This document shows, in pieces, positions 1 through 64,000 of a DNA stretch of 64,000 bases (its first letter is position 1; each line of letters opens with the position of its first letter). Origin of the DNA: Subtercola vilae (GTDB taxonomy: Bacteria > Actinomycetota > Actinomycetes > Actinomycetales > Microbacteriaceae); assembly GCF_004923255.1 (NCBI RefSeq), contig NZ_QYRT01000001.1:62001-126000 (forward strand), given 5' to 3'. Made by a program: the position numbers and the translations under genes. Under the pieces are notes generated by a model that was given only the letters and a program-made list of their open reading frames with translations, searched no databases and was not told the origin of the DNA.

Positions 1-399
1 GCGAATGGTGAGTGCGTACGAGAGGTTGTTAATGTCTTCGCTGGTGGCCGCGAAGTGGGTGAGTTCGGCGATCTCGGTGAGACCCAGGTCGGCGAGGTGG
101 CGGCGTACAAGATACTCGACCGCCTTCACGTCGTGGCGGGTGGTGGCTTCGAGGCCGGCGAGCTCGTCGATCTCGGCCTGGCCGAACGACGAGCCGAGGC
201 TGCGGAGCTCACGGATCTGCTGCTCGGTCAACCGGTGTGACCCGAAGAGTTCGTGGTCGGTGAGGTAGAGCAGCCACTCGAGTTCGACGTGTACCCGGGC
301 ACGGTTGAGACCGGCTTCAGAGAGGTATTCGCCGAGACCGGTGACGGCGGCGCTGTACCGGCCATCGAGCGGGCTGAGGGGTTGGGGGGGAAGCGACAT
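1..399 (-). CDS. purB: Adenylosuccinate lyase, 5' part only
   Basis: Purine biosynthesis enzyme of the fumarase/aspartase superfamily. It removes fumarate from SAICAR and from adenylosuccinate in the cytoplasm. Only the first 133 residues are in the window; the rest lies beyond base 1. The start of the mature protein reads SPLDGRY, the hallmark N-terminus of the longer (E. coli-like) PurB form, followed by the conserved RVHVELEWL stretch and a TSEDINN motif near the window edge. The ATG at 399 lies 7 bases after the stop of the phosphatase gene, so the two are probably cotranscribed. The family call is firm; the missing C-terminus cannot be judged. Confidence 0.93.
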   Translation of the reverse strand, partial: MSLPPQPLSPLDGRYSAAVTGLGEYLSEAGLNRARVHVELEWLLYLTDHELFGSHRLTEQQIRELRSLGSSFGQAEIDELAGLEATTRHDVKAVEYLVRRHLADLGLTEIAELTHFAATSEDINNLSYALTIR

Positions 400-406
400 G
401 GGGGTT

Positions 407-949
407 CTAAGCTCCGGTTTGATGTTTGGCGGGAGTGTGCCGGAGCGCGGGCTCGAGCTGGGCAAAGAGGGCGACGCAGGCGCGTTCGATGGTGGCCAGC
501 ACCTCGTCGAACATGGCGGCGGTCGAGTAGTACGGGTCTGGTACGTCTGGCAGCCCGGCCGCCTCGGGATCGAAGCTCGACAGCAGGCGTATCTTCGACC
601 GGTCGGCGTCGTTCTGAGCCCAGTCGCGCACCACGCGTTCGTGACTGCGGTCGAGCACCACCACCAGGTCGAGGTCGGTGAACCAGTCGGGGTCGAACTG
701 CCGGGCACGGTGCACGTCGCCGGTGTAGCCGCGGCGTTCGAGCGACTCCACCGTGCGGGGGTCAGCCTTCTCACCCACGTGCCAGTCGCCGGTGCCGGCC
801 GACGACACGGCGATACGGTCGTCGAGGCCGCCGCGGTGCACAAGATCGTTCAGCACGACCTCGGCCATGGGCGAGCGGCAGATGTTGCCAGTGCACACCA
901 CGCAGACGCGAAAGACCCCGTCAGACAGAGGGGCGCGTTCGGCAGGCAT
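407..949 (-). CDS. Low-molecular-weight protein tyrosine phosphatase
   Basis: 180 residues, the normal size for this family, which hydrolyses phosphotyrosine in the cytoplasm. The P-loop CTGNICRS sits near the N-terminus, with nucleophile Cys19 and Arg25, and the general-acid DPY motif is at residues 138-140. It lies between a small membrane protein gene and purB on the same strand with short gaps (about 15 and 7 bases), which suggests one transcript. Its natural substrate cannot be told from the sequence; some family members act in cell-envelope polysaccharide control and others in arsenate reduction, and nothing nearby favours either. Confidence 0.9.
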   Translation of the reverse strand: MPAERAPLSDGVFRVCVVCTGNICRSPMAEVVLNDLVHRGGLDDRIAVSSAGTGDWHVGEKADPRTVESLERRGYTGDVHRARQFDPDWFTDLDLVVVLDRSHERVVRDWAQNDADRSKIRLLSSFDPEAAGLPDVPDPYYSTAAMFDEVLATIERACVALFAQLEPALRHTPAKHQTGA

Positions 950-964
950 GCGTCTATTCTCCCG

Positions 965-1360
965 TTAGTTGCGTCGACGGGCGAACGGCTTCAGAATGGC
1001 GCCGATGATGGCGCTCAGAATGGCCAGAACGAGCGCACCGAGCACCGCCCACCAGAAGCCATCGACCACGAGACCGAAGCCGAAGAGGCCGGTCACCCAG
1101 CTCGCCAACAGCAGCAGGATGGCGTTGATCACCAGCGAGATGAGACCGAGGGTGAGAATGTACAGCGGAAATGCCACCACGCGAATGGCTGTACCTATGA
1201 TGCCGTTCACGATGCCGAAGATGAGTGCGACGAACAGAAACGACAGCACAACGGCAAAGCCGTCGGGGGCATAGGGGTCGACCTTCACGCCCGAGACGAT
1301 GAGCGTGGTCAGCCAGAGCGCTACGGCGTTGGCGATGAGAGAGACGATGAATCTGCGCAT
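965..1360 (-). CDS. Phage holin IV / YvlD-like small membrane protein
   Basis: 131 residues with about four hydrophobic segments: one at the N-terminus after RRF, two adjacent ones in the middle (FAVVLSFLFVALIFGIVNG and the following stretch), and one near the C-terminus before a basic KPFARRRN tail. The pattern, with an FGIVNGIIG motif, matches the Phage_holin_4_2 / YvlD family, which despite its name is a widespread chromosomal membrane protein of unknown role. No lysis genes are nearby, so a phage function is unlikely. It is the first gene of a probable operon with the phosphatase and purB. Confidence 0.8.
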   Translation of the reverse strand: MRRFIVSLIANAVALWLTTLIVSGVKVDPYAPDGFAVVLSFLFVALIFGIVNGIIGTAIRVVAFPLYILTLGLISLVINAILLLLASWVTGLFGFGLVVDGFWWAVLGALVLAILSAIIGAILKPFARRRN

Positions 1361-1376
1361 GCGTCAACTATTGCAG

Positions 1377-2699
1377 TTATTGCAGGTCGGGCACCGACGA
1401 CGTATCTGTACCCAGCAGAAACTCGCGCGCCCGATCGCGGCCCGGGTTGGCGCGCAGGTCCTCGCCCAGTGCCGCGGCCGCTCGGGGGGCAGGGCCCGAC
1501 AGTACGGAGGCGACAGCCGCGCGCACATCGGCGGGGGTTGCGGTGTTGGGGTCGAGAGCGAAGCCGAGCCCTGCGGCTTCGACGGCGCGAGCCCCCGCGA
1601 ACTGGTCGGTCGAGAAGGGCAGCACGAGCATCGGTACTCCGGCGGTAGCGGCCTCGGTGACGGAGTTGTTGCCGCCGTGGGTCACGATGAGTGCCGAACG
1701 CTCGAGCAGGGTGACCTGGGGAAGGAATCCACGCAGCAACCACGTGCTCGGCACACCCGTGAACTGCGAGGGCGGGGTGCTGCCGGTGGCGAGGGCCACT
1801 CTGATGGGCAGGGGGGCGAGGGCATCCACCACCCGCTGCAGCACGTCGGTGCGCACCGAGAGAAAGCTGCCGAAGCTGACATAGACCACGGGGGTGTCAC
1901 TCTCGGCGAGCCACGCCTCGACGCGCGTATCGTGCGGTTCGTGGCGCACGGCCGAGCCGAGAAAGACGTGCGGTGAGAGCAGGGCCGTGCGTTCGGCGGG
2001 GTGCAGGGCCTCGGGGTAGTTGAGCAGCAGCAGGTCGCCGTGTTCGGCGAAGGCGTCTCGTGAGGGGGATGCGCCGGGGTCGAGTATGGCGAGGGCGGCG
2101 TTCCACTGGGCGGTGAAGGCGTCGCGAATGCTCTCGTTGAGAGCGCGCAGTTCGCCGAGTTCGTCTTGCCTGGGGGTGAAGGCGGTGGGCCAGAAGGGTG
2201 GGTGGCCGTAGACCTCGTCGCCGACGGGCAGGGCCACCGGATGCCCGAGCACCACATCGCCGTACGAAATACCCGCGGCATCGAGCCCCAGCCGCGCGCC
2301 GAACGCAAGGTGGTCGACCACGATCTGGTCGGGAGCGACCCTCTGCACCACAGCCTGCACATTCTTCGCTGTCTGCACAGGATTCCACAGCAGGTCGCTG
2401 CTGCGGGCGCTGGCCTGGAATCGTAGGGTCTCGACCATGCCGACACGCGTGGCGTCGAAGAAGCCCCGCAGCGCATCGTCTTCACCGGTCGGCTGGTCTT
2501 CAGCGCGAATGACGCCGGGATTCGAACCGCGCCCGAGCTGCAGGTTGACACGTGAGAAGCCGAATGCCTCGACGATCGACGCGGTCGCGGGGCCCGTGGC
2601 GACCACCACATCGTCGCCCGCCTCCTGCCACGCCGTTGCGAGTGTTGCCAGCGGCAGCAGGTGCGAGGCGTAGTCGGGGCTGATCACGAGCAGGGTCAC
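1377..2699 (-). CDS. GT1-family glycosyltransferase (MGT/UGT-like)
   Basis: 440 residues, two Rossmann domains (GT-B fold). The N-terminal SPDYASHLLPL segment is the usual acceptor-side start of macrolide and UDP-glucuronosyl-type transferases. The C-terminal nucleotide-sugar site is clear: GFLPQVTLLERS, then THGGNNSVTEA around residue 340, GVPMLVLP and TDQFAGARAVEAAG. Such enzymes transfer a sugar from a nucleotide donor to a small lipophilic acceptor. The ATG at 2699 overlaps the stop of the upstream GT4 gene by 4 bases (ATGA), so the two transferases are translationally coupled and probably act on one product. The acceptor is unknown. Confidence 0.87.
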   Translation of the reverse strand: MTLLVISPDYASHLLPLATLATAWQEAGDDVVVATGPATASIVEAFGFSRVNLQLGRGSNPGVIRAEDQPTGEDDALRGFFDATRVGMVETLRFQASARSSDLLWNPVQTAKNVQAVVQRVAPDQIVVDHLAFGARLGLDAAGISYGDVVLGHPVALPVGDEVYGHPPFWPTAFTPRQDELGELRALNESIRDAFTAQWNAALAILDPGASPSRDAFAEHGDLLLLNYPEALHPAERTALLSPHVFLGSAVRHEPHDTRVEAWLAESDTPVVYVSFGSFLSVRTDVLQRVVDALAPLPIRVALATGSTPPSQFTGVPSTWLLRGFLPQVTLLERSALIVTHGGNNSVTEAATAGVPMLVLPFSTDQFAGARAVEAAGLGFALDPNTATPADVRAAVASVLSGPAPRAAAALGEDLRANPGRDRAREFLLGTDTSSVPDLQ

Positions 2700-5041
2700 T
2701 GGGCGAACTCCGAGTGGTCAGATGCGGCGTCGCGACCGGTACGGCCGCCTGTACTACGTGCGCGACCCACGCGACCCGTGCGGTTGGCGCGCTCGGCCAC
2801 GCCGAGGTACACGCCGGTGAGGGCGTGGGCCATGGCTCCGATGGTGAAGTGCTCCCTGATCAGCGACTGCGCCCGATCGACGCGGGCGTCGTCATTTTCG
2901 AGCGCCGTATTGATGTGGGCCAGAGCGAGCGCATCGCGAAGGCCCTGGCGAATTCCGAGCGGCGAACGGGTGTCGACCAGAAAGCCGGTGATGCGGTTCT
3001 TCACGTACGTGGCGGGGCCGCCGCCGTCGGGTGCGACCACCACGAGTCCTGCTGCGAGGGCTTCGAGCAGAGCGATGCCGAACTCCTCTTTGAGGCTGCC
3101 GCAGACGTACACGCCGCGCTCGCCGATGAGCCCCGGGCGGCCGAATCGCACCGCCGCGAGCCAGCGCGACACCACGTCGTTCGGGCGGTGCCCGGCAAGA
3201 ATCAACCCGTCACGGGCTTCAGGATGCGCTGCGAGGGTCGCCTCGATGCGATCGAGTTGCCCCTGCTCATCGGCCGACGGGTCGTCGAGGTCGCCGCCCA
3301 CGAGTACGAGGTTGCTGCGCTTCACGAGAATGGGGTCGGCCGCCCACGCTTCGACAATGGTGGCCATGCCTTTGACGTGGTGCAGGCGCCCCACGCTGAG
3401 GGCGACGGGCAGCCCGTGGCGGTGCTTCGGCAGCGCGCCGACCAGAGCGTCGAGCTGGGCGAATGCGTTGCCCGTCGGCAGTTGCTGCGGGGTACTCGCG
3501 ACGGCGGTCGCCGAGTCGGAGCCAGTGTCGGCTCCGTGCGGCGCCGAACGCACGTGAAGCGCTGCACGCGCCTCGCGAAGGCCCGCCTCGATGACCGACA
3601 CGTCGATGCCCTCTGGCACGACCGTGTACTGCTCCGGCTCGGCGCCGATGTCGATCCCGAGCAGTTCGCTGAGGTCGCCGCTGAGGTCGGGGCGGGGAAA
3701 GAGCACGGTGTGGGCCGCTTGGCGGGCGAGCCGCTGAACGAGCCGGGTGCGAAACCAGTAGTGCTCGTGTTCATCGACCTCGCCGAACGAACGCCGGGTG
3801 AGGGCACCCGACATGTCAAGGGCGTGGATGACCGCGTGCGGGTCGGGCGCGAGAGTGAAGACCACGGGGATGTCGAGTCGTTCGGCCACCGCGGCCGCCG
3901 CCATACTGCCGACCTCCGCCATGCGCAGGTGCAGCACGTCGACAGGCCCGAGCGCCAACAGGGCCCGGCGGATTCCGCGTTCGGCGGCCACCCGGGTGGG
4001 CCAGGCGCTCGCGGTCGACCACGGGTCGCTGAGCAGGGGAATGGGAGCGAGAATGTGCCGTTCCGTCGTGTTCGACCCATAGTCGGGATCGGGCAGCACC
4101 GCGAGGGCTGCGGCAGCCGACCCGCGCGACATGGTGATCACGCGGGAGATTCCGGGTTCCGCGGCGAGGGCGTCGCCGAGGCGCACGAGCAGCGTGGCGA
4201 TACCGCCGTTGTCTCCCGCGCCGGCACGCGTGAGCCCTCTGTCGATGTCGGCGTGCAGAAAGAGCTGCGCCACCGTGAGGCCGCCCGAAGCATCGGCCGA
4301 GCGGGCAGCGCCCTCGCGGGCATCCGGGCCACCCGGCAGGCGTACCGGCGGGTTCAGCGACACCTCGATGTCGTAGGCCGCGAGCCGCGCCACGTCGCCC
4401 AGCTCACCCGGCAATTCGGCGAAGCGCTCAACTACATGGAGGGCTTCGTTGTCGATGTTGCGGTCACCGAGCGCCGCCATAGCTGCGATGCGAACGGGTA
4501 ACGCCTCGGCATCGTCGGTGGCGATGAAGCAGAGCGCTCGGCCCGCGACGCGCCCCGGAATCAGTCCGAGCGTCTCGGCAAGCCGAGCACGTGCTGCGGG
4601 TATCGACTGCCCCATCAGCGCGCCCTCGAGCGCGAGCGCCACATGATCGGGTGTCGACTGCGCCCACTGCTGCAGGGTGCGCTGGGCCAGGGCGCCGGTG
4701 AAACCGCCAGAAATGACGCCGGCCACGAGACGGGAGACTGCATCCAGACGGGGCAGCCGTGTCCAGAACGCCCAGGCGGCGTGCTCGCGGAGAAAGGCAC
4801 GGTCGCTCGAGAGCAGGTCTGAGAGAACCCGCTCAGCCTCGTCGTCGTAGACGCGGGCAAGGGCGTGCACGGCGGTGATGGCGGTGAGCGCGTCACTCTC
4901 ATCGTTGATGAGCTCGGTGAGCACGCTGACCGATTCGTGCCCGAAGCGGTCGACCGAATCGGCGAAGTCGTCGGCCGAGCGCAGTGCGTCGAGAATGAAA
5001 GGGGTCTGCCGCAGCTGCAGGAGGGAAGAGTGGATGCTCAT
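2696..5041 (-). CDS. HEAT-repeat and GT4 glycosyltransferase fusion
   Basis: 781 residues from the ATG at 5041. An open TTG extension to 5197 exists, but the ATG has a GAGG 9 bases upstream and is preferred. The first 260 residues or so are short alpha-helical pairs rich in Leu, Ala, Asp and Glu, typical of HEAT-like repeats. From about residue 300 a GT-B fold follows. Its donor domain has LSVGRLHHVKG, LVGGDLDDPS and EEFGIALLEALAAG (about residues 650-665, the GT4 E-x7-E type motif), then APDGGGPATYV. The layout resembles sucrose-phosphate-synthase-like transferases. It overlaps the downstream GT1 gene by 4 bases. Sugar donor and acceptor are not evident. Confidence 0.8.
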   Translation of the reverse strand: MSIHSSLLQLRQTPFILDALRSADDFADSVDRFGHESVSVLTELINDESDALTAITAVHALARVYDDEAERVLSDLLSSDRAFLREHAAWAFWTRLPRLDAVSRLVAGVISGGFTGALAQRTLQQWAQSTPDHVALALEGALMGQSIPAARARLAETLGLIPGRVAGRALCFIATDDAEALPVRIAAMAALGDRNIDNEALHVVERFAELPGELGDVARLAAYDIEVSLNPPVRLPGGPDAREGAARSADASGGLTVAQLFLHADIDRGLTRAGAGDNGGIATLLVRLGDALAAEPGISRVITMSRGSAAAALAVLPDPDYGSNTTERHILAPIPLLSDPWSTASAWPTRVAAERGIRRALLALGPVDVLHLRMAEVGSMAAAAVAERLDIPVVFTLAPDPHAVIHALDMSGALTRRSFGEVDEHEHYWFRTRLVQRLARQAAHTVLFPRPDLSGDLSELLGIDIGAEPEQYTVVPEGIDVSVIEAGLREARAALHVRSAPHGADTGSDSATAVASTPQQLPTGNAFAQLDALVGALPKHRHGLPVALSVGRLHHVKGMATIVEAWAADPILVKRSNLVLVGGDLDDPSADEQGQLDRIEATLAAHPEARDGLILAGHRPNDVVSRWLAAVRFGRPGLIGERGVYVCGSLKEEFGIALLEALAAGLVVVAPDGGGPATYVKNRITGFLVDTRSPLGIRQGLRDALALAHINTALENDDARVDRAQSLIREHFTIGAMAHALTGVYLGVAERANRTGRVGRARSTGGRTGRDAASDHSEFAQ

Positions 5042-5230
5042 GGTGCGGGGCCTCGTATCTGTACTGCGCGGCGCAGGCGCGCCATGGTGGCCCTCATCGC
5101 TGGTGCCTACGGTGTCTTCGGAGCAGAGCCCGGTACAGACAGGTACAGCTGATTCATTGGCCACACTAAGTGAATGCGATGTCGTGCTTATCGGCAATGC
5201 CTTGACTCCGCGCCGCCGACGTGTACAAGT

Positions 5231-6208
5231 TCACCGCGGCGTGAGCAGATATTCGGCTGTTGCAACGTCGGTGATGAGCACGTCGGCCCAGCCGCCCCGC
5301 AGGCAGGCCCGAATGGCCTCGTGTTTGCGGGTACCGCCGGCGATGGCGACCTTTCGCGGAACCGCCCGCAGCTCGGCGCTCGAGATGCCGAGCACCCGTT
5401 CGTGCAGTTCGGCGTCGACCAGGGTGCCGTCGGCGTCGAAGAATCGCAGGCACACATCGCCCACCGCCCCGGCGCGCCGCAGGGCATCCTGATCGGCCGC
5501 GGTGATGGCGTTACCCGAATTCTGCAGAAGCAGCGACGGCTCGAGACTGCCCACCCCCTCGAGAACCACCGTGAGGCTCGGCCACTCGGTGACGGCCTCG
5601 AGAATGTAGGGGTCGGCCAGCAGCGCATCGCGCACGGCGCTCGTCGAAACGACTCCCGGGGCAGGAAAGAACACGGCGTCGGCTCCCGTGACCCGAGCGA
5701 GGCGGTCGGTGAGGTGGGTGGCCTGAACCTGAACGGCCGGGTTGCCCACACCGCCGAGCACCTGCACGATGGTCTCGGCCGTGCGTGTGGTGCGGGGTGC
5801 CATGGCGTCGACCGTGGCCAGCAGGGTCGACGACCACGACGAGATGCCCACACGATCGCTGCCGGTGAGGGTGGTCTCGAGGTAGGCCGCGCCCGCACTG
5901 CCGAGGGCCTGCAGCAGGCCGCGGTCGTCGTCGGCCGCATCGACCACCACGACGTCGGCCAGAGAGTACCGGGCCTGCACGCCGTCTTCGAGCTCGGAGT
6001 GCACCCCGGCCGGCGGCACCACGATGGTGCGCACGATGCCGAGGGCCACGGCCTCTTTCAAGAACCGTGACACCCTCGACTGCGAGATGTGCAGCCGGGC
6101 TGCGATCTCGGGCTGCCTGACACCCTGCTCGTGGTAGAGCCTGGCGATCTTCGTCAGCAGCGACATGCGGTCGACGGGCAGTCGGCTGCTGGCGCGCTCG
6201 AATGACAT
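5231..6208 (-). CDS. SorC-family sugar-responsive transcriptional regulator
   Basis: 325 residues. An N-terminal helix-turn-helix (about residues 18-60) contains LLTKIARLYHEQGVRQPEIA followed by LHISQSRVSRFLKEA, a standard SorC/DeoR-type reading head. The remaining 260 residues form the SorC effector-binding domain, related to phosphosugar isomerases, with GVGNPAV and FPAPGV motifs. Family members sense a phosphorylated sugar intermediate. It is the last gene of the transketolase-kinase-isomerase operon, 40 bases after the isomerase, so it very likely controls that operon. A perfect 12-base palindrome at 10663-10674 upstream of the operon is a candidate binding site. Confidence 0.9.
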   Translation of the reverse strand: MSFERASSRLPVDRMSLLTKIARLYHEQGVRQPEIAARLHISQSRVSRFLKEAVALGIVRTIVVPPAGVHSELEDGVQARYSLADVVVVDAADDDRGLLQALGSAGAAYLETTLTGSDRVGISSWSSTLLATVDAMAPRTTRTAETIVQVLGGVGNPAVQVQATHLTDRLARVTGADAVFFPAPGVVSTSAVRDALLADPYILEAVTEWPSLTVVLEGVGSLEPSLLLQNSGNAITAADQDALRRAGAVGDVCLRFFDADGTLVDAELHERVLGISSAELRAVPRKVAIAGGTRKHEAIRACLRGGWADVLITDVATAEYLLTPR

Positions 6209-6248
6209 GCTGTTCAGCGTACGGCAGCCGGATGCCCGGCCCGGTGCC

Positions 6249-7244
6249 CTACGCGCTCTCGCCGTAACTCGAGAACAGTGCCTGCTGCGCGAGTGCCAGC
6301 GCGGTGAGCGAGTCGTGGTTGTCTTGAGCGGCCTGAATGGCGGCGAAGTCGAGTTTCTCGAGGCCCCGGTCGGCCGCCTTCAAGAAGTCGATCGCATGGT
6401 TCGCAGCCTGCACGCTGTCTTCGCGAAAAGGAAACTGGTCGAGCTGCCAGACGCCCTCCCAGTTGTTCTTACGAAGCGTATAGAAGAACTCGAACAGCTC
6501 GATGGGGTGCACGGTGCCGGCGACCATGTCGTCGTCCCACTGGCGCAGGTTGTCGTTCACGTCCATACCGAACAGGCGACCGTAGTCGATGGCGAGCTGG
6601 GCCGAGTCGGCGGGTGACTCGCCGCCGAACAGGGCGTGGCCGAAGTCGAGCAGAATGCCCACGTTCGGCAGGCCGATCTTCTCGATGCCGAGCAGGGTGC
6701 GGGAGACGGAGTCGAAGCTCATGTGCACGCGGGGTTCGCGTGGCTTGTACTCGATGACGAACTTCAGGTCGGGGTTCTCGCTGGCGAGCTGGCCCACGCC
6801 ATCGAGCGAGTTCTTCCAGAGCGCGCCGTGGTCGACCTGGAACGGGTAGTCCCAGCCGTCTTGGCCCGGCCACAGCTTCACGTAGTCGGCGCCGAAGAAG
6901 CGCACGACGTCGGCAGCCTCGTTGATCAGCTCGTTGGCGCGGCGGCGAACACCCGGGTCGGGGTTCGTGAAGGCGCCCTTCGCGAACTCGCGGGTGTACA
7001 TCTCTGGCGTGATGCCGATGACGCTCAGGTTGTTGCGATCGAGGGCTTCTTTGACCTGCTCGTTCGTGAACTCACCGCCGAAGAAAGGGTAGTTCAGGTC
7101 GACGACCGAGAGGTCGCGAACCTGGCCGGCGAGGTCGATGGCGTCGATGACGCTGCGCGGTTCGCCATAGCCGTCGGTGGCGTAGCGGTCGACGTAGGTA
7201 GCGAAATGCCAGATTCCGGCGCCGTAAACCTGCTTGTTGCTCAT
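6249..7244 (-). CDS. TIM-barrel sugar isomerase/epimerase, D-apiose isomerase candidate
   Basis: 331 residues of the xylose isomerase-like AP-endonuclease-2 TIM-barrel superfamily. Visible metal-site elements include [23 protein letters not shown] and [14 protein letters not shown], giving the Glu, Asp, His and Asp residues expected for a divalent metal centre. It overlaps the upstream FGGY kinase by 4 bases (ATGA), so product hand-off between the two is likely. In the published non-oxidative D-apiose route an enzyme of this type (ApsI) converts D-apiose to D-apulose. The gene neighbours here match that route, but the substrate is inferred from context only; another ketose or tetrulose cannot be excluded. 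Confidence 0.72.
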
Positions 7245-8779
7245 GATGCGGTCTCTTTCTCGAAGGAGGTGAGGGAGGGAAGCCTGGTGCCACGGGCGGT
7301 CGCCACAGCGGCGAGCCAGCGCTCACGGCGGGTGCGGGCATCCGGCGCCGAAAGCTGGGGCTCGAACACGGTGCTGCCGCGGTCGAAGGCCCGCACGGTG
7401 TCGTCGCTCCAGACGCCGGCGACCGTGCCGGCGAGGTGCGCCGCGCCGAGGGCCGAGAGGCCGCTCACGGTGGGGCGCTCGACCCGGCGCTGGCTGAGGT
7501 CGGCGACGAGCTGGGCGAGAAAGTCGTTGGCGGCCGGGCCGCCGTCGATGAGAATCGTCTCGAAGCGCCCCGATTCTGCCGATTCGGCAGCGGCGAGCAC
7601 GTCTTCGATCTGCAGGGCGATCGACTCGACGGCGGCGAGGGCGAGGGATGCCCGGTCGGTGCCGAGGTCGAACCCCGTCATGACCGCTTTCGCCGACTCG
7701 TCCCACCAGGGTGCCCCGAGCCCCGCGAACGCGGGAACCAGATCGACGCCGGTCTCGGGCGATGCCGATGCCGATGCGGCGGCCGATTCGGCGAGGGCGA
7801 AGAGTTCGGGCGGGGTGACGCCGAGCAGCCCGGCGAGCCAGGTCGCCGTCGAACCGCTCGAGAGAATGTTGCCCTCGAAGGCCAGCGTCGTCTCTGGCGT
7901 GCACCAGGCGATGGTGGTGACCAGCCCGGCTTCGGCGTCCCGGCCCGGCGGGAGGAGGCCCATGATCGACGAACCGGTGCCGAGGGTGACCTTCACAGAA
8001 CCAGGGGTGCGCACGCCGTGGCCGTAGAGGGCCGCATGTGAGTCGCCGAGTACCGCGGCGAAGCGGGTGCCGGCCGGGAGCGACGGTACTGCAGTGACCA
8101 CCGCCGAGGGCTCTGACGATTCGGCGAGCCGCGGCAGCGCCCGGCGCGGAATGTCGAACAACGCCAGCAGCTCGTCGCTCCAGTCGAGCGTCTCGAGGTC
8201 GAGCAGCTGGGTGCGGCTGGCGTTGCCGAACTCGATGCGGTGTTCAGTGCCACCTGTGAGGCAGTACAAGAGGTACGAGTCGACGGTGCCGAGGGCTATC
8301 TCGCCGGCGTCGGAGCGCGAACGGTCGGGGTCGACCTGGTCGAGCAGCCACGAGAACTTCAGCGCAGAGAACATGGGGTCGAGGGGCAGCCCCGTGATGG
8401 CGCGCACGCGCGGGCCGTGGCCGGCCGCCGCGAGGGCCTGTGCTGCGGCAATGGTGCGCCGGTCTTGCCAGCCGAGCATCGGGCCGAGCGGTTCGCCCGT
8501 CGTGCGGCTCCACGCCACGGCCGATTCGCGCTGACTGCTCAGTGCGAGAGCGACGACGCGCGAGCCGAGCCCGGCGGAGGCCTGCTCGATGCCGGTGATG
8601 ACGCTGGCCAGAATGGCCCGGGCATCCTGCTGCACCCAACCGGGGTGCGGGTGTTGCTGATCGAGCGCGACAGAGCTCGAGCCGATCACTCGGCCCGCCT
8701 CGTCGACGGCGATGACTTTGGTTGAACTCGTTCCCTGGTCGACCGCAATGACCACGGGCGACCCGGAGTGGTCAGGCAT
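7241..8779 (-). CDS. FGGY-family carbohydrate kinase, apulose kinase candidate
   Basis: 512 residues from the ATG at 8779. A GTG at 8785 is also in frame, but a GGGAGG lies 9 bases before the ATG and too close to the GTG. The N-terminal ATP-binding DQGTSSTK motif, WQDRR, the [15 protein letters not shown] segment and a C-terminal [13 protein letters not shown] motif show a complete two-domain FGGY kinase of normal length. These phosphorylate sugars or polyols. Its start overlaps the transketolase C-half stop by 8 bases and its stop overlaps the isomerase. In the apiose route the kinase AplK makes D-apulose 4-phosphate. Specificity is inferred from the operon. Confidence 0.85.
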
Positions 8780-9773
8780 GGGCACGTGCCTCCCGGGCGG
8801 CGGTGACGAGGTGGGCAGAACTCAGACCGAAGTAGTTCAGCAGAAAATCTGTGCTTCCGGTAGGTGCGAACTCGGTCAGCCCCAGGATGCGCAGCGGAAC
8901 CCGGGCGCCGGCTTCGAGTTGCGACACCACGCTGGCCACGGCAGCACCGAGGCCGCCGGCGACGTTCGCCTCTTCGGCCGTGACGATGGCGCTCGTCTCG
9001 CGTGCGGCGGCGACGATGGCTTCGACGTCGAGTGGGGCGATGTACGACGCGTTCAGCACGCGGGCCTCGATGCCGCTCTCGGCGAGCACGGCGGCGGCTT
9101 CGATGGCACGGGAGACCAGAGTTCCGGTGACGATGAACGTCACGTCACGGCCCGCTCTGATCTGCTGAAAACGGCCGCGAACAAGCTCGGTGCCTTCGGG
9201 CGTCACGTCGGGCACCTTGTGCCGGCCCACCCGGATGAACGTGGGCCGCGGGCTCGCCACGGCAGCCCGCACGGCCTGGCGCGTCTGCAGCCGATCGGCC
9301 GGAACAATGATGTCGAGACCCGGGAGAGCGCGCAGCCACGACAGGTCTTCGACCGAGTGGTGTGTGGGGCCGAGTTCGCCGTACGCCATGCCTGGGCTCA
9401 TGCCGCAGAGAATGACGTTGTGCTGGCTGTAGGCCACGTCGGCCTTCACCTGCTCGAGCGAGCGACCGGTGAGAAACGGTGCCGCGGCGCAGACGAACGG
9501 AATCATGCCCGAGCTGGCGAGGCCCGCGCCGACGCCCACCATGTCTTGTTCGGCGATGCCGACGTTGATGAGGCGGCTCGGGAATTCGTCGCGGAAGGCC
9601 GTGAGGTTCGACGAACCGACCGAGTCGTTGCACACCGCGACGATACGCTCGTCGGTGCGCGCGAGCCGGATGAGCTCGTCGGCGAAGGCCGTGCGGTTGT
9701 CGTAGGTCGGGGCGGTCGGGTCGTTCGTGGCGCTTGGGGTGGTCGCGGCGGGCGCCGTGGTGTCGATGCTCAT
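8772..9773 (-). CDS. Transketolase C-terminal subunit (split transketolase)
   Basis: 333 residues, carrying the pyrimidine-binding and C-terminal domains of a transketolase. Seen are FPSRLINVGIAEQDMVGVGAG (the TPP-activating glutamate region), GPTHHSVEDLSWLRALPG, and the C-terminal ILGLTEFAPTGSTD segment. The ATG at 9773 overlaps the stop of the N-terminal subunit (ATGA), so the halves are made in register. Upstream in-frame sequence to 9830 belongs to the preceding gene's overlap and is not used. In the apiose pathway a two-subunit enzyme (AptA/AptB) moves a two-carbon unit from apulose 4-phosphate to glyceraldehyde 3-phosphate, giving dihydroxyacetone phosphate and xylulose 5-phosphate. A generic split transketolase is the alternative. 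Confidence 0.85.
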   Translation of the reverse strand: MSIDTTAPAATTPSATNDPTAPTYDNRTAFADELIRLARTDERIVAVCNDSVGSSNLTAFRDEFPSRLINVGIAEQDMVGVGAGLASSGMIPFVCAAAPFLTGRSLEQVKADVAYSQHNVILCGMSPGMAYGELGPTHHSVEDLSWLRALPGLDIIVPADRLQTRQAVRAAVASPRPTFIRVGRHKVPDVTPEGTELVRGRFQQIRAGRDVTFIVTGTLVSRAIEAAAVLAESGIEARVLNASYIAPLDVEAIVAAARETSAIVTAEEANVAGGLGAAVASVVSQLEAGARVPLRILGLTEFAPTGSTDFLLNYFGLSSAHLVTAAREARAHA

Positions 9774-10657
9774 GACAGCTCCTGAAGTGCGAGAAGCACC
9801 TGTTCGGCCGAGGGAACCTTGTGGTGCCACTCGACGCGGTCTTCGATGAATGAGACGCCCTTGCCCTTGACGGTGTTGGCGATGATGGCGACCGGCTTGC
9901 CGGTGGTCGAGGGCGCGAAGGCCTCGACGAGCTCGGCGTAGCTGTGGCCGTCGATGACCCGCACCTCGCAGCCGAACGACGCGAGCCGCTCGTCGAGCGG
10001 GTCGAGCGCATTGGTGTCTTCGGTGCGCCCCCCCTGCTGCAGGCGGTTGCGGTCGACGATGGCGACGAGGTTGTCGAGCTTGTACTGAGACGCGGTCATC
10101 AGCGCCTCCCAGTTACTGCCCTCCTGCATCTCGCCGTCACCCATCACCACGAAGATGCGAGCGTCGTTCTTCGACAGCTTTGCAGCCATGGCCTGGCCGA
10201 CGGCGACGGGCAGCCCGTGCCCGAGCGGGCCCGTGTTGGTCTCGACGCCGGGCACCTTGTTGCGGTTCGGGTGACCGTTCAGCGACGAGAGGGGCGCCAT
10301 GAAGGTGTTCAGCTCGGCCGGCTCGAAGTAACCGCTGTGCGCGAGGGTCGTGTAGAGCGCACCCGCGCAGTGGCCCTTGCTGAGAATGAAGCGGTCGCGG
10401 CCGGCCAGCGTGGGGTTCGCCGGGTCGATCCGCAGTGTGTACGCGTAGAGCGTGGTCAGAATGTCGGTGACCGACAAGTCGCCGCCCACGTGGCCCTGGC
10501 CCGCGGTCGAGATCATGGTGATGATGCTGCGGCGGGTGAGACGAGCCTTCTCGGCCAGCAGTGCGTCTCGGTCGGCGGCGCTGGCATCTTCGAGCTGTGC
10601 GCGCAGAGCGCGCCACACCTCGACCTGCTCGAGATCAGTGGCTAACATCGATTGCAT
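9770..10657 (-). CDS. Transketolase N-terminal subunit (split transketolase)
   Basis: 295 residues, the thiamine diphosphate pyrophosphate-binding half of a transketolase. GQGHVGGDLS, SKGH, NTGPLGHGLP and MGDGEMQEGSNWEA with the following Asn in DRNRLQQ form the TPP/Mg site. It is the first gene of the five-gene operon and starts at 10657 (ATG); a second ATG at 10648 is possible. The upstream 48 bases are shared with the divergent nucleoside hydrolase-like gene and contain the 12-base palindrome at 10663-10674. Together with the next gene it makes one complete enzyme. Confidence 0.87.
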   Translation of the reverse strand: MQSMLATDLEQVEVWRALRAQLEDASAADRDALLAEKARLTRRSIITMISTAGQGHVGGDLSVTDILTTLYAYTLRIDPANPTLAGRDRFILSKGHCAGALYTTLAHSGYFEPAELNTFMAPLSSLNGHPNRNKVPGVETNTGPLGHGLPVAVGQAMAAKLSKNDARIFVVMGDGEMQEGSNWEALMTASQYKLDNLVAIVDRNRLQQGGRTEDTNALDPLDERLASFGCEVRVIDGHSYAELVEAFAPSTTGKPVAIIANTVKGKGVSFIEDRVEWHHKVPSAEQVLLALQELS

Positions 10658-10662
10658 ACCTA

Positions 10663-10674
10663 TTCACTAGTGAA
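10663..10674. promoter_or_regulatory. Perfect palindrome, candidate operator for the sugar operon
   Basis: TTCACTAGTGAA is a perfect 12-base inverted repeat, 5 bases before the start of the split transketolase operon and 31 bases before the divergent hydrolase gene. It is AT-richer than its surroundings. The SorC regulator at the end of the operon is the likeliest ligand. Protein binding is inferred. Confidence 0.5.
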
Positions 10675-10705
10675 GTAATTTACAAAGCTTGTCACGAGCG
10701 CGCTT

Positions 10706-11653
10706 ATGCTGTCAACCATGACCCCACCCCGCATGCGCCTGATTCTCGACAATGACTACTCGGGAGACCCTGACGGCCTCTTTCAGCTCGCGCATCACGT
10801 TCTGTCACCCTCGGTCGACATCCGGGCCATCATCGGCTCGCACCTGCAGCCGGGCGACCCGTTCGACCCGTCAGAGACGACGGCCGACAACGCTGTGATG
10901 CGGGCCCGCGAGGTGCTCCAGGCGTTGGGGCTGGATGCCCGTTTCGCCGTCGTGGCCGGCAGCAATGTCGCCCTCACCGACGCCCGCACCCCGCACGACT
11001 CCGCGGGTGCGCGGGCCATCGTGGCCGAGGCCATGCGTGACGACACCGACCTGCCGCTGTACATTGCGTGCGGCGCCGGGCTCACCGAGCTGGCCAGCGC
11101 GTTTCTGCTCGAGCCACGCATCGCCGGGCGGCTCACGGTGGTGTGGATCGGCGGCAACGAGCATCCGGCCCTCGCCGTCGAACCGCCGCGCGCTGACGCG
11201 GTGGAGTACAACCTCAACATCGACATCGCGGCCGCGCAGGTGGTCTTCAACGAGTCGGAGCTCGACGTGTGGCAGGTTCCGCGTGACGCGTACCGGCAGA
11301 CGCTGATGTCGAACGCCGAACTCGAGTTGCGGGTACGGCCGTGCGGGGCGGTGGGCGAGTTGCTCTACCAGAGCATCCATTCGGTCGTCGACATGGCGGC
11401 ATCGCACGACGTGATGCTCGGCGAAACCTACATCTACGGCGACAGCCCGCTGGTGCTGCTCACCGCGCTGCAGTCGTCGTTTCAGGCCGACCCGTCATCG
11501 AGCACCTACGCCACAGTGCCCGCGCCGCGCATCGAGGCCGACGGCAGTACGACGTTCAGCGGAGTGGGCCGACCGATCAGGGTCTACACACGGCTGGACG
11601 TTCGGCTCATGTTCGACGACCTGTTCGCCAAGCTCGCGCTTCACACGGCGTAG
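10706..11653 (+). CDS. Inosine-uridine nucleoside hydrolase-like N/O-ribosyl hydrolase
   Basis: 315 residues of the IunH superfamily. The N-terminal LILDNDYSGDPDG is the calcium-binding aspartate motif (normally DTDPGxDD, here with a variant DPDG end). The mid-protein VEYNLNIDIAAAQVVF matches the conserved family motif around the sugar site, and ETYIYGDSPLVLL lies near the C-terminus. Canonical members cleave the N-glycosidic bond of furanosyl nucleosides. It is divergent from the transketolase-kinase-isomerase operon and shares its 48-base promoter region, which ties it to that sugar. Several ATGs (10706, 10718, 10733) could serve as start. Release of a furanose sugar from a glycoside is a reasonable inference, not shown. 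Confidence 0.78.
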   Translation: MLSTMTPPRMRLILDNDYSGDPDGLFQLAHHVLSPSVDIRAIIGSHLQPGDPFDPSETTADNAVMRAREVLQALGLDARFAVVAGSNVALTDARTPHDSAGARAIVAEAMRDDTDLPLYIACGAGLTELASAFLLEPRIAGRLTVVWIGGNEHPALAVEPPRADAVEYNLNIDIAAAQVVFNESELDVWQVPRDAYRQTLMSNAELELRVRPCGAVGELLYQSIHSVVDMAASHDVMLGETYIYGDSPLVLLTALQSSFQADPSSSTYATVPAPRIEADGSTTFSGVGRPIRVYTRLDVRLMFDDLFAKLALHTA

Positions 11654-11675
11654 CGGCGCGTCGACGGCGGTGCGT

Positions 11676-12278
11676 CTACAAGGGTACTGACAACAACCGC
11701 GCCACATACGCGTGCACTTCGTCGACCATCACGACCGATGTGCGGTCGAGCAGCCACTGCACCTGCAGCCCATCCATCAGTGCGACGAGCGAGCGGGCCG
11801 CGCTCGCCGGGTCGACGCCATCGACGAGTTGCCCGCGCTCTTTCATGTCGGCGAAGGCCTCTGTCGAGATCCCGATGCTCCACTGGTAGCGGGCGATGAA
11901 GTACTGGTGCGCCGGATGCTCGGGGTCGGTCGCCTCGGCAGACAGAACGCAGTGCAGCTCGACCAGGCCGGGAATGCTCGCGTTGTACCGCACGAGTTCG
12001 ACGAGCCCGCGAATCAATTCGATTCCCGCGCTGTCGAGCGGCACGCGCATTCGCGCATCGTCGTCGCGGGCTTCGAGAACCGCTGCCAGCAGCTCGGACT
12101 TGTTCGAGAAATGGTGCAGCAGGCCGGCCTGGCTCATTCCCACGCGTTCAGCGATTTCGCGGAGCGAGCCGCTGCGATACCCGGAGGTCGCGAAGACTTC
12201 AAGCCCGGCCATGACGATCTCCCGTCGCCTGAGCGAGGTTTTGGCGTAGCTACCGCGAAGCTTGCCCGTGAGTGTCAT
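11676..12278 (-). CDS. TetR-family transcriptional regulator of the glycoside cluster
   Basis: 200 residues from the ATG at 12278; an in-frame extension to 12350 runs into the promoter region and is not preferred. The N-terminal TetR reading head is clear: RRREIVMAGLEVFATSGYRSG, then SLREIAERVGMSQAGLLHHFSNKSELL (about residues 17-65). The C-terminal helical ligand domain has WLLDRTSVVMVDEV. It is divergent from the Opp-type importer and the glycoside hydrolases, the common layout in Microbacteriaceae for local repressors of oligosaccharide uptake and glycosidase genes. It converges tail to tail with the hydrolase-like gene. Confidence 0.9.
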   Translation of the reverse strand: MTLTGKLRGSYAKTSLRRREIVMAGLEVFATSGYRSGSLREIAERVGMSQAGLLHHFSNKSELLAAVLEARDDDARMRVPLDSAGIELIRGLVELVRYNASIPGLVELHCVLSAEATDPEHPAHQYFIARYQWSIGISTEAFADMKERGQLVDGVDPASAARSLVALMDGLQVQWLLDRTSVVMVDEVHAYVARLLSVPL

Positions 12279-12446
12279 GCCATGAAGAGTAACAAGATTC
12301 AGCATGCGCGTGAGGCTTCTCAGCAGACCTCGAATCTGCGGGTTCACCATTTTCTTTTGAAAACCTAGTGGTCACTCGCTTTTTGTGTTACCTTCGCTTT
12401 TCAGATGTAGTCCGACGGCGGATTACCGTTTTGTAAAGGAATAAAG
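12279..12446. promoter_or_regulatory. Divergent promoter region, TetR gene / ABC importer
   Basis: This 168-base gap is AT-richer than the genes around it. It carries a strong ribosome binding site (AAAGGA, 12435-12440) for the solute-binding protein. A short inverted repeat, TTTTC then GAAAA spaced by four bases, lies near 12350-12365. I could not find a convincing long TetR operator by eye. Confidence 0.5.
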
Positions 12447-13967
12447 ATGTTCCGATGGAAGAGGCTGACGGCTATCGCTGCCGTCGTCGCTCTGGGGCTC
12501 ACCGGTTGCGCAGCAGGCGGCAGTGACTCCTCGAGTGGCACACCGACCACACTCACCCTGGGTGTTCTGGTACCTGCGACGACGTTCGAAGCGTCAGGTT
12601 TGAACTGGGCCAACGAGTCGCCCTACGGCCAGGCCGTGTACGACTCCCTGCTGCGCGGAAACCCCGACGGCTCGATCGCGCCGAACCTTGCCACCGATTA
12701 CACCTACAACGCCGACAAGACCGTTCTCACGCTGAAACTGCGCACAGACGTGAAGTTCACCGACGGTACGGCCCTCGATGCCAGCGCCGTGGCGCAGAAC
12801 CTGCTTCGCTTTCGCGATGGCACTTCGCCCAACAAGTCGTATCTCGCGGCCGTGGCAGACGCCACCGCCACCGACACAAGCACCGTGACCATCACTCTCA
12901 AGGCCTCCGACCCCTCGCTTCTCAGTAACCTCACCCGAAACGCCGGCATGGTCGAGAGCCCGGCTGCCTTCACGAAAGCCGATGTCGCCACGAACCCTGT
13001 CGGTTCGGGCCCCTACATTCTCGACGTTGCAAAAACTGTCGTGGGTACCAGCTATGTGTTCGAGAAGAACCCGAACTACTGGAAGCCCGCTGACGTTCAC
13101 TACGACAACCTCACGCTCAGTGTCTTCTCCGACGCCACCGCTCTGCTGAACGCCATCAAGGGCGGCCAGGTCAACGCGACGAACACGGCAAGCAACAACG
13201 ACCTCGACCAGATCACGGCAGCGGGATTCACGATCAATCCACTTGAGCTGAACTGGACTGGTCTGATGCTGATCGACCGCGACGGCACTTCGAACCCCGC
13301 GCTCGGCGACGTGCGCGTTCGCCAGGCGATCAACTACGCCTTCGATACCAAGGCCCTGTTGCAGGCCGTCGGCCAGGGTTACGGAACACCCACCTCGCAG
13401 ATCTTCCCGAAGACATCTGTCGGCTACGACCCCGCGCTCGACTCCGCGTACACGTACGACCCGGCCAAGGCCAAGGCCCTGCTGGCCGCGGCTGGTTATG
13501 CGAACGGGCTCACGCTGCAGATGCCGAGTACGTCGCTTCTCGGAACCGCGGTCTTCACGCTGTACGCACAGCAGTTGAAAGACGTGGGCATCACCGTGAA
13601 CTTCACCGACGCGGGCAACAACTACATCTCTGACGTTCTGGCACCGAAATACGGGAGCTACTACTTCATCTTGCAGGAAGACCCCGACTGGGCGCTCATT
13701 CAGTTCTCGATCGCCCCGACCGCGACGTTCAACTCCTATCACACCCAGAATGCCACTGTCGATGCGCTCATCGAGAAGATCCACAACGGCAGCCAGGCCG
13801 ACTCCGACCAGGCCGTGAAAGACCTGAACAAGTACGTCGTCGACAATGCCTGGTTCGCACCGTGGTACCGCATGCAGTCGAGTTTCGCCACAGATGCCCA
13901 CACCAAGGTGACCGTGCAGGCCGACAACGCCTACCCGTACCTGTGGAACTTCACGCCCATCTCATAA
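12447..13967 (+). CDS. ABC importer solute-binding lipoprotein, family 5 (Opp/Dpp type)
   Basis: 506 residues. An N-terminal MFRWKRLTAIAAVVALGLTG signal ends in a lipobox with Cys21, followed by a Gly/Ser-rich tether, so this is a lipoprotein on the outer face of the membrane. The body has the SBP_bac_5 pattern: ANESPYGQAVYDSLLR, the FTDGTALDASAVAQNLLRF segment, and a VRQAINYAFDTKALLQ motif in the second half. Family 5 proteins bind peptides, nickel or, in several bacteria, oligosaccharides. It is followed by permease and ATPase genes and five glycosidase genes nearby, so an oligosaccharide or glycoside ligand is inferred. Confidence 0.9.
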   Translation: MFRWKRLTAIAAVVALGLTGCAAGGSDSSSGTPTTLTLGVLVPATTFEASGLNWANESPYGQAVYDSLLRGNPDGSIAPNLATDYTYNADKTVLTLKLRTDVKFTDGTALDASAVAQNLLRFRDGTSPNKSYLAAVADATATDTSTVTITLKASDPSLLSNLTRNAGMVESPAAFTKADVATNPVGSGPYILDVAKTVVGTSYVFEKNPNYWKPADVHYDNLTLSVFSDATALLNAIKGGQVNATNTASNNDLDQITAAGFTINPLELNWTGLMLIDRDGTSNPALGDVRVRQAINYAFDTKALLQAVGQGYGTPTSQIFPKTSVGYDPALDSAYTYDPAKAKALLAAAGYANGLTLQMPSTSLLGTAVFTLYAQQLKDVGITVNFTDAGNNYISDVLAPKYGSYYFILQEDPDWALIQFSIAPTATFNSYHTQNATVDALIEKIHNGSQADSDQAVKDLNKYVVDNAWFAPWYRMQSSFATDAHTKVTVQADNAYPYLWNFTPIS

Positions 13968-13983
13968 CCCGCTTCACCCGCAA

Positions 13984-14031
13984 GGTCTGGCGGGGCAGGG
14001 CTCTCGCTCGAGGCCCCCGCCCCGCCAGACC
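13984..14031 (+). other. Intercistronic stem-loop between binding protein and permease
   Basis: GGTCTGGCGGGGC at 13984-13996 pairs perfectly with GCCCCGCCAGACC at 14019-14031, with further G:C pairing inside the 22-base loop. No T-run follows, so it is not a classic terminator. Such hairpins after a binding-protein gene often stabilise the upstream transcript and lower expression of the membrane genes; that role is inferred here. Confidence 0.65.
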
Positions 14032-14052
14032 GACCGACTCCGAGGATCACCG

Positions 14053-14994
14053 GTGATCAGATTCATCTTGAGACGACTGCTCTCAGGCGTCATTCTCATC
14101 TTCGTCATCTCGACGGTGGCGTACCTGCTGCTCTACCTCGGCGGCGGCGACATCGCCCGCCGCATTCTGGGGCAGTCGGCCACGGCGGCGACGGTCGCCC
14201 AGAAGGCGCACGCCCTCGGCCTCGATCAGCCGCTGTTCGTGCAGTACGGCCAGTGGCTGAGTCATGCCGTGACCGGTAGCCTCGGGTCGTCGTGGTTCAC
14301 CTCGCAGCCCGTGACCGCCGCGATCACCTCGCGGCTCTCGGTCACCCTCTCGCTGGTGATCGGTGCGACCATCATCTCGGCCATCGTCTCGGTCATTCTG
14401 GGCGTACTGGCGGCGACCCGCCGCGGCTGGGTCGACAGGGTCGTGCAGATCTTCACCATTCTGGGCTTCGCCATTCCCGGATTTCTTGTCGCCCTCGCCC
14501 TGGTCACCGTTTTCGCCATCGACCTCAAGATATTCAAGCCGACGGGCTTCGTGCAGTTCGCGACGTCGCCCGGTGGCTGGGCAGCCACCGTGACACTGCC
14601 GATCATTGCGCTCGCGTTGGGCGGTATCGCCGGGGTCACCCAACAGATTCGCGGCTCGGTCATCGATGCCCTTCGCCAGGACTACGTTCGTACCCTGCGC
14701 AGCCGCGGCCTCTCCAACACCCGCGTGGTCTACAAACACGTTCTGCGCAACGCCGGCGGCCCGGCTCTGGCCATTCTCGCGGTGCAGTTCGTCGGCCTCT
14801 TCGGTGGAGCAGTGATCATCGAACAGATCTTCGCCATCCCGGGCCTCGGCCAGGTGGCGGTCATCGCCACCACCCAGGGTGATATTCCGCTCGTGATGGG
14901 GCTCGTTGTGGCAACGGCCATCATCGTGGTCGTCGTGAACCTGATCATCGACCTGCTGCAGGGCTTTCTCAACCCGAAAGTGCGACTCTCATGA
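14053..14994 (+). CDS. ABC importer permease, DppB-like
   Basis: 313 residues beginning with GTG at 14053 (MIRFILRRLLSGVILIF, the typical start of DppB/OppB proteins). About six membrane segments are visible. The cytoplasmic EAA-type loop reads SVIDALRQDYVRTLRSRGLS, followed by HVLRNAGGPALA. It forms the channel with the second permease domain of the next gene. The next gene starts 4 bases before this stop, so they are coupled. Confidence 0.92.
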   Translation: MIRFILRRLLSGVILIFVISTVAYLLLYLGGGDIARRILGQSATAATVAQKAHALGLDQPLFVQYGQWLSHAVTGSLGSSWFTSQPVTAAITSRLSVTLSLVIGATIISAIVSVILGVLAATRRGWVDRVVQIFTILGFAIPGFLVALALVTVFAIDLKIFKPTGFVQFATSPGGWAATVTLPIIALALGGIAGVTQQIRGSVIDALRQDYVRTLRSRGLSNTRVVYKHVLRNAGGPALAILAVQFVGLFGGAVIIEQIFAIPGLGQVAVIATTQGDIPLVMGLVVATAIIVVVVNLIIDLLQGFLNPKVRLS

Positions 14995-16844
14995 CCCAAG
15001 CAATGCCGCTGCAAGGCCCCACCCTCACGGTGGCCGAAGAAGAGCGTTCCGCGCGCATCAGTCTTTTTCGCCGCCTGCTGAAGAACCCCTCTGGCCTCGT
15101 CGCGATGATCTTTCTCGCGCTCATCGTGCTGAGCGCCATTCTGGCCGGTGTCATCACGTCGGCCGACCCGAACGCCGCGTCGCTTCAGGATGTTCTCGCC
15201 CACGCCTCGGCGGCGCATCCGCTCGGCGCTGACAGTGCCGGCCGCGACGTTCTCGCCCGGCTGCTCTACGGCAGTCGATTCAGCCTCGCCGGGGCCCTCG
15301 TCACCCTCGTGGTGGCCGCCGTCATCGGTGTGACCAGCGGCTTGATCGCCGGGTACTTCGGCCGATGGTTCGACTCGGTCTCGTCGTGGGTCGCCGGTCT
15401 GGTCATGGCATTGCCCGGCTTCGTGGTGCTGCTGGCTGCCCGTGCGGTTCTCGGCCCGTCGATGTGGCTCGCCATGGGCATCTTCGGCGTTCTCATCTCC
15501 CCCGCTTTCTTTCGGCTCGTCTACGCCTCTGTCTCCGCCGTGCGCAACGAACTGTACGTCGACGCGGCGCGGGTCTCTGGCCTCAGCGACGCACGCATCA
15601 TTGCGCGGCACATCTTCACCGTGGTGCGCGCGCCCATCATCATTCAGGCCGCCATGATCACCGGTATCGCCATCGCCATTCAGGCGGGCCTCGAATTTCT
15701 CGGCCTCGGTGACACGAACGTGCCCAGCTGGGGAAGCATGCTGAACGACGGCTTCGCGAACATCTACAAGAACCCCACTCTGCTGCTCTGGCCGGCCCTG
15801 GCCATCGCCCTCACCTCGGTCGCGCTGACACTGCTCGCCAACGCTATGCGCGACGAGCTCGAGCGCAGCTCCGGCAGTAAGAAGCGCCGCGGAGCCACGA
15901 AGCGCGCCCAGGTTCTCGTCGAGCACGAGCTCGTGGTCAGCCACCCCGACGATGCCCGCACTGAGGCCGCGCTGGGCGAAGAACTTCTGCGCATCACCGA
16001 CCTCGCCGTGGGTTACGACCAAGCCGATGGCTCAGTCACGACCGTTGTGAACGATGTGTCGCTCGTGGTTCGCCGCGGCGAGGTTCACGGTCTGATCGGC
16101 GAGTCGGGTTCGGGCAAGACGCAGACCGCCTGGTCGATCCTCCGTCTGCTGCCCGACGGCGGCCGGGTGGTGGGCGGCTCGATCTTCTTCGAGGGCAAAG
16201 ACCTCGCCAAGGCCAGCGAGAAAGAGATGACGGCCCTTCGCGGCAAGAAGATCGCCTACATTCCGCAAGAGCCCATGTCGAACCTCGATGCTTCGTTCAC
16301 CATCGGCAGCCAGCTGGTCGAGCCCATGCGCGTCTGCCTCGGCCTCAGCAAGAAAGAGGCCACCGCGCGTGCCCTTCAGCTGCTCGCCCGCGTGGGTATT
16401 CCGAACCCAGAGCGCACGTTCACGGCGTACCCGCACGAGGTTTCCGGTGGCATGGCCCAGCGTGTGCTGATCGCCGGCGCCGTGTCGTGCAATCCCGACT
16501 TGCTCATTGCCGACGAGCCCACAACGGCTCTGGATGTCACGGTTCAGGCCGAGGTTCTCGATCTGCTCCGCGAGCTGCAGAGCGAGCTCACCATGGGCGT
16601 CGTGCTCGTGACGCACAACTTCGGCGTGGTGGCAGATCTCTGCGACCGCGTCTCGGTGATGCGCAACGGGCGAATCGTGGAGACGGGGCCAGTGCGTACG
16701 ATCTTCGCCCAGCCCGAGCATCCGTACACCCAGTCGTTGTTCGAGGCGATTCTCGAAGACGGCGATGCGCGCGAGCCATTACAAGACACCCCCTCGGTCG
16801 AGACCATCGTGCTCGAAACCATTGGTAAAGGAGCCTCCAAGTGA
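14991..16844 (+). CDS. Fused ABC permease (DppC-like) and ATPase (DppD-like)
   Basis: 617 residues holding two normally separate proteins. Residues 1-300 are a DppC-type permease with several membrane helices and the loop NELYVDAARVSGLSDARIIA. After a charged linker (about 300-325), residues 330-610 are a full ATPase: Walker A GESGSGKT, Q-loop IPQEPMS, signature VSGGMAQR, Walker B LLIADEPTTALD, and the Opp/Dpp-specific C-terminus with QPEHPYTQSL. The signature is SGGMAQR where SGGMRQR is usual in this family. The fusion is a recurring arrangement in Actinobacteria, so it is not a sequencing artefact. It overlaps both neighbours by 4 bases. Confidence 0.92.
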   Translation: MTQAMPLQGPTLTVAEEERSARISLFRRLLKNPSGLVAMIFLALIVLSAILAGVITSADPNAASLQDVLAHASAAHPLGADSAGRDVLARLLYGSRFSLAGALVTLVVAAVIGVTSGLIAGYFGRWFDSVSSWVAGLVMALPGFVVLLAARAVLGPSMWLAMGIFGVLISPAFFRLVYASVSAVRNELYVDAARVSGLSDARIIARHIFTVVRAPIIIQAAMITGIAIAIQAGLEFLGLGDTNVPSWGSMLNDGFANIYKNPTLLLWPALAIALTSVALTLLANAMRDELERSSGSKKRRGATKRAQVLVEHELVVSHPDDARTEAALGEELLRITDLAVGYDQADGSVTTVVNDVSLVVRRGEVHGLIGESGSGKTQTAWSILRLLPDGGRVVGGSIFFEGKDLAKASEKEMTALRGKKIAYIPQEPMSNLDASFTIGSQLVEPMRVCLGLSKKEATARALQLLARVGIPNPERTFTAYPHEVSGGMAQRVLIAGAVSCNPDLLIADEPTTALDVTVQAEVLDLLRELQSELTMGVVLVTHNFGVVADLCDRVSVMRNGRIVETGPVRTIFAQPEHPYTQSLFEAILEDGDAREPLQDTPSVETIVLETIGKGASK

Positions 16845-17701
16845 CCGATGTGCTGCTCGACATCACGAACGTGGTCGTCGACTACCCGATCAAAGGCTTT
16901 CGAAAAGAGCCGTTCCGCGCCCTTAAGGGAGTGTCGCTCGACATTCGTCCCGGCGAGACCGTGGGCCTCGTGGGCGAGTCGGGTTCGGGCAAGACCACCC
17001 TCGGCCGTGCGGTGCTGGGGCTGGCGCCGGTGACCAGCGGCAGCATCCTGTATCGGGGTAAAGACATCGCGCACCTCAGCCGAGGTGAGCGCCTCGCTCT
17101 GTCGAGCGAGATTCAGGTGGTCTTTCAAGACCCGTACACCTCGCTCAACCCGTCGCTGACGATCGAACAGATTCTCGTCGAGCCGCTGACCGTTCGAAAG
17201 GTCTCGCAGCGCGACGCCTCGAAGCGGGTGCGCGACCTGCTCGACCAGGTGGGCCTGCCCACCAGTGCCGCAGACCGTCTGCCGCGCGAGTTCAGCGGCG
17301 GCCAGCGCCAACGCATCGCCATCGCGCGCGCCCTCGCGCTCGAGCCGCGCCTGATCGTCTGCGACGAGCCCGTGTCGGCGCTCGACCTCTCGACCCAGGC
17401 CCGTGTGCTCGAACTGTTCAAAGAGATTCAGGAGCGCACCGGCGTCGCCTACCTCTTCGTGTCGCATGACCTTGCGGTTGTGCGCAGCCTCAGCCACCGC
17501 GTCGCGGTGATGTACCACGGCGAGATCGTGGAGTGGGGCGACGCCGACCAGGTGACGGCCCGCCCCGAGCATCCGTACACCCAGCGGCTCTTTCTCGCCG
17601 CGCCCGTGCCCGACCCGGTGCGGCAGGAGCAGCGCCGCGCCGATCGCCAGCGACTGCTCGCGGTTCAGGCCGAGCAGAACCTGCAGGCGGGCGTTCTCTA
17701 G
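16841..17701 (+). CDS. ABC importer ATPase, DppF-like
   Basis: 286 residues from GTG at 16841, which overlaps the preceding stop (GTGA) and has AAAGGAG 5-11 bases upstream. Walker A GESGSGKTT, Q-loop VFQDPYTSLNPS, signature FSGGQRQR, Walker B LIVCDEPVSALD and H-loop SHDLAVV are all intact, with the PEHPYTQRL C-terminal motif of the oligopeptide-importer ATPases. It pairs with the ATPase domain of the fusion protein to energise uptake. The GH42 gene starts at the next base after its stop. Confidence 0.92.
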   Translation: MTDVLLDITNVVVDYPIKGFRKEPFRALKGVSLDIRPGETVGLVGESGSGKTTLGRAVLGLAPVTSGSILYRGKDIAHLSRGERLALSSEIQVVFQDPYTSLNPSLTIEQILVEPLTVRKVSQRDASKRVRDLLDQVGLPTSAADRLPREFSGGQRQRIAIARALALEPRLIVCDEPVSALDLSTQARVLELFKEIQERTGVAYLFVSHDLAVVRSLSHRVAVMYHGEIVEWGDADQVTARPEHPYTQRLFLAAPVPDPVRQEQRRADRQRLLAVQAEQNLQAGVL

Positions 17702-19867
17702 ATGGCACACGACAACGACACCGAGAAGGATGCCCCGGCGATCCGTTTCGGTGCGGCCTACTATGCCGAATACCAGCCGAGCCCGCGTCTCGAAACCGAC
17801 ATGGATCTGATGCAGGCGGCCGGATTCACGGTCATTCGTGTCGGCGAGTCGGTCTGGTCGACGTGGGAGCCCGAACCGGGCGTCTTCGACCTCGACTGGC
17901 TCGAACCCGTGCTCGATGCGGCGCACGCGCGCGGCATCGGTGTCATTCTCGGCACGCCGACCTATGCCATCCCGATGTGGATGAAGCGGCTGCACCCCGA
18001 GGTGGCGGCCGACGTCGAAACCGGCAAGCCCATGGGCTGGGGCATGCGCCAGGAGATGGATTTCACCAACCCCGCGTACCTCTTCTATGCAGAGCGCATC
18101 ATTCGCCAGGTGATCGGTCGCTACGCCGACCACCCCGCGGTGATCGGTTTTCAGGTCGACAATGAGCCGGGCATCCGGTTGCTCTACAACGAAGGCGTCT
18201 TTCAGCGCTTCGTCGACGAGCTTCGACACACCTACGGCGACGTCGAGACACTCAACACCGAGTGGGGCCTCGTCTATTGGTCGCACCGGCTCTCGACGTG
18301 GGCCGACCTGTGGCGCCCCGATGGCAATTTTCAGCCGCAGTACGACCTGGCGTGGCGCCGGTTTCAGGCGAAACTCGTCACCGAATTCATCGGATGGCAG
18401 GCCGACATCGTGCGCACGCTGGTCGCGCCGACGAAGTTCGTCACCACCTGCATCTCGTACGACCAGCTCGGCGTCGAAGATGTGGAGCTCTCTGCCCGCC
18501 TCGACATCGCCTCGGGCAACGCGTACTACGAGATGGAAGACTCACTCGAGCACCCGAGCAGCGCTGCGCGCGAGAACGGCTGGATCGTGAAGGGCACCTG
18601 GGCGCTCTTTCACCTCGCCGATGTCATGTACTCGTCGAAGCAGGGCCCGTTTCTGATCACCGAGACGAACGCCTCGTCGATCGGCTGGTCGCAGCTGAAT
18701 TTCTCACCCTACGACGGGCAGTGGAAGCAGGCGGCGTGGGCGCTCATCTCGCGCGGCGCCCGCATGATCGAGTACTGGCACTGGCACACCCTGCACTTCG
18801 GGGCAGAGACGTACTGGGGCGGAATTCTGCCGCACAGCCAGGTTCCCGGCCGCACCTACGCCGAGATCGCCGAGCTCGGCGCCGAGATCACCAAGGCCGG
18901 CGAGGCCGTTGCCGCGTCGATTCCGGATGCCGACATCGCCATTCTGTACGACTCCGACAGCAAGTGGGCGCTTTCTTCACAGGCGCCGTTCCAGGCTCCC
19001 GGGCAGTTTTTCGACACCGACTCCTACCGCCGCATCGTGGCCTCGTTCTACCGGGGGGCGTTCGACGCCGGGGTGCAGGTTCGCCTTGTGCGGCCGCAGC
19101 AGCTCTTCGCGTCTCGGGGAGCGACCACGACCGCGCGCGGGTTCGCGGCAGAGCATCCGGTACTCGTCGTGCCAGCCTTCTTCACGGCGGCTGACGACGA
19201 ACTCGAGTGGCTCGACGCCTACGCCGCTGCCGGCGGACACCTCGTTCTCGGGCCGCGCACGGCGTACGCCGACCGCGAGGGCCGTGCCCGCGTCGAGGTC
19301 AAGCCGGCGCTGCTGACCGACGCGTCGGGCATCTGGTACGACGAGTTTGCGAACCTGAACTCCGACATCGCCCTGTCGGTGGCCGACCCCGAGGGCGACA
19401 CGTCGTTCGACCTGCCCACCGATGCTCGCGCGACGGCGTGGATCGACGGCCTGAACGTCACCGATGCCACCCCGCTCGTCAGCTACGAACACCCGCACTT
19501 CGGCCAGTGGCCGGCTATCACGACTCGCACGCACGGGGTCGGAGACGTGACTGTGGTGGGCACGCTTCCGAACCAGTCGCTCGCCGAGGCGCTGATGCGC
19601 TGGCTGGTTCCCGAACCCATCGCCGGCTGGGCCGACCTGCCGCCCAGCATCACGGTGGCGAGCTCATCGACCGCCGCCGGCGACCGCATCTTCGTGGTGC
19701 ACAACTGGTCGTGGCAGTCGCTGTCGGCCAGCGCACCGACGGGCCTTCGCGACCTGCTCGACGACACCGTGCTCGCCGAAGGCGCCGCGGTCACGTTCGG
19801 GCCCTGGGATGTGCGCCTCTTCACCACGAACCTCACCGAAAACCACAGAGAGAAGCAGAACCCGTGA
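17702..19867 (+). CDS. GH42 beta-galactosidase-type glycoside hydrolase
   Basis: 721 residues, the normal GH42 length: a TIM barrel (about 1-400), a trimerisation-type Rossmann domain (about 400-610) and a C-terminal beta domain. The start FGAAYYAEYQP and RVGESVWSTWEP are family signatures. The acid/base is Glu155 in VDNEPG and the nucleophile is Glu321 in LITETNASS. There is no signal peptide, so it acts in the cytoplasm on imported sugar. GH42 enzymes usually cleave terminal beta-galactose, and some cleave alpha-L-arabinopyranose. It is in the importer operon and overlaps the GH3 start by 4 bases. Confidence 0.9.
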   Translation: MAHDNDTEKDAPAIRFGAAYYAEYQPSPRLETDMDLMQAAGFTVIRVGESVWSTWEPEPGVFDLDWLEPVLDAAHARGIGVILGTPTYAIPMWMKRLHPEVAADVETGKPMGWGMRQEMDFTNPAYLFYAERIIRQVIGRYADHPAVIGFQVDNEPGIRLLYNEGVFQRFVDELRHTYGDVETLNTEWGLVYWSHRLSTWADLWRPDGNFQPQYDLAWRRFQAKLVTEFIGWQADIVRTLVAPTKFVTTCISYDQLGVEDVELSARLDIASGNAYYEMEDSLEHPSSAARENGWIVKGTWALFHLADVMYSSKQGPFLITETNASSIGWSQLNFSPYDGQWKQAAWALISRGARMIEYWHWHTLHFGAETYWGGILPHSQVPGRTYAEIAELGAEITKAGEAVAASIPDADIAILYDSDSKWALSSQAPFQAPGQFFDTDSYRRIVASFYRGAFDAGVQVRLVRPQQLFASRGATTTARGFAAEHPVLVVPAFFTAADDELEWLDAYAAAGGHLVLGPRTAYADREGRARVEVKPALLTDASGIWYDEFANLNSDIALSVADPEGDTSFDLPTDARATAWIDGLNVTDATPLVSYEHPHFGQWPAITTRTHGVGDVTVVGTLPNQSLAEALMRWLVPEPIAGWADLPPSITVASSSTAAGDRIFVVHNWSWQSLSASAPTGLRDLLDDTVLAEGAAVTFGPWDVRLFTTNLTENHREKQNP

Positions 19868-22341
19868 CTTACGAATTGGTCGATGCGCACCGCGTCGCCG
19901 TACTCGACGACCGGCTCGACGCCCTTCTGGCCGAGCTGACCCTCGATGAGAAGATACTGCTGCTCACCGGGCGGGACTTCTGGACAACCTGGCCCATGGC
20001 CAAGATCGGCCTGCGCCGCATTCTCGTCAGCGACGGCCCCTCCGGCGTGCGCGGCGAGGTGTGGGACGAACGGAGCCCCTCGCTCAGCCTGCCGTCGGCG
20101 ACGACACTGTCGTCAGCCTGGGACAACGAGATGGCCGGCCGCTACGGTGCCGCCGCCGCCGTCGAGGCCCGCCGCAAGGGTGTCGACGTGGTGCTCGGGC
20201 CGACCATCAACCTGCACCGTTCGCCCCTCGGTGGCCGGCACTTCGAGGCATTCAGCGAAGACCCTGTGCTGACAGCGGAGCTCGCCGCAGCCTATGTGAC
20301 CGGCGTGCAGTCGAACGGTGTCGGCGCGACCCCCAAGCACTTCGTCGCGAACGACTCGGAGAACGACCGCTTCACGATCGACGTGGTCGTTGATGACCGC
20401 GCCCTTCGTGAGCTCTACCTGCTGGCCTTCGAGAAATCCATCGTCGACTCCCACGCGTGGCTGGTCATGAGTTCGTACAACTTCATCAACGGGGTCACCG
20501 CCAGCGAGAACGACCTGCTCGAGACCCCGCTGAACAGCGAATGGGGTTTCGACGGCGTCGTGATCAGCGACTGGACGGGTGTTCGCAGCATCGCCAGCGC
20601 CAACGCCTCGCAAGACCTCGCCATGCCCGGGCCGGTCGGTGCCTGGGGCGACGCCCTGGTGGCTGCCGTTCGCGCCGGCGAGGTCGACGAATCGTCGATC
20701 GACCGCAAAGTGCTGCGCCTGCTGCAGCTCGCCGCCCGGGTGGGCGCGCTCGAGGGCTTCGAGCCCGCGGTCGCCGCCCCCGTGCTGGTCGAAGACGGAA
20801 TCGCGTTCGTTCGCGAGGCCGCTGCGGCCGGTACCGTGCTGCTCACGAACAACGGCGAACTGCCGTGGAACCCGAGCGAGATCGGCTCGGTGGCCGTCAT
20901 CGGTCACAATGCGAAGTACGCCCGCAGCCAGGGCGGCGGCAGCGCCACGGTGATACCCGAACATGTGGTGTCACCGCTGGAGGGCATCCGGTCGGCCCTG
21001 CCCGGTGTGCCGGTCAGCTACTCGGTCGGTGCAGTGGTTCAGGAGGGCATCGCTGCCCTGCCGATTGAGACCCTCACGGTGACGGGTACCGCTGAACCGG
21101 GAGTTCTCACCCGCTTCCTTGCGGCCGACGGCACCGTACTGCTGAGCGAGGTGCGCCAGGCCACGTCGCTCATCTGGTTCGGTGGCACCGCTCCCATCGG
21201 TGAGTCGGCGCTGCTCGACATCACCACCACCTACACGCCGGCCGAGTCGGGCGTGATTCGCCTGGGCTTCTCGGCCGTGGGCACGGGCCGTGTGTGGGTC
21301 GACGGCACTCTGCTCGTCGAAGACACCGTCGAGGCTGAGGGAACCGATCTCGGCGCCGCCTTTCTCTCGCCGCCGTCGACCTCGGCCCCGGTTTCGGTTG
21401 AAGCGGGAAAGCCTGTTGACCTGCGCATCGAATACGAGATCGCCGGTGGCGACGGCGCCCTGTCGGGTGCCCTCGCCTTCACGTTCGGCGTAGAGCCCGA
21501 CGATGCCGACCCGGCCGCGCTGATCGCCGAGGCTGTCGAAGCCGCCCGCAGCGCCGAGGTCGCCCTGGTGGTGGTGGGCACGAACTCCCGTGTCGAGTCT
21601 GAAGGCTACGACCGCGACTCGCTCGCTCTTCCAGGGCATCAGGATGCCCTGGTTCGGGCCGTCGCGGCCGTGAACCCCCGCACCGTGGTGGTCGTCAACG
21701 CGGGTGCGCCGGTGCTGCTGCCCTGGCAGGGCGACGTGGCCGCCCTGCTCGTGGGCTACTTCGGTGGCCAGGAGTTCGGCAACGCTGTCGCCGACGTGCT
21801 CACCGGGCTCGTCGAGCCGGGTGGGCGCCTGCCCACCACCTGGCCTGCCGCCACAGCCGACGTGCCCGTGCTCGACACCAACCAGGTCGACGGCAAGCTG
21901 GTCTACGCCGAAGGCATCCACATCGGGTACCGCGCCTGGCTGAAGGCCGGTGTCACGCCCGCATTCGAGTTCGGTCACGGCCTCGGCTACACGACGTTCA
22001 GCACGAGTGACGCGGCGGTGACGCCCACGGCGGTTCCCGGTGGCGACTTCGAGGCCTCGCTGACCGTCACCAACACGGGTGCGCGCGCCGGCAAACACGT
22101 TGTGCAGGTGTACGTCTCCCGACCCGGTTCTGCGGTCGACCGCCCGGTTCGCTGGCTGGTCGGTTTCGCGCCGGTCGAGCTCCCTGCAGGCGCCTCCGAG
22201 CGGGTCACGGTCACCGTGCCCGTGCGGCTTCTCGCGTACTGGAACGACGGCTGGCAGTATGAGGCCGGCACGTTCGCCGTGTCGATCGGCACCTCGGTCG
22301 GTACCCTCCCGCACACCGAAGAAGTGGAACTGCTGTCATGA
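19864..22341 (+). CDS. GH3 beta-glycosidase with inserted PA14-like domain
   Basis: 825 residues from GTG at 19864, which overlaps the GH42 stop (GTGA). Long in-frame sequence upstream is antisense-free read-through of GH42 and is not part of it. The GH3 TIM barrel shows GPTINLHRSPLGGRHFEAFSEDP cut by GGR, the KHFVAND motif, and nucleophile Asp236 in VISDWTG. Residues of about 400-550 (with TYTPAESGVIRLGFSAVG and VWVDG) look like a PA14-type beta insert, followed by the second alpha/beta domain and a fibronectin-III-like C-terminus. The architecture matches beta-glucosidase/beta-xylosidase subtypes of GH3. It is cytoplasmic and its exact sugar is unknown. Confidence 0.9.
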   Translation: MTYELVDAHRVAVLDDRLDALLAELTLDEKILLLTGRDFWTTWPMAKIGLRRILVSDGPSGVRGEVWDERSPSLSLPSATTLSSAWDNEMAGRYGAAAAVEARRKGVDVVLGPTINLHRSPLGGRHFEAFSEDPVLTAELAAAYVTGVQSNGVGATPKHFVANDSENDRFTIDVVVDDRALRELYLLAFEKSIVDSHAWLVMSSYNFINGVTASENDLLETPLNSEWGFDGVVISDWTGVRSIASANASQDLAMPGPVGAWGDALVAAVRAGEVDESSIDRKVLRLLQLAARVGALEGFEPAVAAPVLVEDGIAFVREAAAAGTVLLTNNGELPWNPSEIGSVAVIGHNAKYARSQGGGSATVIPEHVVSPLEGIRSALPGVPVSYSVGAVVQEGIAALPIETLTVTGTAEPGVLTRFLAADGTVLLSEVRQATSLIWFGGTAPIGESALLDITTTYTPAESGVIRLGFSAVGTGRVWVDGTLLVEDTVEAEGTDLGAAFLSPPSTSAPVSVEAGKPVDLRIEYEIAGGDGALSGALAFTFGVEPDDADPAALIAEAVEAARSAEVALVVVGTNSRVESEGYDRDSLALPGHQDALVRAVAAVNPRTVVVVNAGAPVLLPWQGDVAALLVGYFGGQEFGNAVADVLTGLVEPGGRLPTTWPAATADVPVLDTNQVDGKLVYAEGIHIGYRAWLKAGVTPAFEFGHGLGYTTFSTSDAAVTPTAVPGGDFEASLTVTNTGARAGKHVVQVYVSRPGSAVDRPVRWLVGFAPVELPAGASERVTVTVPVRLLAYWNDGWQYEAGTFAVSIGTSVGTLPHTEEVELLS

Positions 22342-23945
22342 CGGAGTACCCGAACCCCCTGATCCCGGGTTTCAACCCAGACCCGAGCGTGGTGAAGGTC
22401 GGCGACGACTACTACATTGTCACCTCGACCTTCGAGTACCTGCCCGGCATCCCCGTCTACCACAGCACCGACTTCGTCACGTGGAGCCAGATCGGCAACG
22501 TCATCACGCGTATGGAGCAGGCCGAGCTCGAGAACGTGGTCACGGCCGGCGGAGTCTGGGCCCCGACCATCCGGTACCGCGATGGGCTCTTCTACGTGAT
22601 CGTCACGATTGCCATGGGCCGCGGCTGCATGCTCTACACGGCCACCGACCCGGCGGGCCGCTGGAGCGACGGCATCGTTCTCGAGGGCATCGAAGGAATC
22701 GACCCCGACCTGAACTGGGATGACGAGGGTACGGCGTACGTCACCTTCTCCGGCCTCATCACGAAGGGCCCCGACCTCGGCAAGCACCTCGGCATTCAAC
22801 AGGTGAAGGTCGACCTGGTCAAGGGCGTCGCGCTCGAAGAGCCGCGTTCGCTGTGGGCCGGCACGGGCCTGAAGTTTCCTGAGGCACCCCATCTCTACCG
22901 GCGAGGGGAGTTCTGGTACCTGATGATCGCCGAGGGCGGCACCGAGCGCGGCCACGGCGAGAGCATCGCGCGCGGCACGTCGCCAGAGGGCCCGTTCGAG
23001 GGTTTCGCGGGCAACCCCTTTCTGAGCGCGCGCAGCACCAACCGGCCCATTCAGAACACCGGCCACGGCGACCTCGTCGAGACACCCGACGGCCAGACCT
23101 CGATCGTGCTGCTCGGCATGCGGCCGCGCGGCGGCACTCAGGCGTTCTCGGCCCTCGGGCGCGAGACGTTCGTGTCGAGCATCGAGTGGGTCGACGGCTG
23201 GCCCGTCGCCCAGCCCGTGGTGCTGCGACCCCGGGCGGGCAGCACGTCGTACGCGCTGACGTTCGGCGGCGAGGGTGCTGGTGTCGGGTCGGTTTCTGCG
23301 GGCGCTGCCTCAGGTCTGACGCCGACGCCGACTCCGGCTCCGGATGCCGCACCCGTGCCCGTGCTCGACGACGGGTGGCTCGCCATTCGCCGCGAGACCA
23401 CCTCGGTGGCCTCGCTCACCGCACGGCCCGGCTGGCTCGTCATCGACGCCGACGGATCGACCCTCGACGACCCGAGCCCCACCTTCGTGGGTCGTCGTCA
23501 GCTCAACCAGACCGCCGCCTTCACGACCGTGGTCGACGCCGCTGGCGGCACCGGCGGCCTCGCCGCCCGCTACGACGAAGACCACCACTACGAGATCGAG
23601 GTGACGGGCAGCGAGGCTGGCGGCGAGGCGGGCAACCGCATCGTGGCCCGCGCCCGGCTCTCGGGATTCGAGCAGACGTTCGAAGCCACGCTGCCGGCGG
23701 GGCCCGTCACGCTGCACCTCGACTCGGTCAACACCGGTGGAGGCTTCTCGCCCCGGGCGATGTCGAGCGACAGAGTGCTGCTCTGGGCATCCGTCGGCGA
23801 CGCCGTGGTGCACCTCGCCGACCTCGACGGTCGCTACCTCACGGCAGAGACCGCGGCGTCGTTCACCGGGCGGGTGGTGGGGCTCTACGCCACCGCCGGC
23901 CGCGTGGCGTTCTCGTCGTTCGACTACGTGGGAAGCGAAGACTAG
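22338..23945 (+). CDS. GH43 beta-xylosidase / arabinofuranosidase type
   Basis: 535 residues. The five-bladed propeller starts with NPLIPGFNPDPSVVKVGDDYY. Catalytic base Asp15, the pKa-tuning Asp122 in GIDPDLNWDD and the acid Glu182 in KFPEAPHLY are all present. A C-terminal beta-sandwich of about 190 residues (GH43_C2 type) follows after a low-complexity Pro/Thr/Ala/Gly linker at about residues 310-345. The enzyme should release terminal xylose or arabinofuranose inside the cell. Its ATG overlaps the GH3 stop (ATGA), and the next hydrolase starts 5 bases after its own stop. Confidence 0.9.
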   Translation: MTEYPNPLIPGFNPDPSVVKVGDDYYIVTSTFEYLPGIPVYHSTDFVTWSQIGNVITRMEQAELENVVTAGGVWAPTIRYRDGLFYVIVTIAMGRGCMLYTATDPAGRWSDGIVLEGIEGIDPDLNWDDEGTAYVTFSGLITKGPDLGKHLGIQQVKVDLVKGVALEEPRSLWAGTGLKFPEAPHLYRRGEFWYLMIAEGGTERGHGESIARGTSPEGPFEGFAGNPFLSARSTNRPIQNTGHGDLVETPDGQTSIVLLGMRPRGGTQAFSALGRETFVSSIEWVDGWPVAQPVVLRPRAGSTSYALTFGGEGAGVGSVSAGAASGLTPTPTPAPDAAPVPVLDDGWLAIRRETTSVASLTARPGWLVIDADGSTLDDPSPTFVGRRQLNQTAAFTTVVDAAGGTGGLAARYDEDHHYEIEVTGSEAGGEAGNRIVARARLSGFEQTFEATLPAGPVTLHLDSVNTGGGFSPRAMSSDRVLLWASVGDAVVHLADLDGRYLTAETAASFTGRVVGLYATAGRVAFSSFDYVGSED

Positions 23946-23949
23946 AACT

Positions 23950-25779
23950 GTGGGGTACACGGCCGAATCCACGCTGAGCGATGTGCTCGACAACGAGGAG
24001 GCCCGCGCCCTGCTGCAGGCCTACCTGCCCGGGGTGACGAACTCGCCGTTGCTGCTGCAGATGCGGGCGCTGTCGCTCGCGCAGGTGGCTGCGTTCGGCG
24101 GCGGCGCGCTCGACGAGGCACGGGCCGCTGAACTGTGGGCCGCGCTCGCCGCGGTGGAGTCGGCTGCGCCGCGGGTGCGGGTCGAGGCGCCCACCATCGT
24201 GCCGCAGGGCGACTACGAAGAGCTCGGGGTGCAGCGGGCCTCGGCCGTGTTCTCGTACGCCGGGGTCGGCAGCGTGTGGGCGCCGTTCGAGATCGTGTTC
24301 GAGGGGCCGTCGCACGGCAACCCGTTCGTCGATGTAGAGCTGACGGCCGTGTTCACGTGGGTGGGCGGCGGTGACGTGGCTGGCGGCGGTAGCGCGGCTG
24401 GCGCGGCTGGCGGTGCTGGCGGCGGTAGCGCGGTTGGCGGTGCTGGCGGCGTTCGGGTGGGCGGCTTCTACGACGGGGGCGGGCGGTACGGCATCCGGTT
24501 CATGCCAGAGGCCGAAGGCGAGTGGAGTTTCACCACCACGTCGAACGCCCGGTCGCTCGACGGCCTGGTGGGCGGTTTTGTTGCGGGGCCGGCCGAGCCG
24601 GGCATCCGGGGGCCCGTACGCGTGGCCGACACCTTTCACTTCGCGTACGCCGACGGCACGCGCTACCTGCCCATCGGCACCACGGCGTACGCGTGGACGA
24701 GCCAGACACCCGCCCTCGAAGAGCAGACCCTCGCCACCCTCGCCGAGACAGCGTTCACGAAGGTGCGAATGTGCGTGTTTCCGAAGTCATACCTCTTCAA
24801 TGCGAACGAGCCCGAGCTCTACCCGTACGAAGGATCTGTTGCCGAGGGCTGGGACTACACCCGGTTCAACCCGGCGTACTTCGAGCACCTCGAGGGGCGC
24901 ATCCTGCAGCTTCAGGCACTGGGCATCGAAACCGACCTCATTCTCTTTCACGCGTACGACCGCTGGGGGTTCTCCGACATGGGCCGCGCGGCCGACGATC
25001 GGTTCGTGTCGTACGTGGTCAGGCGGCTCGGCGCATACCGCGCGGTGTGGTGGTCACTCGCCAACGAATACGACCTGCTCTGGTCGAAGAAGGTCGACGA
25101 CTGGGAGCGGATGGCCGGGGTCATCACCTCGAACGACCCCGCCGGGCACCTGCTGTCGATACACAATTGCTTCGGTTTCTACGACTACTCGAGGCCCTGG
25201 GTGACGCATTCGAGTATCCAGCGCATCGACGTGTACCGCACTTCAGAGAACACGGATGCCTGGCGCGAACAGTGGGGCAAGCCGGTGGTCATCGACGAGT
25301 GCGCCTACGAGGGCGACATCGACCAGGGCTGGGGCAACATCACCGGCGAGGAGATGGTGCGCCGGTTCTGGGAGGGCGCGGTGCGCGGCGGCTACGTGGG
25401 GCACGGCGAGACATATCTGAACGACCGCGACGAACTGTGGTGGTCGAAGGGCGGCGAGCTCGTGGGGTCGTCGCCCGAGCGCATCGCGTTTCTGGCGTCG
25501 GTCATCGCGTCGGCGCCGAACGGCGTGCTCGACCCGCTGCCGGGCGACTGGGATGTTCCGTGGGGTGGCGCCGGCGACGACTACCGAATCGCGTACTTCG
25601 GCTTCAATCGGCCGAGCTACCGCGACATCACGGCGCCCGCGGGTCGCCGGTACTCGGTCGATGTCATCGACACCTGGAACATGACCACCGAGCGCCTCAC
25701 CGGCGCCTTCAGCGGCTCGTTTCGCGTGCCGCTGCCGCGCCGCCAGTACATCGCGGTGCGCCTGATCGCCCTTCCGTAG
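23950..25779 (+). CDS. Clan A-like glycoside hydrolase with DUF5060 and DUF5605-type domains
   Basis: 609 residues from GTG at 23950, just after the GH43 stop; in-frame sequence upstream lies inside GH43. Residues 5-62 form a small helical module (TLSDVLDNEEARALLQAYLP). Residues of about 75-220 are a DUF5060 beta-sandwich with VWAPFEIVFEG and GRYGIRFMPEAEGEWSF. A TIM barrel (about 225-520) follows, with YLPIGTTAYAW, AVWWSLANEYDLLW (probable acid/base Glu in the ANEY motif) and GKPVVIDECAYEGD (probable nucleophile Glu). A beta C-terminus (DUF5605-like) ends the protein. A Gly/Ala-rich insert splits the DUF5060 part. The specificity is unknown. The general layout recalls GH140-type apiosidases only distantly. 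Confidence 0.75.
   Translation: MGYTAESTLSDVLDNEEARALLQAYLPGVTNSPLLLQMRALSLAQVAAFGGGALDEARAAELWAALAAVESAAPRVRVEAPTIVPQGDYEELGVQRASAVFSYAGVGSVWAPFEIVFEGPSHGNPFVDVELTAVFTWVGGGDVAGGGSAAGAAGGAGGGSAVGGAGGVRVGGFYDGGGRYGIRFMPEAEGEWSFTTTSNARSLDGLVGGFVAGPAEPGIRGPVRVADTFHFAYADGTRYLPIGTTAYAWTSQTPALEEQTLATLAETAFTKVRMCVFPKSYLFNANEPELYPYEGSVAEGWDYTRFNPAYFEHLEGRILQLQALGIETDLILFHAYDRWGFSDMGRAADDRFVSYVVRRLGAYRAVWWSLANEYDLLWSKKVDDWERMAGVITSNDPAGHLLSIHNCFGFYDYSRPWVTHSSIQRIDVYRTSENTDAWREQWGKPVVIDECAYEGDIDQGWGNITGEEMVRRFWEGAVRGGYVGHGETYLNDRDELWWSKGGELVGSSPERIAFLASVIASAPNGVLDPLPGDWDVPWGGAGDDYRIAYFGFNRPSYRDITAPAGRRYSVDVIDTWNMTTERLTGAFSGSFRVPLPRRQYIAVRLIALP
24361..24462 (+). repeat. In-frame Gly/Ala-coding degenerate repeat
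   Basis: Repeats of GGCGGTAGCGCGG and GGCGGTGCTGGCGGC type encode about 34 residues, nearly all Gly, Ala, Ser and Val, inside the DUF5060 domain of the clan A-like hydrolase. The domain sequence resumes in register on both sides (LTAVFTW before, GGFYDGGGRYG after), so it is an expanded loop and not a domain boundary. Confidence 0.7.
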
Positions 25780-28700
25780 CAGCGGCCCAGCGGAGGGTGG
25801 CGAGGGCGTCGGCGAGCAGTTTCTTGTTGGCGTCGGAGAACATGACGAGCGACGAGCCCAGGCGGCTGTCGGTGAGCCAGCGGCCCGAGTCTGTCCAGCC
25901 GAGGCCGATGAAGTAGCCGGTCTCGGCGAAGACGCGCTTCACGACGGCGCTCGCGGCGGGCGACGAGACGATGTCGGCCAGCGATGAGTCGAGGTCGAAC
26001 GTGCGCGGCGTCTCGGGTTGCGGCGCGAGGGCCGTGCTGAAGGTGTGCTCGCCGCTGCCAACTTCGACCGCAGTGGTGCTGCCGGGCATCCAGACCCGCG
26101 CCCTGCTGTTGGCCGGGATGCTCGCTGCCAGCGTGAAGGTGCTGCCTTCGATGCTCCACGAGACCGCGACCCGCCCGAACCCGGTCTCGAGGGTGGCGCC
26201 GGCCGAGCTGAGCCCGCCGCCCACGACCGGCCTGATGTCGATGGTCTCGTAGCCAGGGGTGCCGGGGGCGATGCCGGCGATCTGGCGCTGCATGAAGTCG
26301 GCCACGGCGCCGAGCGCGTAGTGGTTGAACGAGGTCATTTCGCCCGGGTTGATGGTGCCGTCGGGCAGCATGCTGTCCCAGCGCTCCCAGATGGTGGTCG
26401 CGCCCATCGAGAGGGGGTAGAGCCACGATGGGCAGTCGGTTTCGAGCAGCAGGCGGTAGGCCACGTCGCTCTGGCCGGCGGCCGCGAGGGCGTCGCAGAT
26501 GAGCGGAGTGCCCACGAATCCGGTGCGGATGCGGTACCCGAACGCCCGCACCAGCTCGGCGAGGCGAGCCCCAACGCGCTTCACCTCGGCGGGGTCGGTG
26601 ACCAGCCCGAACGCAATCGTGATGGCGTACGCGGTGTGGGCATCCGACATCAGACGGCCGCCCGCCGTGACGTATTCGCGAACGAAGGCGGCGCGGATGC
26701 CCTCAGCGAGCTCGGCGTACTGCCGGGCATCCTCGGCGAACCCCAGCACCCGGGCCGCCGCCGCGAGCTGCCGCGTCGACTTGAAGTAGTAGGCCGTGGC
26801 CACGATGTCGGGGTCGGTCTTGGCGGCCGACGGGTTCTCGGGCGGAGCCGACGGATCGAGCCAGTCGCCGAACTGAAAGCCGCCCGTCCAGAGGTTGTTC
26901 GCGCCGGCCAGCCCGCGCACGACCTCGACCCAGGCCCGCATGCCGGGGTACTGCGTGGCCAGAATGGCGCGGTCGCCGAACCGGGTGTAGAGGTCGTCGG
27001 CCACGAGGGTGGCCGAGTCGCCCCAGGCTGCCGTCGCGGGACCGCCCGCCGTGATGGGCGCCGGCACGACCATGGGAACGATGCCGCCGTTCGCCTCCTG
27101 CTCGAGCGCGAGGTCACGCAGCCACGACTGCAGAAAGCCTGACGAGTCGTACAGAAAGCTCGCGGTGGGCGTGAAGACCTGGATGTCGCCTGTCCAGCCC
27201 AGCCGCTCGTCGCGCTGCGGGCAGTCGGTGGGCAGGCTCAGAAAGTTGCCGCGCATGCCCCAGAGCACGTTCTCGTGCAGCTGGTTCAGCAGCGGGTTGC
27301 TGCTCTCGAAGTGGCCGGTGCGCAGCACGTCGCTGTGCACGACGACGGCCGTCACGGCATCGAGGTCGATGTGGGTGGTGGGGGTGGTGGTGCTGCCGGT
27401 GCCGGGGACTGTGACGGTGGTGGGGGTGTCGCTTCCGCTCGGCAGCACGGTGATCTCGGCGTAGCGAAAGCCGTGGAACGTGAACCGCGGGCTCCAGGTG
27501 ACCGGCCCGTCGCCCCGCGCGGTGTAGTGGTCTGTCGCGCTCGCGAATCTGAGCGGCCGGATGCCCAGCTCACCGTTCTCGAGCACCTCGGCGTGACGCA
27601 GGGTGATGACCGTGCCCGCCGGGGCATCGATCGTCACCTCGAGCCAGCCCACGAGGTTCTGACCGAAGTCGATCACGGTGCCGCCAAAGGGTGTGGCGAA
27701 CGACTCCACCGGGCGCACCCTCTCGATGCGACGAACCGGCGGTGCCGACGCCGGGGCCAGCAGGGCGCGGTCGACCCGGATGCCCGTGGCGGGCCGCGCG
27801 TCGGCGAACGGTGTTCCGGGCGAGGCCAGCGCGAGGTCCTCGCGGCGGGCGTCGTAGGTCTCGCCCTGGTAGATGCTGGCCGAGAGGGTGGGGCCGTCGA
27901 GGGTGGTGCTCCAGGAGGAGTCGGTGGTGAGGAGGTCGAAGGGCGTGCGGGTGGTGTTGGTGGTCGTGCTGCCGCTCACCGCATCGGCGTACTCGAGGCG
28001 CAGCTGCATGCTGAGCGCCACCGGACCGTCGTAGCCGACCGCGAAGCGCCCGTCGAAACCGTAGCGCTCGCGGTACCAGCCCTCGGCCACGGTCGCACCC
28101 AGAACGTTGGTGCCGGCCACGATCTGGTCGGTCACGTCGAAGGTCTGAAAGAGCAGCCGCTTGTCGTACGAGGTCCAGCCGGGGGCCAGCACCTCGTCGC
28201 CGACAAGCTGTCCGTTCACCACCGGTTCGTAGACGCCGCGCGCGGTGGCCGAGAGCAGGGCCCGGCGAATCGGGCGGTCGACGGTGAACTCCCGGCGAAA
28301 GCGCACGGTGGGGCGCGGGTCGTTCAAGGCCGGTTCGTGGCTGTCGCCGGGGGCGCCCGCGGCGGTTTCTGGCGCACTGCCGGGCTCGCCCTCGGCAGGT
28401 TTCGGGGCGTCGCCGAGCTCGCGCTCAGCGGGATCCGCAACGCTGCCCGGGGCGCCCTCTGCGGTGATGAACTCCGCCGCCCAGTCATCGCCAGACAACG
28501 GCCCGGTGAGCAGTTCGGTCCACGGGCTGAATTCCGAGCATCCGGCAGCCGCGCCCCGCACGCGAACACGTACGCGAGCGCTTGCGTATGCCGCCAGAGG
28601 CGCGAAAGGCCACGGGATGCTCTGCGAGACCGGCCCCGTGCCCTCGGCCGTGAGCGTGGCCCCGCCCTGCTCGAGTTCGAGCGTGTAGGCCCTCTGGCGC

Positions 28701-28876
28701 CAGTCGCTGCTCGCGCTGACGACCTGCCACGACAGGGCCGGAGCCCCGGTCGGCAGAAACGCGGGGCGCCCGCGGGTGCCGGCCCAGAGGGCGCTGACCG
28801 TGCATCCGGAGGCCTCGGGGGTGGCTTCGGAGGAGGCGGCGGTGGCTGCGCGGTCGGTGCGGGGGGTGAGTGTCAT
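25709..28876 (-). CDS. GH78 alpha-L-rhamnosidase
   Basis: 1055 residues from the ATG at 28876. N-terminal beta domains carry SALWAGTRGRPAF and APALSWQV, with a Pro/Glu/Ala-rich linker near residues 140-180. The catalytic alpha6/alpha6 barrel has the family hallmark TDCPQRDERLGWTGD (about residues 550-565), then GGFQFGDWLDP, TTIWERWDSM and SFNHYALGAV. These supply the acidic residues of the inverting mechanism. A helical module of about 65 residues (SLADIVSSPAASAVVKRVF and onward) closes the protein. No signal peptide is seen. The enzyme removes terminal alpha-L-rhamnose from plant glycans or glycosides. It converges on the clan A hydrolase gene with a 71-base tail overlap and has its own promoter. 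Confidence 0.92.
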   Translation of the reverse strand: MTLTPRTDRAATAASSEATPEASGCTVSALWAGTRGRPAFLPTGAPALSWQVVSASSDWRQRAYTLELEQGGATLTAEGTGPVSQSIPWPFAPLAAYASARVRVRVRGAAAGCSEFSPWTELLTGPLSGDDWAAEFITAEGAPGSVADPAERELGDAPKPAEGEPGSAPETAAGAPGDSHEPALNDPRPTVRFRREFTVDRPIRRALLSATARGVYEPVVNGQLVGDEVLAPGWTSYDKRLLFQTFDVTDQIVAGTNVLGATVAEGWYRERYGFDGRFAVGYDGPVALSMQLRLEYADAVSGSTTTNTTRTPFDLLTTDSSWSTTLDGPTLSASIYQGETYDARREDLALASPGTPFADARPATGIRVDRALLAPASAPPVRRIERVRPVESFATPFGGTVIDFGQNLVGWLEVTIDAPAGTVITLRHAEVLENGELGIRPLRFASATDHYTARGDGPVTWSPRFTFHGFRYAEITVLPSGSDTPTTVTVPGTGSTTTPTTHIDLDAVTAVVVHSDVLRTGHFESSNPLLNQLHENVLWGMRGNFLSLPTDCPQRDERLGWTGDIQVFTPTASFLYDSSGFLQSWLRDLALEQEANGGIVPMVVPAPITAGGPATAAWGDSATLVADDLYTRFGDRAILATQYPGMRAWVEVVRGLAGANNLWTGGFQFGDWLDPSAPPENPSAAKTDPDIVATAYYFKSTRQLAAAARVLGFAEDARQYAELAEGIRAAFVREYVTAGGRLMSDAHTAYAITIAFGLVTDPAEVKRVGARLAELVRAFGYRIRTGFVGTPLICDALAAAGQSDVAYRLLLETDCPSWLYPLSMGATTIWERWDSMLPDGTINPGEMTSFNHYALGAVADFMQRQIAGIAPGTPGYETIDIRPVVGGGLSSAGATLETGFGRVAVSWSIEGSTFTLAASIPANSRARVWMPGSTTAVEVGSGEHTFSTALAPQPETPRTFDLDSSLADIVSSPAASAVVKRVFAETGYFIGLGWTDSGRWLTDSRLGSSLVMFSDANKKLLADALATLRWAAATEGRSGAPRCTGGAAAARETSR

Positions 28877-29043
28877 GCGTCTCTCCGTTGAGCGGGGGTC
28901 GGCGCGAGCGCGGGCCCAGTGTCTGCGGCGTTGTGAGGCGCCAATGAAAACCTTATAGACAGTCGGCTTTCGCTGCCAGTGCTCGCTCGCACTTTCGGGC
29001 GACCATTCGGCGTCGCAACAGGCCGCGCTTGTAAGATGCGAGC
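28877..29043. promoter_or_regulatory. Divergent promoter region, GH78 / hisC
   Basis: This 167-base gap serves two outward genes. A TATAAG-like hexamer (complement of CTTATA, about 28951-28956) could be a -10 element for the rhamnosidase gene. GTAAGAT, ending about 8 bases before the hisC ATG, suggests a very short leader on the other side. No clear operator was seen. Confidence 0.45.
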
Positions 29044-30150
29044 ATGAGCGCACCTGCCACTCCCCCGGTAAAACTGCGCCCTGAAATCGTTGCGCTGCCC
29101 GCGTACCGACAGGGCAAGACGGTCGAGGGTGGGTTCAAACTCTCGTCGAACGAGAACCCGTTCGACCCGCTGCCGGGCGTGCTGAAGGCGGCCCAAGCCG
29201 CGAACGAAGTGCTGAACCGCTACCCCAACGGCTTCGCGCCCGAGCTCTCTGCCCGGCTTGCGAACCGCCACAACGTCGACCTGTCGCAGGTCATCATCGG
29301 TGCCGGGTCGGTGGCTCTTCTGGCGCAGTTCGTCATCGCGGCCGCCGGGGCGGGCGACGAGGTCATCTACTCGTGGCGCTCGTTCGAGGCGTACCCGCTG
29401 CTGCCCGTCATGAGCGGTGCCGTCAGTGTGCAGGTGCCCAACCGGCCAGACCACGGGCATGACCTGCCGGCAATGGCCGCCGCCATCACCGAGCGCACCC
29501 GTCTGGTCATCGTGTGCACCCCGAACAACCCCACCAGCACCATCGTGACGAAGACCGAGTTCGCCGAGTTCATGGCGCTCGTGCCGAGCGATCTGCTGGT
29601 CATCCTCGACGAGGCGTACGGCGAGTTCGTGACCGACCCCGACGCCGTCAGCGGGTTTCCCCTGCTCGCCAGCTACCCCAACCTCGTTGTGCTCCGCACG
29701 TTCTCGAAGGCCTACGGACTCGCGGGCCTCCGCATCGGCTACGGCCTCGGCCCGACAGCCGTCATCGACGCTGCACGCAGCGCCAGCATCCCGCTCTCGG
29801 TGACGCACCAGGCGCAGCAGGCCGCCCTCGCCTCCCTCGACCACGAGGGTGAGCTGCTCGAGCGGGTGGGGCACATCGCGGCACTTCGCACCACCATCTG
29901 GAAGGGCCTCACGGCCCAGGGCTGGTCGGTGCCAGAGCCCCAGGGCAACTTCGTGTGGCTCGCCACCGGCGACGACACGAACGAGGCAGTGGCTATTCTC
30001 ACCCGCAACGGAATCATGGCGCGGCCGTTTCACCCCGAGGGCATCCGTATCTCCATCGGAGAATCGGAATCTGTGGAGAAACTCCTGCTTTCGACCGAAG
30101 AGATTGTTCAGAACCTCTCAAAGCGGCGTGCCGCCCAGCCAGTACGGTGA
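29044..30150 (+). CDS. hisC: Histidinol-phosphate / aromatic aminotransferase
   Basis: 368 residues, a fold-type I PLP enzyme. KLSSNENPF at the N-terminus, [16 protein letters not shown] and the PLP-lysine motif [16 protein letters not shown] (Lys222) define the HisC family. The C-terminal IRISIGES holds the substrate-carboxylate arginine. The family converts histidinol phosphate and 2-oxoglutarate to imidazole acetol phosphate and glutamate, or acts on aromatic amino acids (the HisC2/Pat type). Here no other his genes are near, and a 2-oxoacid dehydrogenase operon begins 14 bases downstream, which favours an aromatic or general transaminase role. The ATG at 29044 has a nearby -10-like element. 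Confidence 0.82.
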
Positions 30151-30164
30151 GAGCGGTCCCCAAT

Positions 30165-31307
30165 ATGAAATCAGAGGTAGCCGGCGTGGTCGAAGTTTCG
30201 CCAACGGTACGTTTTCTCTCGGTCGACGGTACATTCGCGCCGACCGAAGCGGCTGAGGAGTACCGTTCACAGCTCGACGGGCTGTCTCACGACGATTTTC
30301 TGCAGTTCTATCGCGACATGGCCATAACGCGCCGTTTCGACGAAGAATGCACCAACCTGCAGCGCCAGGGGCAGATGGGTCTGTGGCCGCCGAGCCACGG
30401 CCAAGAGGCCGCGCAAGTGGGTTCGGCCCGTGCTGCGCGCCCGCAAGACGTACTGTTCCCGAGCTACCGAGAGCACGCCGTGGCGCTGGTTCGCGGGGTC
30501 GACATCGTCGACATCGTGAAGGTGATGCGCGGCGTGAGCCTTGGCGGGTGGGATGCGACCGACCCGTCGAACGGCAACTTTCGCAACTACACCCTGGTCA
30601 TCGGCTCGCAGACCCTGCACGCCACCGGGTACGCCATGGGCCTGGGGTTCGACGGTCTTGTCGGAACGGGTGACCCGACGGTCGACGCCGCCGTGATGAC
30701 CTACTTCGGCGACGGCTCCACGAGCCAGGGCGACGTGAGCGAGGCGTTCGTCTTCGCGGCGAGCAACCAGACCTCGCAGGTGTTCTTCCTGCAGAACAAC
30801 CAGTGGGCCATCTCGGTGCCGGTCGAAGTGCAGTCGCGTATTCCGCTCTATCTCCGCTCGCGCGGCTTCGGCGTGCCGAGCGTGCAGATCGACGGCAACG
30901 ACGTGCTGGCAAGCTATGCGGCCACGCGCAAGCACCTCGATGAGGCGCGTGCGGGCCAGGGCCCCGCGCTCATCGAGGCGGTCACCTACCGCATCGGCGC
31001 GCACACCACCTCTGATGACCCCACGCGGTACCAGACCCCCGAGCAGCTGGCCTACTGGGTCGAGCGTGACCCGATCATCCGGTACGCCGCGTACCTGCGC
31101 AGTCTTGGGGCCGATGACGCTTTCTTCGCCGAGGTGACCGACGAGGCCGAGAGTTTCGCGGCCGACCTGCGTCATCGCACGCTCGAACTCGAAGCCCCGC
31201 CACTGGCCTCCATCTTCGACTCGGTGTACTCCGAGCCGCACCCGCTGGTCGCCGAGCAGAAGGCATGGCTCGAAGCGTACGAACTGTCGATGAAAGAGGC
31301 GATCTGA
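30165..31307 (+). CDS. 2-oxoacid dehydrogenase E1 component, alpha subunit
   Basis: 380 residues from ATG 30165. A GTG at 30186 with AGAGG about 8 bases upstream is an equally good start. The thiamine diphosphate motif FGDGSTSQGDVSEA with the later QNNQWAISVP, and the RRFDEECTNLQRQGQ start, identify a PDH/BCKDH E1 alpha. The conserved TYRIGAHTTSDDPTRYQ segment corresponds to the phosphorylation-loop region of the branched-chain type, so a branched-chain 2-oxoacid is the more likely substrate than pyruvate. It starts the E1alpha-E1beta-E2 operon and its stop overlaps the next ATG by one base. Confidence 0.88.
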   Translation: MKSEVAGVVEVSPTVRFLSVDGTFAPTEAAEEYRSQLDGLSHDDFLQFYRDMAITRRFDEECTNLQRQGQMGLWPPSHGQEAAQVGSARAARPQDVLFPSYREHAVALVRGVDIVDIVKVMRGVSLGGWDATDPSNGNFRNYTLVIGSQTLHATGYAMGLGFDGLVGTGDPTVDAAVMTYFGDGSTSQGDVSEAFVFAASNQTSQVFFLQNNQWAISVPVEVQSRIPLYLRSRGFGVPSVQIDGNDVLASYAATRKHLDEARAGQGPALIEAVTYRIGAHTTSDDPTRYQTPEQLAYWVERDPIIRYAAYLRSLGADDAFFAEVTDEAESFAADLRHRTLELEAPPLASIFDSVYSEPHPLVAEQKAWLEAYELSMKEAI

Positions 31308-32290
31308 TGGCTGAACCCCTCGAGATGCCCCTGGCCAAGGCCATCAATGCGGGCCTGCGTGCCGCGCTCGCCGCCGACGAGAAGGTTCTTCTCATGGGCG
31401 AAGACATCGGCAAGCTCGGCGGTGTCTTTCGGGTCACCGAGGGGCTTCAGGCCGAGTTCGGCACCAAGCGGGTCATCGACACCCCGCTGGCCGAGTCGGG
31501 CATCATCGGCACGGCCGTGGGGCTCGCCATGCGCGGCTACCGGCCGGTGTGCGAGATTCAGTTCGACGGCTTCATCTACCCGGGCTTCGACCAGATCACC
31601 AGCCAGCTGGCCAAGATCACCAACCGCACGTCGGGCGCGGTGCCGATGCCTGTGGTCATCCGCGTGCCCTACGGCGGCCACATCGGCGCGGTCGAGCACC
31701 ACCAGGAGAGCCCTGAGGCGTACTTCGCGCACACCGCGGGCCTTCGCGTCGTCAGCCCGAGCACGCCCAATGACGGGTACTGGATGATCCAGGAGGCCAT
31801 TGCCTCGAACGACCCCGTCATGTTCTTCGAACCCAAGAGCAGGTACTGGCCGAAGGGCCCGGTCGACTTCACGTCGTCTGCCGCCGGCCTCCATTCGAGC
31901 CGCCTTGTGCGCACCGGAACCGACGTCACCCTCGTCGGCCACGGCGCCATGGTGGCCACGCTACTGCAGGCCGCCCAGGTGGCGGCAGACGAAGGCGTCA
32001 GCGTTGAGGTCATCGACCTGCGCTCTCTCAGCCCGATCGACTACGCGCCCATTCTGGCGTCGGTCGAGAAGACCGGTCGACTGGTCGTCTGCCAGGAGGC
32101 ACCCGGAGCCGTGAGTGTTGGCTCGGAGATCGCCGCCACGGTGGCGGAGCGCGCGTTCTACTCCCTGCAGGCCCCCGTGCTTCGGGTGTCGGGTTTCGAT
32201 ACCCCGTACCCGTCGTCGAAGGTCGAGGCGTATTATCTGCCCGACGCCGACCGCGTGCTCGAAGCGGTCGACCGGGCACTGGGCTACTGA
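31307..32290 (+). CDS. 2-oxoacid dehydrogenase E1 component, beta subunit
   Basis: 327 residues. [48 protein letters not shown] and [20 protein letters not shown] are all conserved E1beta segments that bind the pyrimidine of TPP and the alpha subunit. The C-terminal transketolase-like domain has [18 protein letters not shown]. The start overlaps the alpha-subunit stop (TGATGG). Together with E1 alpha it decarboxylates the oxoacid and acylates the lipoyl group of the E2 protein encoded next. Confidence 0.92.
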
Positions 32291-32336
32291 CGATGACAAC
32301 GCTGCCGGATGCACCCGGCTGTGTGAAGGAGTTGAC

Positions 32337-33854
32337 ATGACTGAATCGCTGTTCCGCCTGCCCGATGTGGGTGAAGGGCTGACCGAGGCCGAGATCGTGT
32401 CGTGGCGGGTTGCCGCCGGAGACACCATTGCGGTGAACCAGGTCATCGTCGAGATCGAGACGGCCAAGTCGCTGGTCGAACTGCCGTCGCCGTTCGAGGG
32501 GGTGGTGGGCGAACTGCTGGTCGGCGAGGGCGTCACTGTCGAGGTGGGCACCCCGATCATCCGGGTGACGAGCGCGGGTGTTGATGCCCCTGTGCCTGCC
32601 CCCGCGGTTGGGGCTGGCGCGGTGCTGGCTGCTTCGGCTGAGGCCTCGCCCATGTCGGCTGAGGGTGCCGCGCAGACGGCGGTCACGGCAGAAGCCGAGC
32701 GCATCGTGGCCGAGGTCGCCGCGGCGGTCTCGAGCGAACCCGCCATCGTTTCGACCGAGGCCGATGCTGGCTCCGGCTCGGTGCTCGTGGGGTATGGCAG
32801 CCAGGGTCATGTCTCGAGTAGGCGTCGCCCGCGGGCCACGCCATTCAAGCGTGCTGCGGTCAGCGCCGGAGCAGCTGGTGCTGGTGCCGGTGGGTTGGGT
32901 GCTCGGGTGGGCGCGGCCGCTTCGTCGGTGACCCCGGGTACCGGGCCTGTCGCCACTCGGCCGGTGGGGCACAAGTCGCCCGCCATCACGGGCCTGCCCG
33001 TCATTGCCAAGCCGCCCATTCGCAAGCTCGCCAAAGACCTCGACGTGAGCCTGCCCGAGGTGAATCCGACCGGCCCGATCGGTGACATCACCCGAGAAGA
33101 CGTCATTCGCCACGCATCGCAGGCCAAGGTCTTTCACAACATCGAGACCCCGCAGTGGGCCGACGAGCGCGAAGAGCGCATTCCCGTGAAGGGTGTGCGC
33201 AAGCACATCGCGAAGGCCATGGTGGCCAGCGCCTTCACCGCCCCGCATGTCAGCCTGTTCGTCGATGTCGACGCCACCCGCACCATGGAATTCGTGAAGC
33301 GCCTGAAGGCGTCTCCCGACTTCGTGGGTGTGAAGGTGTCGCCGCTGCTCATCATGGCGAAGGCCATCATCTGGGCAGTTCGGCGCAACCCCATGGTGAA
33401 CTCTGCGTGGACCGACACCGAGATCATCGTGCGCAACTACGTGAACCTCGGTGTGGCTGCTGCGACCCCGCGTGGTCTTCTCGTGCCGAACGTGAAAGAG
33501 GCCCAGAGCCAGACCCTGTTGCAGCTCGCCGCGTCTCTCGAGCAGCTCACCCTCACGGCGCGTGAGGGTCGAACCTCGGCAGCAGACATGGCCGACGGAA
33601 CCATTACGGTGACCAACATCGGCGTCTTCGGAATGGACACGGGCACGCCCATCCTGAACCCTGGCGAGGTGGCCATCATCGCCCTCGGCACGATCAAGCA
33701 GAAGCCGTGGGTCGTCGACGGCGAAGTACGCCCGCGTTTCGTGACGACCCTCGGCGCCAGCTTCGACCACCGCGTGGTCGACGGCGATGTGGCTTCGCGT
33801 TTTCTCGCCGACGTGGCCGCCATCGTCGAGGAGCCCGCGCTGCTCCTCGACTGA
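32337..33854 (+). CDS. 2-oxoacid dehydrogenase E2, lipoamide acyltransferase
   Basis: 505 residues. A single lipoyl domain (about 1-80) carries Lys44 in [15 protein letters not shown] long Ala/Val/Ser-rich linker follows to about 215. The E3-binding domain (about 220-260) has [17 protein letters not shown]. The C-terminal acyltransferase domain has [12 protein letters not shown] and the catalytic FDHRVVDGD near residue 477. The start at 32337 has GAAGGA 7-12 bases upstream. No E3 (lipoamide dehydrogenase) gene follows, so the complex must borrow one encoded elsewhere. Confidence 0.93.
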
Positions 33855-33875
33855 GGCGTTGCGGGTTAGATGCTT

Positions 33876-33892
33876 TTGACAATCATTATCAA
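33876..33892. promoter_or_regulatory. Zur-box-like palindrome
   Basis: TTGACAATCATTATCAA is a 17-base near-perfect palindrome (one mismatched pair besides the centre), 62 bases before the binding-protein ATG. It matches the known actinobacterial Zur box pattern of TGAAAATCATTTTCA type. The Fur-family gene in the same operon is the expected ligand, giving zinc-dependent self-control. Confidence 0.75.
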
Positions 33893-33954
33893 TAAGCTCT
33901 AGCATCAGAGGGCGCCTTCTTCGCGCAGCCATTCCTCTCACTAGATTGCCCTCA

Positions 33955-34899
33955 ATGCGTCTCACTCGATTCACCACCCTTGCCACGATCACGTCGATTG
34001 CTGCACTCACGTCTCTTGCCCTTTCTGGTTGTTCGACTTCCACCAGTGCCTCAGGCACGGGGGCTACGTCAGGCTCGGCCGGTACGCCGATCGCCATCGT
34101 CGCGTCGACCGACGTGTACGGCGACATCGCCGCCCAGATCGGCGGCGACAAGGTTTCGGTGACCTCGATCATCGACGACCCGTCAAAAGACCCGCACGAG
34201 TATGCCGCCGATGCCCGCAATCAGCTGTCGCTGTCGAAAGCGGCCATCGTCATCGAAAACGGCGCCGGGTACGACGATTTCGTCGACACCATGCTGCAGA
34301 GTGCCAACAACCCGACCGCGAAGGTGCTGAACGCAGCCGACATCTCGGGTTACGACCAAAAGCCGGCCGACGGTGAGTTCAACGAGCACCTCTGGTACGA
34401 CTTCCCCACCGTTCAGAAAGTCGTCGACTCGCTCGCTGCCACCCTTGGTGCTCTCGACGCAGCCGACGCGCCGACCTTCACCGCCAATGCCGATGCCTAC
34501 AAGCAGAAGCTCACCGCTCTCGAGGCCACGGAAGCCGATATGAAGGTATCGTTCGCTGGTCGCGGAGCGGCCATCACCGAGCCTGTGCCGCTCTACATGC
34601 TCCAGGCCATCGGCCTGGTCGACAAGACCCCCGGCGCCTTCAGTACGGCCATCGAGAACGGCACCGATGTGGCGCCCGACGTGCTGGCCAGCACACTCGC
34701 GCTCTTCAGTGACAAGCAGGTGTCGGTGCTCGCGTACAACGAGCAGACCAGCGGCGCGCAGACCGAGGCTGTGCTGAACGCGGCGACCGCAGCGAAGATC
34801 GCTGTTGTGCCAGTGACAGAGACACTGCCGAGCGGCTCGAGCTACATTGGCTGGATGACCGACAACCTGGCCGCGCTGAAGACCGCCCTTTCGCAGTAA
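33955..34899 (+). CDS. znuA: Zinc/manganese ABC importer solute-binding lipoprotein
   Basis: 314 residues. The signal peptide ends in the lipobox LALSGC with Cys26, then a Ser/Thr/Gly-rich tether. The TroA/ZnuA cluster A-I fold is shown by IVASTDVYGDIAAQIGGD, the metal ligand His in DPHEY, a second His in NEHLWYD, and the later TEPVPLYML and YNEQTSG segments. It captures the metal ion outside the membrane for the ZnuBC-like translocator encoded downstream. The Zur-like box in front and the Fur-type gene behind favour zinc over manganese. A TTG nine bases upstream is a weaker start. Confidence 0.87.
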   Translation: MRLTRFTTLATITSIAALTSLALSGCSTSTSASGTGATSGSAGTPIAIVASTDVYGDIAAQIGGDKVSVTSIIDDPSKDPHEYAADARNQLSLSKAAIVIENGAGYDDFVDTMLQSANNPTAKVLNAADISGYDQKPADGEFNEHLWYDFPTVQKVVDSLAATLGALDAADAPTFTANADAYKQKLTALEATEADMKVSFAGRGAAITEPVPLYMLQAIGLVDKTPGAFSTAIENGTDVAPDVLASTLALFSDKQVSVLAYNEQTSGAQTEAVLNAATAAKIAVVPVTETLPSGSSYIGWMTDNLAALKTALSQ

Positions 34900-34909
34900 T
34901 CTTCGCTAG

Positions 34910-35788
34910 ATGACTTCGTTCTCCTCTGCCGCGGCTTCCCCGGGTGTGCCGGCGACGCCCGCGACCGGTGAACCGGTGCTGCAGCTCTCTGGGGCGTCGC
35001 TCACGTTCGGTGCGCGCACGCTCTGGTCGGGCCTTGACCTCACCGTGCGAGCCGGCGAGTTCATCGCCGTCATCGGTGCGAACGGGTCGGGCAAGACCAG
35101 CCTGCTGAAGGTGATTCTGGGCCAGCAGCAGTTGAGCGCCGGTACCGTCGACTTTCTTGGCGAACCCATTCGGCGCGGCAACCGGCGCATCGGCTACATT
35201 CCCCAGCAGAAACTCGCCGATGACGGGGTGCCGCTGCGGGCCCGTGACCTGGTGGGCCTCGGGCTGAGCGGCCACCGGTTCGGGTTGCCTCTGCCATCGG
35301 CAGCTCGCCGCCACCGGGTCGACGAGCTGCTGGCAGCGGTGGGGGCCACGGCGTATGGCAACGTTGCTGTCTCGACGCTCTCGGGTGGCGAGCAGCAACG
35401 CCTTCGGGTGGGGCAGGCGCTCGCGGGCGACCCCCGACTTCTGTTGTGTGATGAGCCTCTCCTTTCACTTGATTTGAATTACCAGCGTGCGGTGAGCGAG
35501 CTCATCGACCAGCAGCGTCGGGCCCGCGATCTGGGGGTGCTTTTCGTCACACACGACATCAACCCCGTGCTCGACATGGTCGACCGCGTGCTCTATCTCG
35601 CGGGAGGGCGCTTTCGCATCGGTACGCCCGACGAAGTGCTGCGCACCGAGGTTCTGAGCGAGCTGTACGGTTCACCCATCGACGTCATCCGTACCAGAGG
35701 GCGAGTGATCGTCGTGGGCGCACCTGACAGCGCCCACGGGCACCACGACGATGTGCGCGGCACCAACACGGGCGGGGCGGCATCGTGA
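34910..35788 (+). CDS. znuC: Zinc/manganese ABC importer ATPase
   Basis: 292 residues. Walker A GANGSGKTS, Q-loop IPQQK, signature LSGGEQQRL, Walker B LLLCDEPLLSLD and H-loop THDINPV are intact. The C-terminal tail contains a His-rich HGHHDD patch, common in metal-importer ATPases and possibly a zinc sensor. The first 20 residues are an Ala/Ser/Pro-rich extension, so translation could start later. The gene lies 10 bases after the binding-protein gene and overlaps the permease start by 4 bases. Confidence 0.9.
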   Translation: MTSFSSAAASPGVPATPATGEPVLQLSGASLTFGARTLWSGLDLTVRAGEFIAVIGANGSGKTSLLKVILGQQQLSAGTVDFLGEPIRRGNRRIGYIPQQKLADDGVPLRARDLVGLGLSGHRFGLPLPSAARRHRVDELLAAVGATAYGNVAVSTLSGGEQQRLRVGQALAGDPRLLLCDEPLLSLDLNYQRAVSELIDQQRRARDLGVLFVTHDINPVLDMVDRVLYLAGGRFRIGTPDEVLRTEVLSELYGSPIDVIRTRGRVIVVGAPDSAHGHHDDVRGTNTGGAAS

Positions 35789-36666
35789 CTGACATCTGGT
35801 CGCAGATCTTCAACTTCGCCAACTACGGCGAACTGCTCGTGCTGCTGCAGAACTCGATCATCGCCGGCGCGGTGCTCGGGCTGGTGGGCGGTCTGATCGG
35901 CGTGTTCGTCATGTCGCGCGACATGGCCTTCGCCGTGCACGGAATCAGCGAGCTCTCGTTCGCCGGGGCCTCAGCAGGCCTGCTGTTCGGCGTGGGGGTC
36001 GTTGAAGGCTCGATCATCGGCTCGATTGTGGCCGCGGCGCTCATTGGCCTGCTCGGCTCACGGGCTCGAGACCGAAACTCGATCATCGCCGTTCTCATGC
36101 CCTTCGGGCTGGGTCTCGGTATTCTCTGCCTCACGCTGTACCCAGGCCGTTCGGCAAACAAGTTCGGGCTGCTCACCGGCCAGATCGTCGCGGTCGACAA
36201 TCCGAGACTCAACTCGCTGATCGCCATCTCGATCGTGGTGGTGATCGGGCTTGCGGTGGTGTGGCGCCCCCTGATGTTCTCAAGTGTCGACGCCGATGTG
36301 GCATCGGCCCGGGGTGTGCCGACACGTTTTCTGTCGTTGTACTTCATGCTGCTGCTGGGGCTCGCCGTCGCAGTCTCGGTGCAGATCGTCGGCTCGCTTC
36401 TGGTGCTCTCGATTCTCGTGACGCCGGCTGCAGCGGCGCTCCGCCTTTCGTCGTCGCCTGTGATCGTGCCGCTTCTCAGCACGATCTTCGCCGTGGTGTC
36501 TCTGGTCGGCGGCATCTTGCTCGCCCTGGGTGGTTCTGTTCCCATCAGCCCGTATGTCACAACGATCTCCTTTTTGATCTACGTTGTCTGCAGAATCATT
36601 GCGTCGCGTCGGAAGCGACAGGGCAATAGTCGCCGAAGCGCGCTGGCTCGCAGGGTTCAGAGCTAA
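35785..36666 (+). CDS. znuB: Zinc/manganese ABC importer permease
   Basis: 293 residues with about eight hydrophobic helices, the ABC-3 metal-permease pattern: NSIIAGAVLGLVGGLIGVF, FAVHGISELSFAGA, and the C-terminal VQIVGSLLVLSILVTPAAAA. A basic C-terminal tail ends the protein. GTG at 35785 overlaps the ATPase stop (GTGA). It forms the membrane channel of the importer. Confidence 0.9.
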   Translation: MTDIWSQIFNFANYGELLVLLQNSIIAGAVLGLVGGLIGVFVMSRDMAFAVHGISELSFAGASAGLLFGVGVVEGSIIGSIVAAALIGLLGSRARDRNSIIAVLMPFGLGLGILCLTLYPGRSANKFGLLTGQIVAVDNPRLNSLIAISIVVVIGLAVVWRPLMFSSVDADVASARGVPTRFLSLYFMLLLGLAVAVSVQIVGSLLVLSILVTPAAAALRLSSSPVIVPLLSTIFAVVSLVGGILLALGGSVPISPYVTTISFLIYVVCRIIASRRKRQGNSRRSALARRVQS

Positions 36667-36733
36667 AATTGTGGAGAACTCGGGCCTTTGATCGGCCTGT
36701 GGAGAACGCGCCAACGCGAGAACGAGGTGAACG

Positions 36734-37126
36734 ATGAAACGCAATACGTGGCAGCGTGAAGCCGTGCGTTCCGCCCTCGACACCCAGATGGGCTTCGTGA
36801 GCGCGCAGAACCTGCACTCGAGCCTCCGCGGCGAAGGTTCGCACATCGGCTTGGCGACGGTCTACCGCGCTCTCAGCGACCTGGCAAACGAGGGTGAGGC
36901 CGATTCATTGCAGTCACCCGAAGGCGAGAGCCTGTACCGGGCCTGCTCGGTGGGCCACCACCACCACCTCATCTGCCGCAGCTGCGGCCTCGCGGTCGAG
37001 ATCGAGGCCGACGATGTCGAGGTGTGGGCTAAGAGCGTTGCGAGCCTGCACGGCTTCAGTCAGGCTGAGCATGTCGTCGACATCTTCGGCTACTGCTCGG
37101 CGTGCGTGCCCGAAGTGGCCCGCTGA
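36734..37126 (+). CDS. zur: Fur-family zinc uptake regulator
   Basis: 130 residues. The winged-helix N-terminus has TWQREAVRSALD and GLATVYRALSDLANEG, the Fur DNA-recognition segment. The metal-binding HHHHLICRSCG motif and the two cysteine pairs Cys81/Cys84 and Cys121/Cys124 (structural zinc) are intact. It follows the zinc importer by 67 bases on the same strand, and a Zur-like palindrome precedes the importer. I therefore call it Zur and not Fur, although the sequence alone does not fix the sensed metal. Confidence 0.85.
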   Translation: MKRNTWQREAVRSALDTQMGFVSAQNLHSSLRGEGSHIGLATVYRALSDLANEGEADSLQSPEGESLYRACSVGHHHHLICRSCGLAVEIEADDVEVWAKSVASLHGFSQAEHVVDIFGYCSACVPEVAR

Positions 37127-37170
37127 ACCCATCAGCTGCGAACCCATCAGCTGCGAACCGGTCAGCTGCG
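37126..37170. repeat. Three tandem 15-base units between convergent genes
   Basis: AACCCATCAGCTGCG occurs twice in a row and then as AACCGGTCAGCTGCG. The array runs from the last base of the zur stop codon into the 3' end of the opposite gene, where it alters the last codons. Each unit has a CAGCTG palindrome. Confidence 0.85.
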
Positions 37171-38505
37171 CCGAATCTCGTCGTCGCCCTCGAGGCCTCG
37201 CGACGAGCCGAGAAACATCGACGGCGATGTCGCATCGTCGAATTCGGCCACGTCTCGGTGATGCGCGGCTTCTGCTGACGCCTCGTCGGTTTCGCGTTCA
37301 TCCATCGGTATCAGCTCGATCGTGCCGGTATCGGTTCGGCTCAGGTTGTGACGGGCCAGAATCTCGTCACGCTGGCTGATGAGAAAGTCGCGGTTGGCAG
37401 CGTTCGCGTCGGCGAACATCGTGGATCTACCCGCGGTGATGCGCCGAACGCGACGCCACTCGAGGTACGGCTTGCCCACAGCCATCAGAATCAGGCCTAC
37501 AACTGCGTACGACGCCATCATCGCGATTCCGCGTACGAACCCCGGGCCCACTCCATAGAGTTCCCGTTTGAGCATCTCGGTGATGCCGCTGCCGACAACC
37601 ACGTTGTTCAGCCATGCGAACGGCTCCGGCATGAACCATGACGGGTACGCGGCGCCCGACGATGGCATCGACAAGAAGATGAACACCACCATGGCTGGCA
37701 CGGCGATAAATCGCCCAGCGAAATAACTGGCGCCGTTGACCGCGAGCCCGATGGCGACGATCCAACCCCAGGCAATGAGGAAGAGGGCGCCGAAGTGGCC
37801 GTCGACCGCCCCGATGACGGGGCCGGCAAGGGTGTTGGTGATGAGCGATATCAGCGCTCCGCCCACCACGATCACGGCCATCCGGGTGCGATGCCTGAGA
37901 GGCGCGCCCATCAACCCGATGAACATGGCCACCATGTAGCCGCCGATGCACCACGCGAGCATGAGGTAGAGCGAGACGGTGCCGTACTCGTCGTACGCGG
38001 GCAGCGGGGCGAGGTCGACGATGGTGGGTGTGATCTTCTCGGCCGCGAGCACGGGGCTGATCATGGCCGGGATGAGCGCAGAGACCTGGTACTGGTGGGC
38101 GCTGGCCTTGTAGATGGTCGAATCGCTCGGGTCGAACGCGACCGCAGCCTGCCCGGTGATCACGGCCGCCTTCGCCTCGTCGGCCGTGTCGAACTGGTGG
38201 ATGCTGATGACGCCCGGCATCGCCTTGTCGAGGTCGCTCTGCAACTGCTGACTCGTCGAACCGACCAGGGCAACAGGCACATCATGCGGGTGGGGCGCGT
38301 GGAAGGCGGCTATGTAGCACAGGCAGAACGCCACGATGAAGAAGAGCGGCAACCAGAGTTGCAGACCGATCAGCTGCAACGAGGGGTGAAGTGTGGAGTA
38401 CCAGCGGCGGTACGCGTTCGGCTGGGCCCGACGCGCGGGGTCAGCCGCCCGTGCGGCCCTCGCCTCGAGCCGTGCCGCTGAACGCGAGGTTGCTGTTCGA
38501 CTCAT
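37162..38505 (-). CDS. YhgE/Pip-like (DUF3533) membrane protein
   Basis: 447 residues from the ATG at 38505; a TTG extension to 38532 is less likely. One N-terminal membrane helix (LPLFFIVAFCLCYIAAF) is followed by an extracytoplasmic region with VPVALVGSTSQQLQSDLDKA, then about five further helices. This is the ABC-2-like YhgE/Pip layout. Relatives include phage-infection and type VII secretion accessory proteins and putative exporters. The last 80 residues are a charged cytoplasmic tail. It converges on zur and is unlikely to be part of the zinc operon. Confidence 0.75.
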   Translation of the reverse strand: MSRTATSRSAARLEARAARAADPARRAQPNAYRRWYSTLHPSLQLIGLQLWLPLFFIVAFCLCYIAAFHAPHPHDVPVALVGSTSQQLQSDLDKAMPGVISIHQFDTADEAKAAVITGQAAVAFDPSDSTIYKASAHQYQVSALIPAMISPVLAAEKITPTIVDLAPLPAYDEYGTVSLYLMLAWCIGGYMVAMFIGLMGAPLRHRTRMAVIVVGGALISLITNTLAGPVIGAVDGHFGALFLIAWGWIVAIGLAVNGASYFAGRFIAVPAMVVFIFLSMPSSGAAYPSWFMPEPFAWLNNVVVGSGITEMLKRELYGVGPGFVRGIAMMASYAVVGLILMAVGKPYLEWRRVRRITAGRSTMFADANAANRDFLISQRDEILARHNLSRTDTGTIELIPMDERETDEASAEAAHHRDVAEFDDATSPSMFLGSSRGLEGDDEIRRS

Positions 38506-38636
38506 CACCCAATTGCCTTCCGACACTCTCAAGGCTACTCGGGCCTCCAGAAAGGGTTCAGAATTGGCCTAGAACCGCATGAATCCGGGCCTCGAGTTGC
38601 ATGCTGATGGATGCTCGCGTAGGCTTGGTCGCTGGT

Positions 38637-38655
38637 TGAGTGGTATCTCCGCTCA
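38637..38655 (+). other. Stem-loop in the rpmB leader (first)
   Basis: TGAGTGG and CCGCTCA pair over seven positions (one T-G wobble) around the five-base loop TATCT. It lies about 100 bases upstream of rpmB in a gene-free stretch. Confidence 0.4.
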
Positions 38656-38721
38656 CTTGTACACGAACCCTCCCCTGCACGACTTCTGGGCAAGGTTGCG
38701 TGTGCCGACAAGAGAACTTGG

Positions 38722-38739
38722 GTAGAGCATCCGCTCTAC
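38722..38739 (+). other. Stem-loop in the rpmB leader (second)
   Basis: GTAGAGC and GCTCTAC pair perfectly around the four-base loop ATCC. The stem ends 6 bases before the strong GGAGG ribosome binding site of rpmB, so it could influence translation start. The rest of the gap 38506-38757 shows no gene and no tRNA-like fold. Confidence 0.5.
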
Positions 38740-38757
38740 GGTAATTGGAGGAAAATC

Positions 38758-38994
38758 ATGGCCGCAGTGTGCCAGGTGACAGGAGCCGTTCCCGGCTTCG
38801 GTCACGCTATTTCGCACTCGCACCGACGCACCAAGCGTCGTTTCGACCCGAATGTGCAGAAGAAGACTTACTACGTTCCGTCACTTCGACGTAACGTCAA
38901 CCTGACGCTTTCTGCTAAGGGCATCAAGGTCATCGATGCTCGTGGCATCGAAGCCGTCGTCAAAGAAATTCAGGCTCGTGGGGTGAAGATCTAA
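38758..38994 (+). CDS. rpmB: 50S ribosomal protein L28
   Basis: 78 residues. [25 protein letters not shown] followed by NVQKK and [23 protein letters not shown] is the L28 pattern. Only one cysteine (Cys5) is present, so a four-cysteine zinc ribbon is not possible; this is the zinc-free type. The GGAGGAAAATC before the ATG is a strong ribosome binding site. It shares a 1-base overlap (TAATG) with rpmG and heads the rpmB-rpmG-rpsN operon. Confidence 0.97.
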
Positions 38995-39161
38995 TGGCTA
39001 AAGCACAAGACGTACGCCCGATCATCAAGCTCCGTTCGACCGCCGGTACCGGGTACACGTACGTGACCCGTAAGAACCGTCGTAACGACCCCGACCGTCT
39101 CGTACTGAAGAAGTACGACCCGGTCATCCGCAAGCACGTCGACTTCCGAGAGGAGCGGTAA
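38994..39161 (+). CDS. rpmG: 50S ribosomal protein L33, cysteine-free type
   Basis: 55 residues, the usual length for L33. It starts [20 protein letters not shown] and continues [21 protein letters not shown]. It has no cysteine at all, so it is the non-zinc (C-minus) form. The ATG overlaps the rpmB stop by one base. rpsN follows 3 bases after the stop. Confidence 0.97.
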
Positions 39162-39164
39162 CAC

Positions 39165-39470
39165 ATGGCTAAGACAAGCAAGATCGCTAAAAACGAACAG
39201 CGCAAGGTCATCGTTGCCCGCTGGGCAACAAAGCGCCTCGAGCTCAAGAAGGCGCTCGTTGACATCAACGGCACCGACGAGACGCGTGAAGCGGCTCGCG
39301 TCGGCCTTCAGAAGCTGCCCCGCGATGCTTCGCCGGTGCGCGTGCGCAACCGCGACGCCGTCGACGGCCGCCCGCGCGGTCACCTCTCGAACTTCGGCAT
39401 TTCACGCGTTCGTTTTCGTGAAATGGCTCACCGAGGCGAGTTGCCGGGTATTACGAAGTCAAGCTGGTAG
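39165..39470 (+). CDS. rpsN: 30S ribosomal protein S14, long cysteine-free type
   Basis: 101 residues. [19 protein letters not shown] at the start and [20 protein letters not shown] then [18 protein letters not shown] near the end show the long S14 form. It lacks the CxxC pairs of the short zinc-binding form. It ends the rpmB-rpmG-rpsN operon and is followed by a hairpin at 39496-39519. Confidence 0.97.
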
Positions 39471-39495
39471 GTTTTCCACGGTTATATGACCGTCT

Positions 39496-39519
39496 GCTGT
39501 GGCCCTTCGGGGCCACGGC
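39496..39519 (+). terminator. Hairpin after rpsN with TTCG tetraloop
   Basis: GTGGCCC and GGGCCAC pair around a TTCG loop, and three further base pairs (one wobble) extend the stem to 10. No T-run follows, so termination is possible but not assured. It probably separates the ribosomal operon from HU. Confidence 0.6.
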
Positions 39520-39592
39520 GGTGCTTCACGCAGATCTAGATCGACACACAATTGCTGCCTCACGCAGCAGAATGGTCCGAGGAGGACACTAA

Positions 39593-39880
39593 ATGGCTGA
39601 TAAGTCACTCAACAAGACCGAGCTCGTAGCAGCAGTCGCCGCATCGTCGGGCCAGACACAGACCGCTGTCAACGAGGTTCTCGACTCCTTGTTCGCAACC
39701 CTCGCCGACTCGGTGTCGAACGGCGTCAAGGTCACCATCCCGGGCTGGATCGCTGTTGAGCGCACGTCGCGTGCCGCTCGCACCGGCCGTAACCCGCAGA
39801 CCGGCGAAGCCATTCAGATCGCCGCAGGCAACTCGGTCAAGATCAGCGCTGGTAGCAAGCTCAAGGCTGCAGTCAAGTAG
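39593..39880 (+). CDS. hup: DNA-binding protein HU
   Basis: 95 residues, the short HU form without the Lys-rich tail seen in mycobacteria. MADKSLNKTELVAAVAASSG and VKVTIPGWIAVERTSRAARTGRNPQTGE (split by the DNA-intercalating beta-arm) with IQIAAGNSVKISAGSKLK are standard. It is a dimeric nucleoid protein that bends DNA. The GAGGAGG start site is strong. A small hairpin (TGCTGC/GCAGCA at 39553-39569) precedes it, and a clear terminator follows. Confidence 0.97.
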   Translation: MADKSLNKTELVAAVAASSGQTQTAVNEVLDSLFATLADSVSNGVKVTIPGWIAVERTSRAARTGRNPQTGEAIQIAAGNSVKISAGSKLKAAVK

Positions 39881-39896
39881 TTTTCGCCTCACCGAA

Positions 39897-39935
39897 TGAG
39901 GGGTTCCGCACAGGCGGAGCCCCTCATCTCGTTTA
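39897..39935 (+). terminator. Rho-independent terminator of hup
   Basis: A 13-base-pair stem (TGAGGGGTTCCGC with GCGGAGCCCCTCA, one wobble) closes an ACAG loop and is followed by TCTCGTTTA. It starts 17 bases after the hup stop. Confidence 0.9.
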
Positions 39936-40002
39936 ATTGTGGGTTATCCACAACCGCCTCCCGCGGGTGAGCTTCACAGGCACGCTGACGTAGGGTTGAT
40001 GA

Positions 40003-41961
40003 GTGCCAAAAATGATTCGCATCGCCGGGCCCGCGGCACTTGTCGCAGCCGCCTTTGCCATGCTCATTCTGGGGCTCGAATACGGCGGGGGCGCGACAGC
40101 CCTCCTCCTCGCTGACCCGGGCCCACTGGTTCGGTTCGGGCTGCCCATGGCCACACTCGCTGTGAACCTGAGCGCCTCGCTCGCCATCGGCGCGCTGTTC
40201 CTGGCCGTGTTTGTGCTGCGCTCCTCGAAGCCCGAATTCAATCGTGCCCTCGATATCGCCGCTGCGGGTGCGGCCCTGCTCACGGTGTTCTCGGCCATCA
40301 CCGGCTTTCTCAGCTTTCTGAATGTGACTTCGTCATCAGCGAGCCTCGACTCGAAGTTCGGCCAGATACTCGGGCAGTTTCTCATTGCGGTGCCTCTTGG
40401 CCAGGCGTGGCTCGAGACGACGTTGCTGGCCGCCGCCGTGACTGTGCTCTGCTTCGCCGTTCGAAACGTCACTATGTTGGCCTTCGTGGGTGTTCTCGCG
40501 GTACTCACCCTCGTTCCTATGGCCCAGCAGGGGCACGCCGCCGGCACCGATGGCCACGATGCCGCCATCACGGCGCTGTTCCTGCACATTCTGTTCGCCG
40601 CAGTGTGGCTGGGCGGCCTGCTCGTGCTGGCCCTGCTCTCGAAGCAGCTCGACAACTCGAGGCTTCTCGAGGTGGTGCAGCGGTATTCGGGTGTGGCGTT
40701 GGTCTGTTTCGTTGTGGTCGCGGCCTCGGGTTACGTGAGCGCAGAACTCCGTATCGGATCGCTCGACCGGCTGCTCACTCCCTATGGCATTCTCGTTCTC
40801 GTCAAGGTCACCGCACTCATCGTGTTGGGCCTCATCGGAGCGATGTACCGCAACCTGCTCATCCGGCGCCTGGCAGACGGAGCGGGTCGGCGCATCTTCT
40901 GGCGCATCGTCGTGGTTGAACTCGTCTTCATGGGCGTGGCCTCTGGTACCGCCGTGGCACTGGCACGCACCGCCACTCCCATCCCCGAGGTGCTACCGAG
41001 TACGCCGACGCCGGCGCAGATTCTCACGGGCTCGGCAGTGCCACCCGAACTGACCTTCGGCAACTTCTTCACGCAGTGGAACTTCGATCTGCTGTGGATT
41101 CTCGTCTGCGGGTTCGGCATCTTCTTCTACCTTGCCGGCGTGGTGCGGCTTCGTCGCCGCGGTGATAGCTGGCCCATCCACCGCACCATTCTGTGGGTTG
41201 CCGGCATGCTGTTGCTGCTCTTCGTCACCAACGGTTTCATGAACGTGTACGAGAAGTACCTGTTCAGCGTGCACATGATGGGCCACATGATTCTGGCCAT
41301 GATGATTCCCATCCTGCTCGTGTCGGCGGGCCCGGTCACCCTCGCCATGCGTGCCATCAACAAGCGCAGCGATGGCAGCCGTGGAGGCCGCGAGTGGATC
41401 CTGTTGGCCGTGCACTCTCGCATCGGCAACTTTCTCTCCAACCCCATCGTGGCGGGGGTGCTCTTCGCGACCAGCCTGCTGACGTTCTACTACACACCCC
41501 TCTTTCGCTGGGCCACGGTCGATCACATCGGTCACGAGTGGATGATCGTGCACTTCTTGATCGTGGGTTACCTGTTTGCGCAGGCGCTCATCGGCGTCGA
41601 CCCCGTCGCCTTCACGTTGCCGTATCCGTTCCGCCTCGTGTTGCTGCTCGCAACCATGGCCTTTCACGCCTTCTTCGGCCTGACGCTCATGACGGGCACC
41701 GGCCTGCTGCTCGCCGACTGGTATGGCGCCATGGGCCGGGCCTGGGGTACCAGTGCGATCTCAGACCAACAGACCGGCGGCGGCATTGCGTGGAGCATCG
41801 GTGAGATTCCCACCCTTATCCTTGCAATCGTGGTGGCAATCCAGTGGGGTCGAAGTGACACGAAAGAGACGAAGCGTCTCGATCGCAATGCCGACCGTAC
41901 GCATGATGCCGAGCTGAACGAGTACAACGCCATGCTTGAGCGGCTGGATCGCACCCGATGA
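40003..41961 (+). CDS. Copper-handling CopD domain fused to CtaG cytochrome oxidase assembly domain
   Basis: 652 residues, nearly all membrane helices. It starts at GTG 40003, or at ATG 40012. The CopD-like half includes YSGVALVCFVVVAASGYVSAE cut before LRIGS (from about residue 228) and GILVLVKVTALIVLGLIGA. The CtaG (caa3-type assembly) half begins near residue 350 with FGNFFTQWNFDLLWIL and contains FSVHMMGHMILAMM, with the histidines likely to carry copper. Such fusions are common in Actinobacteria and serve copper delivery to cytochrome c oxidase. The helicase gene overlaps its stop by 4 bases. Confidence 0.9.
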   Translation: MPKMIRIAGPAALVAAAFAMLILGLEYGGGATALLLADPGPLVRFGLPMATLAVNLSASLAIGALFLAVFVLRSSKPEFNRALDIAAAGAALLTVFSAITGFLSFLNVTSSSASLDSKFGQILGQFLIAVPLGQAWLETTLLAAAVTVLCFAVRNVTMLAFVGVLAVLTLVPMAQQGHAAGTDGHDAAITALFLHILFAAVWLGGLLVLALLSKQLDNSRLLEVVQRYSGVALVCFVVVAASGYVSAELRIGSLDRLLTPYGILVLVKVTALIVLGLIGAMYRNLLIRRLADGAGRRIFWRIVVVELVFMGVASGTAVALARTATPIPEVLPSTPTPAQILTGSAVPPELTFGNFFTQWNFDLLWILVCGFGIFFYLAGVVRLRRRGDSWPIHRTILWVAGMLLLLFVTNGFMNVYEKYLFSVHMMGHMILAMMIPILLVSAGPVTLAMRAINKRSDGSRGGREWILLAVHSRIGNFLSNPIVAGVLFATSLLTFYYTPLFRWATVDHIGHEWMIVHFLIVGYLFAQALIGVDPVAFTLPYPFRLVLLLATMAFHAFFGLTLMTGTGLLLADWYGAMGRAWGTSAISDQQTGGGIAWSIGEIPTLILAIVVAIQWGRSDTKETKRLDRNADRTHDAELNEYNAMLERLDRTR

Positions 41962-43316
41962 CCCGGCCCACACTCTCGCGTGAACAGCAGCGGGTGTACG
42001 AACTCATCGAGAGCACCCGCACGCACGTGTTCGTCACCGGCCGGGCCGGCACCGGCAAATCAACACTGCTCAACCACCTCGCCTGGAACACCGAGAAACA
42101 GTTGGTCATCTCGGCCCCGACAGGCGTTGCCGCCCTGAATGTGGGTGGGCAGACCATCCATTCGCTTTTTCGGTTGCCCATCGGCGTGATTGCCGACCAC
42201 GACATCGAACAGAACGCCGAGGTGCGAAAGCTCCTCAACACGATCGACACGCTCGTCATCGACGAGGTCTCGATGGTCAACGCCGACCTGATGGATGCGA
42301 TCGACCGCAGCCTGCGCCAGGCCCGCCAACGACCGCTCGAATCGTTCGGTGGCGTGCAGGTTGTGCTCTTCGGTGACCCGTACCAGCTGGCACCCGTGCC
42401 GGGTGACTCCGACGAGCGGGCGTACTTCGCCGACCGCTACGACTCGATGTGGTTCTTCGACGCGAAGGTGTGGCAGGAAGCCGAGCTCAAGATCGTCGAG
42501 CTCACCGAGATCCACCGCCAGAGCGACGACACCTTCAAGATGATGCTGAACGCGGTGCGGCACGGCATGGTCACCAAGGAGATCGCCGATGTTCTGAACG
42601 GGGCCGGTGCGCGCACCCCGCCGAACGACGGCACCATCACGCTGGCGACGCGCAACGATTCGGTGAACCGCATCAATGCGGCCGCGCTCAAGGGGCTCAA
42701 AGGGCCGTTGAAGACGGCCCGGGCCGAGGTGTCAGGAGACTTTGGGGGTCGGGCGTACCCGGCCGATGAGGCGCTCGAGCTGAAGGCCGGTGCGCGGGTC
42801 ATGTTCCTGCGCAACGACTCAGACCAGCGCTGGGTGAACGGAACGGTCGGAACGGTCACGAAGATCTCGGGCTCGGTGTGGGTCGAGGTCGAGGGCGAGG
42901 TGCACGAGGTCGAGCCCGTGAGCTGGGAGAAGTACAAGTACTCGTATTCGGCCACCAGCAAGCAGCTCACGAAAGATGTCATCGGCGAGTTCACACAGTT
43001 TCCGCTGCGGCTGGCATGGGCGGTGACCATCCACAAGTCGCAGGGCAAGACCTACGATTCGGCGGTGGTCGACCTCGGCTCGCGCGTGTTCAGCTCGGGG
43101 CAGACCTATGTGGCACTGTCGCGGCTCACCTCGCTCGAGGGGCTCTACCTCACGCGGCCGCTGCGACCAGCCGACATCATCGTCGACCAGAACGTTCGCC
43201 GGTTCATGCAGCAGCGGCCCGCGCAGACACCCGCTCCCGAAGCGCAGGCCCCGGCGGCCTCAGTCGAGACGACCGCTGTTGACGACCAGGTGCCGACGCC
43301 CTTAGCTGACGCGTAG
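41958..43316 (+). CDS. Pif1-like SF1B DNA helicase
   Basis: 452 residues. Walker A GRAGTGKST near residue 30, motif Ia APTGVAALNVGG, motif II IDEVSM, motif III FGDPYQLAPV, motif IV-V ending and motif VI VTIHKSQGKTYD with YVALSRLTSLEGL match Pif1/RecD2-type helicases. The last 50 residues are a Pro/Ala-rich tail. It should unwind DNA 5' to 3' with ATP. It overlaps the CtaG gene by 4 bases (ATGA), an arrangement with no obvious functional meaning. Confidence 0.9.
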   Translation: MTRPTLSREQQRVYELIESTRTHVFVTGRAGTGKSTLLNHLAWNTEKQLVISAPTGVAALNVGGQTIHSLFRLPIGVIADHDIEQNAEVRKLLNTIDTLVIDEVSMVNADLMDAIDRSLRQARQRPLESFGGVQVVLFGDPYQLAPVPGDSDERAYFADRYDSMWFFDAKVWQEAELKIVELTEIHRQSDDTFKMMLNAVRHGMVTKEIADVLNGAGARTPPNDGTITLATRNDSVNRINAAALKGLKGPLKTARAEVSGDFGGRAYPADEALELKAGARVMFLRNDSDQRWVNGTVGTVTKISGSVWVEVEGEVHEVEPVSWEKYKYSYSATSKQLTKDVIGEFTQFPLRLAWAVTIHKSQGKTYDSAVVDLGSRVFSSGQTYVALSRLTSLEGLYLTRPLRPADIIVDQNVRRFMQQRPAQTPAPEAQAPAASVETTAVDDQVPTPLADA

Positions 43317-43398
43317 AACGGCTTCGGGCCACACCGCTACAGGCAGCACGGCTTCGGGCAGCACGGCTACAGTCCACACACCGCTACAGTCCACACGG
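43316..43398. repeat. Degenerate short tandem repeats between convergent genes
   Basis: Units such as CACCGCTACAG, CACGGCTTCGGGCAG and CACGGCTACAGTCCACAC recur imperfectly between the helicase and heme oxygenase genes. No hairpin with a T-run stands out. Confidence 0.7.
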
Positions 43399-44052
43399 TC
43401 AGGCCGCAGCAGCAGCCTTCGCCTCGGCGAGGTCGACGAACAGCTCGGTATTGAACCGGTACGCCACCATGACCTCGTCGATCACGCGCTCGCGCTCGGC
43501 GGCATCCCACTCGACGGCGTCGAGCTGGGCCCGGTAGGTGTCTTTGAATTCGCGCGGCTTGGCGATGTCGGCGAACAGGTAGAAGCCCACGCCATTGGTC
43601 TCGAACCCGAACTGGCGCTGCATGAGGGTTCGAATGACCTGACCCCCCGAGAGGTCACCGAGGTAGCGCGTGTAGTGGTGGGCTATGAACCCGCCGCTCC
43701 ACACGGCCGCGACGTGGTTGATGCGGGCGACGTAGCGGGCGGTGGTGGGCAGCGGAGTGATCTGGTTCAGCCAGTCATCGCCGATCAGAAAACGCAGGTC
43801 TTCGCGAATGGCGGGTAGGCGGGTGAGCTTGGGCGAGATGAAGGCGGCCGCAACCGGGTCGTTCTTCATGCGGTCGGCCGCGGCCTCGATGGCTTCGTAG
43901 ATGAAGAAGTGCTGAGTCACCAGCGAGATGTAGTCGTCGCGTGAGCCTTTGCCGTTCATGAGATCGGTCATGAAACCGGCACCCTCGCTCTCACCATGGC
44001 CCGACCACGTGCGCTCACGCAGGGCCTGGGAGAAGGGGATCACATTCGACAC
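43399..44052 (-). CDS. Heme oxygenase, biliverdin-forming (HmuO-like)
   Basis: 217 residues, the canonical HmuO length. The proximal heme ligand is His19 in RTWSGHGESEGAGF. The distal-helix motif reads YTRYLGDLSGGQVI, and the C-terminal part has FYLFADIAKPREFKDTYR. The enzyme opens heme to biliverdin, CO and iron, using reductant in the cytoplasm. It starts at GTG 44052 with AGGAG at a normal distance. An iron-type operator palindrome at 44063-44082 touches the ribosome binding site, so iron repression is likely. A DUF2470 gene lies upstream on the same strand. Confidence 0.94.
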   Translation of the reverse strand: MSNVIPFSQALRERTWSGHGESEGAGFMTDLMNGKGSRDDYISLVTQHFFIYEAIEAAADRMKNDPVAAAFISPKLTRLPAIREDLRFLIGDDWLNQITPLPTTARYVARINHVAAVWSGGFIAHHYTRYLGDLSGGQVIRTLMQRQFGFETNGVGFYLFADIAKPREFKDTYRAQLDAVEWDAAERERVIDEVMVAYRFNTELFVDLAEAKAAAAA

Positions 44053-44062
44053 GGCGGCTCCT

Positions 44063-44082
44063 AGGTAAGTGTACCCTTACCT
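44063..44082. promoter_or_regulatory. DtxR/IdeR iron-box-like palindrome
   Basis: AGGTAAGTGTACCCTTACCT is a 20-base palindrome with one mismatched pair, ending 10 bases from the heme oxygenase GTG. It resembles the DtxR/IdeR consensus half-site TTAGGTTAG. Binding under iron-replete conditions is inferred. Confidence 0.75.
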
Positions 44083-44132
44083 TACCTGACGGCTTCGAAA
44101 ACACCAGCGTGTGACGCGAAGAGTTAACATTC

Positions 44133-44156
44133 GTTGGCGTTGGCGTTGGCGTTGGC
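44133..44156. repeat. Hexamer tandem repeat (GTTGGC)4
   Basis: GTTGGC is repeated four times in the gap between heme oxygenase and the DUF2470 gene; a short TTCAGTG duplication follows near 44169-44183. Confidence 0.8.
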
Positions 44157-44177
44157 GTCGTGCGCAGTGTTCAGTGT

Positions 44178-44534
44178 TCAGTGTTGCCGCGGCGGAAGCC
44201 CGAGGGCTTCGCTCGCTGCATCGTAGAGAGCCACGATCTCGCGCCTGATCTCCCCGCGGGTCTCGATGGTTCCGCCCGGCCACAGGATGCCCAACTGGGC
44301 CGACTCGCCACCAGCGCCATGATCCGTACCAGCGTCAGAACCAGCGCCGGCATCCGTACCAGCGCTCACCGCCCAGGTGCCGCCGACCGTGTCGAGGTCG
44401 ACCATGGTCGCTCGCTCGGCATCGGGCGCCCCGAACGCGCGCACGATCACAAGATTGTCTTCGGGGTGGTCGTTGTTCATATGGGCGAGAATCGCGGCGA
44501 CAACGTCAGCTTCAAAGTGGGTCACGCCACCCAC
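44178..44534 (-). CDS. DUF2470 heme-utilisation-type protein
   Basis: 118 residues from GTG 44534; a second GTG at 44525 is possible. AAILAHMNNDHPEDNLVIVRAFG matches in pieces (LAHMNNDH, PEDNL) the DUF2470 domain, the C-terminal domain of HugZ-type heme-iron enzymes. A repeated Asp-Ala-Gly stretch (residues 55-75) interrupts it before WPGGTIETRGEIR. It is upstream of heme oxygenase on the same strand with repeats between them, which supports a shared role in heme or iron handling. Enzyme activity is not known for stand-alone members. Confidence 0.78.
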   Translation of the reverse strand: MGGVTHFEADVVAAILAHMNNDHPEDNLVIVRAFGAPDAERATMVDLDTVGGTWAVSAGTDAGAGSDAGTDHGAGGESAQLGILWPGGTIETRGEIRREIVALYDAASEALGLPPRQH

Positions 44535-44623
44535 GGTAGTGCACAGGCTTCGATGGCAGCATGTTGTGCACAGAAGACTGATTGCCCGTCATCGACGTCG
44601 TCGTCGCTGCCTAAGATGTGGTC

Positions 44624-45142
44624 ATGGCTATCGTTCCTGACGCAAAGAACTGGACGTGGGTGCTCGAGAAGCAGTGCCCCGAATGCGGCTTCGACTCATC
44701 GTCGACGGCTGCTGTCGACGTGCCCCGCCTCGCCCGCGAGAACGCTGCCGCGTGGCCGGCCGTCGTGGCGCGGCCGGGTGTGACCGTGCGACCGAACGAC
44801 CACACCTGGTCAGATCTTGAGTACTCGGCGCACGTACGCGACGTGTTCCGCCGGTTTCGGCTGAGGCTCGAGTTGATGCTTGCCGAAGACAACCCCACGT
44901 TCGCCGACTGGGATCAAGACGCTACCGCCGTCGAAGACCGGTACAACGAACAGAACCCGGCTGTGGTGTCAGCCGAGCTGGTCGAGGCCGCCGAGCAGAT
45001 CGCCGGCGCACTCGAGCGCGTCTCCGGCGACCAGTGGCAGCGGCGGGGGCTTCGAAGCGACGGTTCGGTGTTCACTGTTGAGACGCTGGCGCGCTACTTC
45101 ATTCACGACCCGGTGCACCACCTGCACGATGTGAGGGGCTGA
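44624..45142 (+). CDS. DinB-superfamily protein
   Basis: 172 residues from ATG 44624, with in-frame GTG two codons upstream. The four-helix DinB/mycothiol-transferase-like pattern is visible: TWSDLEYSAHVRDVF holds one conserved histidine, and IHDPVHHLHDVRG at the C-terminus holds the others, giving a possible three-His metal site. The N-terminal KQCPECGFDSSS has a CxxC. Family members use metal and often a low-molecular-weight thiol such as mycothiol, but the substrate here is unknown. It is a stand-alone gene. Confidence 0.78.
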   Translation: MAIVPDAKNWTWVLEKQCPECGFDSSSTAAVDVPRLARENAAAWPAVVARPGVTVRPNDHTWSDLEYSAHVRDVFRRFRLRLELMLAEDNPTFADWDQDATAVEDRYNEQNPAVVSAELVEAAEQIAGALERVSGDQWQRRGLRSDGSVFTVETLARYFIHDPVHHLHDVRG

Positions 45143-45210
45143 GGGGCTGAGGGGCTGACGCGCCAAGCCGCCAAGCGGCCAAGCGGCCAAGCGGCTGAAC
45201 GGCTGAACTG
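45133..45210. repeat. Tandem GAGGGGCT and GCCAAGCG repeats after a stop codon
   Basis: Three copies of GAGGGGCT run over the stop codon of the DinB-like gene and are followed by imperfect GCCAAGCG and GGCTGAAC units. They lie between convergent genes. Confidence 0.8.
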
Positions 45211-45246
45211 CTGGGAGTTCAGGCGTCGACGGTGCGCACCCGGCGG

Positions 45247-45930
45247 TCAGGTGGCCAGCTGCTCCTGCAGAAAGTACGTCGAACGGGCGAAGGCAAGCGC
45301 GGCCGCGTTCTTGTCGAGCCGCTCGACCAGGGTGGCATTCGCGAAGATGTCGTGGGTGCCCGAGTAGGTGTGCCGCGCCACAGGAGTGCCCATCTCCTTC
45401 AGGCGGCTCACGAACAAGTCTGACTCAAAGGTTGTGCCCCAGTCTCCGAGGTCGGAGTAGTTGAGCAGAACCGGGCAGGGAATCACCCCGGCTTCACTCT
45501 CGCCGAGGCCCGCCGCGTAGGCCACGACCGCATCGACCGAACCAGCCTGAGCGGCGCGGAGGGCCAACCACCCACCGAGTTCGAAGCCCAACAGGGCCAC
45601 CTTGGTGCTCGGTTGCAGCACGCCGCCGCTCGGTGCGGCGTCGAAACCGTGACCCCTTCCGAGTTCGATGGCGTCGTCGAGCGTGGCCAGTGCGAACCCG
45701 AGGTCGATGCCGTCGCGCAGTTCGTCGGCACTCGCCTCGTCGATGGTGGCGACACCGTTGAAGAGATCAGGAACCACTACGAACAGGTCGCGGCTCGCCA
45801 GGGCGGTGGCGTACGACTCGAGGTACGGCAGCCGGCCGAAGCTGTCGTGAACCAGCACCACCGATGGGTTGCCCGGTTCGCCGAACGTGAGGGGCCAGCC
45901 GGGCGAGGGAATGTCGATGAGCTCAGCCAT
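45247..45930 (-). CDS. Dienelactone hydrolase-like protein lacking the nucleophile
   Basis: 227 residues from ATG 45930; the longer reading frame upstream lies inside the neighbouring gene. The alpha/beta hydrolase fold is shown by VVLVHDSFGRLPYLES, VVVPDLFNGVA and the C-terminal YSGTHDIFAN with a conserved His. In dienelactone hydrolases the nucleophile elbow is G-x-C-x-G. Here it reads LLGFELGG, with Glu in place of Cys. The acid-bearing loop near NYSDLGDWG is also altered. It is therefore probably not a classical hydrolase. It overlaps the SRPBCC-like gene by 8 bases. Confidence 0.78.
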   Translation of the reverse strand: MAELIDIPSPGWPLTFGEPGNPSVVLVHDSFGRLPYLESYATALASRDLFVVVPDLFNGVATIDEASADELRDGIDLGFALATLDDAIELGRGHGFDAAPSGGVLQPSTKVALLGFELGGWLALRAAQAGSVDAVVAYAAGLGESEAGVIPCPVLLNYSDLGDWGTTFESDLFVSRLKEMGTPVARHTYSGTHDIFANATLVERLDKNAAALAFARSTYFLQEQLAT

Positions 45931-46456
45931 GGGCGGCTTCGGTGCCCTCGGTCGGCCGCTCGTCGACGATGGCACGCAGAATGGTGCCCATCGAGCGGCG
46001 CATGTAGCGCATCCAGAGCGGGCCGATGAGGTGCGTGAGGATGAAGGTGCGGCCGGCGAGTGGGCGGTAGCCGTAGGTCCACGTGATGTGGGTTCTGCCG
46101 GTACTGCCCGGCGCATATGTCCAGCGGGCGGTGCCCTCTGACACGATGCGGCTCAGGATTCCCGTGAATGCCGTGACGTCGTAGTCGAAGTGACCCACGG
46201 CATCCGTGTCGCCGGGCCTCTCGTAGCGCACAATCTCTTCGCGAAAACTGCCGCCGTCAGACAGGTGCACGATGCGGGAGACACCGGCGTGGTCATACTC
46301 TCCGCTGAAATCGGACATGCCGGTGACGGCGGGCAGCACCCCGAGGTATCCGGTGAAGAGAGTGCTGTCATCGCGCGGCACCACGATGTCGAAAGCCACG
46401 GCGGGCTCGGTGAAACTCACACCGACGACGGTGAACATGACCAACTGCGGCTGCAT
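45923..46456 (-). CDS. SRPBCC-like (polyketide cyclase-type) protein
   Basis: 177 residues. The pattern of long beta strands and a final long helix (TFILTHLIGPLWMRYMRRS) with central FDYDVTAFTGILSRIVSEGTARW broken segments suits the START/SRPBCC ligand-binding fold. FTEPAVAFDIVVPRDDSTLF at the start is the typical first strand and helix. These proteins bind hydrophobic small molecules; no function can be assigned. Its last 8 bases overlap the degenerate hydrolase gene, so the two are coupled. Confidence 0.62.
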   Translation of the reverse strand: MQPQLVMFTVVGVSFTEPAVAFDIVVPRDDSTLFTGYLGVLPAVTGMSDFSGEYDHAGVSRIVHLSDGGSFREEIVRYERPGDTDAVGHFDYDVTAFTGILSRIVSEGTARWTYAPGSTGRTHITWTYGYRPLAGRTFILTHLIGPLWMRYMRRSMGTILRAIVDERPTEGTEAAHG

Positions 46457-46527
46457 GTGGTTCTCCTACCAGGGGCCCGAATGGTGGTTCGATTCTAAGG
46501 CTTTACGCCGCCCGAGCCCCGAAAGGG

Positions 46528-49125
46528 TCATGCATTGTCGCCCCCGGTGTCATCGGCTGTCGAGCTCTGCTGTGAGAGACCAGCACCGTCGGTGCGCGAC
46601 CACTGCCAACCGGCGACGATGGGAATGTCTTCGCCGTGTTCACGGGTATATGCCCTGGCGCGCATGCGTTCGTCTTGCATATGCTGGCGCACATGAGCGG
46701 CCTTCACCGCGAGGCCCGGAACGCGGTCGATCACATCGATCACTAAGTGGTACCGATCGAGATCGTTCAGCATCACCATGTCGAAGGGCGTCGTTGTGGT
46801 GCCCTCCTCCTTGTATCCGCTCACGTGCAGATTGTTGTGGCCGGTGCGTCGATAGGTCAAGCGATGAATGAGAGACGGGTACCCGTGATACGCGAAGATC
46901 ACTGGCTTGTTCGTTGTGAAGATGGTGTCGAACTCGGCATCTGACAGGCCGTGCGGATGCTCGCTCGCTGACTGTAGGCGCATGAGGTCGACCACATTCA
47001 CCACTCGTACCTGCAGCTCAGGCAGATGCTCGCGCAGCAACGCTGCTGCCGCCAGAATTTCGAGCGCCGGAACGTCGCCCGCTGATGCCAGCACCACATC
47101 AGGCTCGCTGCCCTCCTTCTCTGTGCCGGCCCACTCCCAGATGCCGAGGCCGCGGGTGCAGTGCGCCACGGCCTCCTCCATGGTGAGCCAGTTGGGGGAG
47201 GGCTGCTTGCCGGCCACGACGACGTTGATGTAGTCGACCGAGCGCAGACAGTGGTCGTACGTCGAGAGGAGGGTATTGGCATCCACCGGCAGGTACACCC
47301 GCACCACATCGGCCTTCTTGTTGACCATGTGGTCGATGAAACCGGGGTCTTGGTGGCTGAAGCCGTTATGGTCTTGCCGCCAGACATGCGACGAGAGCAG
47401 GTAGTTCAGCGACGAGATCGAGCGGCGCCACGGAATCGTGCGTGACACTTTGAGCCACTTCGCGTGCTGGTTCGCCATCGAATCGATGATGTGGATGAAC
47501 GCTTCGTAGCAGTTGAAAAGACCGTGCCGCCCGGTGAGCAGATAGCCCTCGAGCCAGCCCTCGCACTGGTGTTCGCTCAGCATCTCCATGACGCGGCCCG
47601 CGCGCGCGAGGTGTTCGTCGACCGGCAGCACTGCGGCGTTCCACTGCTTGTCGGTGCTCGCGTAGACACCCTGCAGACGGTTCGACGCGGTTTCATCCGG
47701 CCCGAAGATGCGAAAGTTGTCGGGGTTGGCGCGAATGACGTCGGCAAGCCAATCGCCGAGCACTCGGGTCGCCTCGTCGTCGGTGGCGCCGGGGCTCGGA
47801 ACCTCGACGCCGTACTCTCTGAAGTCGGGCAGAGTGAGTTCGCGGCGCAGCAGGCCCCCGTTCGCGAACGGGCTCGCACTCATCCGCAGCTCGCCGACCG
47901 GCGCGAGCGCGCTGATGAACGGCACGGGAGCCCCCGACTCGTCGAAGAGTTCCTCCGGCTTGTACTTCTTCAGCCAGTCTTCGAGAATGCGCGTGTGCGC
48001 TTCGGTGTCGCGGGCATTCGCCAGCGGAACCTGATGGGCGCGCCAGGTGTTCTCCACGGGCAGGCCGTCGATCTCCACCGGGCAGGTCCAGCCCTTCGGA
48101 GTGCGCAGAATGATCATCGGCCAGCGGGCCGTGCCCTCGAGGGTGCCTTCGGCAGCCTGCTTCTTGATGTCGGCGATCTCGTTGAGCACCTCGTCGAGCG
48201 TCTCGGCCATACGCTGGTGCACGAGCAGCGGGTCTTCGCCGTCGAAACCGCCGGAGACGAGGTGGGGGTTGTGCCCGTATCCACGCATCAGGTCGAGCAG
48301 CTCGTCTTCGGGGATTCGGGCGAGCACCGTGGGGTTGGCGATCTTGTAACCGTTGAGGTGCAGGATGGGCAGAACGACGCCGTCGTGTGCAGCATCCAGA
48401 AACTTGTTCGAATGCCAGCTCGTGGCGAGCGGCCCGGTTTCGGCCTCACCGTCGCCGATCACGCACGCCACCAGCAGGTTCGGGTTGTCGAATGCCGCGC
48501 CGTACGCGTGGCTGAGCGAATAACCGAGCTCGCCGCCTTCGTGAATCGACCCGGGTGTCTCGGGCGCTGCATGGCTCGGGATGCCCCCAGGAAACGAGAA
48601 CTGCCTGAAGAGTTTGCGCATGCCATCAGTGCTCTGGTCTATCGGTGAGTAGATCTCCGAATAGGTGCCGTCGAGCCACGCATTCGCCACCATGCCGGGG
48701 CCGCCGTGACCCGGGCCGGCGATGTACAGCGTGGCCTGGTTGCGCTTCTGGATGATGCGGTTCAGGTGCGCGTACACGAAGTTCAGCCCGGGGGTGGTGC
48801 CCCAGTGACCGAGCAGCCGCGGCTTGATGTCGTCGCGGCTGAGCGGCTCGCGCAGCAGAGGGTTGTCGAGCAGGTAGATCTGGCCGATGGCGAGGTAGTT
48901 GGCGGCGCGCCACCACGCGTTGACGCGCTCGAGCTCTTCGCCTTCGAGGGTCTCGACGGGGTGGTGGGGCCAGGCCGCGTCAGGGGTGGCGTTGACGGCG
49001 GCTTCGAAGGCCGAGCCGAGGGTGGCGGTGTCGACGACGCCGGTGTGGCTGATGCTGGTGTGGTCGGTGGCGGTGTGGCTGGTGCTGGAGTGGTCGGTGC
49101 CGGTTGGGGCTGATGGGTTGGTCAT
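46528..49125 (-). CDS. xfp: Xylulose 5-phosphate/fructose 6-phosphate phosphoketolase
   Basis: 865 residues. The thiamine diphosphate motif [19 protein letters not shown], the early [18 protein letters not shown] and [32 protein letters not shown] (in parts), and the later [11 protein letters not shown] and [16 protein letters not shown] are diagnostic. It splits xylulose 5-phosphate into acetyl phosphate and glyceraldehyde 3-phosphate, giving a carbon-saving bypass of glycolysis. The first 35 residues are a Ser/Thr/His/Asp-rich repeat tail not typical of the family. A GAGGAAGG ribosome binding site precedes the ATG. It is a single-gene unit. Confidence 0.96.
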
Positions 49126-49206
49126 GAGAACCTTCCTCGACGCGCGGCAAGCACCGCGTGTGCTGCCAGCCTAAGCAGGCAGGCTGGGTGGGCCTAGGGT
49201 TTGCGG

Positions 49207-50031
49207 TTAACGTTTGGGGCTGGGAGTACGCGCGGTTTGGGGTGGTTCGATGCGGGTGATGGCGTGCAGGGCGGGGCGGGCCAGGGAGTCGGTGCGGGTG
49301 AGGTGGGCCCCGGCCCCGGTCTCGAGGTGGTTGCCGATGCCCAGGATGGCGCCCCCGTGCATCCCGAACAGCGAGGCGAGAACGAGCACGGTTGACGTTT
49401 CGGCGTCGATGCAGAGCGCGCCGAGGTGCTGCCAGAGTCGCAGACGATCGACCTGTTCGTGGTTGATGACGCCGATGGCGGTGGGCATGCCGCTGCCGGG
49501 GTAGAAGGTGGCGACCGAGACGACGAATCCTTCGTGCACGGTGCCCGATGCGTGAAGGGTTGCCGACTGCGCGAGCGAGGTCACAAGGGAGTGCGCGCTC
49601 ACAGCGGGGAATTCGAGCGGAACATAGTCGAGCAGCATCCGCTCGGCCCGCACCGCAGCTGTGACCACGACGGTGTCGCCCACCGCGACGGCCGTCGACA
49701 GCCCGCCCGAATTGCCTGCGCGCACGATGGTCTTCACTCCGAGGCGGGCGAGCTCTTCGATGGCGACCGAGATCGAGAGCGGGCCGCTGCCGTGGTACAC
49801 GACCACAACGGGGGTGCCGGCGTACGAGCCGGTGATGACGTGGTACTCGGTGGTGCTCGGCAATAGGTGCGCGTCGCCCAGGAGCGCGAGAAAGTCTGCG
49901 GTGGGAATGTCGAGGGCGAGCGTCAGAATTGCGCGCTCGGGCACGGCGCCCAGAGGCATGCCGAGCCACCACGATTCGGTGGCCTCACGTGAGGCGGCGA
50001 AGGGCTTTGAGGGGTCGTATGACAGGTTCAT
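49207..50031 (-). CDS. Nucleoside phosphorylase-like protein (PNP/UDP family)
   Basis: 274 residues from ATG 50031; a TTG at 50046 is weaker. The PNP_UDP_1 fold shows ITGSYAGTPVVVVYHGSGPLSISVAIEEL in pieces (phosphate-binding GSGP), IVRAGNSGGLS, and the nucleoside-binding DAETSTVLVLASLFG with Glu. This pattern resembles uridine phosphorylase, with the E-T-S region where uridine phosphorylases have an E-M-E type motif. It should cleave nucleosides with phosphate in the cytoplasm. The base preference is not clear. Confidence 0.84.
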   Translation of the reverse strand: MNLSYDPSKPFAASREATESWWLGMPLGAVPERAILTLALDIPTADFLALLGDAHLLPSTTEYHVITGSYAGTPVVVVYHGSGPLSISVAIEELARLGVKTIVRAGNSGGLSTAVAVGDTVVVTAAVRAERMLLDYVPLEFPAVSAHSLVTSLAQSATLHASGTVHEGFVVSVATFYPGSGMPTAIGVINHEQVDRLRLWQHLGALCIDAETSTVLVLASLFGMHGGAILGIGNHLETGAGAHLTRTDSLARPALHAITRIEPPQTARTPSPKR

Positions 50032-50358
50032 GGTCAGCTCCAGCAAGTCGGTGTGCGGGGGCTGACGGTTCCGGATGCCCCAGCGATGTTTTCGCTCAGG
50101 GGCTCCGCCGTGGCAACTTCACTCGCACGTCGACGCTTGCACCACCCCGAGGGGGTCGATGGCCTGTCTGCCTCCGATACTACTGAGCGAGCGGGCCCGC
50201 GCGCAGCATCGTGGAGTCGAAATCGGCGTTAAAGATGGTGGTAAAGAGAGAGGGGGAGAGGGGGAAGAGGGCTGGGGAGAGCGTGGAGAGGGTTGAGCGG
50301 AGGGCCATGAGCGAATGGGCGACTAGTACATGTGTTCGAATGTCTGTAGGGTTTGGGC
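50032..50358. other. Gene-free 327-base stretch with a purine tract
   Basis: No gene is supported in this gap. It holds an unbroken 29-base purine run (50243-50271) inside a longer G/A-rich stretch to about 50310, and a LexA-like box (50324-50339) just before alkB. Several small open frames read through the purine tract in both directions and have no recognisable features. Confidence 0.7.
50324..50339 (+). promoter_or_regulatory. LexA (SOS) box-like site before alkB
   Basis: TAGTACATGTGTTCGA agrees at 14 of 16 positions with the actinobacterial SOS palindrome TCGAACATGTGTTCGA. It lies 20 bases before the alkB ATG. LexA control is inferred. Confidence 0.6.
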
Positions 50359-51000
50359 ATGAGCCTTTCATTTCAAGCTTCGCTGTTCGATGACCTCAGC
50401 GCCGAGCCTGAGCTCGAAGAATTGGGTGGGTCTGTTACACGTGTCGAGCTGGGTGAGGGAGCGTGGCTCGATGTGCGGCCGGGGTGGGTGACCAACTCCG
50501 ATGCACTGTTCGAGCGGCTGGCGCAGCGGGTGCCCTGGCAGGCCGACAAGCGCGAGATGTATGAGCGGGTGGTTGAGGTTCCGCGGCTGGTCTCATGGTT
50601 CGGGCCGGGATTCGAGCTGCCCGACGCGGTGCTCGAGCGCGCACAGCGCGACCTGAATGATCACTACGGCCGACCGAAAGACCAGGTCTTCGAGACGGCA
50701 GGGCTCTGTTTCTACCGCACGGGAGACGACAGTGTTGCGTGGCACGGCGATCGTGTCGGGCGTGCCATCAACCGCGACACGATGGTCGCCATCGTTTCGG
50801 TCGGTGCGGCACGCACCCTGTCGTTGCGCCCGAAGGGTGGGGGAGAGACCAAGCGGTTCCCGGTGGGGCACGGAGACCTCGTAGTGATGGGCGGCAGCTG
50901 CCAGCGCACCCACGAACACGCCATCCTGAAGACCAAGCAGGCGGTGGGGCCGCGCATCAGTATTCAGTTTCGGCCGTATTGGAAGCGGCTGGGGGCGTAG
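50359..51000 (+). CDS. alkB: AlkB-family 2-oxoglutarate/iron-dependent dioxygenase
   Basis: 213 residues from ATG 50359. The iron ligands are the HxD motif at His129 and Asp131 in VAWHGDRV and the distal His in CQRTHEHAI, and the 2-oxoglutarate arginine is in GPRISIQFR. AGLCFYRTGDDSVAWHGD is a family signature region. The enzyme removes alkyl groups from DNA or RNA bases by oxidation. A LexA-like box upstream suggests damage-inducible expression. Confidence 0.92.
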   Translation: MSLSFQASLFDDLSAEPELEELGGSVTRVELGEGAWLDVRPGWVTNSDALFERLAQRVPWQADKREMYERVVEVPRLVSWFGPGFELPDAVLERAQRDLNDHYGRPKDQVFETAGLCFYRTGDDSVAWHGDRVGRAINRDTMVAIVSVGAARTLSLRPKGGGETKRFPVGHGDLVVMGGSCQRTHEHAILKTKQAVGPRISIQFRPYWKRLGA

Positions 51001-51035
51001 CTGGCGGCATTCTTCGGCCGTCATTCGAGTTCGAA

Positions 51036-51512
51036 TCAGGGCGGCGAGCCGTTGCGCGCCGACGACCCTGTTGGAGGGGGCTCCATGCGGTCGTGTGCTG
51101 GCGGACCACCCGTCGGGAACGGTGTTGCGGCTGACGGGGAATCCGCGGTGGGATGCGCTTGACCTGACGCGAAGTCGGAGGGGGCGAGGAGGCAGACGCC
51201 GCGTGTGTGGCTGAGGAGTTGGGCGCGCAGGCGAACAGCGTTTCGCTCGCAGGTGTGAGCCAGGGCACGGGCCCAGCGGGCATCGGCGGGCTCGAGTCGG
51301 CCGCGGCCGGGGCGCTCCCACACGGCCACCAGTTGCTTGCCACCGGTTACCTCGAGGATGGCTGCGATGTGGGCGCCCAGTTCGTCGAGATGCAGGAGAT
51401 CGGGCTCTCGCGGCAGGTCATCGATGGGAAAGACGACGGGCAGCTGCACGTCATTTGCGTCGAGCAGAAACCACCACAGCTGGCGACGGCTGGCCGTGCC
51501 GATGAGAGTCAT
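51036..51512 (-). CDS. Conserved-looking hypothetical protein
   Basis: 158 residues from the first ATG (51512). The frame stays open to a TTG at 51656, and the sequence just upstream (LPLDTDSAIEQRV) looks like real protein, so a TTG start at 51587 or 51656 is possible. The core TASRRQLWWFLLDANDVQLP and VFPIDDLPREPD, with a later AVWERPGRGRLEPADARWA, looks like one compact alpha/beta domain. The C-terminal 40 residues are Pro/Ser-rich. I do not recognise a function. It lies downstream of the FMN reductase gene on the same strand. Confidence 0.6.
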   Translation of the reverse strand: MTLIGTASRRQLWWFLLDANDVQLPVVFPIDDLPREPDLLHLDELGAHIAAILEVTGGKQLVAVWERPGRGRLEPADARWARALAHTCERNAVRLRAQLLSHTRGVCLLAPSDFASGQAHPTADSPSAATPFPTGGPPAHDRMEPPPTGSSARNGSPP

Positions 51513-51716
51513 GACGCGCTGCTCGATGGCGGAGTCGGTGTCGAGTGGCAGTCGCGCGGCGCTAAACGGCCAAAAGGCGTACCTCAACGAGCGCTTCAGG
51601 CACGCGGCGCGCCCGCGAAGGCGACGCAGACGCAGAACCGCCCCGCCGGTCGACAATCGAGCAGCGGGGCGGTTCTCGTGAATCGGTACGAGCCGCAGGG
51701 AGAGGGAACCCAGCGA

Positions 51717-52283
51717 CTACGCCGCAACCTCAGCCGACACGGCAGCCGCAACGTCACGCACGACATCGGCCAGCTGGGCCGCAACCTCGGCGTCGTCTTT
51801 CGGGTGCAGTTCGGCGAACCGAACGACCGAACCGGGGATGGAGAGCTTGATCTCTTCGAGAACCGACGCGCCGGCGATGCCGAACGACTTGCGGGCCTCG
51901 TCTTGCGCCCACACGCCGCCGAACTGGCCGTATGCGCTGCCGATGACCGAGACCGGCTTGCCCGAGATGGGGCTCGCGCCGAACGGGCGTGAAGCCCAGT
52001 CGATGGCATTCTTCAGCACGGCGGGGATGGTTCCGTTGTGCTCGGGGGTCGCGACGAGAACGGCGTCGGCAGCGGCGACGGCCTCGCGGAACTTCGTCGC
52101 GGCAGCGGGCACTGAGCCTTCGACATCGATGTCTTCGTTGTAGAAGGGCAGATCTCCGAGGCCTTCAAAGATGGTGATGTCGACGCCCTCAGGCGCAACG
52201 CCGACGGCTGCCTCGGCGAGCTGGCGATTGGTCGAGCCTGCGCGCAGGCTGCCGACGAGAACGAGAATGGAGGTGTCTGACAT
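51717..52283 (-). CDS. NADPH-dependent FMN reductase family flavoprotein
   Basis: 188 residues from ATG 52283, with TTGAGGAG at good spacing upstream. The flavodoxin-like fold shows LVGSLRAGSTNRQLAEAA (phosphate-binding), LPFYNEDID and the family signature TPEHNGTIPAVLKNAIDW, with GSAYGQFGG later. It reduces FMN, quinones or azo compounds with NAD(P)H. A TetR gene is divergent, and a perfect palindrome sits in the shared promoter, so induction by a small molecule such as a quinone or electrophile is likely. Confidence 0.9.
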   Translation of the reverse strand: MSDTSILVLVGSLRAGSTNRQLAEAAVGVAPEGVDITIFEGLGDLPFYNEDIDVEGSVPAAATKFREAVAAADAVLVATPEHNGTIPAVLKNAIDWASRPFGASPISGKPVSVIGSAYGQFGGVWAQDEARKSFGIAGASVLEEIKLSIPGSVVRFAELHPKDDAEVAAQLADVVRDVAAAVSAEVAA

Positions 52284-52348
52284 GGTGCTCCTCAAGATGT
52301 GAACGGGCGTCGCCTCATGCGACAGGGTGGGTGTGCACTGGAGTAAAC

Positions 52349-52362
52349 CGGACTGCAGTCCG
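52349..52362. promoter_or_regulatory. Perfect palindrome between FMN reductase and TetR genes
   Basis: CGGACTGCAGTCCG is a perfect 14-base inverted repeat, with AT-rich flanks that extend the symmetry in part. It is 66 bases from the reductase start and 64 bases from the TetR start. It is the likely operator for the divergent TetR protein. Confidence 0.68.
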
Positions 52363-52425
52363 TTTATTCCCGTCTCTGCCGAACTGCGATGAACTCTGTT
52401 GAATCGTGCGTGCTACCGTCTGAGA

Positions 52426-53058
52426 ATGGATGCTCGGCTGCACCTCCTCCCGAACGGACCCGCCGGTCCGGGGCCGCGTCGCGCCGACGCTACCCGCAAC
52501 CACGCTCTCCTTCTCGACACGGCTCGGCGCATCCTCGACGAAAGCGGAGTCGAGGGCCTCACGATGGACAAGTTGGCCCGGGAAGCCGGCCTCGGCAAGG
52601 GCACCATCTTTCGCCGGTTCGGTTCGCGCACGGGTCTGCTGCGCGAGATGCTGAACGAGATCGAGTCTGACTTTCAGCGCCGCTTCATGAGTGGCCCGCC
52701 ACCACTCGGCCCCGGCGCCGGCGCCGCCATCAGCGCTGATGCCGTCACCCGCCTCATCGCCTACGGCCGCGAGCGAATAGAACTGCTGAGCATCCAGGGC
52801 GACCTTCTTCGCGCCTCAGAGGAGATCGGCGACGAGCGGTATTCGTCGCCGGCCCGCGCCGTCGGCCTTCTTCACCTGCGTATCCTGCTGAAGCAGGCGG
52901 GTTTCGACGGCGACATCGAAGTGGCGTCGTTCACCCTTCTCGCGGCGCTCGAGGCAACGCTGATCCTCTACGAGAACCGCGCCGAGCACATCTCCATGCA
53001 GCGCCTCGCCGACGGCTGGGAGCTGCTCGTACTGAAGATCACCGCCTGCACTTCATAG
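52426..53058 (+). CDS. TetR-family regulator divergent from the FMN reductase
   Basis: 210 residues from ATG 52426; an ATG-like frame nine codons upstream is less likely. The reading head is LLLDTARRILDESGVEGLTMD, then LAREAGLGKGTIFRRFGSRTGLLREML (about residues 28-75). The C-terminal domain is helical with a long LLHLRILLKQAGFDGD helix. A Pro/Gly-rich tail precedes the head. It very likely represses the reductase and itself through the palindrome at 52349-52362. Its 3' end overlaps the convergent acetyltransferase gene by 6 bases. Confidence 0.9.
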   Translation: MDARLHLLPNGPAGPGPRRADATRNHALLLDTARRILDESGVEGLTMDKLAREAGLGKGTIFRRFGSRTGLLREMLNEIESDFQRRFMSGPPPLGPGAGAAISADAVTRLIAYGRERIELLSIQGDLLRASEEIGDERYSSPARAVGLLHLRILLKQAGFDGDIEVASFTLLAALEATLILYENRAEHISMQRLADGWELLVLKITACTS

Positions 53059-53571
53059 CGTCTTCTTCATCTCCATCTCGCGCTGGTGCGGGTTCAGGAT
53101 GTACGGAAAAAGTCGCCCGGTCGCCCGATACCCGCGGCGCTCGTACGCCGCCACCGCACGTGCATTCTCGGTGTGCACGTGCAGGGTGAGAACGTCGCCC
53201 GCGGCTCGGGCCCAGTCTTCGATGCCGCTCAACAGCAGATCGGTCACGCCCGCAGCGGTTCCCCGAAACCCGGGGCTCACGTACACCCCCACCAGCATTG
53301 AGCCGACGGACGGGTCGCGGTAGCCGCCCATCGTGCCCACCCAACACTCGGCCCCCGACTTGTCTGTGCTGATGGCGGCCAGGGCGATGCCGACGGGCGA
53401 CTCGCCCCGACGGGCCCGCTCCCGCCAGACGTTCTCGTCGAGCTGACCCGCGGCCTCGACGGTCTCGCCGAACGCGAGGGGCGTGTCGGCAAGCATCTCG
53501 AGACGGAGGGCGCGAACCTGGCGCCAGTCGAGTTCGGTGGTGCGGCGAATGGCGATCGAGGGCGTACTCAC
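53053..53571 (-). CDS. GNAT-family N-acetyltransferase
   Basis: 172 residues from GTG 53571. The GNAT fold shows a first strand IAIRRTTELDWRQVRALRLEML, the acetyl-CoA-binding motif A VGVYVSPGFRGTAAGVTDLLL (with R-G-x-x-A-G), and the motif B segment LTLHVHTENARAVAAYERRGYRATG. The conserved His-Thr-Glu-Asn-Ala-Arg pattern is typical of small-molecule acetyltransferases. Substrate unknown. Confidence 0.88.
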   Translation of the reverse strand: MSTPSIAIRRTTELDWRQVRALRLEMLADTPLAFGETVEAAGQLDENVWRERARRGESPVGIALAAISTDKSGAECWVGTMGGYRDPSVGSMLVGVYVSPGFRGTAAGVTDLLLSGIEDWARAAGDVLTLHVHTENARAVAAYERRGYRATGRLFPYILNPHQREMEMKKTL

Positions 53572-53663
53572 CCTTCGAGCCTAGGGCGACGGCGGGGAGC
53601 GGGAAACCCCCTCCCCTCCGGCCAAGCGCGGGAGTGTCGGTGCCGTGCGCCAGAATTGGAGGC

Positions 53664-54119
53664 GTGACGACAACCATCCTCCGCACAGACTGGGCCGACC
53701 CCGATGCCGAAGCCCTGCGGTCGGCGCAACGCGCAGAACTCGACACCCGGTACGGCGCCGACACCGAGCCCGGAACCAAGCCGTCTGCCGATGACATCGC
53801 GATTTTTCTCGTGGCTCGCGACGCATCCGGTGCCGCGGTGGGGTGCGGCGCCCTTCGCCTGCTCGGTAGGGGCGAGGCCGAGATCAAGCGGATGTTCGTG
53901 ACGCAGTCTGCGCGCGGTACCGGCGTCTCGACGGCCATTCTGCGCGCGCTCGAAGACGAAGCCCGCGGGCTCGGTCTTCACACGCTCAAGCTCGAAACGG
54001 GGCCCGCGCAGCCCGATGCGGTGCGGTTCTACGAACGTGAAGGCTATCGACCGATTGCGAAATTCGGCTATTACGTCGATTCGGCGGGCTCGCTCTGTTT
54101 TGCCCGCAGTCTGCTCTAG
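53664..54119 (+). CDS. GNAT-family N-acetyltransferase
   Basis: 151 residues from GTG 53664; a GTG at 53634 is also open, and the GGAGG lies very close to the inner one, so the start is uncertain. Motif A is AEIKRMFVTQSARGTGVSTAIL and motif B is LKLETGPAQPDAVRFYEREGY, followed by IAKFGYYVDS. The GYRPIAKFGYY ending is typical of a small clade of stand-alone actinobacterial acetyltransferases. Substrate unknown. The gene is divergent from the other GNAT gene. Confidence 0.87.
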   Translation: MTTTILRTDWADPDAEALRSAQRAELDTRYGADTEPGTKPSADDIAIFLVARDASGAAVGCGALRLLGRGEAEIKRMFVTQSARGTGVSTAILRALEDEARGLGLHTLKLETGPAQPDAVRFYEREGYRPIAKFGYYVDSAGSLCFARSLL

Positions 54120-54141
54120 CAGGTCGGCCCGCAATGCACTA

Positions 54142-54160
54142 ATGTAGACGACGTATACAT
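54142..54160. promoter_or_regulatory. Imperfect palindrome before the MFS exporter
   Basis: ATGTAGACGACGTATACAT is a 19-base inverted repeat with one mismatched outer pair and an uneven centre, about 105 bases before the exporter GTG. It resembles a TetR or MarR operator. No regulator gene is adjacent on that side. Confidence 0.4.
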
Positions 54161-54264
54161 CTGCGGGGGCGGAATAATACCGGGCCGCAGCAGCTTTGCC
54201 CAGAAGCACCTTCGCGCCCTGCTGCGTGACTTTCCCACGACCGCTTGTAACGACAGGAGCACCG

Positions 54265-55773
54265 GTGTCTGAAAAAAACACCCTCCCCGACCTTCGCGGC
54301 CCTGCCGCCCCCAGCGGTTCGGTCTCGCCCGACAGCCTCGAAGACGCACGACTCGGTGCCCGCAACAAGCTCGTCATCGGCATTCTGCTGGTCAGCGCGT
54401 TCATCGTCATTCTGAACGAGACCATCATGAGCGTGGCGCTGCCGCACCTCATGGCGAGCTTCAACATTCCGGCCGAGTCGGCCCAGTGGGTCACGACGGC
54501 GTTCATGCTCACCATGGCCGTTGTCATTCCGATCACCGGTTTTCTGCTGCAGCGGTTCAATACGCGGCCGGTCTACATCGCGTCGATGCTGTTCTTCAGC
54601 GTGGGCACGCTCATCGCTGCCACCGCGCCCGGCTTCGAGGTGCTGCTCGTCGGCCGTGTCATTCAGGCGTGCGGCACGGCCATCATGATGCCGCTGCTCA
54701 TGACCACGGTCATGACGCTGGTGCCGCCGGCGTCGCGCGGGCGCACCATGGGCAACATCTCGATTGTCATCTCGGTCGCCCCGGCCATCGGCCCCACCAT
54801 CTCGGGTCTCATTCTGAACGTTCTCGACTGGCGCTGGATGTTCTGGCTCGTGCTGCCCATCGCCGTCGCCGCTCTCGTGGTGGGCGCCCTCAAGATTCCG
54901 AACGTCACCACACCCCGGCGTGCGCCGTTCGACGTGCTGTCGGTCGTTCTCTCGGCCATCGGCTTCGGCGGGCTCGTCTACGGGCTCACCACGGTCGGTT
55001 CGACGACGACAGGGTGGATGCCCAGTTGGGCGCCGCTCGTCGTCGGTCTTGTGGCGCTCGCGCTCTTCGTGCTGCGCCAACTTCAGTTGCAGCGCACCGA
55101 TCGCGCTCTGCTCGACCTCCGCACCTTCACCTCGAAGAATTTCACGCTGTCGATCGTCATGTTCGCAATCAGCATGATGGCGCTGTTCGGCACCCTGATC
55201 ATCCTGCCCCTGTACATGCAGAACGTTCTGAAGCTCGACACCCTCAGCACCGGACTGCTGCTGCTGCCGGGCGGGCTCGTGATGGGGGCGCTCGCCCCCG
55301 TGGTGGGCCGCCTGTACGACAAGCGCGGGCCGAAGATGCTGCTCATTCCGGGCTCGATCATCGTGAGCGTTGTGCTGTGGAGTCTGACGCAGGTGACGAG
55401 CACAACCCCCATCTGGCAGCTGCTGGTGGCACATATCGTGCTGAGTGTGGGCCTGGCGCTCATGTTCACGCCGCTGTTCACGGCGAGCCTCGGTTCGCTG
55501 AAGCCCGCGCTCTACTCGCACGGGTCGGCCGTCGTCGGCACGGTTCAGCAGGTGGCGGGGGCGGCGGGAACGGCACTGTTCGTGACCATCATGGCCTCGC
55601 AGGCGACCCGGCTCGTCGTTACGGGGTCAGACCCGATTCTGGCGCAGGCGTCGGGTGTGCGAGCTGCATTCACGATCGGAGCGATCATCTCGCTCGGGGC
55701 CATCGTGGTGGCGTTCTTCGTGAAGAAGCCGGCCGACTCGGAGTTGCCCGAAGGCGTGCCGGCCGGGCACTGA
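54265..55773 (+). CDS. MFS multidrug-type exporter, DHA2-like
   Basis: 502 residues from GTG 54265, with CAGGAG 6 bases upstream; the frame further upstream is not preferred. Many hydrophobic helices cover the sequence. LNETIMSVALPHLM, ESAQWVTTAFMLTMAVVIPITGFL in parts, and GRVIQACGTAIMMPLLMTTVM (motif C-like) mark a DHA2-type proton antiporter. The length suits 14 helices. Typical cargoes are drugs, dyes or toxic metabolites. A palindrome upstream suggests repressor control. Confidence 0.88.
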   Translation: MSEKNTLPDLRGPAAPSGSVSPDSLEDARLGARNKLVIGILLVSAFIVILNETIMSVALPHLMASFNIPAESAQWVTTAFMLTMAVVIPITGFLLQRFNTRPVYIASMLFFSVGTLIAATAPGFEVLLVGRVIQACGTAIMMPLLMTTVMTLVPPASRGRTMGNISIVISVAPAIGPTISGLILNVLDWRWMFWLVLPIAVAALVVGALKIPNVTTPRRAPFDVLSVVLSAIGFGGLVYGLTTVGSTTTGWMPSWAPLVVGLVALALFVLRQLQLQRTDRALLDLRTFTSKNFTLSIVMFAISMMALFGTLIILPLYMQNVLKLDTLSTGLLLLPGGLVMGALAPVVGRLYDKRGPKMLLIPGSIIVSVVLWSLTQVTSTTPIWQLLVAHIVLSVGLALMFTPLFTASLGSLKPALYSHGSAVVGTVQQVAGAAGTALFVTIMASQATRLVVTGSDPILAQASGVRAAFTIGAIISLGAIVVAFFVKKPADSELPEGVPAGH

Positions 55774-55781
55774 GTTCAGGT

Positions 55782-55822
55782 GGGCCGGGCTCGGCGAGAT
55801 TGTCTCGTACTCCGCTCGGCCC
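55782..55822. terminator. Possible two-way hairpin between convergent genes
   Basis: GGGCCG (55782-55787) pairs with CGGCCC (55817-55822), and an inner CGAGA-TTG-TCTCG stem is perfect; the middle is imperfect. There is no T-run on either side, so the terminator role is uncertain. Confidence 0.45.
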
Positions 55823-55863
55823 GTCTCGCATCGGGCTGCTGGCACCCGCTCGCCGGCTGGGTG

Positions 55864-56241
55864 CTAGGCGAAGATGCGGAACCCGTTGGCGATGCGGTTG
55901 ACCGGCATCATCAGCGCGAACAGCGGAACGATGATGCGCAGCATGTAAACGAACACCGTGAGGTCGGCGAAGTCGACCAGCGCGAAGAGCGCGATGCCCA
56001 CGAGACCGAACAGCATCGCACGCACGGCGGTACGCGTGTAGTCGACGAACAACAGAGCAAAACCGACGGCAACCAGCACCAGTGCAGTGTCGACAGCGAA
56101 GGCACCGGCGCGAGGGTCGACAATGAGGTGCGCAATGCTCCACAGCACGATTCCGACGGCCCACATCAGCACAGTTGCCAGCCCGGCAAGCGGCTTCGGC
56201 AGGGGTGCGCCAGGAGACCTGACCACAATGTTGTCAACCAT
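55864..56241 (-). CDS. Small four-helix membrane protein
   Basis: 125 residues from ATG 56241, with GAGGAG at good spacing upstream; the open frame before it is not used. Four hydrophobic segments are visible: PLAGLATVLMWAVGIVLWSIA, AFAVDTALVLVAVGFALLF, a segment with AMLFGLVGIALFALVDFA, and FVYMLRIIVPLFALMMP. No motif of a known family was recognised. It converges on the MFS gene. Confidence 0.65.
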   Translation of the reverse strand: MVDNIVVRSPGAPLPKPLAGLATVLMWAVGIVLWSIAHLIVDPRAGAFAVDTALVLVAVGFALLFVDYTRTAVRAMLFGLVGIALFALVDFADLTVFVYMLRIIVPLFALMMPVNRIANGFRIFA

Positions 56242-56364
56242 CTGAATACGCTCCTCGTTCACGTCTGCGCGCTCGCGCACTCCGGTTAAGCCTAGAGCCT
56301 GCACAGCCAGGCTGGTTCACGCAAGCCTCTCGCCCTGTTTCGCGGTCGACCATACGCTGGGTGG

Positions 56365-57213
56365 ATGCCCGCCCGCACTGCTTCGAATGCCGCCCGTGAG
56401 GCGCACAACTCTCGCCCGCTCCGCATCCTCGCGCGCACGGGATTCGCCGTGAATGGCCTCCTGCACGTACTGATCGGGTTCGCCGCCATCTCGGTGGCAG
56501 TGGGAGGAGGGGGTGGTGCAGGCGGTGGCGGCAGCGCCGGCGGTAACGGAGGTGGAGAAGCCGACCAGTCTGGCGCTCTCGGTCAGCTGGCGCAGAACCC
56601 CCTCGGCGCGGCCCTGCTCTGGGTCGTGGTCGTGGGGCTGTTCGCTCTCGCGCTGTGGCAGATCATCCAGGGCCTTCTGGTGAGCGAGACCGACGCGAAG
56701 AAGCGCTGGGGTAAGAGGGCGTCGCAGGTGGGTAAGGCCATCGCGTACGTGGCCATTGGTGTGACGGCGCTGACGTTCGCGCGGGGCGGATCGTCGAGCT
56801 CGTCGAATTCGAGCACGTCGCTGAGTGCGAAGGTGCTCTCGACGCCGGGTGGGGTGTTTCTGCTGGTGGTGATCGGGCTGGTCGTCGTGGGCATCGGCGT
56901 GTTCTTCGTCGTTCGCGGCATCACGCGGAAGTTCACGGATGATCTCACTCTTCCTGCGCCGCCGACCGGGTCTGCCGTGGTCGCCGTGGGCGTGGTGGGC
57001 TACATCGCAAAGGGTGTGTCGCTCGCGGTAGTGGGCGTGTTGTTCGTCGTTGCGGCATTCACGGTCGACCCGTCGAAGGCCACCGGGCTCGACGGAGCGC
57101 TCAAGGCGCTCGCCGCGCTGCCGTTCGGGGTGGTCATCCTCGTCGTGGTCGGCCTCGGGCTGATCGCCTACGGCGTCTACCTCGGTGCGCGGGCGCGATG
57201 GGGACGCATGTAG
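56365..57213 (+). CDS. DUF1206 membrane protein
   Basis: 282 residues. Three similar pairs of membrane helices, each preceded by an R/K-x-G pattern (ARTGFAVNGLLHVLIGFAA, then RASQVGKAIAYVAIGVTAL, then VVGYIAKGVSLAVVGVLFV), match the threefold DUF1206 repeat. A Gly-rich loop and a Ser-rich loop separate them. The function of the family is unknown. It is common in actinobacterial chromosomes. Confidence 0.88.
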   Translation: MPARTASNAAREAHNSRPLRILARTGFAVNGLLHVLIGFAAISVAVGGGGGAGGGGSAGGNGGGEADQSGALGQLAQNPLGAALLWVVVVGLFALALWQIIQGLLVSETDAKKRWGKRASQVGKAIAYVAIGVTALTFARGGSSSSSNSSTSLSAKVLSTPGGVFLLVVIGLVVVGIGVFFVVRGITRKFTDDLTLPAPPTGSAVVAVGVVGYIAKGVSLAVVGVLFVVAAFTVDPSKATGLDGALKALAALPFGVVILVVVGLGLIAYGVYLGARARWGRM

Positions 57214-57490
57214 TCCATGCCACCGGGGGGAGCTATACCACGCCATCACCGAGATGGTCGAGTTGCTCCGCGAGTACGTCGAAGACTGGCAAGACCACCT
57301 TGTGGCAGCACCGAACCACGCCGGCAATTGGGGGCTCGTTCAGCTGATTGTTCTGTCGACTGACGACCAGGCCCTGCTCGCCGAATAGTGATTGAACGAC
57401 CGCGCCTGACGCCGAATGACACGGGCGGCCGCCCCGAGAGCGCCTCGGCCGGGCAGCGCGATAGGTTCGAGGTGACGAAAGGGTGGCGCC
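57214..57490. other. Gap of 277 bases without a supported gene
   Basis: One small frame (57185-57388) overlaps the end of the DUF1206 gene out of register and has no recognisable features; a minus-strand frame is a shadow of panE. No operator, hairpin or RNA gene stood out. Confidence 0.55.
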
Positions 57491-58426
57491 ATGCGCATTC
57501 TGGTGGTGGGTGCCGGCGCGGTCGGTGGGTTCTTCGGGGCGCAGCTGGCGCGTGCGGGTCGCGACGTGACGTTCTTGGTGCGGCCGAAACGGGCTGAGGT
57601 TCTGCGGGCAGAGGGGTTGAGCATCCGGCCGTTCCGTGACGAGCCGTTCTCTCACACGCCGAAGACCGTCACGGCCGACCAGCTCGACGACGCATACGAC
57701 GTGGTGCTGCTCTCGGTGAAGGCGTACGGTCTCGAGCAGGTTCTCAGCGACATTGCACCGGCCATTGGCCCCACCACCGTGATTCTGCCGGTGCTCAACG
57801 GCTTGCGCCACTTCGATGTGCTGCGCGAACGTTTCGGCGCCGAGCGCATCGTCGGCGGCCTCTGCTTCATCGCTGCCCAACTCAGCGAGGGCGTCATCGA
57901 GCAGATCGGCCCCGGCGCCGCCGTCATCTTCGGCGAATTCGGTGCGGCACCGGGTGAGCCGGTGAGCGACCGGATGCTCGCCCTGCACTCCGCCTTCAGT
58001 GACGCCGGCTTCTCGGCGAGCGTCGCACCGTCGATCGAGCAGGCGCTCTGGCAGAAGTGGGTGCTGCTCGCTGCCGGCGGTGCTCTCACCACTCTTCTGC
58101 GCGGCCCCGTCGGATTCATCGTGGCCGCCCCCGGGGGCGCCGACGTCGCCCGCGGTATCGCAGAAGAGTCGTTCTCCATCGCCGCTGCCGCGGGCTTTGC
58201 GCTAGACCAGGTTGCACGTGATCGCGCCCTCGCCACCCTCACCGAGCCGGGATCGCCGTTCACCACCTCGCTCTACCGCGACCTCGCTCAGGGCCTCGAC
58301 GTCGAAAGCGAGCAGATCGTGGGTGACTTCGTGAACCGTGCCGGCGCCCTCGGTGTATCGGTGCCCCTGCTCGCGCTCGCCTACACGGGGCTCAGCGTGT
58401 ACCGGCAGTCGATCGGCGCGGCGTGA
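57491..58426 (+). CDS. panE: 2-dehydropantoate 2-reductase family protein
   Basis: 311 residues. The N-terminal Rossmann motif GAGAVGGFFGAQLARAG (residues 7-23), LLSVKAYGLEQVL, PVLNGLRHFDVLRERFG and the mid-protein KWVLLAAGGALTTLLR with its catalytic lysine show the ApbA/PanE fold. The family reduces ketopantoate to pantoate for coenzyme A with NADPH, but paralogues act on other 2-oxoacids. No other pan gene is near, so the pathway assignment is less certain than the family. Confidence 0.85.
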   Translation: MRILVVGAGAVGGFFGAQLARAGRDVTFLVRPKRAEVLRAEGLSIRPFRDEPFSHTPKTVTADQLDDAYDVVLLSVKAYGLEQVLSDIAPAIGPTTVILPVLNGLRHFDVLRERFGAERIVGGLCFIAAQLSEGVIEQIGPGAAVIFGEFGAAPGEPVSDRMLALHSAFSDAGFSASVAPSIEQALWQKWVLLAAGGALTTLLRGPVGFIVAAPGGADVARGIAEESFSIAAAAGFALDQVARDRALATLTEPGSPFTTSLYRDLAQGLDVESEQIVGDFVNRAGALGVSVPLLALAYTGLSVYRQSIGAA

Positions 58427-58488
58427 GTCACCGCGCTTTCGGCTAGTTTGGGGTGGAGCGCCGTCGTGCGCAGAAGAGAGACGCTCGA

Positions 58489-58686
58489 ATGGAACCGATC
58501 AGCGCAGGATTCACCCTCGTCGGCCTCATCATCTTCGTGGTGACCGTGGTGTCGATCGCCCAGAACCCCAACCACGGCGCTGTGGGCAAGTTCGTGTGGA
58601 TCCTGGTGGCATTCTTCCTCTCGCTGCTCGGCTCGATTCTGTGGCTCATCTTCGGTCGCGGTCGCGTGACCCGCGCGCGCCGCTGA
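58489..58686 (+). CDS. PLDc_N-domain small membrane protein
   Basis: 65 residues from ATG 58489. Two hydrophobic segments with FTLVGLIIFVVTVVSIAQN and FVWILVAFFLSLLGSILWLIFGRG, the second ending in the WLIFGRGR pattern, match the phospholipase D N-terminal (PLDc_N) membrane domain on its own. The role is unknown. A basic tail (RVTRARR) closes it. Confidence 0.78.
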   Translation: MEPISAGFTLVGLIIFVVTVVSIAQNPNHGAVGKFVWILVAFFLSLLGSILWLIFGRGRVTRARR

Positions 58687-58753
58687 TCGCTCGGCTGGCA
58701 CCGGCAGGCCATTTAAAGGTGAGGCGTGACCCCGCGTGGTCTATATTGTCTCC

Positions 58754-58936
58754 ATGCATATGAATTCAGAGCTACACCAGGCTGTCGGTGAGTCGAGCCT
58801 GTCACGCCCGCCCTTCGTCTCTGCCGGTGCTGTTTCTGACTGGTTCGACGCTGAGAGTGTTCCGTCGTACCTGCTGCACTCGGCAGCCGCGATGAGTGAT
58901 CCCGTGCGCCGGGTCGAGGTCGAGTTCGACGCGTAG
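58754..58936 (+). CDS. Possible small protein of 60 residues
   Basis: ATG 58754, with a TATATT hexamer (58741-58746) only 8 bases upstream, which would give a leaderless or very short leader message. The residues (VSAGAVSDWFDAESVPSYLL in one run) are balanced and not repetitive, and the first codons are AT-rich compared with the surroundings. No family recognised. It could be spurious. Confidence 0.4.
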   Translation: MHMNSELHQAVGESSLSRPPFVSAGAVSDWFDAESVPSYLLHSAAAMSDPVRRVEVEFDA

Positions 58937-58962
58937 CCGCCGGCGCTCGGCCGCGTGGGGCA

Positions 58963-59187
58963 CTAGCCCTGGTCGGGTGGTGTTTCGAGCGTGCGTCGAG
59001 CGATCATCCGCGGCGCCAACCAGACGAGCGCGACGGTGCCGACCGCGGCGCGAACGGCCGCGAACACCAACACCCACCAGCCCACGCTCATCGATCCCAG
59101 CAGCAGGCCCACGCCGATGAGCACCAGCGCGACATCGGCCGCGTAGGGCACTTTCAGCCAGAACATCAGGCGCCGAGTCGCATCCAT
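58963..59187 (-). CDS. Small two-helix membrane protein
   Basis: 74 residues from ATG 59187. It starts MDATRRLMFWLKVPYAADV and has two hydrophobic helices (VALVLIGVGLLLGSM and WWVLVFAAVRAAVGTVALVWLAP), followed by a short polar tail. No known family is recognised. It is on its own and diverges from nothing obvious. Confidence 0.55.
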   Translation of the reverse strand: MDATRRLMFWLKVPYAADVALVLIGVGLLLGSMSVGWWVLVFAAVRAAVGTVALVWLAPRMIARRTLETPPDQG

Positions 59188-59244
59188 GTGTTCAGTGTGC
59201 GCGCCGAACCTGTGAAGGTCGACGGGTGGCGTGCGACGGTCGCC

Positions 59245-59628
59245 TCAGCTGCGGCGCTTGCGAATACGAATGGGGCCTTTCGCGGTCGAAGGGTCGACCA
59301 CAGAGCCACCCTGGGTGATCTCGACCTCGCCCGCGGCCACCATGCGGCGGGCAGCTCGGCGCACCGGTTCCATGAGCTCGCGCCAGCCGTCGGGGTCGGT
59401 GGCCCGGGCGACGTCTGACGGGCAGATGCTCGAGCTCGCCGCCCGGCTGTTGAGCAGCGACCGGATGCCCTCCTCGAGCGCCACGTCAGACGACGTCACC
59501 CTGCGTCGACGACACGCGTCGCTGCAGTACGCAACCTCGTCCCAGTTGTGCTCCCACTTCTTGCGCCACTCGATGCGGCGCCCACACGAGCGGCAGGTCT
59601 TCTCCTCGATGGGTGCTCGGCTCGACAT
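59245..59628 (-). CDS. DUF2256-DUF3253 fusion protein
   Basis: 127 residues. The N-terminal part has the DUF2256 zinc-ribbon: CRSCGRRIEWRKKWEHNW and YCSDACRRRR provide four cysteines. The C-terminal part, from about residue 50, is the winged-helix-like DUF3253 with SICPSDVARATDPDGWRELM and MVAAGEVEITQGG. The two domains occur together or separately in many bacteria. The function is unknown. A KGPIRIRKRR tail suggests nucleic acid contact. Confidence 0.88.
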   Translation of the reverse strand: MSSRAPIEEKTCRSCGRRIEWRKKWEHNWDEVAYCSDACRRRRVTSSDVALEEGIRSLLNSRAASSSICPSDVARATDPDGWRELMEPVRRAARRMVAAGEVEITQGGSVVDPSTAKGPIRIRKRRS

Positions 59629-59712
59629 AGGAGAATTCTGCCGTGCCCCGCCCGCGCCCGCACGGGGTGGCGCGATGCCCGCCCGAGCGCTACGGAGCCG
59701 TCAGGCGCGCGA

Positions 59713-60045
59713 TCACTCTGCGACGGTGGTCGCGGGCAACGCAGTCAGTTCGGGTTCGGAGCCGAGCACGAGGCCCCCATTGCTGCTTGCGCCGAGCATC
59801 ATCTCGTCGATCCAGGCGCGGTTGAGTCGAACCTCTCGCCCACCCGAAAACGTGAACTGCAGCGGAATCGAGGGGTGGAACCACACAACGGTGCTGCCCG
59901 CGGTGGTGCGTGACTCGGTGCCGAACTGCAGGGTGAACGGCTCGCTTCGTCGCAGTTTCGCGACGATCACGACGCGCAGATGCGCCAGAACACGATCGTC
60001 GAATTTCAGGGTGGCCTGCGGATGGCCGTACATGATGCTTCCCAC
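59713..60045 (-). CDS. DUF7882-type small protein
   Basis: 110 residues from GTG 60045 (MGSIMYGHPQATLKFDDRVLA); this start gives the MG-x-x-x-YG beginning usual in the family, and an ATG four codons later is also possible. HLRVVIVAKLRRSEPFTL and WFHPSIPLQFTFSG then VRLNRAWIDEMM are its conserved blocks. Such proteins are abundant in Microbacteriaceae, often misnamed DNA ligase, and have no known function. Confidence 0.82.
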   Translation of the reverse strand: MGSIMYGHPQATLKFDDRVLAHLRVVIVAKLRRSEPFTLQFGTESRTTAGSTVVWFHPSIPLQFTFSGGREVRLNRAWIDEMMLGASSNGGLVLGSEPELTALPATTVAE

Positions 60046-60154
60046 AACCGATCATCTCCGACTGCCCCGCAGCTGCGCGCCCGAATAGTTCGCACCCACT
60101 AAGCACATTATGTGACTTCACACATTCGGAGCCATCGGCGACTCGGTTTGCGTG

Positions 60155-60640
60155 TCAGCTCCAGAAACCTGCGTGCGCCTCGCGAGCCTCAGCGCTCAGA
60201 GCCGGCCCGAGCACCACGATTTCACGCTGGCCGCTGTTCAAGACCACGCTGCTGGTGAGCGACATTGTGGGGTTCTCGACGTGGTCGCCGGTGATCTCGC
60301 CCAGCTCGGCCTCGCTCATCGCGAAGACCATGCGACTGATGCCCGACCAGTAGATGGCGCCTGAGCACATGGCGCACGGCTCGCAGCTTGTGTAGAGAGA
60401 GTATTCGGCGAGCTTCTCGGGGCCGAAGGCCTGCCAGGCCAGGCGCACGAGGTTCGTCTCGGCGTGACCGGTGCAGTCGTTGCCCGTCACCACGGTGTTC
60501 TCGGCCTCGAGCACGACAGTGCCGGCGGCATCGACGAGGACGGCACCGAAGGGGTGGTTGCCGTGCTCCACCGAATTCTTCGATACGGCGATGGCGTCTC
60601 GAAGGCGGGCGAGGTCGGTCTCAGTAAGAGAGGAGGTCAT
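60155..60640 (-). CDS. Nucleoside/guanine deaminase (CMP/dCMP deaminase fold)
   Basis: 161 residues. The zinc site is intact: CTGHAETNLVRLA with catalytic His and Glu, and TSCEPCAMCSGAIYWSGI with the two cysteine ligands (PCxxC). HPFGAVLVDAAG is the typical first strand. The sequence fits free-base or nucleoside deaminases (guanine or cytosine type) rather than the tRNA-editing TadA, because the C-terminal part is different and short. An AGGAGG precedes the ATG at 60640. Confidence 0.88.
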   Translation of the reverse strand: MTSSLTETDLARLRDAIAVSKNSVEHGNHPFGAVLVDAAGTVVLEAENTVVTGNDCTGHAETNLVRLAWQAFGPEKLAEYSLYTSCEPCAMCSGAIYWSGISRMVFAMSEAELGEITGDHVENPTMSLTSSVVLNSGQREIVVLGPALSAEAREAHAGFWS

Positions 60641-60751
60641 AGTCGTCTATTTTAGGGCGGCAAATACCCCGTCGCCGTGCGCCGCTTGTGTGCTTGGATG
60701 GCAGCATCCCGACGCGCCCGCAGTTCTGCGGCGCTCCCGAAAGGAGACCCG

Positions 60752-61294
60752 ATGACCCGAATCGTTGCTGTGGAATACCTCTCGCGCGACGGGGTCATGG
60801 AAGAGCCGGGCTGGAGCGGCCCCTACTTCAACGACGAGGTCGCCACGTTTCAGATGAACAACCTGTTCGGCGCTGACGCTCTGCTGCTCGGGCGCGTCAC
60901 GTACGACGGGTTTCGCGCCGCATGGCCGTCGATGGAGGGCGACGAAGCGGGCTTCGGCGAGCGTATGAATTCGCTGCCGAAGTACGTGGCAACGACGTCG
61001 ACGAGTCAGCCAGAGTGGAACGCCACCTTTCTGCGTGGCGACATCGCCGAGGCCGTGGCGGCGCTGAAGGCGACCGCAGACGACACGCTGCTGCTGAACT
61101 GCAGCGCCGACCTGTTTCGCCTTCTGAGCGCGCACAACCTCATCGATGAGTACCGCTTCATGATCTACCCCGTTGTTGTGGGGCTCCGCAAACGCTTGTT
61201 CGCCGACGGGGCCGTGCCAATCGACCTGAAGCTCACCAGCAGTCTGATCACTCAGAGCGGAGTGGCGATTCTGACCTACGTTCCCGCCGACTGA
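60752..61294 (+). CDS. Dihydrofolate reductase-like (RibD C-terminal) protein
   Basis: 180 residues from ATG 60752, with GAAAGGAG upstream. The start MTRIVAVEYLSRDGVMEEPG, ALLLGRVTYDGFRAAWP and the NADPH-binding ending EYRFMIYPVVVGLRKRLFADG are hallmarks of the stand-alone RibD_C family. It is likely an NADPH-dependent reductase of unknown substrate. The C-terminal LTSSLITQSGVAILTYVP matches the family. A single-gene unit. Confidence 0.87.
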   Translation: MTRIVAVEYLSRDGVMEEPGWSGPYFNDEVATFQMNNLFGADALLLGRVTYDGFRAAWPSMEGDEAGFGERMNSLPKYVATTSTSQPEWNATFLRGDIAEAVAALKATADDTLLLNCSADLFRLLSAHNLIDEYRFMIYPVVVGLRKRLFADGAVPIDLKLTSSLITQSGVAILTYVPAD

Positions 61295-61300
61295 ACGCAC

Positions 61301-61855
61301 TCACGCCGCGGGATCGGTCACACAGGCGCTCAGGCCCTCGAGGGTGAGGGCGGCATCGGCGGCGCTGAACTGCAGGTTGCGGCCGTCGGGGGTGGTGGCG
61401 AACAGCCGCAGAATGGGCGCGGCTACGGTCTCCTCCCGGGAGGTGAGGGCGTACCCGAGTGAGTGCCAATGGGCTGAGACGAGGTCGAACGCATGCTGGC
61501 GGTCGGCCACCGGCTCTTCTGAGAAGCGGTAGGCGTTGAACCGGATGCCCGGCTGCCCCCCGGGCTGTTCGCACGCTCTCGGGGCGGGGTCGTCGAGTTT
61601 TTGCCAGGTGCCGCCGACGAGGGGTTCGACCTCGTCGAACGACCCTGCGAGGGCTGCGATGGCTTCGTCGGGTGTCATGCGAACCTCCGGGGATACAGGC
61701 GCGGTTGTGGATGAACGTGTGGATGAATCTGTGGATGCGCCGGGCGGGGGATTGCCCGCGAACCCGGCGCACGCCGCCAGCGCGACAACCGTACTCACGG
61801 CCGCCGCGATGAGGAGGGCAGCACGCCAGGCCGCGGGCACCCGCCCACTCGCCAT
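61301..61855 (-). CDS. Putative lipoprotein
   Basis: 184 residues from ATG 61855, which overlaps the upstream gene's stop (ATGA). A signal peptide ends in a lipobox LAAC with Cys29, followed by a Ser/Thr/Pro-rich tether. The globular part has two cysteines (in PRACEQPGG and LSACVTDP) that could form a disulfide. No family recognised. It is coupled to the WXG/DUF1023 hydrolase gene, which suggests a shared role at the cell surface. Confidence 0.72.
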   Translation of the reverse strand: MASGRVPAAWRAALLIAAAVSTVVALAACAGFAGNPPPGASTDSSTRSSTTAPVSPEVRMTPDEAIAALAGSFDEVEPLVGGTWQKLDDPAPRACEQPGGQPGIRFNAYRFSEEPVADRQHAFDLVSAHWHSLGYALTSREETVAAPILRLFATTPDGRNLQFSAADAALTLEGLSACVTDPAA

Positions 61856-63312
61856 CACCACCAGCCCGGTCGCTGGGCCTTGGCGGCGAGCCCGAGGTTG
61901 ACGTACGCCACGTTCGACTGGGAGGTGGTGCCCGGGCTGAGGTAGCCGCGGTCGTCGCTCGACGAAGCGGTGGTCAGATCGTGCACCGTGGTCGAGCTCG
62001 TGGCGACGCCTCCCGCGCTGCCCGAATCGGCACTCAGCACGTCGGCGCCGTAGAACAGCGAGGTGGGCGACTCGCGCCCCGAGCCGAGCGTGCCGATGGC
62101 CGCGAACGGAATCTTCTCGTCGGCCTGCATGGCGTACACGCTACCGCCGGGCACGTGGATCGACCCGGCCCCGGCGAAAGTCGGTGCCACACCCGCGGAG
62201 CCGACGGTGGTGAACGAGTCGACGACGCCCGGCCGAATGTCGGTGAGGGCCACGGCGGCGGTGGTGGAGCCGTACGAATGCCCGACGACGCTGAGGCGCG
62301 AGGAGTCGCTGCCCCGGCCATCCTGCGCGTTCAGCGTCGCGTCGTACCCGAGCAGCGCTTTCTCGAGCCGCGAACCGCCAAGGTTGGCCGAGTCGTTCGC
62401 CAATACGGCGAGGTCTTTGTTGTCGACGGAGGGCACTTCTGGTGAGTCGTAGTTCATCCACGCCACAACGGCGATCTGTTTCGAGAGACCGTTGCTGATG
62501 GCGTCGCGATGCTCCTGCTGCCACAGGTCGCGCGCCGCGCCGGTGAGACCGGTGGGCGTGCCGGCGCTGTTGCTGCCCATGCCGGGGATGACGAATGATG
62601 CGTACTTCGCCTTGTCGAGGTCGCCGACAGAGATCGCGGCGAGTGGCGGCGGCCCCGAGGTGACACTGATCAGCTGGTACGGAGGGTCGACCTGCCCTTT
62701 CAGCGACTTCTCGACCGACTCGAGGTATTTCAGAGTGGTCGTGTCACCGGACGCCTTCGCGGCTGCGATGCCGGTGTCGAGCACGGCGCGGTTGGCCACG
62801 TCGCGGTCAGCGTAGCGCACCCCTTCGAGTGAGCCGACGAGCTGTGGATGCTCGAGGCGAAGCTCTTTCTGCTCGGCCGCGGTCAGCCCGGCCCACCACT
62901 TCGCCACGGCCTTCGGGTCGGCGTTATTGTCGGCCGCGTACGACTCGAGCCGGGCCTCGGCCGCGGCACTGGCGGAGTCGCTGCCGCGGGCTGCCGTACC
63001 TGTCACGCCCGTACCCCCAGCCCCGCCTGCGCCGCCCCCGTCGTTCGTGCTGGTGCGTTGCTGCTCGTCGGCTTGGCGCGCGAGCTCGGTCGAGCGCTGT
63101 TCGAGGGAACGCGCGGCCGCGGTGATGCTGCCGCGGTAGGTGGAGTGCCAGTGCGAGACGAACTGTTGGGCATCCGGGCCCTGCCACCGGCTCACCGCCA
63201 CAAGGGCGGTGAGCTGCGATTCGGCGCTGCCGAGGTTCTGGCTTGCCGCGCTCATGTGCTTGGCGAGTTCTCGCAGCTGGTCGACATCGGCGCCCACGAA
63301 CCCTTCGGCCAT
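61855..63312 (-). CDS. WXG-like and DUF1023 alpha/beta hydrolase
   Basis: 485 residues from ATG 63312. The N-terminal 90 residues form a helix pair with a W-x-G-type turn (VSRWQGPDAQQFVSHW), like WXG100 proteins, which are type VII secretion substrates. After a Gly/Ser/Ala linker, the C-terminal DUF1023 domain has VIPGMGSNSAGT and the nucleophile elbow VVGHSYGSTTAA, followed by GVAPTFAGAG and a late His. Family members are probable secreted or surface esterases or peptidases. The downstream lipoprotein overlaps by one base pattern. No ESX genes are in the window. Confidence 0.85.
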   Translation of the reverse strand: MAEGFVGADVDQLRELAKHMSAASQNLGSAESQLTALVAVSRWQGPDAQQFVSHWHSTYRGSITAAARSLEQRSTELARQADEQQRTSTNDGGGAGGAGGTGVTGTAARGSDSASAAAEARLESYAADNNADPKAVAKWWAGLTAAEQKELRLEHPQLVGSLEGVRYADRDVANRAVLDTGIAAAKASGDTTTLKYLESVEKSLKGQVDPPYQLISVTSGPPPLAAISVGDLDKAKYASFVIPGMGSNSAGTPTGLTGAARDLWQQEHRDAISNGLSKQIAVVAWMNYDSPEVPSVDNKDLAVLANDSANLGGSRLEKALLGYDATLNAQDGRGSDSSRLSVVGHSYGSTTAAVALTDIRPGVVDSFTTVGSAGVAPTFAGAGSIHVPGGSVYAMQADEKIPFAAIGTLGSGRESPTSLFYGADVLSADSGSAGGVATSSTTVHDLTTASSSDDRGYLSPGTTSQSNVAYVNLGLAAKAQRPGWW

Positions 63313-63474
63313 GTCGAACCTCCCGTTCGGGGCGGGGCCGGGTGCCTCCGCTGGCTTCACAGTAGCGAGAGGCGCCGCTCGCGTCGATGGTGTGAACTAC
63401 CCATGCCGAAATGCGGGCCTGTGGACGAGTAGTGATGTGCCGGCAGCAGCCGGCACACGCTGCCCTGCCGCCGC

Positions 63475-64000
63475 CTACTCGGGCGCGTCGTTGAGGTGCC
63501 CCGACAGTTGCTCGCGCAGGGCCCCGCTGCGGGCATCCAGCCCCCGCACTTCGACAGACGTACCGATGGCGTGGTACTTGGCCTCGATGGCGTCGAGCAC
63601 CGCGACGGTCGAGGCGTCCCAGATGTGTGAATCGCTGAGGTCGATGACCACCAGCGCGGGGTCGGCGGCGTACGAGAAGTGCTCGGGCAGATCGTTGCTC
63701 GACGCGAAGAACAGTGAGCCGCCCACGCGATAATGCGCCTTCGAGCCGTCGGCCGACAGTTCGCGCGTCACCGAGCGGTGCCCGGCGACCCGCCGCAGCA
63801 ACAGGATGCTCGCCAGCAGCACCCCGACTCCCACCCCGATGGCCAGATTGCCCGTGGCCACCACCACGACCACCGTCACCACCATCACCGCCGTCTCAGG
63901 CACCGGCATTCGGCGGATCACGCGCGGGCGCACGCTGCCCCAGTTCACCGTGCGCACGGCCACGATCATCATGACCGCGGCGAGGGCGACCATCGGAATG
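63475..64000 (-). CDS. SulP-family anion transporter with STAS domain, 3' part
   Basis: About 175 residues are in the window; the gene continues beyond 64000. The visible part has the last membrane helices (VPETAVMVVTVVVVVATGNLAIGVGVGVLLAS in pieces) and the cytoplasmic STAS domain (VGGSLFFASSNDLPEHF, then ALVVIDLSDSHIWDASTVAVLDAIE). This is the SulP layout. Substrates of the family include sulfate, bicarbonate and other anions; the substrate here is not decidable. Confidence 0.88.
   Translation of the reverse strand, partial: IPMVALAAVMMIVAVRTVNWGSVRPRVIRRMPVPETAVMVVTVVVVVATGNLAIGVGVGVLLASILLLRRVAGHRSVTRELSADGSKAHYRVGGSLFFASSNDLPEHFSYAADPALVVIDLSDSHIWDASTVAVLDAIEAKYHAIGTSVEVRGLDARSGALREQLSGHLNDAPE

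Follow-up and report, generated by a model that had tools for sequence, protein, structure and literature searches.

The locus analysed here raises the question of whether the genes of three ribosomal proteins that need no zinc, located near the genes of a zinc transporter, are a backup of the ribosome or its ordinary supply, and of what controls them. The locus lies in a window, i.e., the whole stretch of DNA that was analysed, of 64,000 nucleotides from positions 62001–126000 of a contig of Subtercola vilae. All on the forward strand, rpmB (38758–38994) encodes an L28 of 78 amino acids, rpmG (38994–39161) an L33 of 55 amino acids and rpsN (39165–39470) a long S14 of 101 amino acids, and the extent that had been given for the three genes in the initial annotation, 38758–39470, is correct. 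The annotation had described the whole trio as cysteine-free, which is borne out for L33 and S14, both without any Cys, but not for L28, which has one Cys, at position 5, with no CxxC pair. In the six zinc-type L28 that were read, all from the order but outside the family, there are four Cys in two CxxC pairs. With the NCBIfam models, the L33 passes the cut-off of NF001860 but not that of NF001764, and the S14, which is 98% identical to that of Subtercola lobariae and 97% to that of S. boreus, passes that of NF006477 but not that of the type-Z NF005974. The L28, L33 and S14 here are zinc-free (C-) ribosomal proteins, without the CxxC pairs of zinc ligands. The genes are clustered, with the Cys counts of 1, 0 and 0 for L28, L33 and S14, in 79 of the 80 loci of the family Microbacteriaceae that were fetched (from 79 genomes, about one per genus); the exception, L195, is the locus of a zinc-type L28 with four Cys.

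The other zinc-ribbon families of the genome have a similar character. L31, S18 and L32 have one match each, with no Cys in what was read, and S4 has one match, with no Cys in the first 90 letters of the frame that was read, so that seven of the eight families appear zinc-free. A wholly zinc-free ribosome is rejected all the same, because L36, the exception, is present in a single copy that keeps its set of Cys/His zinc ligands.

Whether the three genes are possibly the only copies, as had been proposed, can be read from the gene content of the genome (4.04 Mb in 103 contigs, with completeness rated 100%), and the gene content agrees with the proposal: L33, L28 and S14 have one match each, with 41 of the 64 first-look candidates scored for S14, and within the same scope the search for zinc-binding paralogues elsewhere in the genome found none. 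The survey was extended for L28 and S14 to 149 Microbacteriaceae genomes of 76 genera, this one included, while that of L33 covers this genome and the fetched loci. A single L28 match is present in 148 of the 149 genomes, and two are present in G100, a genome rated 5% contaminated, where a C- cluster (L194) is accompanied by the second, four-Cys L28 of L195. For S14, where in many genomes 41 candidates were scored, the match is likewise single in 148 of 149 genomes and one full S14 is present in all 149, the additional match, in G009, being 23 positions long. In the class, type-Z S14 scores above the cut-off in 226 of 246 genomes; the 20 that fail, which were identified from their E-values since the passes are listed in part, are 13 members of the family, two genomes of family f6 (G160 and G395), one of family f8 (G340) and four matchless genomes. 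We thus take rpmB-rpmG-rpsN as a housekeeping operon that alone supplies L28, L33 and S14 in this genome and, within the reach of the survey, in the Microbacteriaceae.

We now consider the neighbourhood of the operon. On the forward strand upstream of it are located the genes of a znuA-like zinc ABC substrate-binding lipoprotein (33946–34899, AztC/MntC-like), a znuC-like ATPase (34910–35788), a znuB-like permease (35785–36666) and a Fur-family regulator (36734–37126), which is called zur because it is placed after znuACB; the names of the transporter and of zur rest on weak family matches below the curated cut-offs and on gene order. The operon had been described as lying beside zur and znuABC, and it is indeed near them, but zur and rpmB are separated by an opposite-strand gene (37162–38532) of a 456-residue protein with no NCBIfam match, which from a reading of its sequence may be a membrane protein. 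Among the 80 family loci, this gene is matched only in three of the same genus (L123, L191 and L192). The gene order is therefore znuA, znuC, znuB, zur, the opposite-strand gene, rpmB-rpmG-rpsN and HU. Downstream of HU is a gene of a 652-residue protein (40003–41961, forward strand) with a CopD-like and a CtaG-like half, which recurs often near the operon of relatives. In 64 of the 80 family loci, a zur gene precedes rpmB in the same orientation at a distance of at most 9 kb (at most 1 kb in 43), so that the zinc-regulon neighbourhood is widely shared.

In this neighbourhood, the Zur box is present at znuA and absent at rpmB. Before znuA, the site TGACAATCATTATCA (33877–33891, forward strand) has no mismatch to TGANAATNATTNTCA, and the whole window has three matches with at most 3 mismatches, two of which are this site on both strands, with a mean of 0.25 expected by chance. 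Among 58 loci with a znuA match, the window included, the best site near the znuA start has 0, 1, 2 or 3 mismatches in 26, 12, 17 and 3 loci, respectively. By contrast, the best site in the 300 nt upstream of rpmB in the window has 6 mismatches to TGANAATNATTNTCA, and the statement that no Zur-like palindrome precedes rpmB is confirmed. Over 81 loci, the best site in the 300 nt before rpmB has 2, 3, 4, 5 or 6 mismatches in 1, 1, 11, 32 and 36 loci, respectively; the site with 2 mismatches, at −183, belongs to L162, and the other 79 of the 80 fetched family loci have at least 3. In two-copy genomes of the order outside the Microbacteriaceae, a box with 0–2 mismatches is present at −25 to −97 before the C- rpmB in 10 of 11 loci (L323, L330–L337 and L240; the exception, L241, has 4 mismatches), and all six loci of the zinc-type rpmB have at least 3 mismatches (3 at best), these 17 loci having been picked by hand from the order list and not at random. 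One of these two-copy genomes (G157, with L323) has a 1-mismatch Zur box on its zinc-free rpmB cluster and genes of zinc-free L31 and L36 within about 1.2 kb. In the 1.5-kb flanks of the genes of L31, L36, S18, L32 and S4 in the S. vilae genome, the best Zur-like sites have 3–4 mismatches, and they are not accepted as real Zur sites.

Because the copies are sole, because a Zur box precedes znuA but not rpmB and because a box is found in 10 of the 11 C- loci of two-copy genomes, the overall reading of the initial annotation, that zinc-free ribosomal proteins are used here at all times, is supported, with the corrections that L28 has one Cys, that L36 keeps its zinc ligands and that in E. coli, too, the only forms of L28, L33, S14 and S18 are usually C-. 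Judged from the sequence, with no Zur box before rpmB and no zinc-type paralogue found, the operon is not a Zur-regulated alternative operon. An opposite reading would be that it is still a Zur-repressed backup, with the zinc-type copies missed in an assembly of 103 contigs and among S14 candidates of which 41 of 64 were scored. Its location near znuACB-zur would fit, and so would a prediction for Leifsonia xyli, which we take to belong to the same family, Microbacteriaceae. In the part consulted of a computational study of 2010 (PMC2823685), Zur regulons are predicted in actinobacteria that include ribosomal paralogues in several species, L. xyli among them; the paralogues are given by species, and that part does not state whether rpmB is meant for L. 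xyli. Against this reading, besides the missing box before rpmB, are the single L28 in 148 of 149 family genomes and the type-Z S14, which is found above cut-off in most of the class while 13 members of the family fail. We thus regard it as largely refuted and as hardly tenable.

We now turn to the region before rpmB. A candidate of a sigma-70-like promoter is seen on the forward strand at 38597–38625, with a −35-like TTGCAT (38597–38602) and, after a spacer of 17 nt, a −10-like TAGGCT (38620–38625). Among 77 leaders that bear the conserved core described below, TAnnnT occurs 60–145 nt before the core in 72, and TTG occurs a further 15–19 nt upstream of TAnnnT in 56, with the best candidate taken and with no shuffled control for either count. 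The strong ribosome binding site that had been noted is present, as the Shine-Dalgarno sequence GGAGG (38747–38751, forward strand), 6 nt before the ATG of rpmB. From the missing Zur box and the sigma-70-like promoter site, the operon is probably constitutive.

Between the promoter-like site and rpmB, there is a stretch on the forward strand (38632–38757, with the start inferred from the −10) that is predicted to be a structured leader RNA of rpmB-rpmG-rpsN and that was absent from the initial annotation, as was its hairpin P3. The conserved core of the leader (38703–38744), which is near-invariant, has the form NGCCGACAAG-NNAN-CTTGG-P3-GGTAN and was made into model R1. It contains P2, CAAG-AGAA-CTTG (38709–38720), and P3, a perfect hairpin GTAGAGC-ATCC-GCTCTAC (38722–38739) whose sequence varies among the genomes with compensation. 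The family shares upstream of rpmB the pattern NGCCGA-CAAG-NNAN-CTTG-G-(stem, loop, stem)-GGTA: by pattern search, its first half is found in 76 of the 80 fetched loci and in the window, i.e., in 77 of 81, and in 76 of these 77 leaders (the exception being L150) the stem ends directly at GGTA. The core is missing in three loci of small genomes (L125, L127 and L129) and in the zinc-type copy, L195. In 73 of 76 leaders, GGTA is located 11–20 nt before the ATG, a location that would suit translational control.

The pairing of P3 was examined in an alignment, A1, of 34 leaders including that of the window, all with a P3 of a 7-bp stem and a 4-nt loop; the remaining 43 of the 77 have a different layout and were therefore not included. 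In A1, where P2 is invariant, all of the 341 cells pair, with 100% of the P3 cells paired, and six of the seven P3 pairs are changed on both sides. There are 55 doubly changed cells, as compared with a mean of 15.8 in shuffled alignments, and structures slid along the alignment pair in 34–52%. The covariation score of A1 is reached by none of 500 shuffles, which ignore relatedness; by weaker measures, 10 of 500 shuffles reach the number of pairs changed on both sides and 39 of 500 that of further pair types. Outside A1's invariance, P2 has one compensated change, CATG/CATG in L132.

As P2 is also a palindrome of DNA and invariant in A1, it could be argued that CAAG-N4-CTTG is the operator of some repressor, with the covarying P3 a separate hairpin. 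This is very improbable: in the window, P2 is located 84 nt downstream of the −10, its variant in L132 is compensated, and a fixed linker ties it to P3.

Upstream of the core, two further helices are seen in the leader. The first is a hairpin, H1, TGAGTGG-TATCT-CCGCTCA (38637–38655), and the second is helix B, in which the 5' strand GTACACG (38659–38665) pairs with the 3' strand CGTGTGC (38699–38705), all on the forward strand. In a second alignment, of 34 leaders picked by hand for like layout and with shuffles that ignore relatedness, H1 has 235 of 267 cells paired (88%, with 37 doubly changed; shuffled mean 200), B has 193 of 204 (95%; 166) and P3 has 232 of 238 (189). Over all the 77 leaders, helix B of 6 bp can form in 59, whereas 200 runs with the strands swapped between genomes gave 30.1 on average and 38 at most; one of 7 bp can form in 38, against 12.7. 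In an 80-nt region, a hairpin of at least 6 bp at the place of H1 is present in 75 of 77 leaders (mean 49.5 and maximum 53 in 20 shuffles) and one of 7 bp in 57 (25.8 when shuffled), while one of 5 bp, present in all 77 leaders and, after shuffling, in 72.2 on average and 75 at most, scarcely discriminates. The conserved structure of the leader is thus backed by covariation in three helices, H1, B and P3.

Other elements of structure fared less well. A helix P0 inside helix B is unsupported, with 60 of 99 cells paired against a shuffled mean of 59, and a closing helix P1 (GUYG/UUGG with CGAC/CCGA), which the predicted fold of the window leader shows, is not claimed because there is little variation on its 3' side, while its 5' side would begin ahead of the inferred start of the transcript. 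The fold of the single window leader is mildly better than that of shuffles (z −2.0), with 8 of 200 shuffles folding as well and with P2 not formed, and the 3' piece of the leader together with the start of rpmB folds no better than shuffles (z −0.4). An anti-Shine-Dalgarno CTCC upstream of the core occurs in 47 of 77 leaders (mean 35.0 and maximum 44 of 100 shuffles), which is a weak lead; the longer motifs TCTCC, CCTCC, CTTCC and CTCCT are within the shuffled range.

With strict filters, 24 of the 394 genomes of the class have a site of model R1, one each. All the 24 are Microbacteriaceae, and in all of them the core is located directly before rpmB, at 47–54 nt as counted from CAAG. The 20 among those listed of the non-matching genomes belong to other families, and there are 350 further non-matching ones. 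A set of 80 named loci was fetched through S14, and 69 of them have the element. The 11 misses are L275 and L321, in which the rpmB side is cut by the contig end, seven loci (L302, L307, L308, L313, L315, L319 and L320) of Citricoccus, Glutamicibacter, Micrococcus and Rothia, which presumably are all Micrococcaceae, and two loci from MAGs (L303 and L306) that lack the core and have another upstream sequence in common. These two loci and L125, the small-genome member of the family that also lacks the core, have CGCCTAAACTTGAG.AGTTGC.TA in common before rpmB.

Other conserved sequences are found upstream of zinc-free rpmB in other families. The Micrococcaceae-type loci (L222–L230 and the seven just listed) have a different one, in most of them a hairpin that surrounds UCUCACC, plus a block resembling GGUGGCGGGAC, and family f8 (L231–L239), whose L28 is likewise single and zinc-free, shows a third upstream type, with GUUGAUGUCUUCCGACAUCGGCGCAAG and UCGGUAACUUGUGAACUGGAGGAG in common to five of its nine loci (L232, L233, L237, L238 and L239). 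In the Micrococcaceae-like family f6, L28 is single and zinc-free in all nine genomes. In the 18 loci of these two single-copy families, f6 and f8, the best Zur site in 250 nt has 3–6 mismatches, with 3 in L222 and L223.

That the leader consistently precedes ribosomal-protein genes agrees with what is required of a leader of ribosomal proteins (r-leader). No match of the leader at the gathering score was found in Rfam 15, the one match, at E 6.4, being far below its gathering score, and neither Rfam 15 nor the open-access literature searched gave a feedback element or leader for rpmB-rpmG-rpsN; in the parts consulted of PMC2864571, PMC12422013 and PMC8470358, there is nothing on an rpmB leader. 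An element that is complex, conserved and present once per genome, before an operon near the zinc regulon, might be supposed to bind a metabolite, a metal ion, an alarmone or a small RNA, i.e., to sense the demand for ribosomes, or zinc, in the manner of a riboswitch. For a metabolite sensor, however, other genes would be expected, while the element precedes one ribosomal-protein operon only, and the match in Rfam is absent; we therefore consider this supposition improbable.

By analogy with r-leaders, the function of the leader is most likely autoregulatory feedback by L28, L33 or S14, and we hold it to be rather probable that in this sole-copy operon the control by Zur has been replaced by such a leader. 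The sequence of events would be as follows. The zinc-free operon would once have been a Zur-repressed backup, as it apparently still is in the two-copy relatives; with the loss of the zinc-type copies, the Zur operator would have been lost too, and control would then have moved to the level of the mRNA. There, L28, L33 or S14 that is free, in excess over rRNA, would bind the core of the leader, and this binding would block the translation of the whole operon in an autogenous feedback.

If one of these proteins binds the core, a site mimicked by the core might be expected in the rRNA. When the core was searched against the 23S and the partial 16S of the genome, the best matches had E of 0.55–1.3. 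The 23S has a single CAAG-NNAN-CTTG (L242, 4356–4367), with a model E of 1.1, which we take to correspond to about 2334–2345 of E. coli. It was dropped as the mimicked site because by this numbering it is in a long-range helix and not in a hairpin. That no convincing mimic was seen in the 23S and the partial 16S is in favour of another reading, according to which the leader is structured and not autoregulatory, setting the stability of the mRNA, the start of the transcript or the efficiency of a constitutive translation; that the copies are sole and probably constitutive, behind a promoter-like site found family-wide, would also fit. In contrast, the near-invariant GCCGA, NNAN and GGTA, around stems that change freely, resemble a recognition site, and we consider the non-autoregulatory reading rather unlikely, the autoregulatory feedback being retained as the most likely function of the leader.

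It may be, though we are inclined to doubt it somewhat, that the same has happened in every family of the order that lost the zinc-type copies: the backup would have become the housekeeping operon and gained its own, structurally unrelated autoregulatory leader. The Microbacteriaceae have one leader, and f6 and f8, with nine loci each, have other conserved upstream sequences. If this hand-over is true, the leader of Microbacteriaceae would be, to our knowledge, the first r-leader of any of the proteins L28, L33 and S14. The families of the order would then provide a natural before-and-after series of the conversion of a stress-backup operon into a housekeeping one, with the zinc box in the two-copy families and a structured leader in the single-copy ones. 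The leader is in any case a concrete, testable candidate for an operon that lacks a feedback element in Rfam or in the open-access papers searched.

Finally, we compare the locus with known systems. Among r-leaders are the 20 new ones of Eckert and Weinberg 2020 (PMC7247131), a paper in which, in the part consulted, rpmB and rpmG each appear a single time, in the title of a reference, while rpsN does not appear. The present leader is like r-leaders in having a covariation-backed structure upstream of ribosomal-protein genes in one lineage and unlike them in having no Rfam match, and it is a putative member of the class. As for the sole C- proteins of E. coli mentioned above, they are likewise zinc-free at all times; here, unlike in E. 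coli, rpsN is in the cluster, a conserved leader is in front, and the C- type extends, in the sequence read, to L31, L32 and S4. For the rpmB-rpmG operon of E. coli, the part consulted of PMC10931766 reports no response to its own products, which counts against feedback here. Alternative ribosomal proteins and paralogues are treated in PMC5912738 and PMC3353972, and the surroundings of L28 and L33 in PMC13372681 and PMC8987054, as far as the parts consulted go. With the Zur-controlled alternative ribosomal proteins of mycobacteria, encoded there by the altRP operon, and of Streptomyces, the present operon has in common that the C- genes of L28, L33 and S14 are together and, as in related actinobacteria, within or near the zinc regulon. 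The difference is that here they are the sole copies, with no Zur box, with a promoter-like site of their own and with a structured leader.
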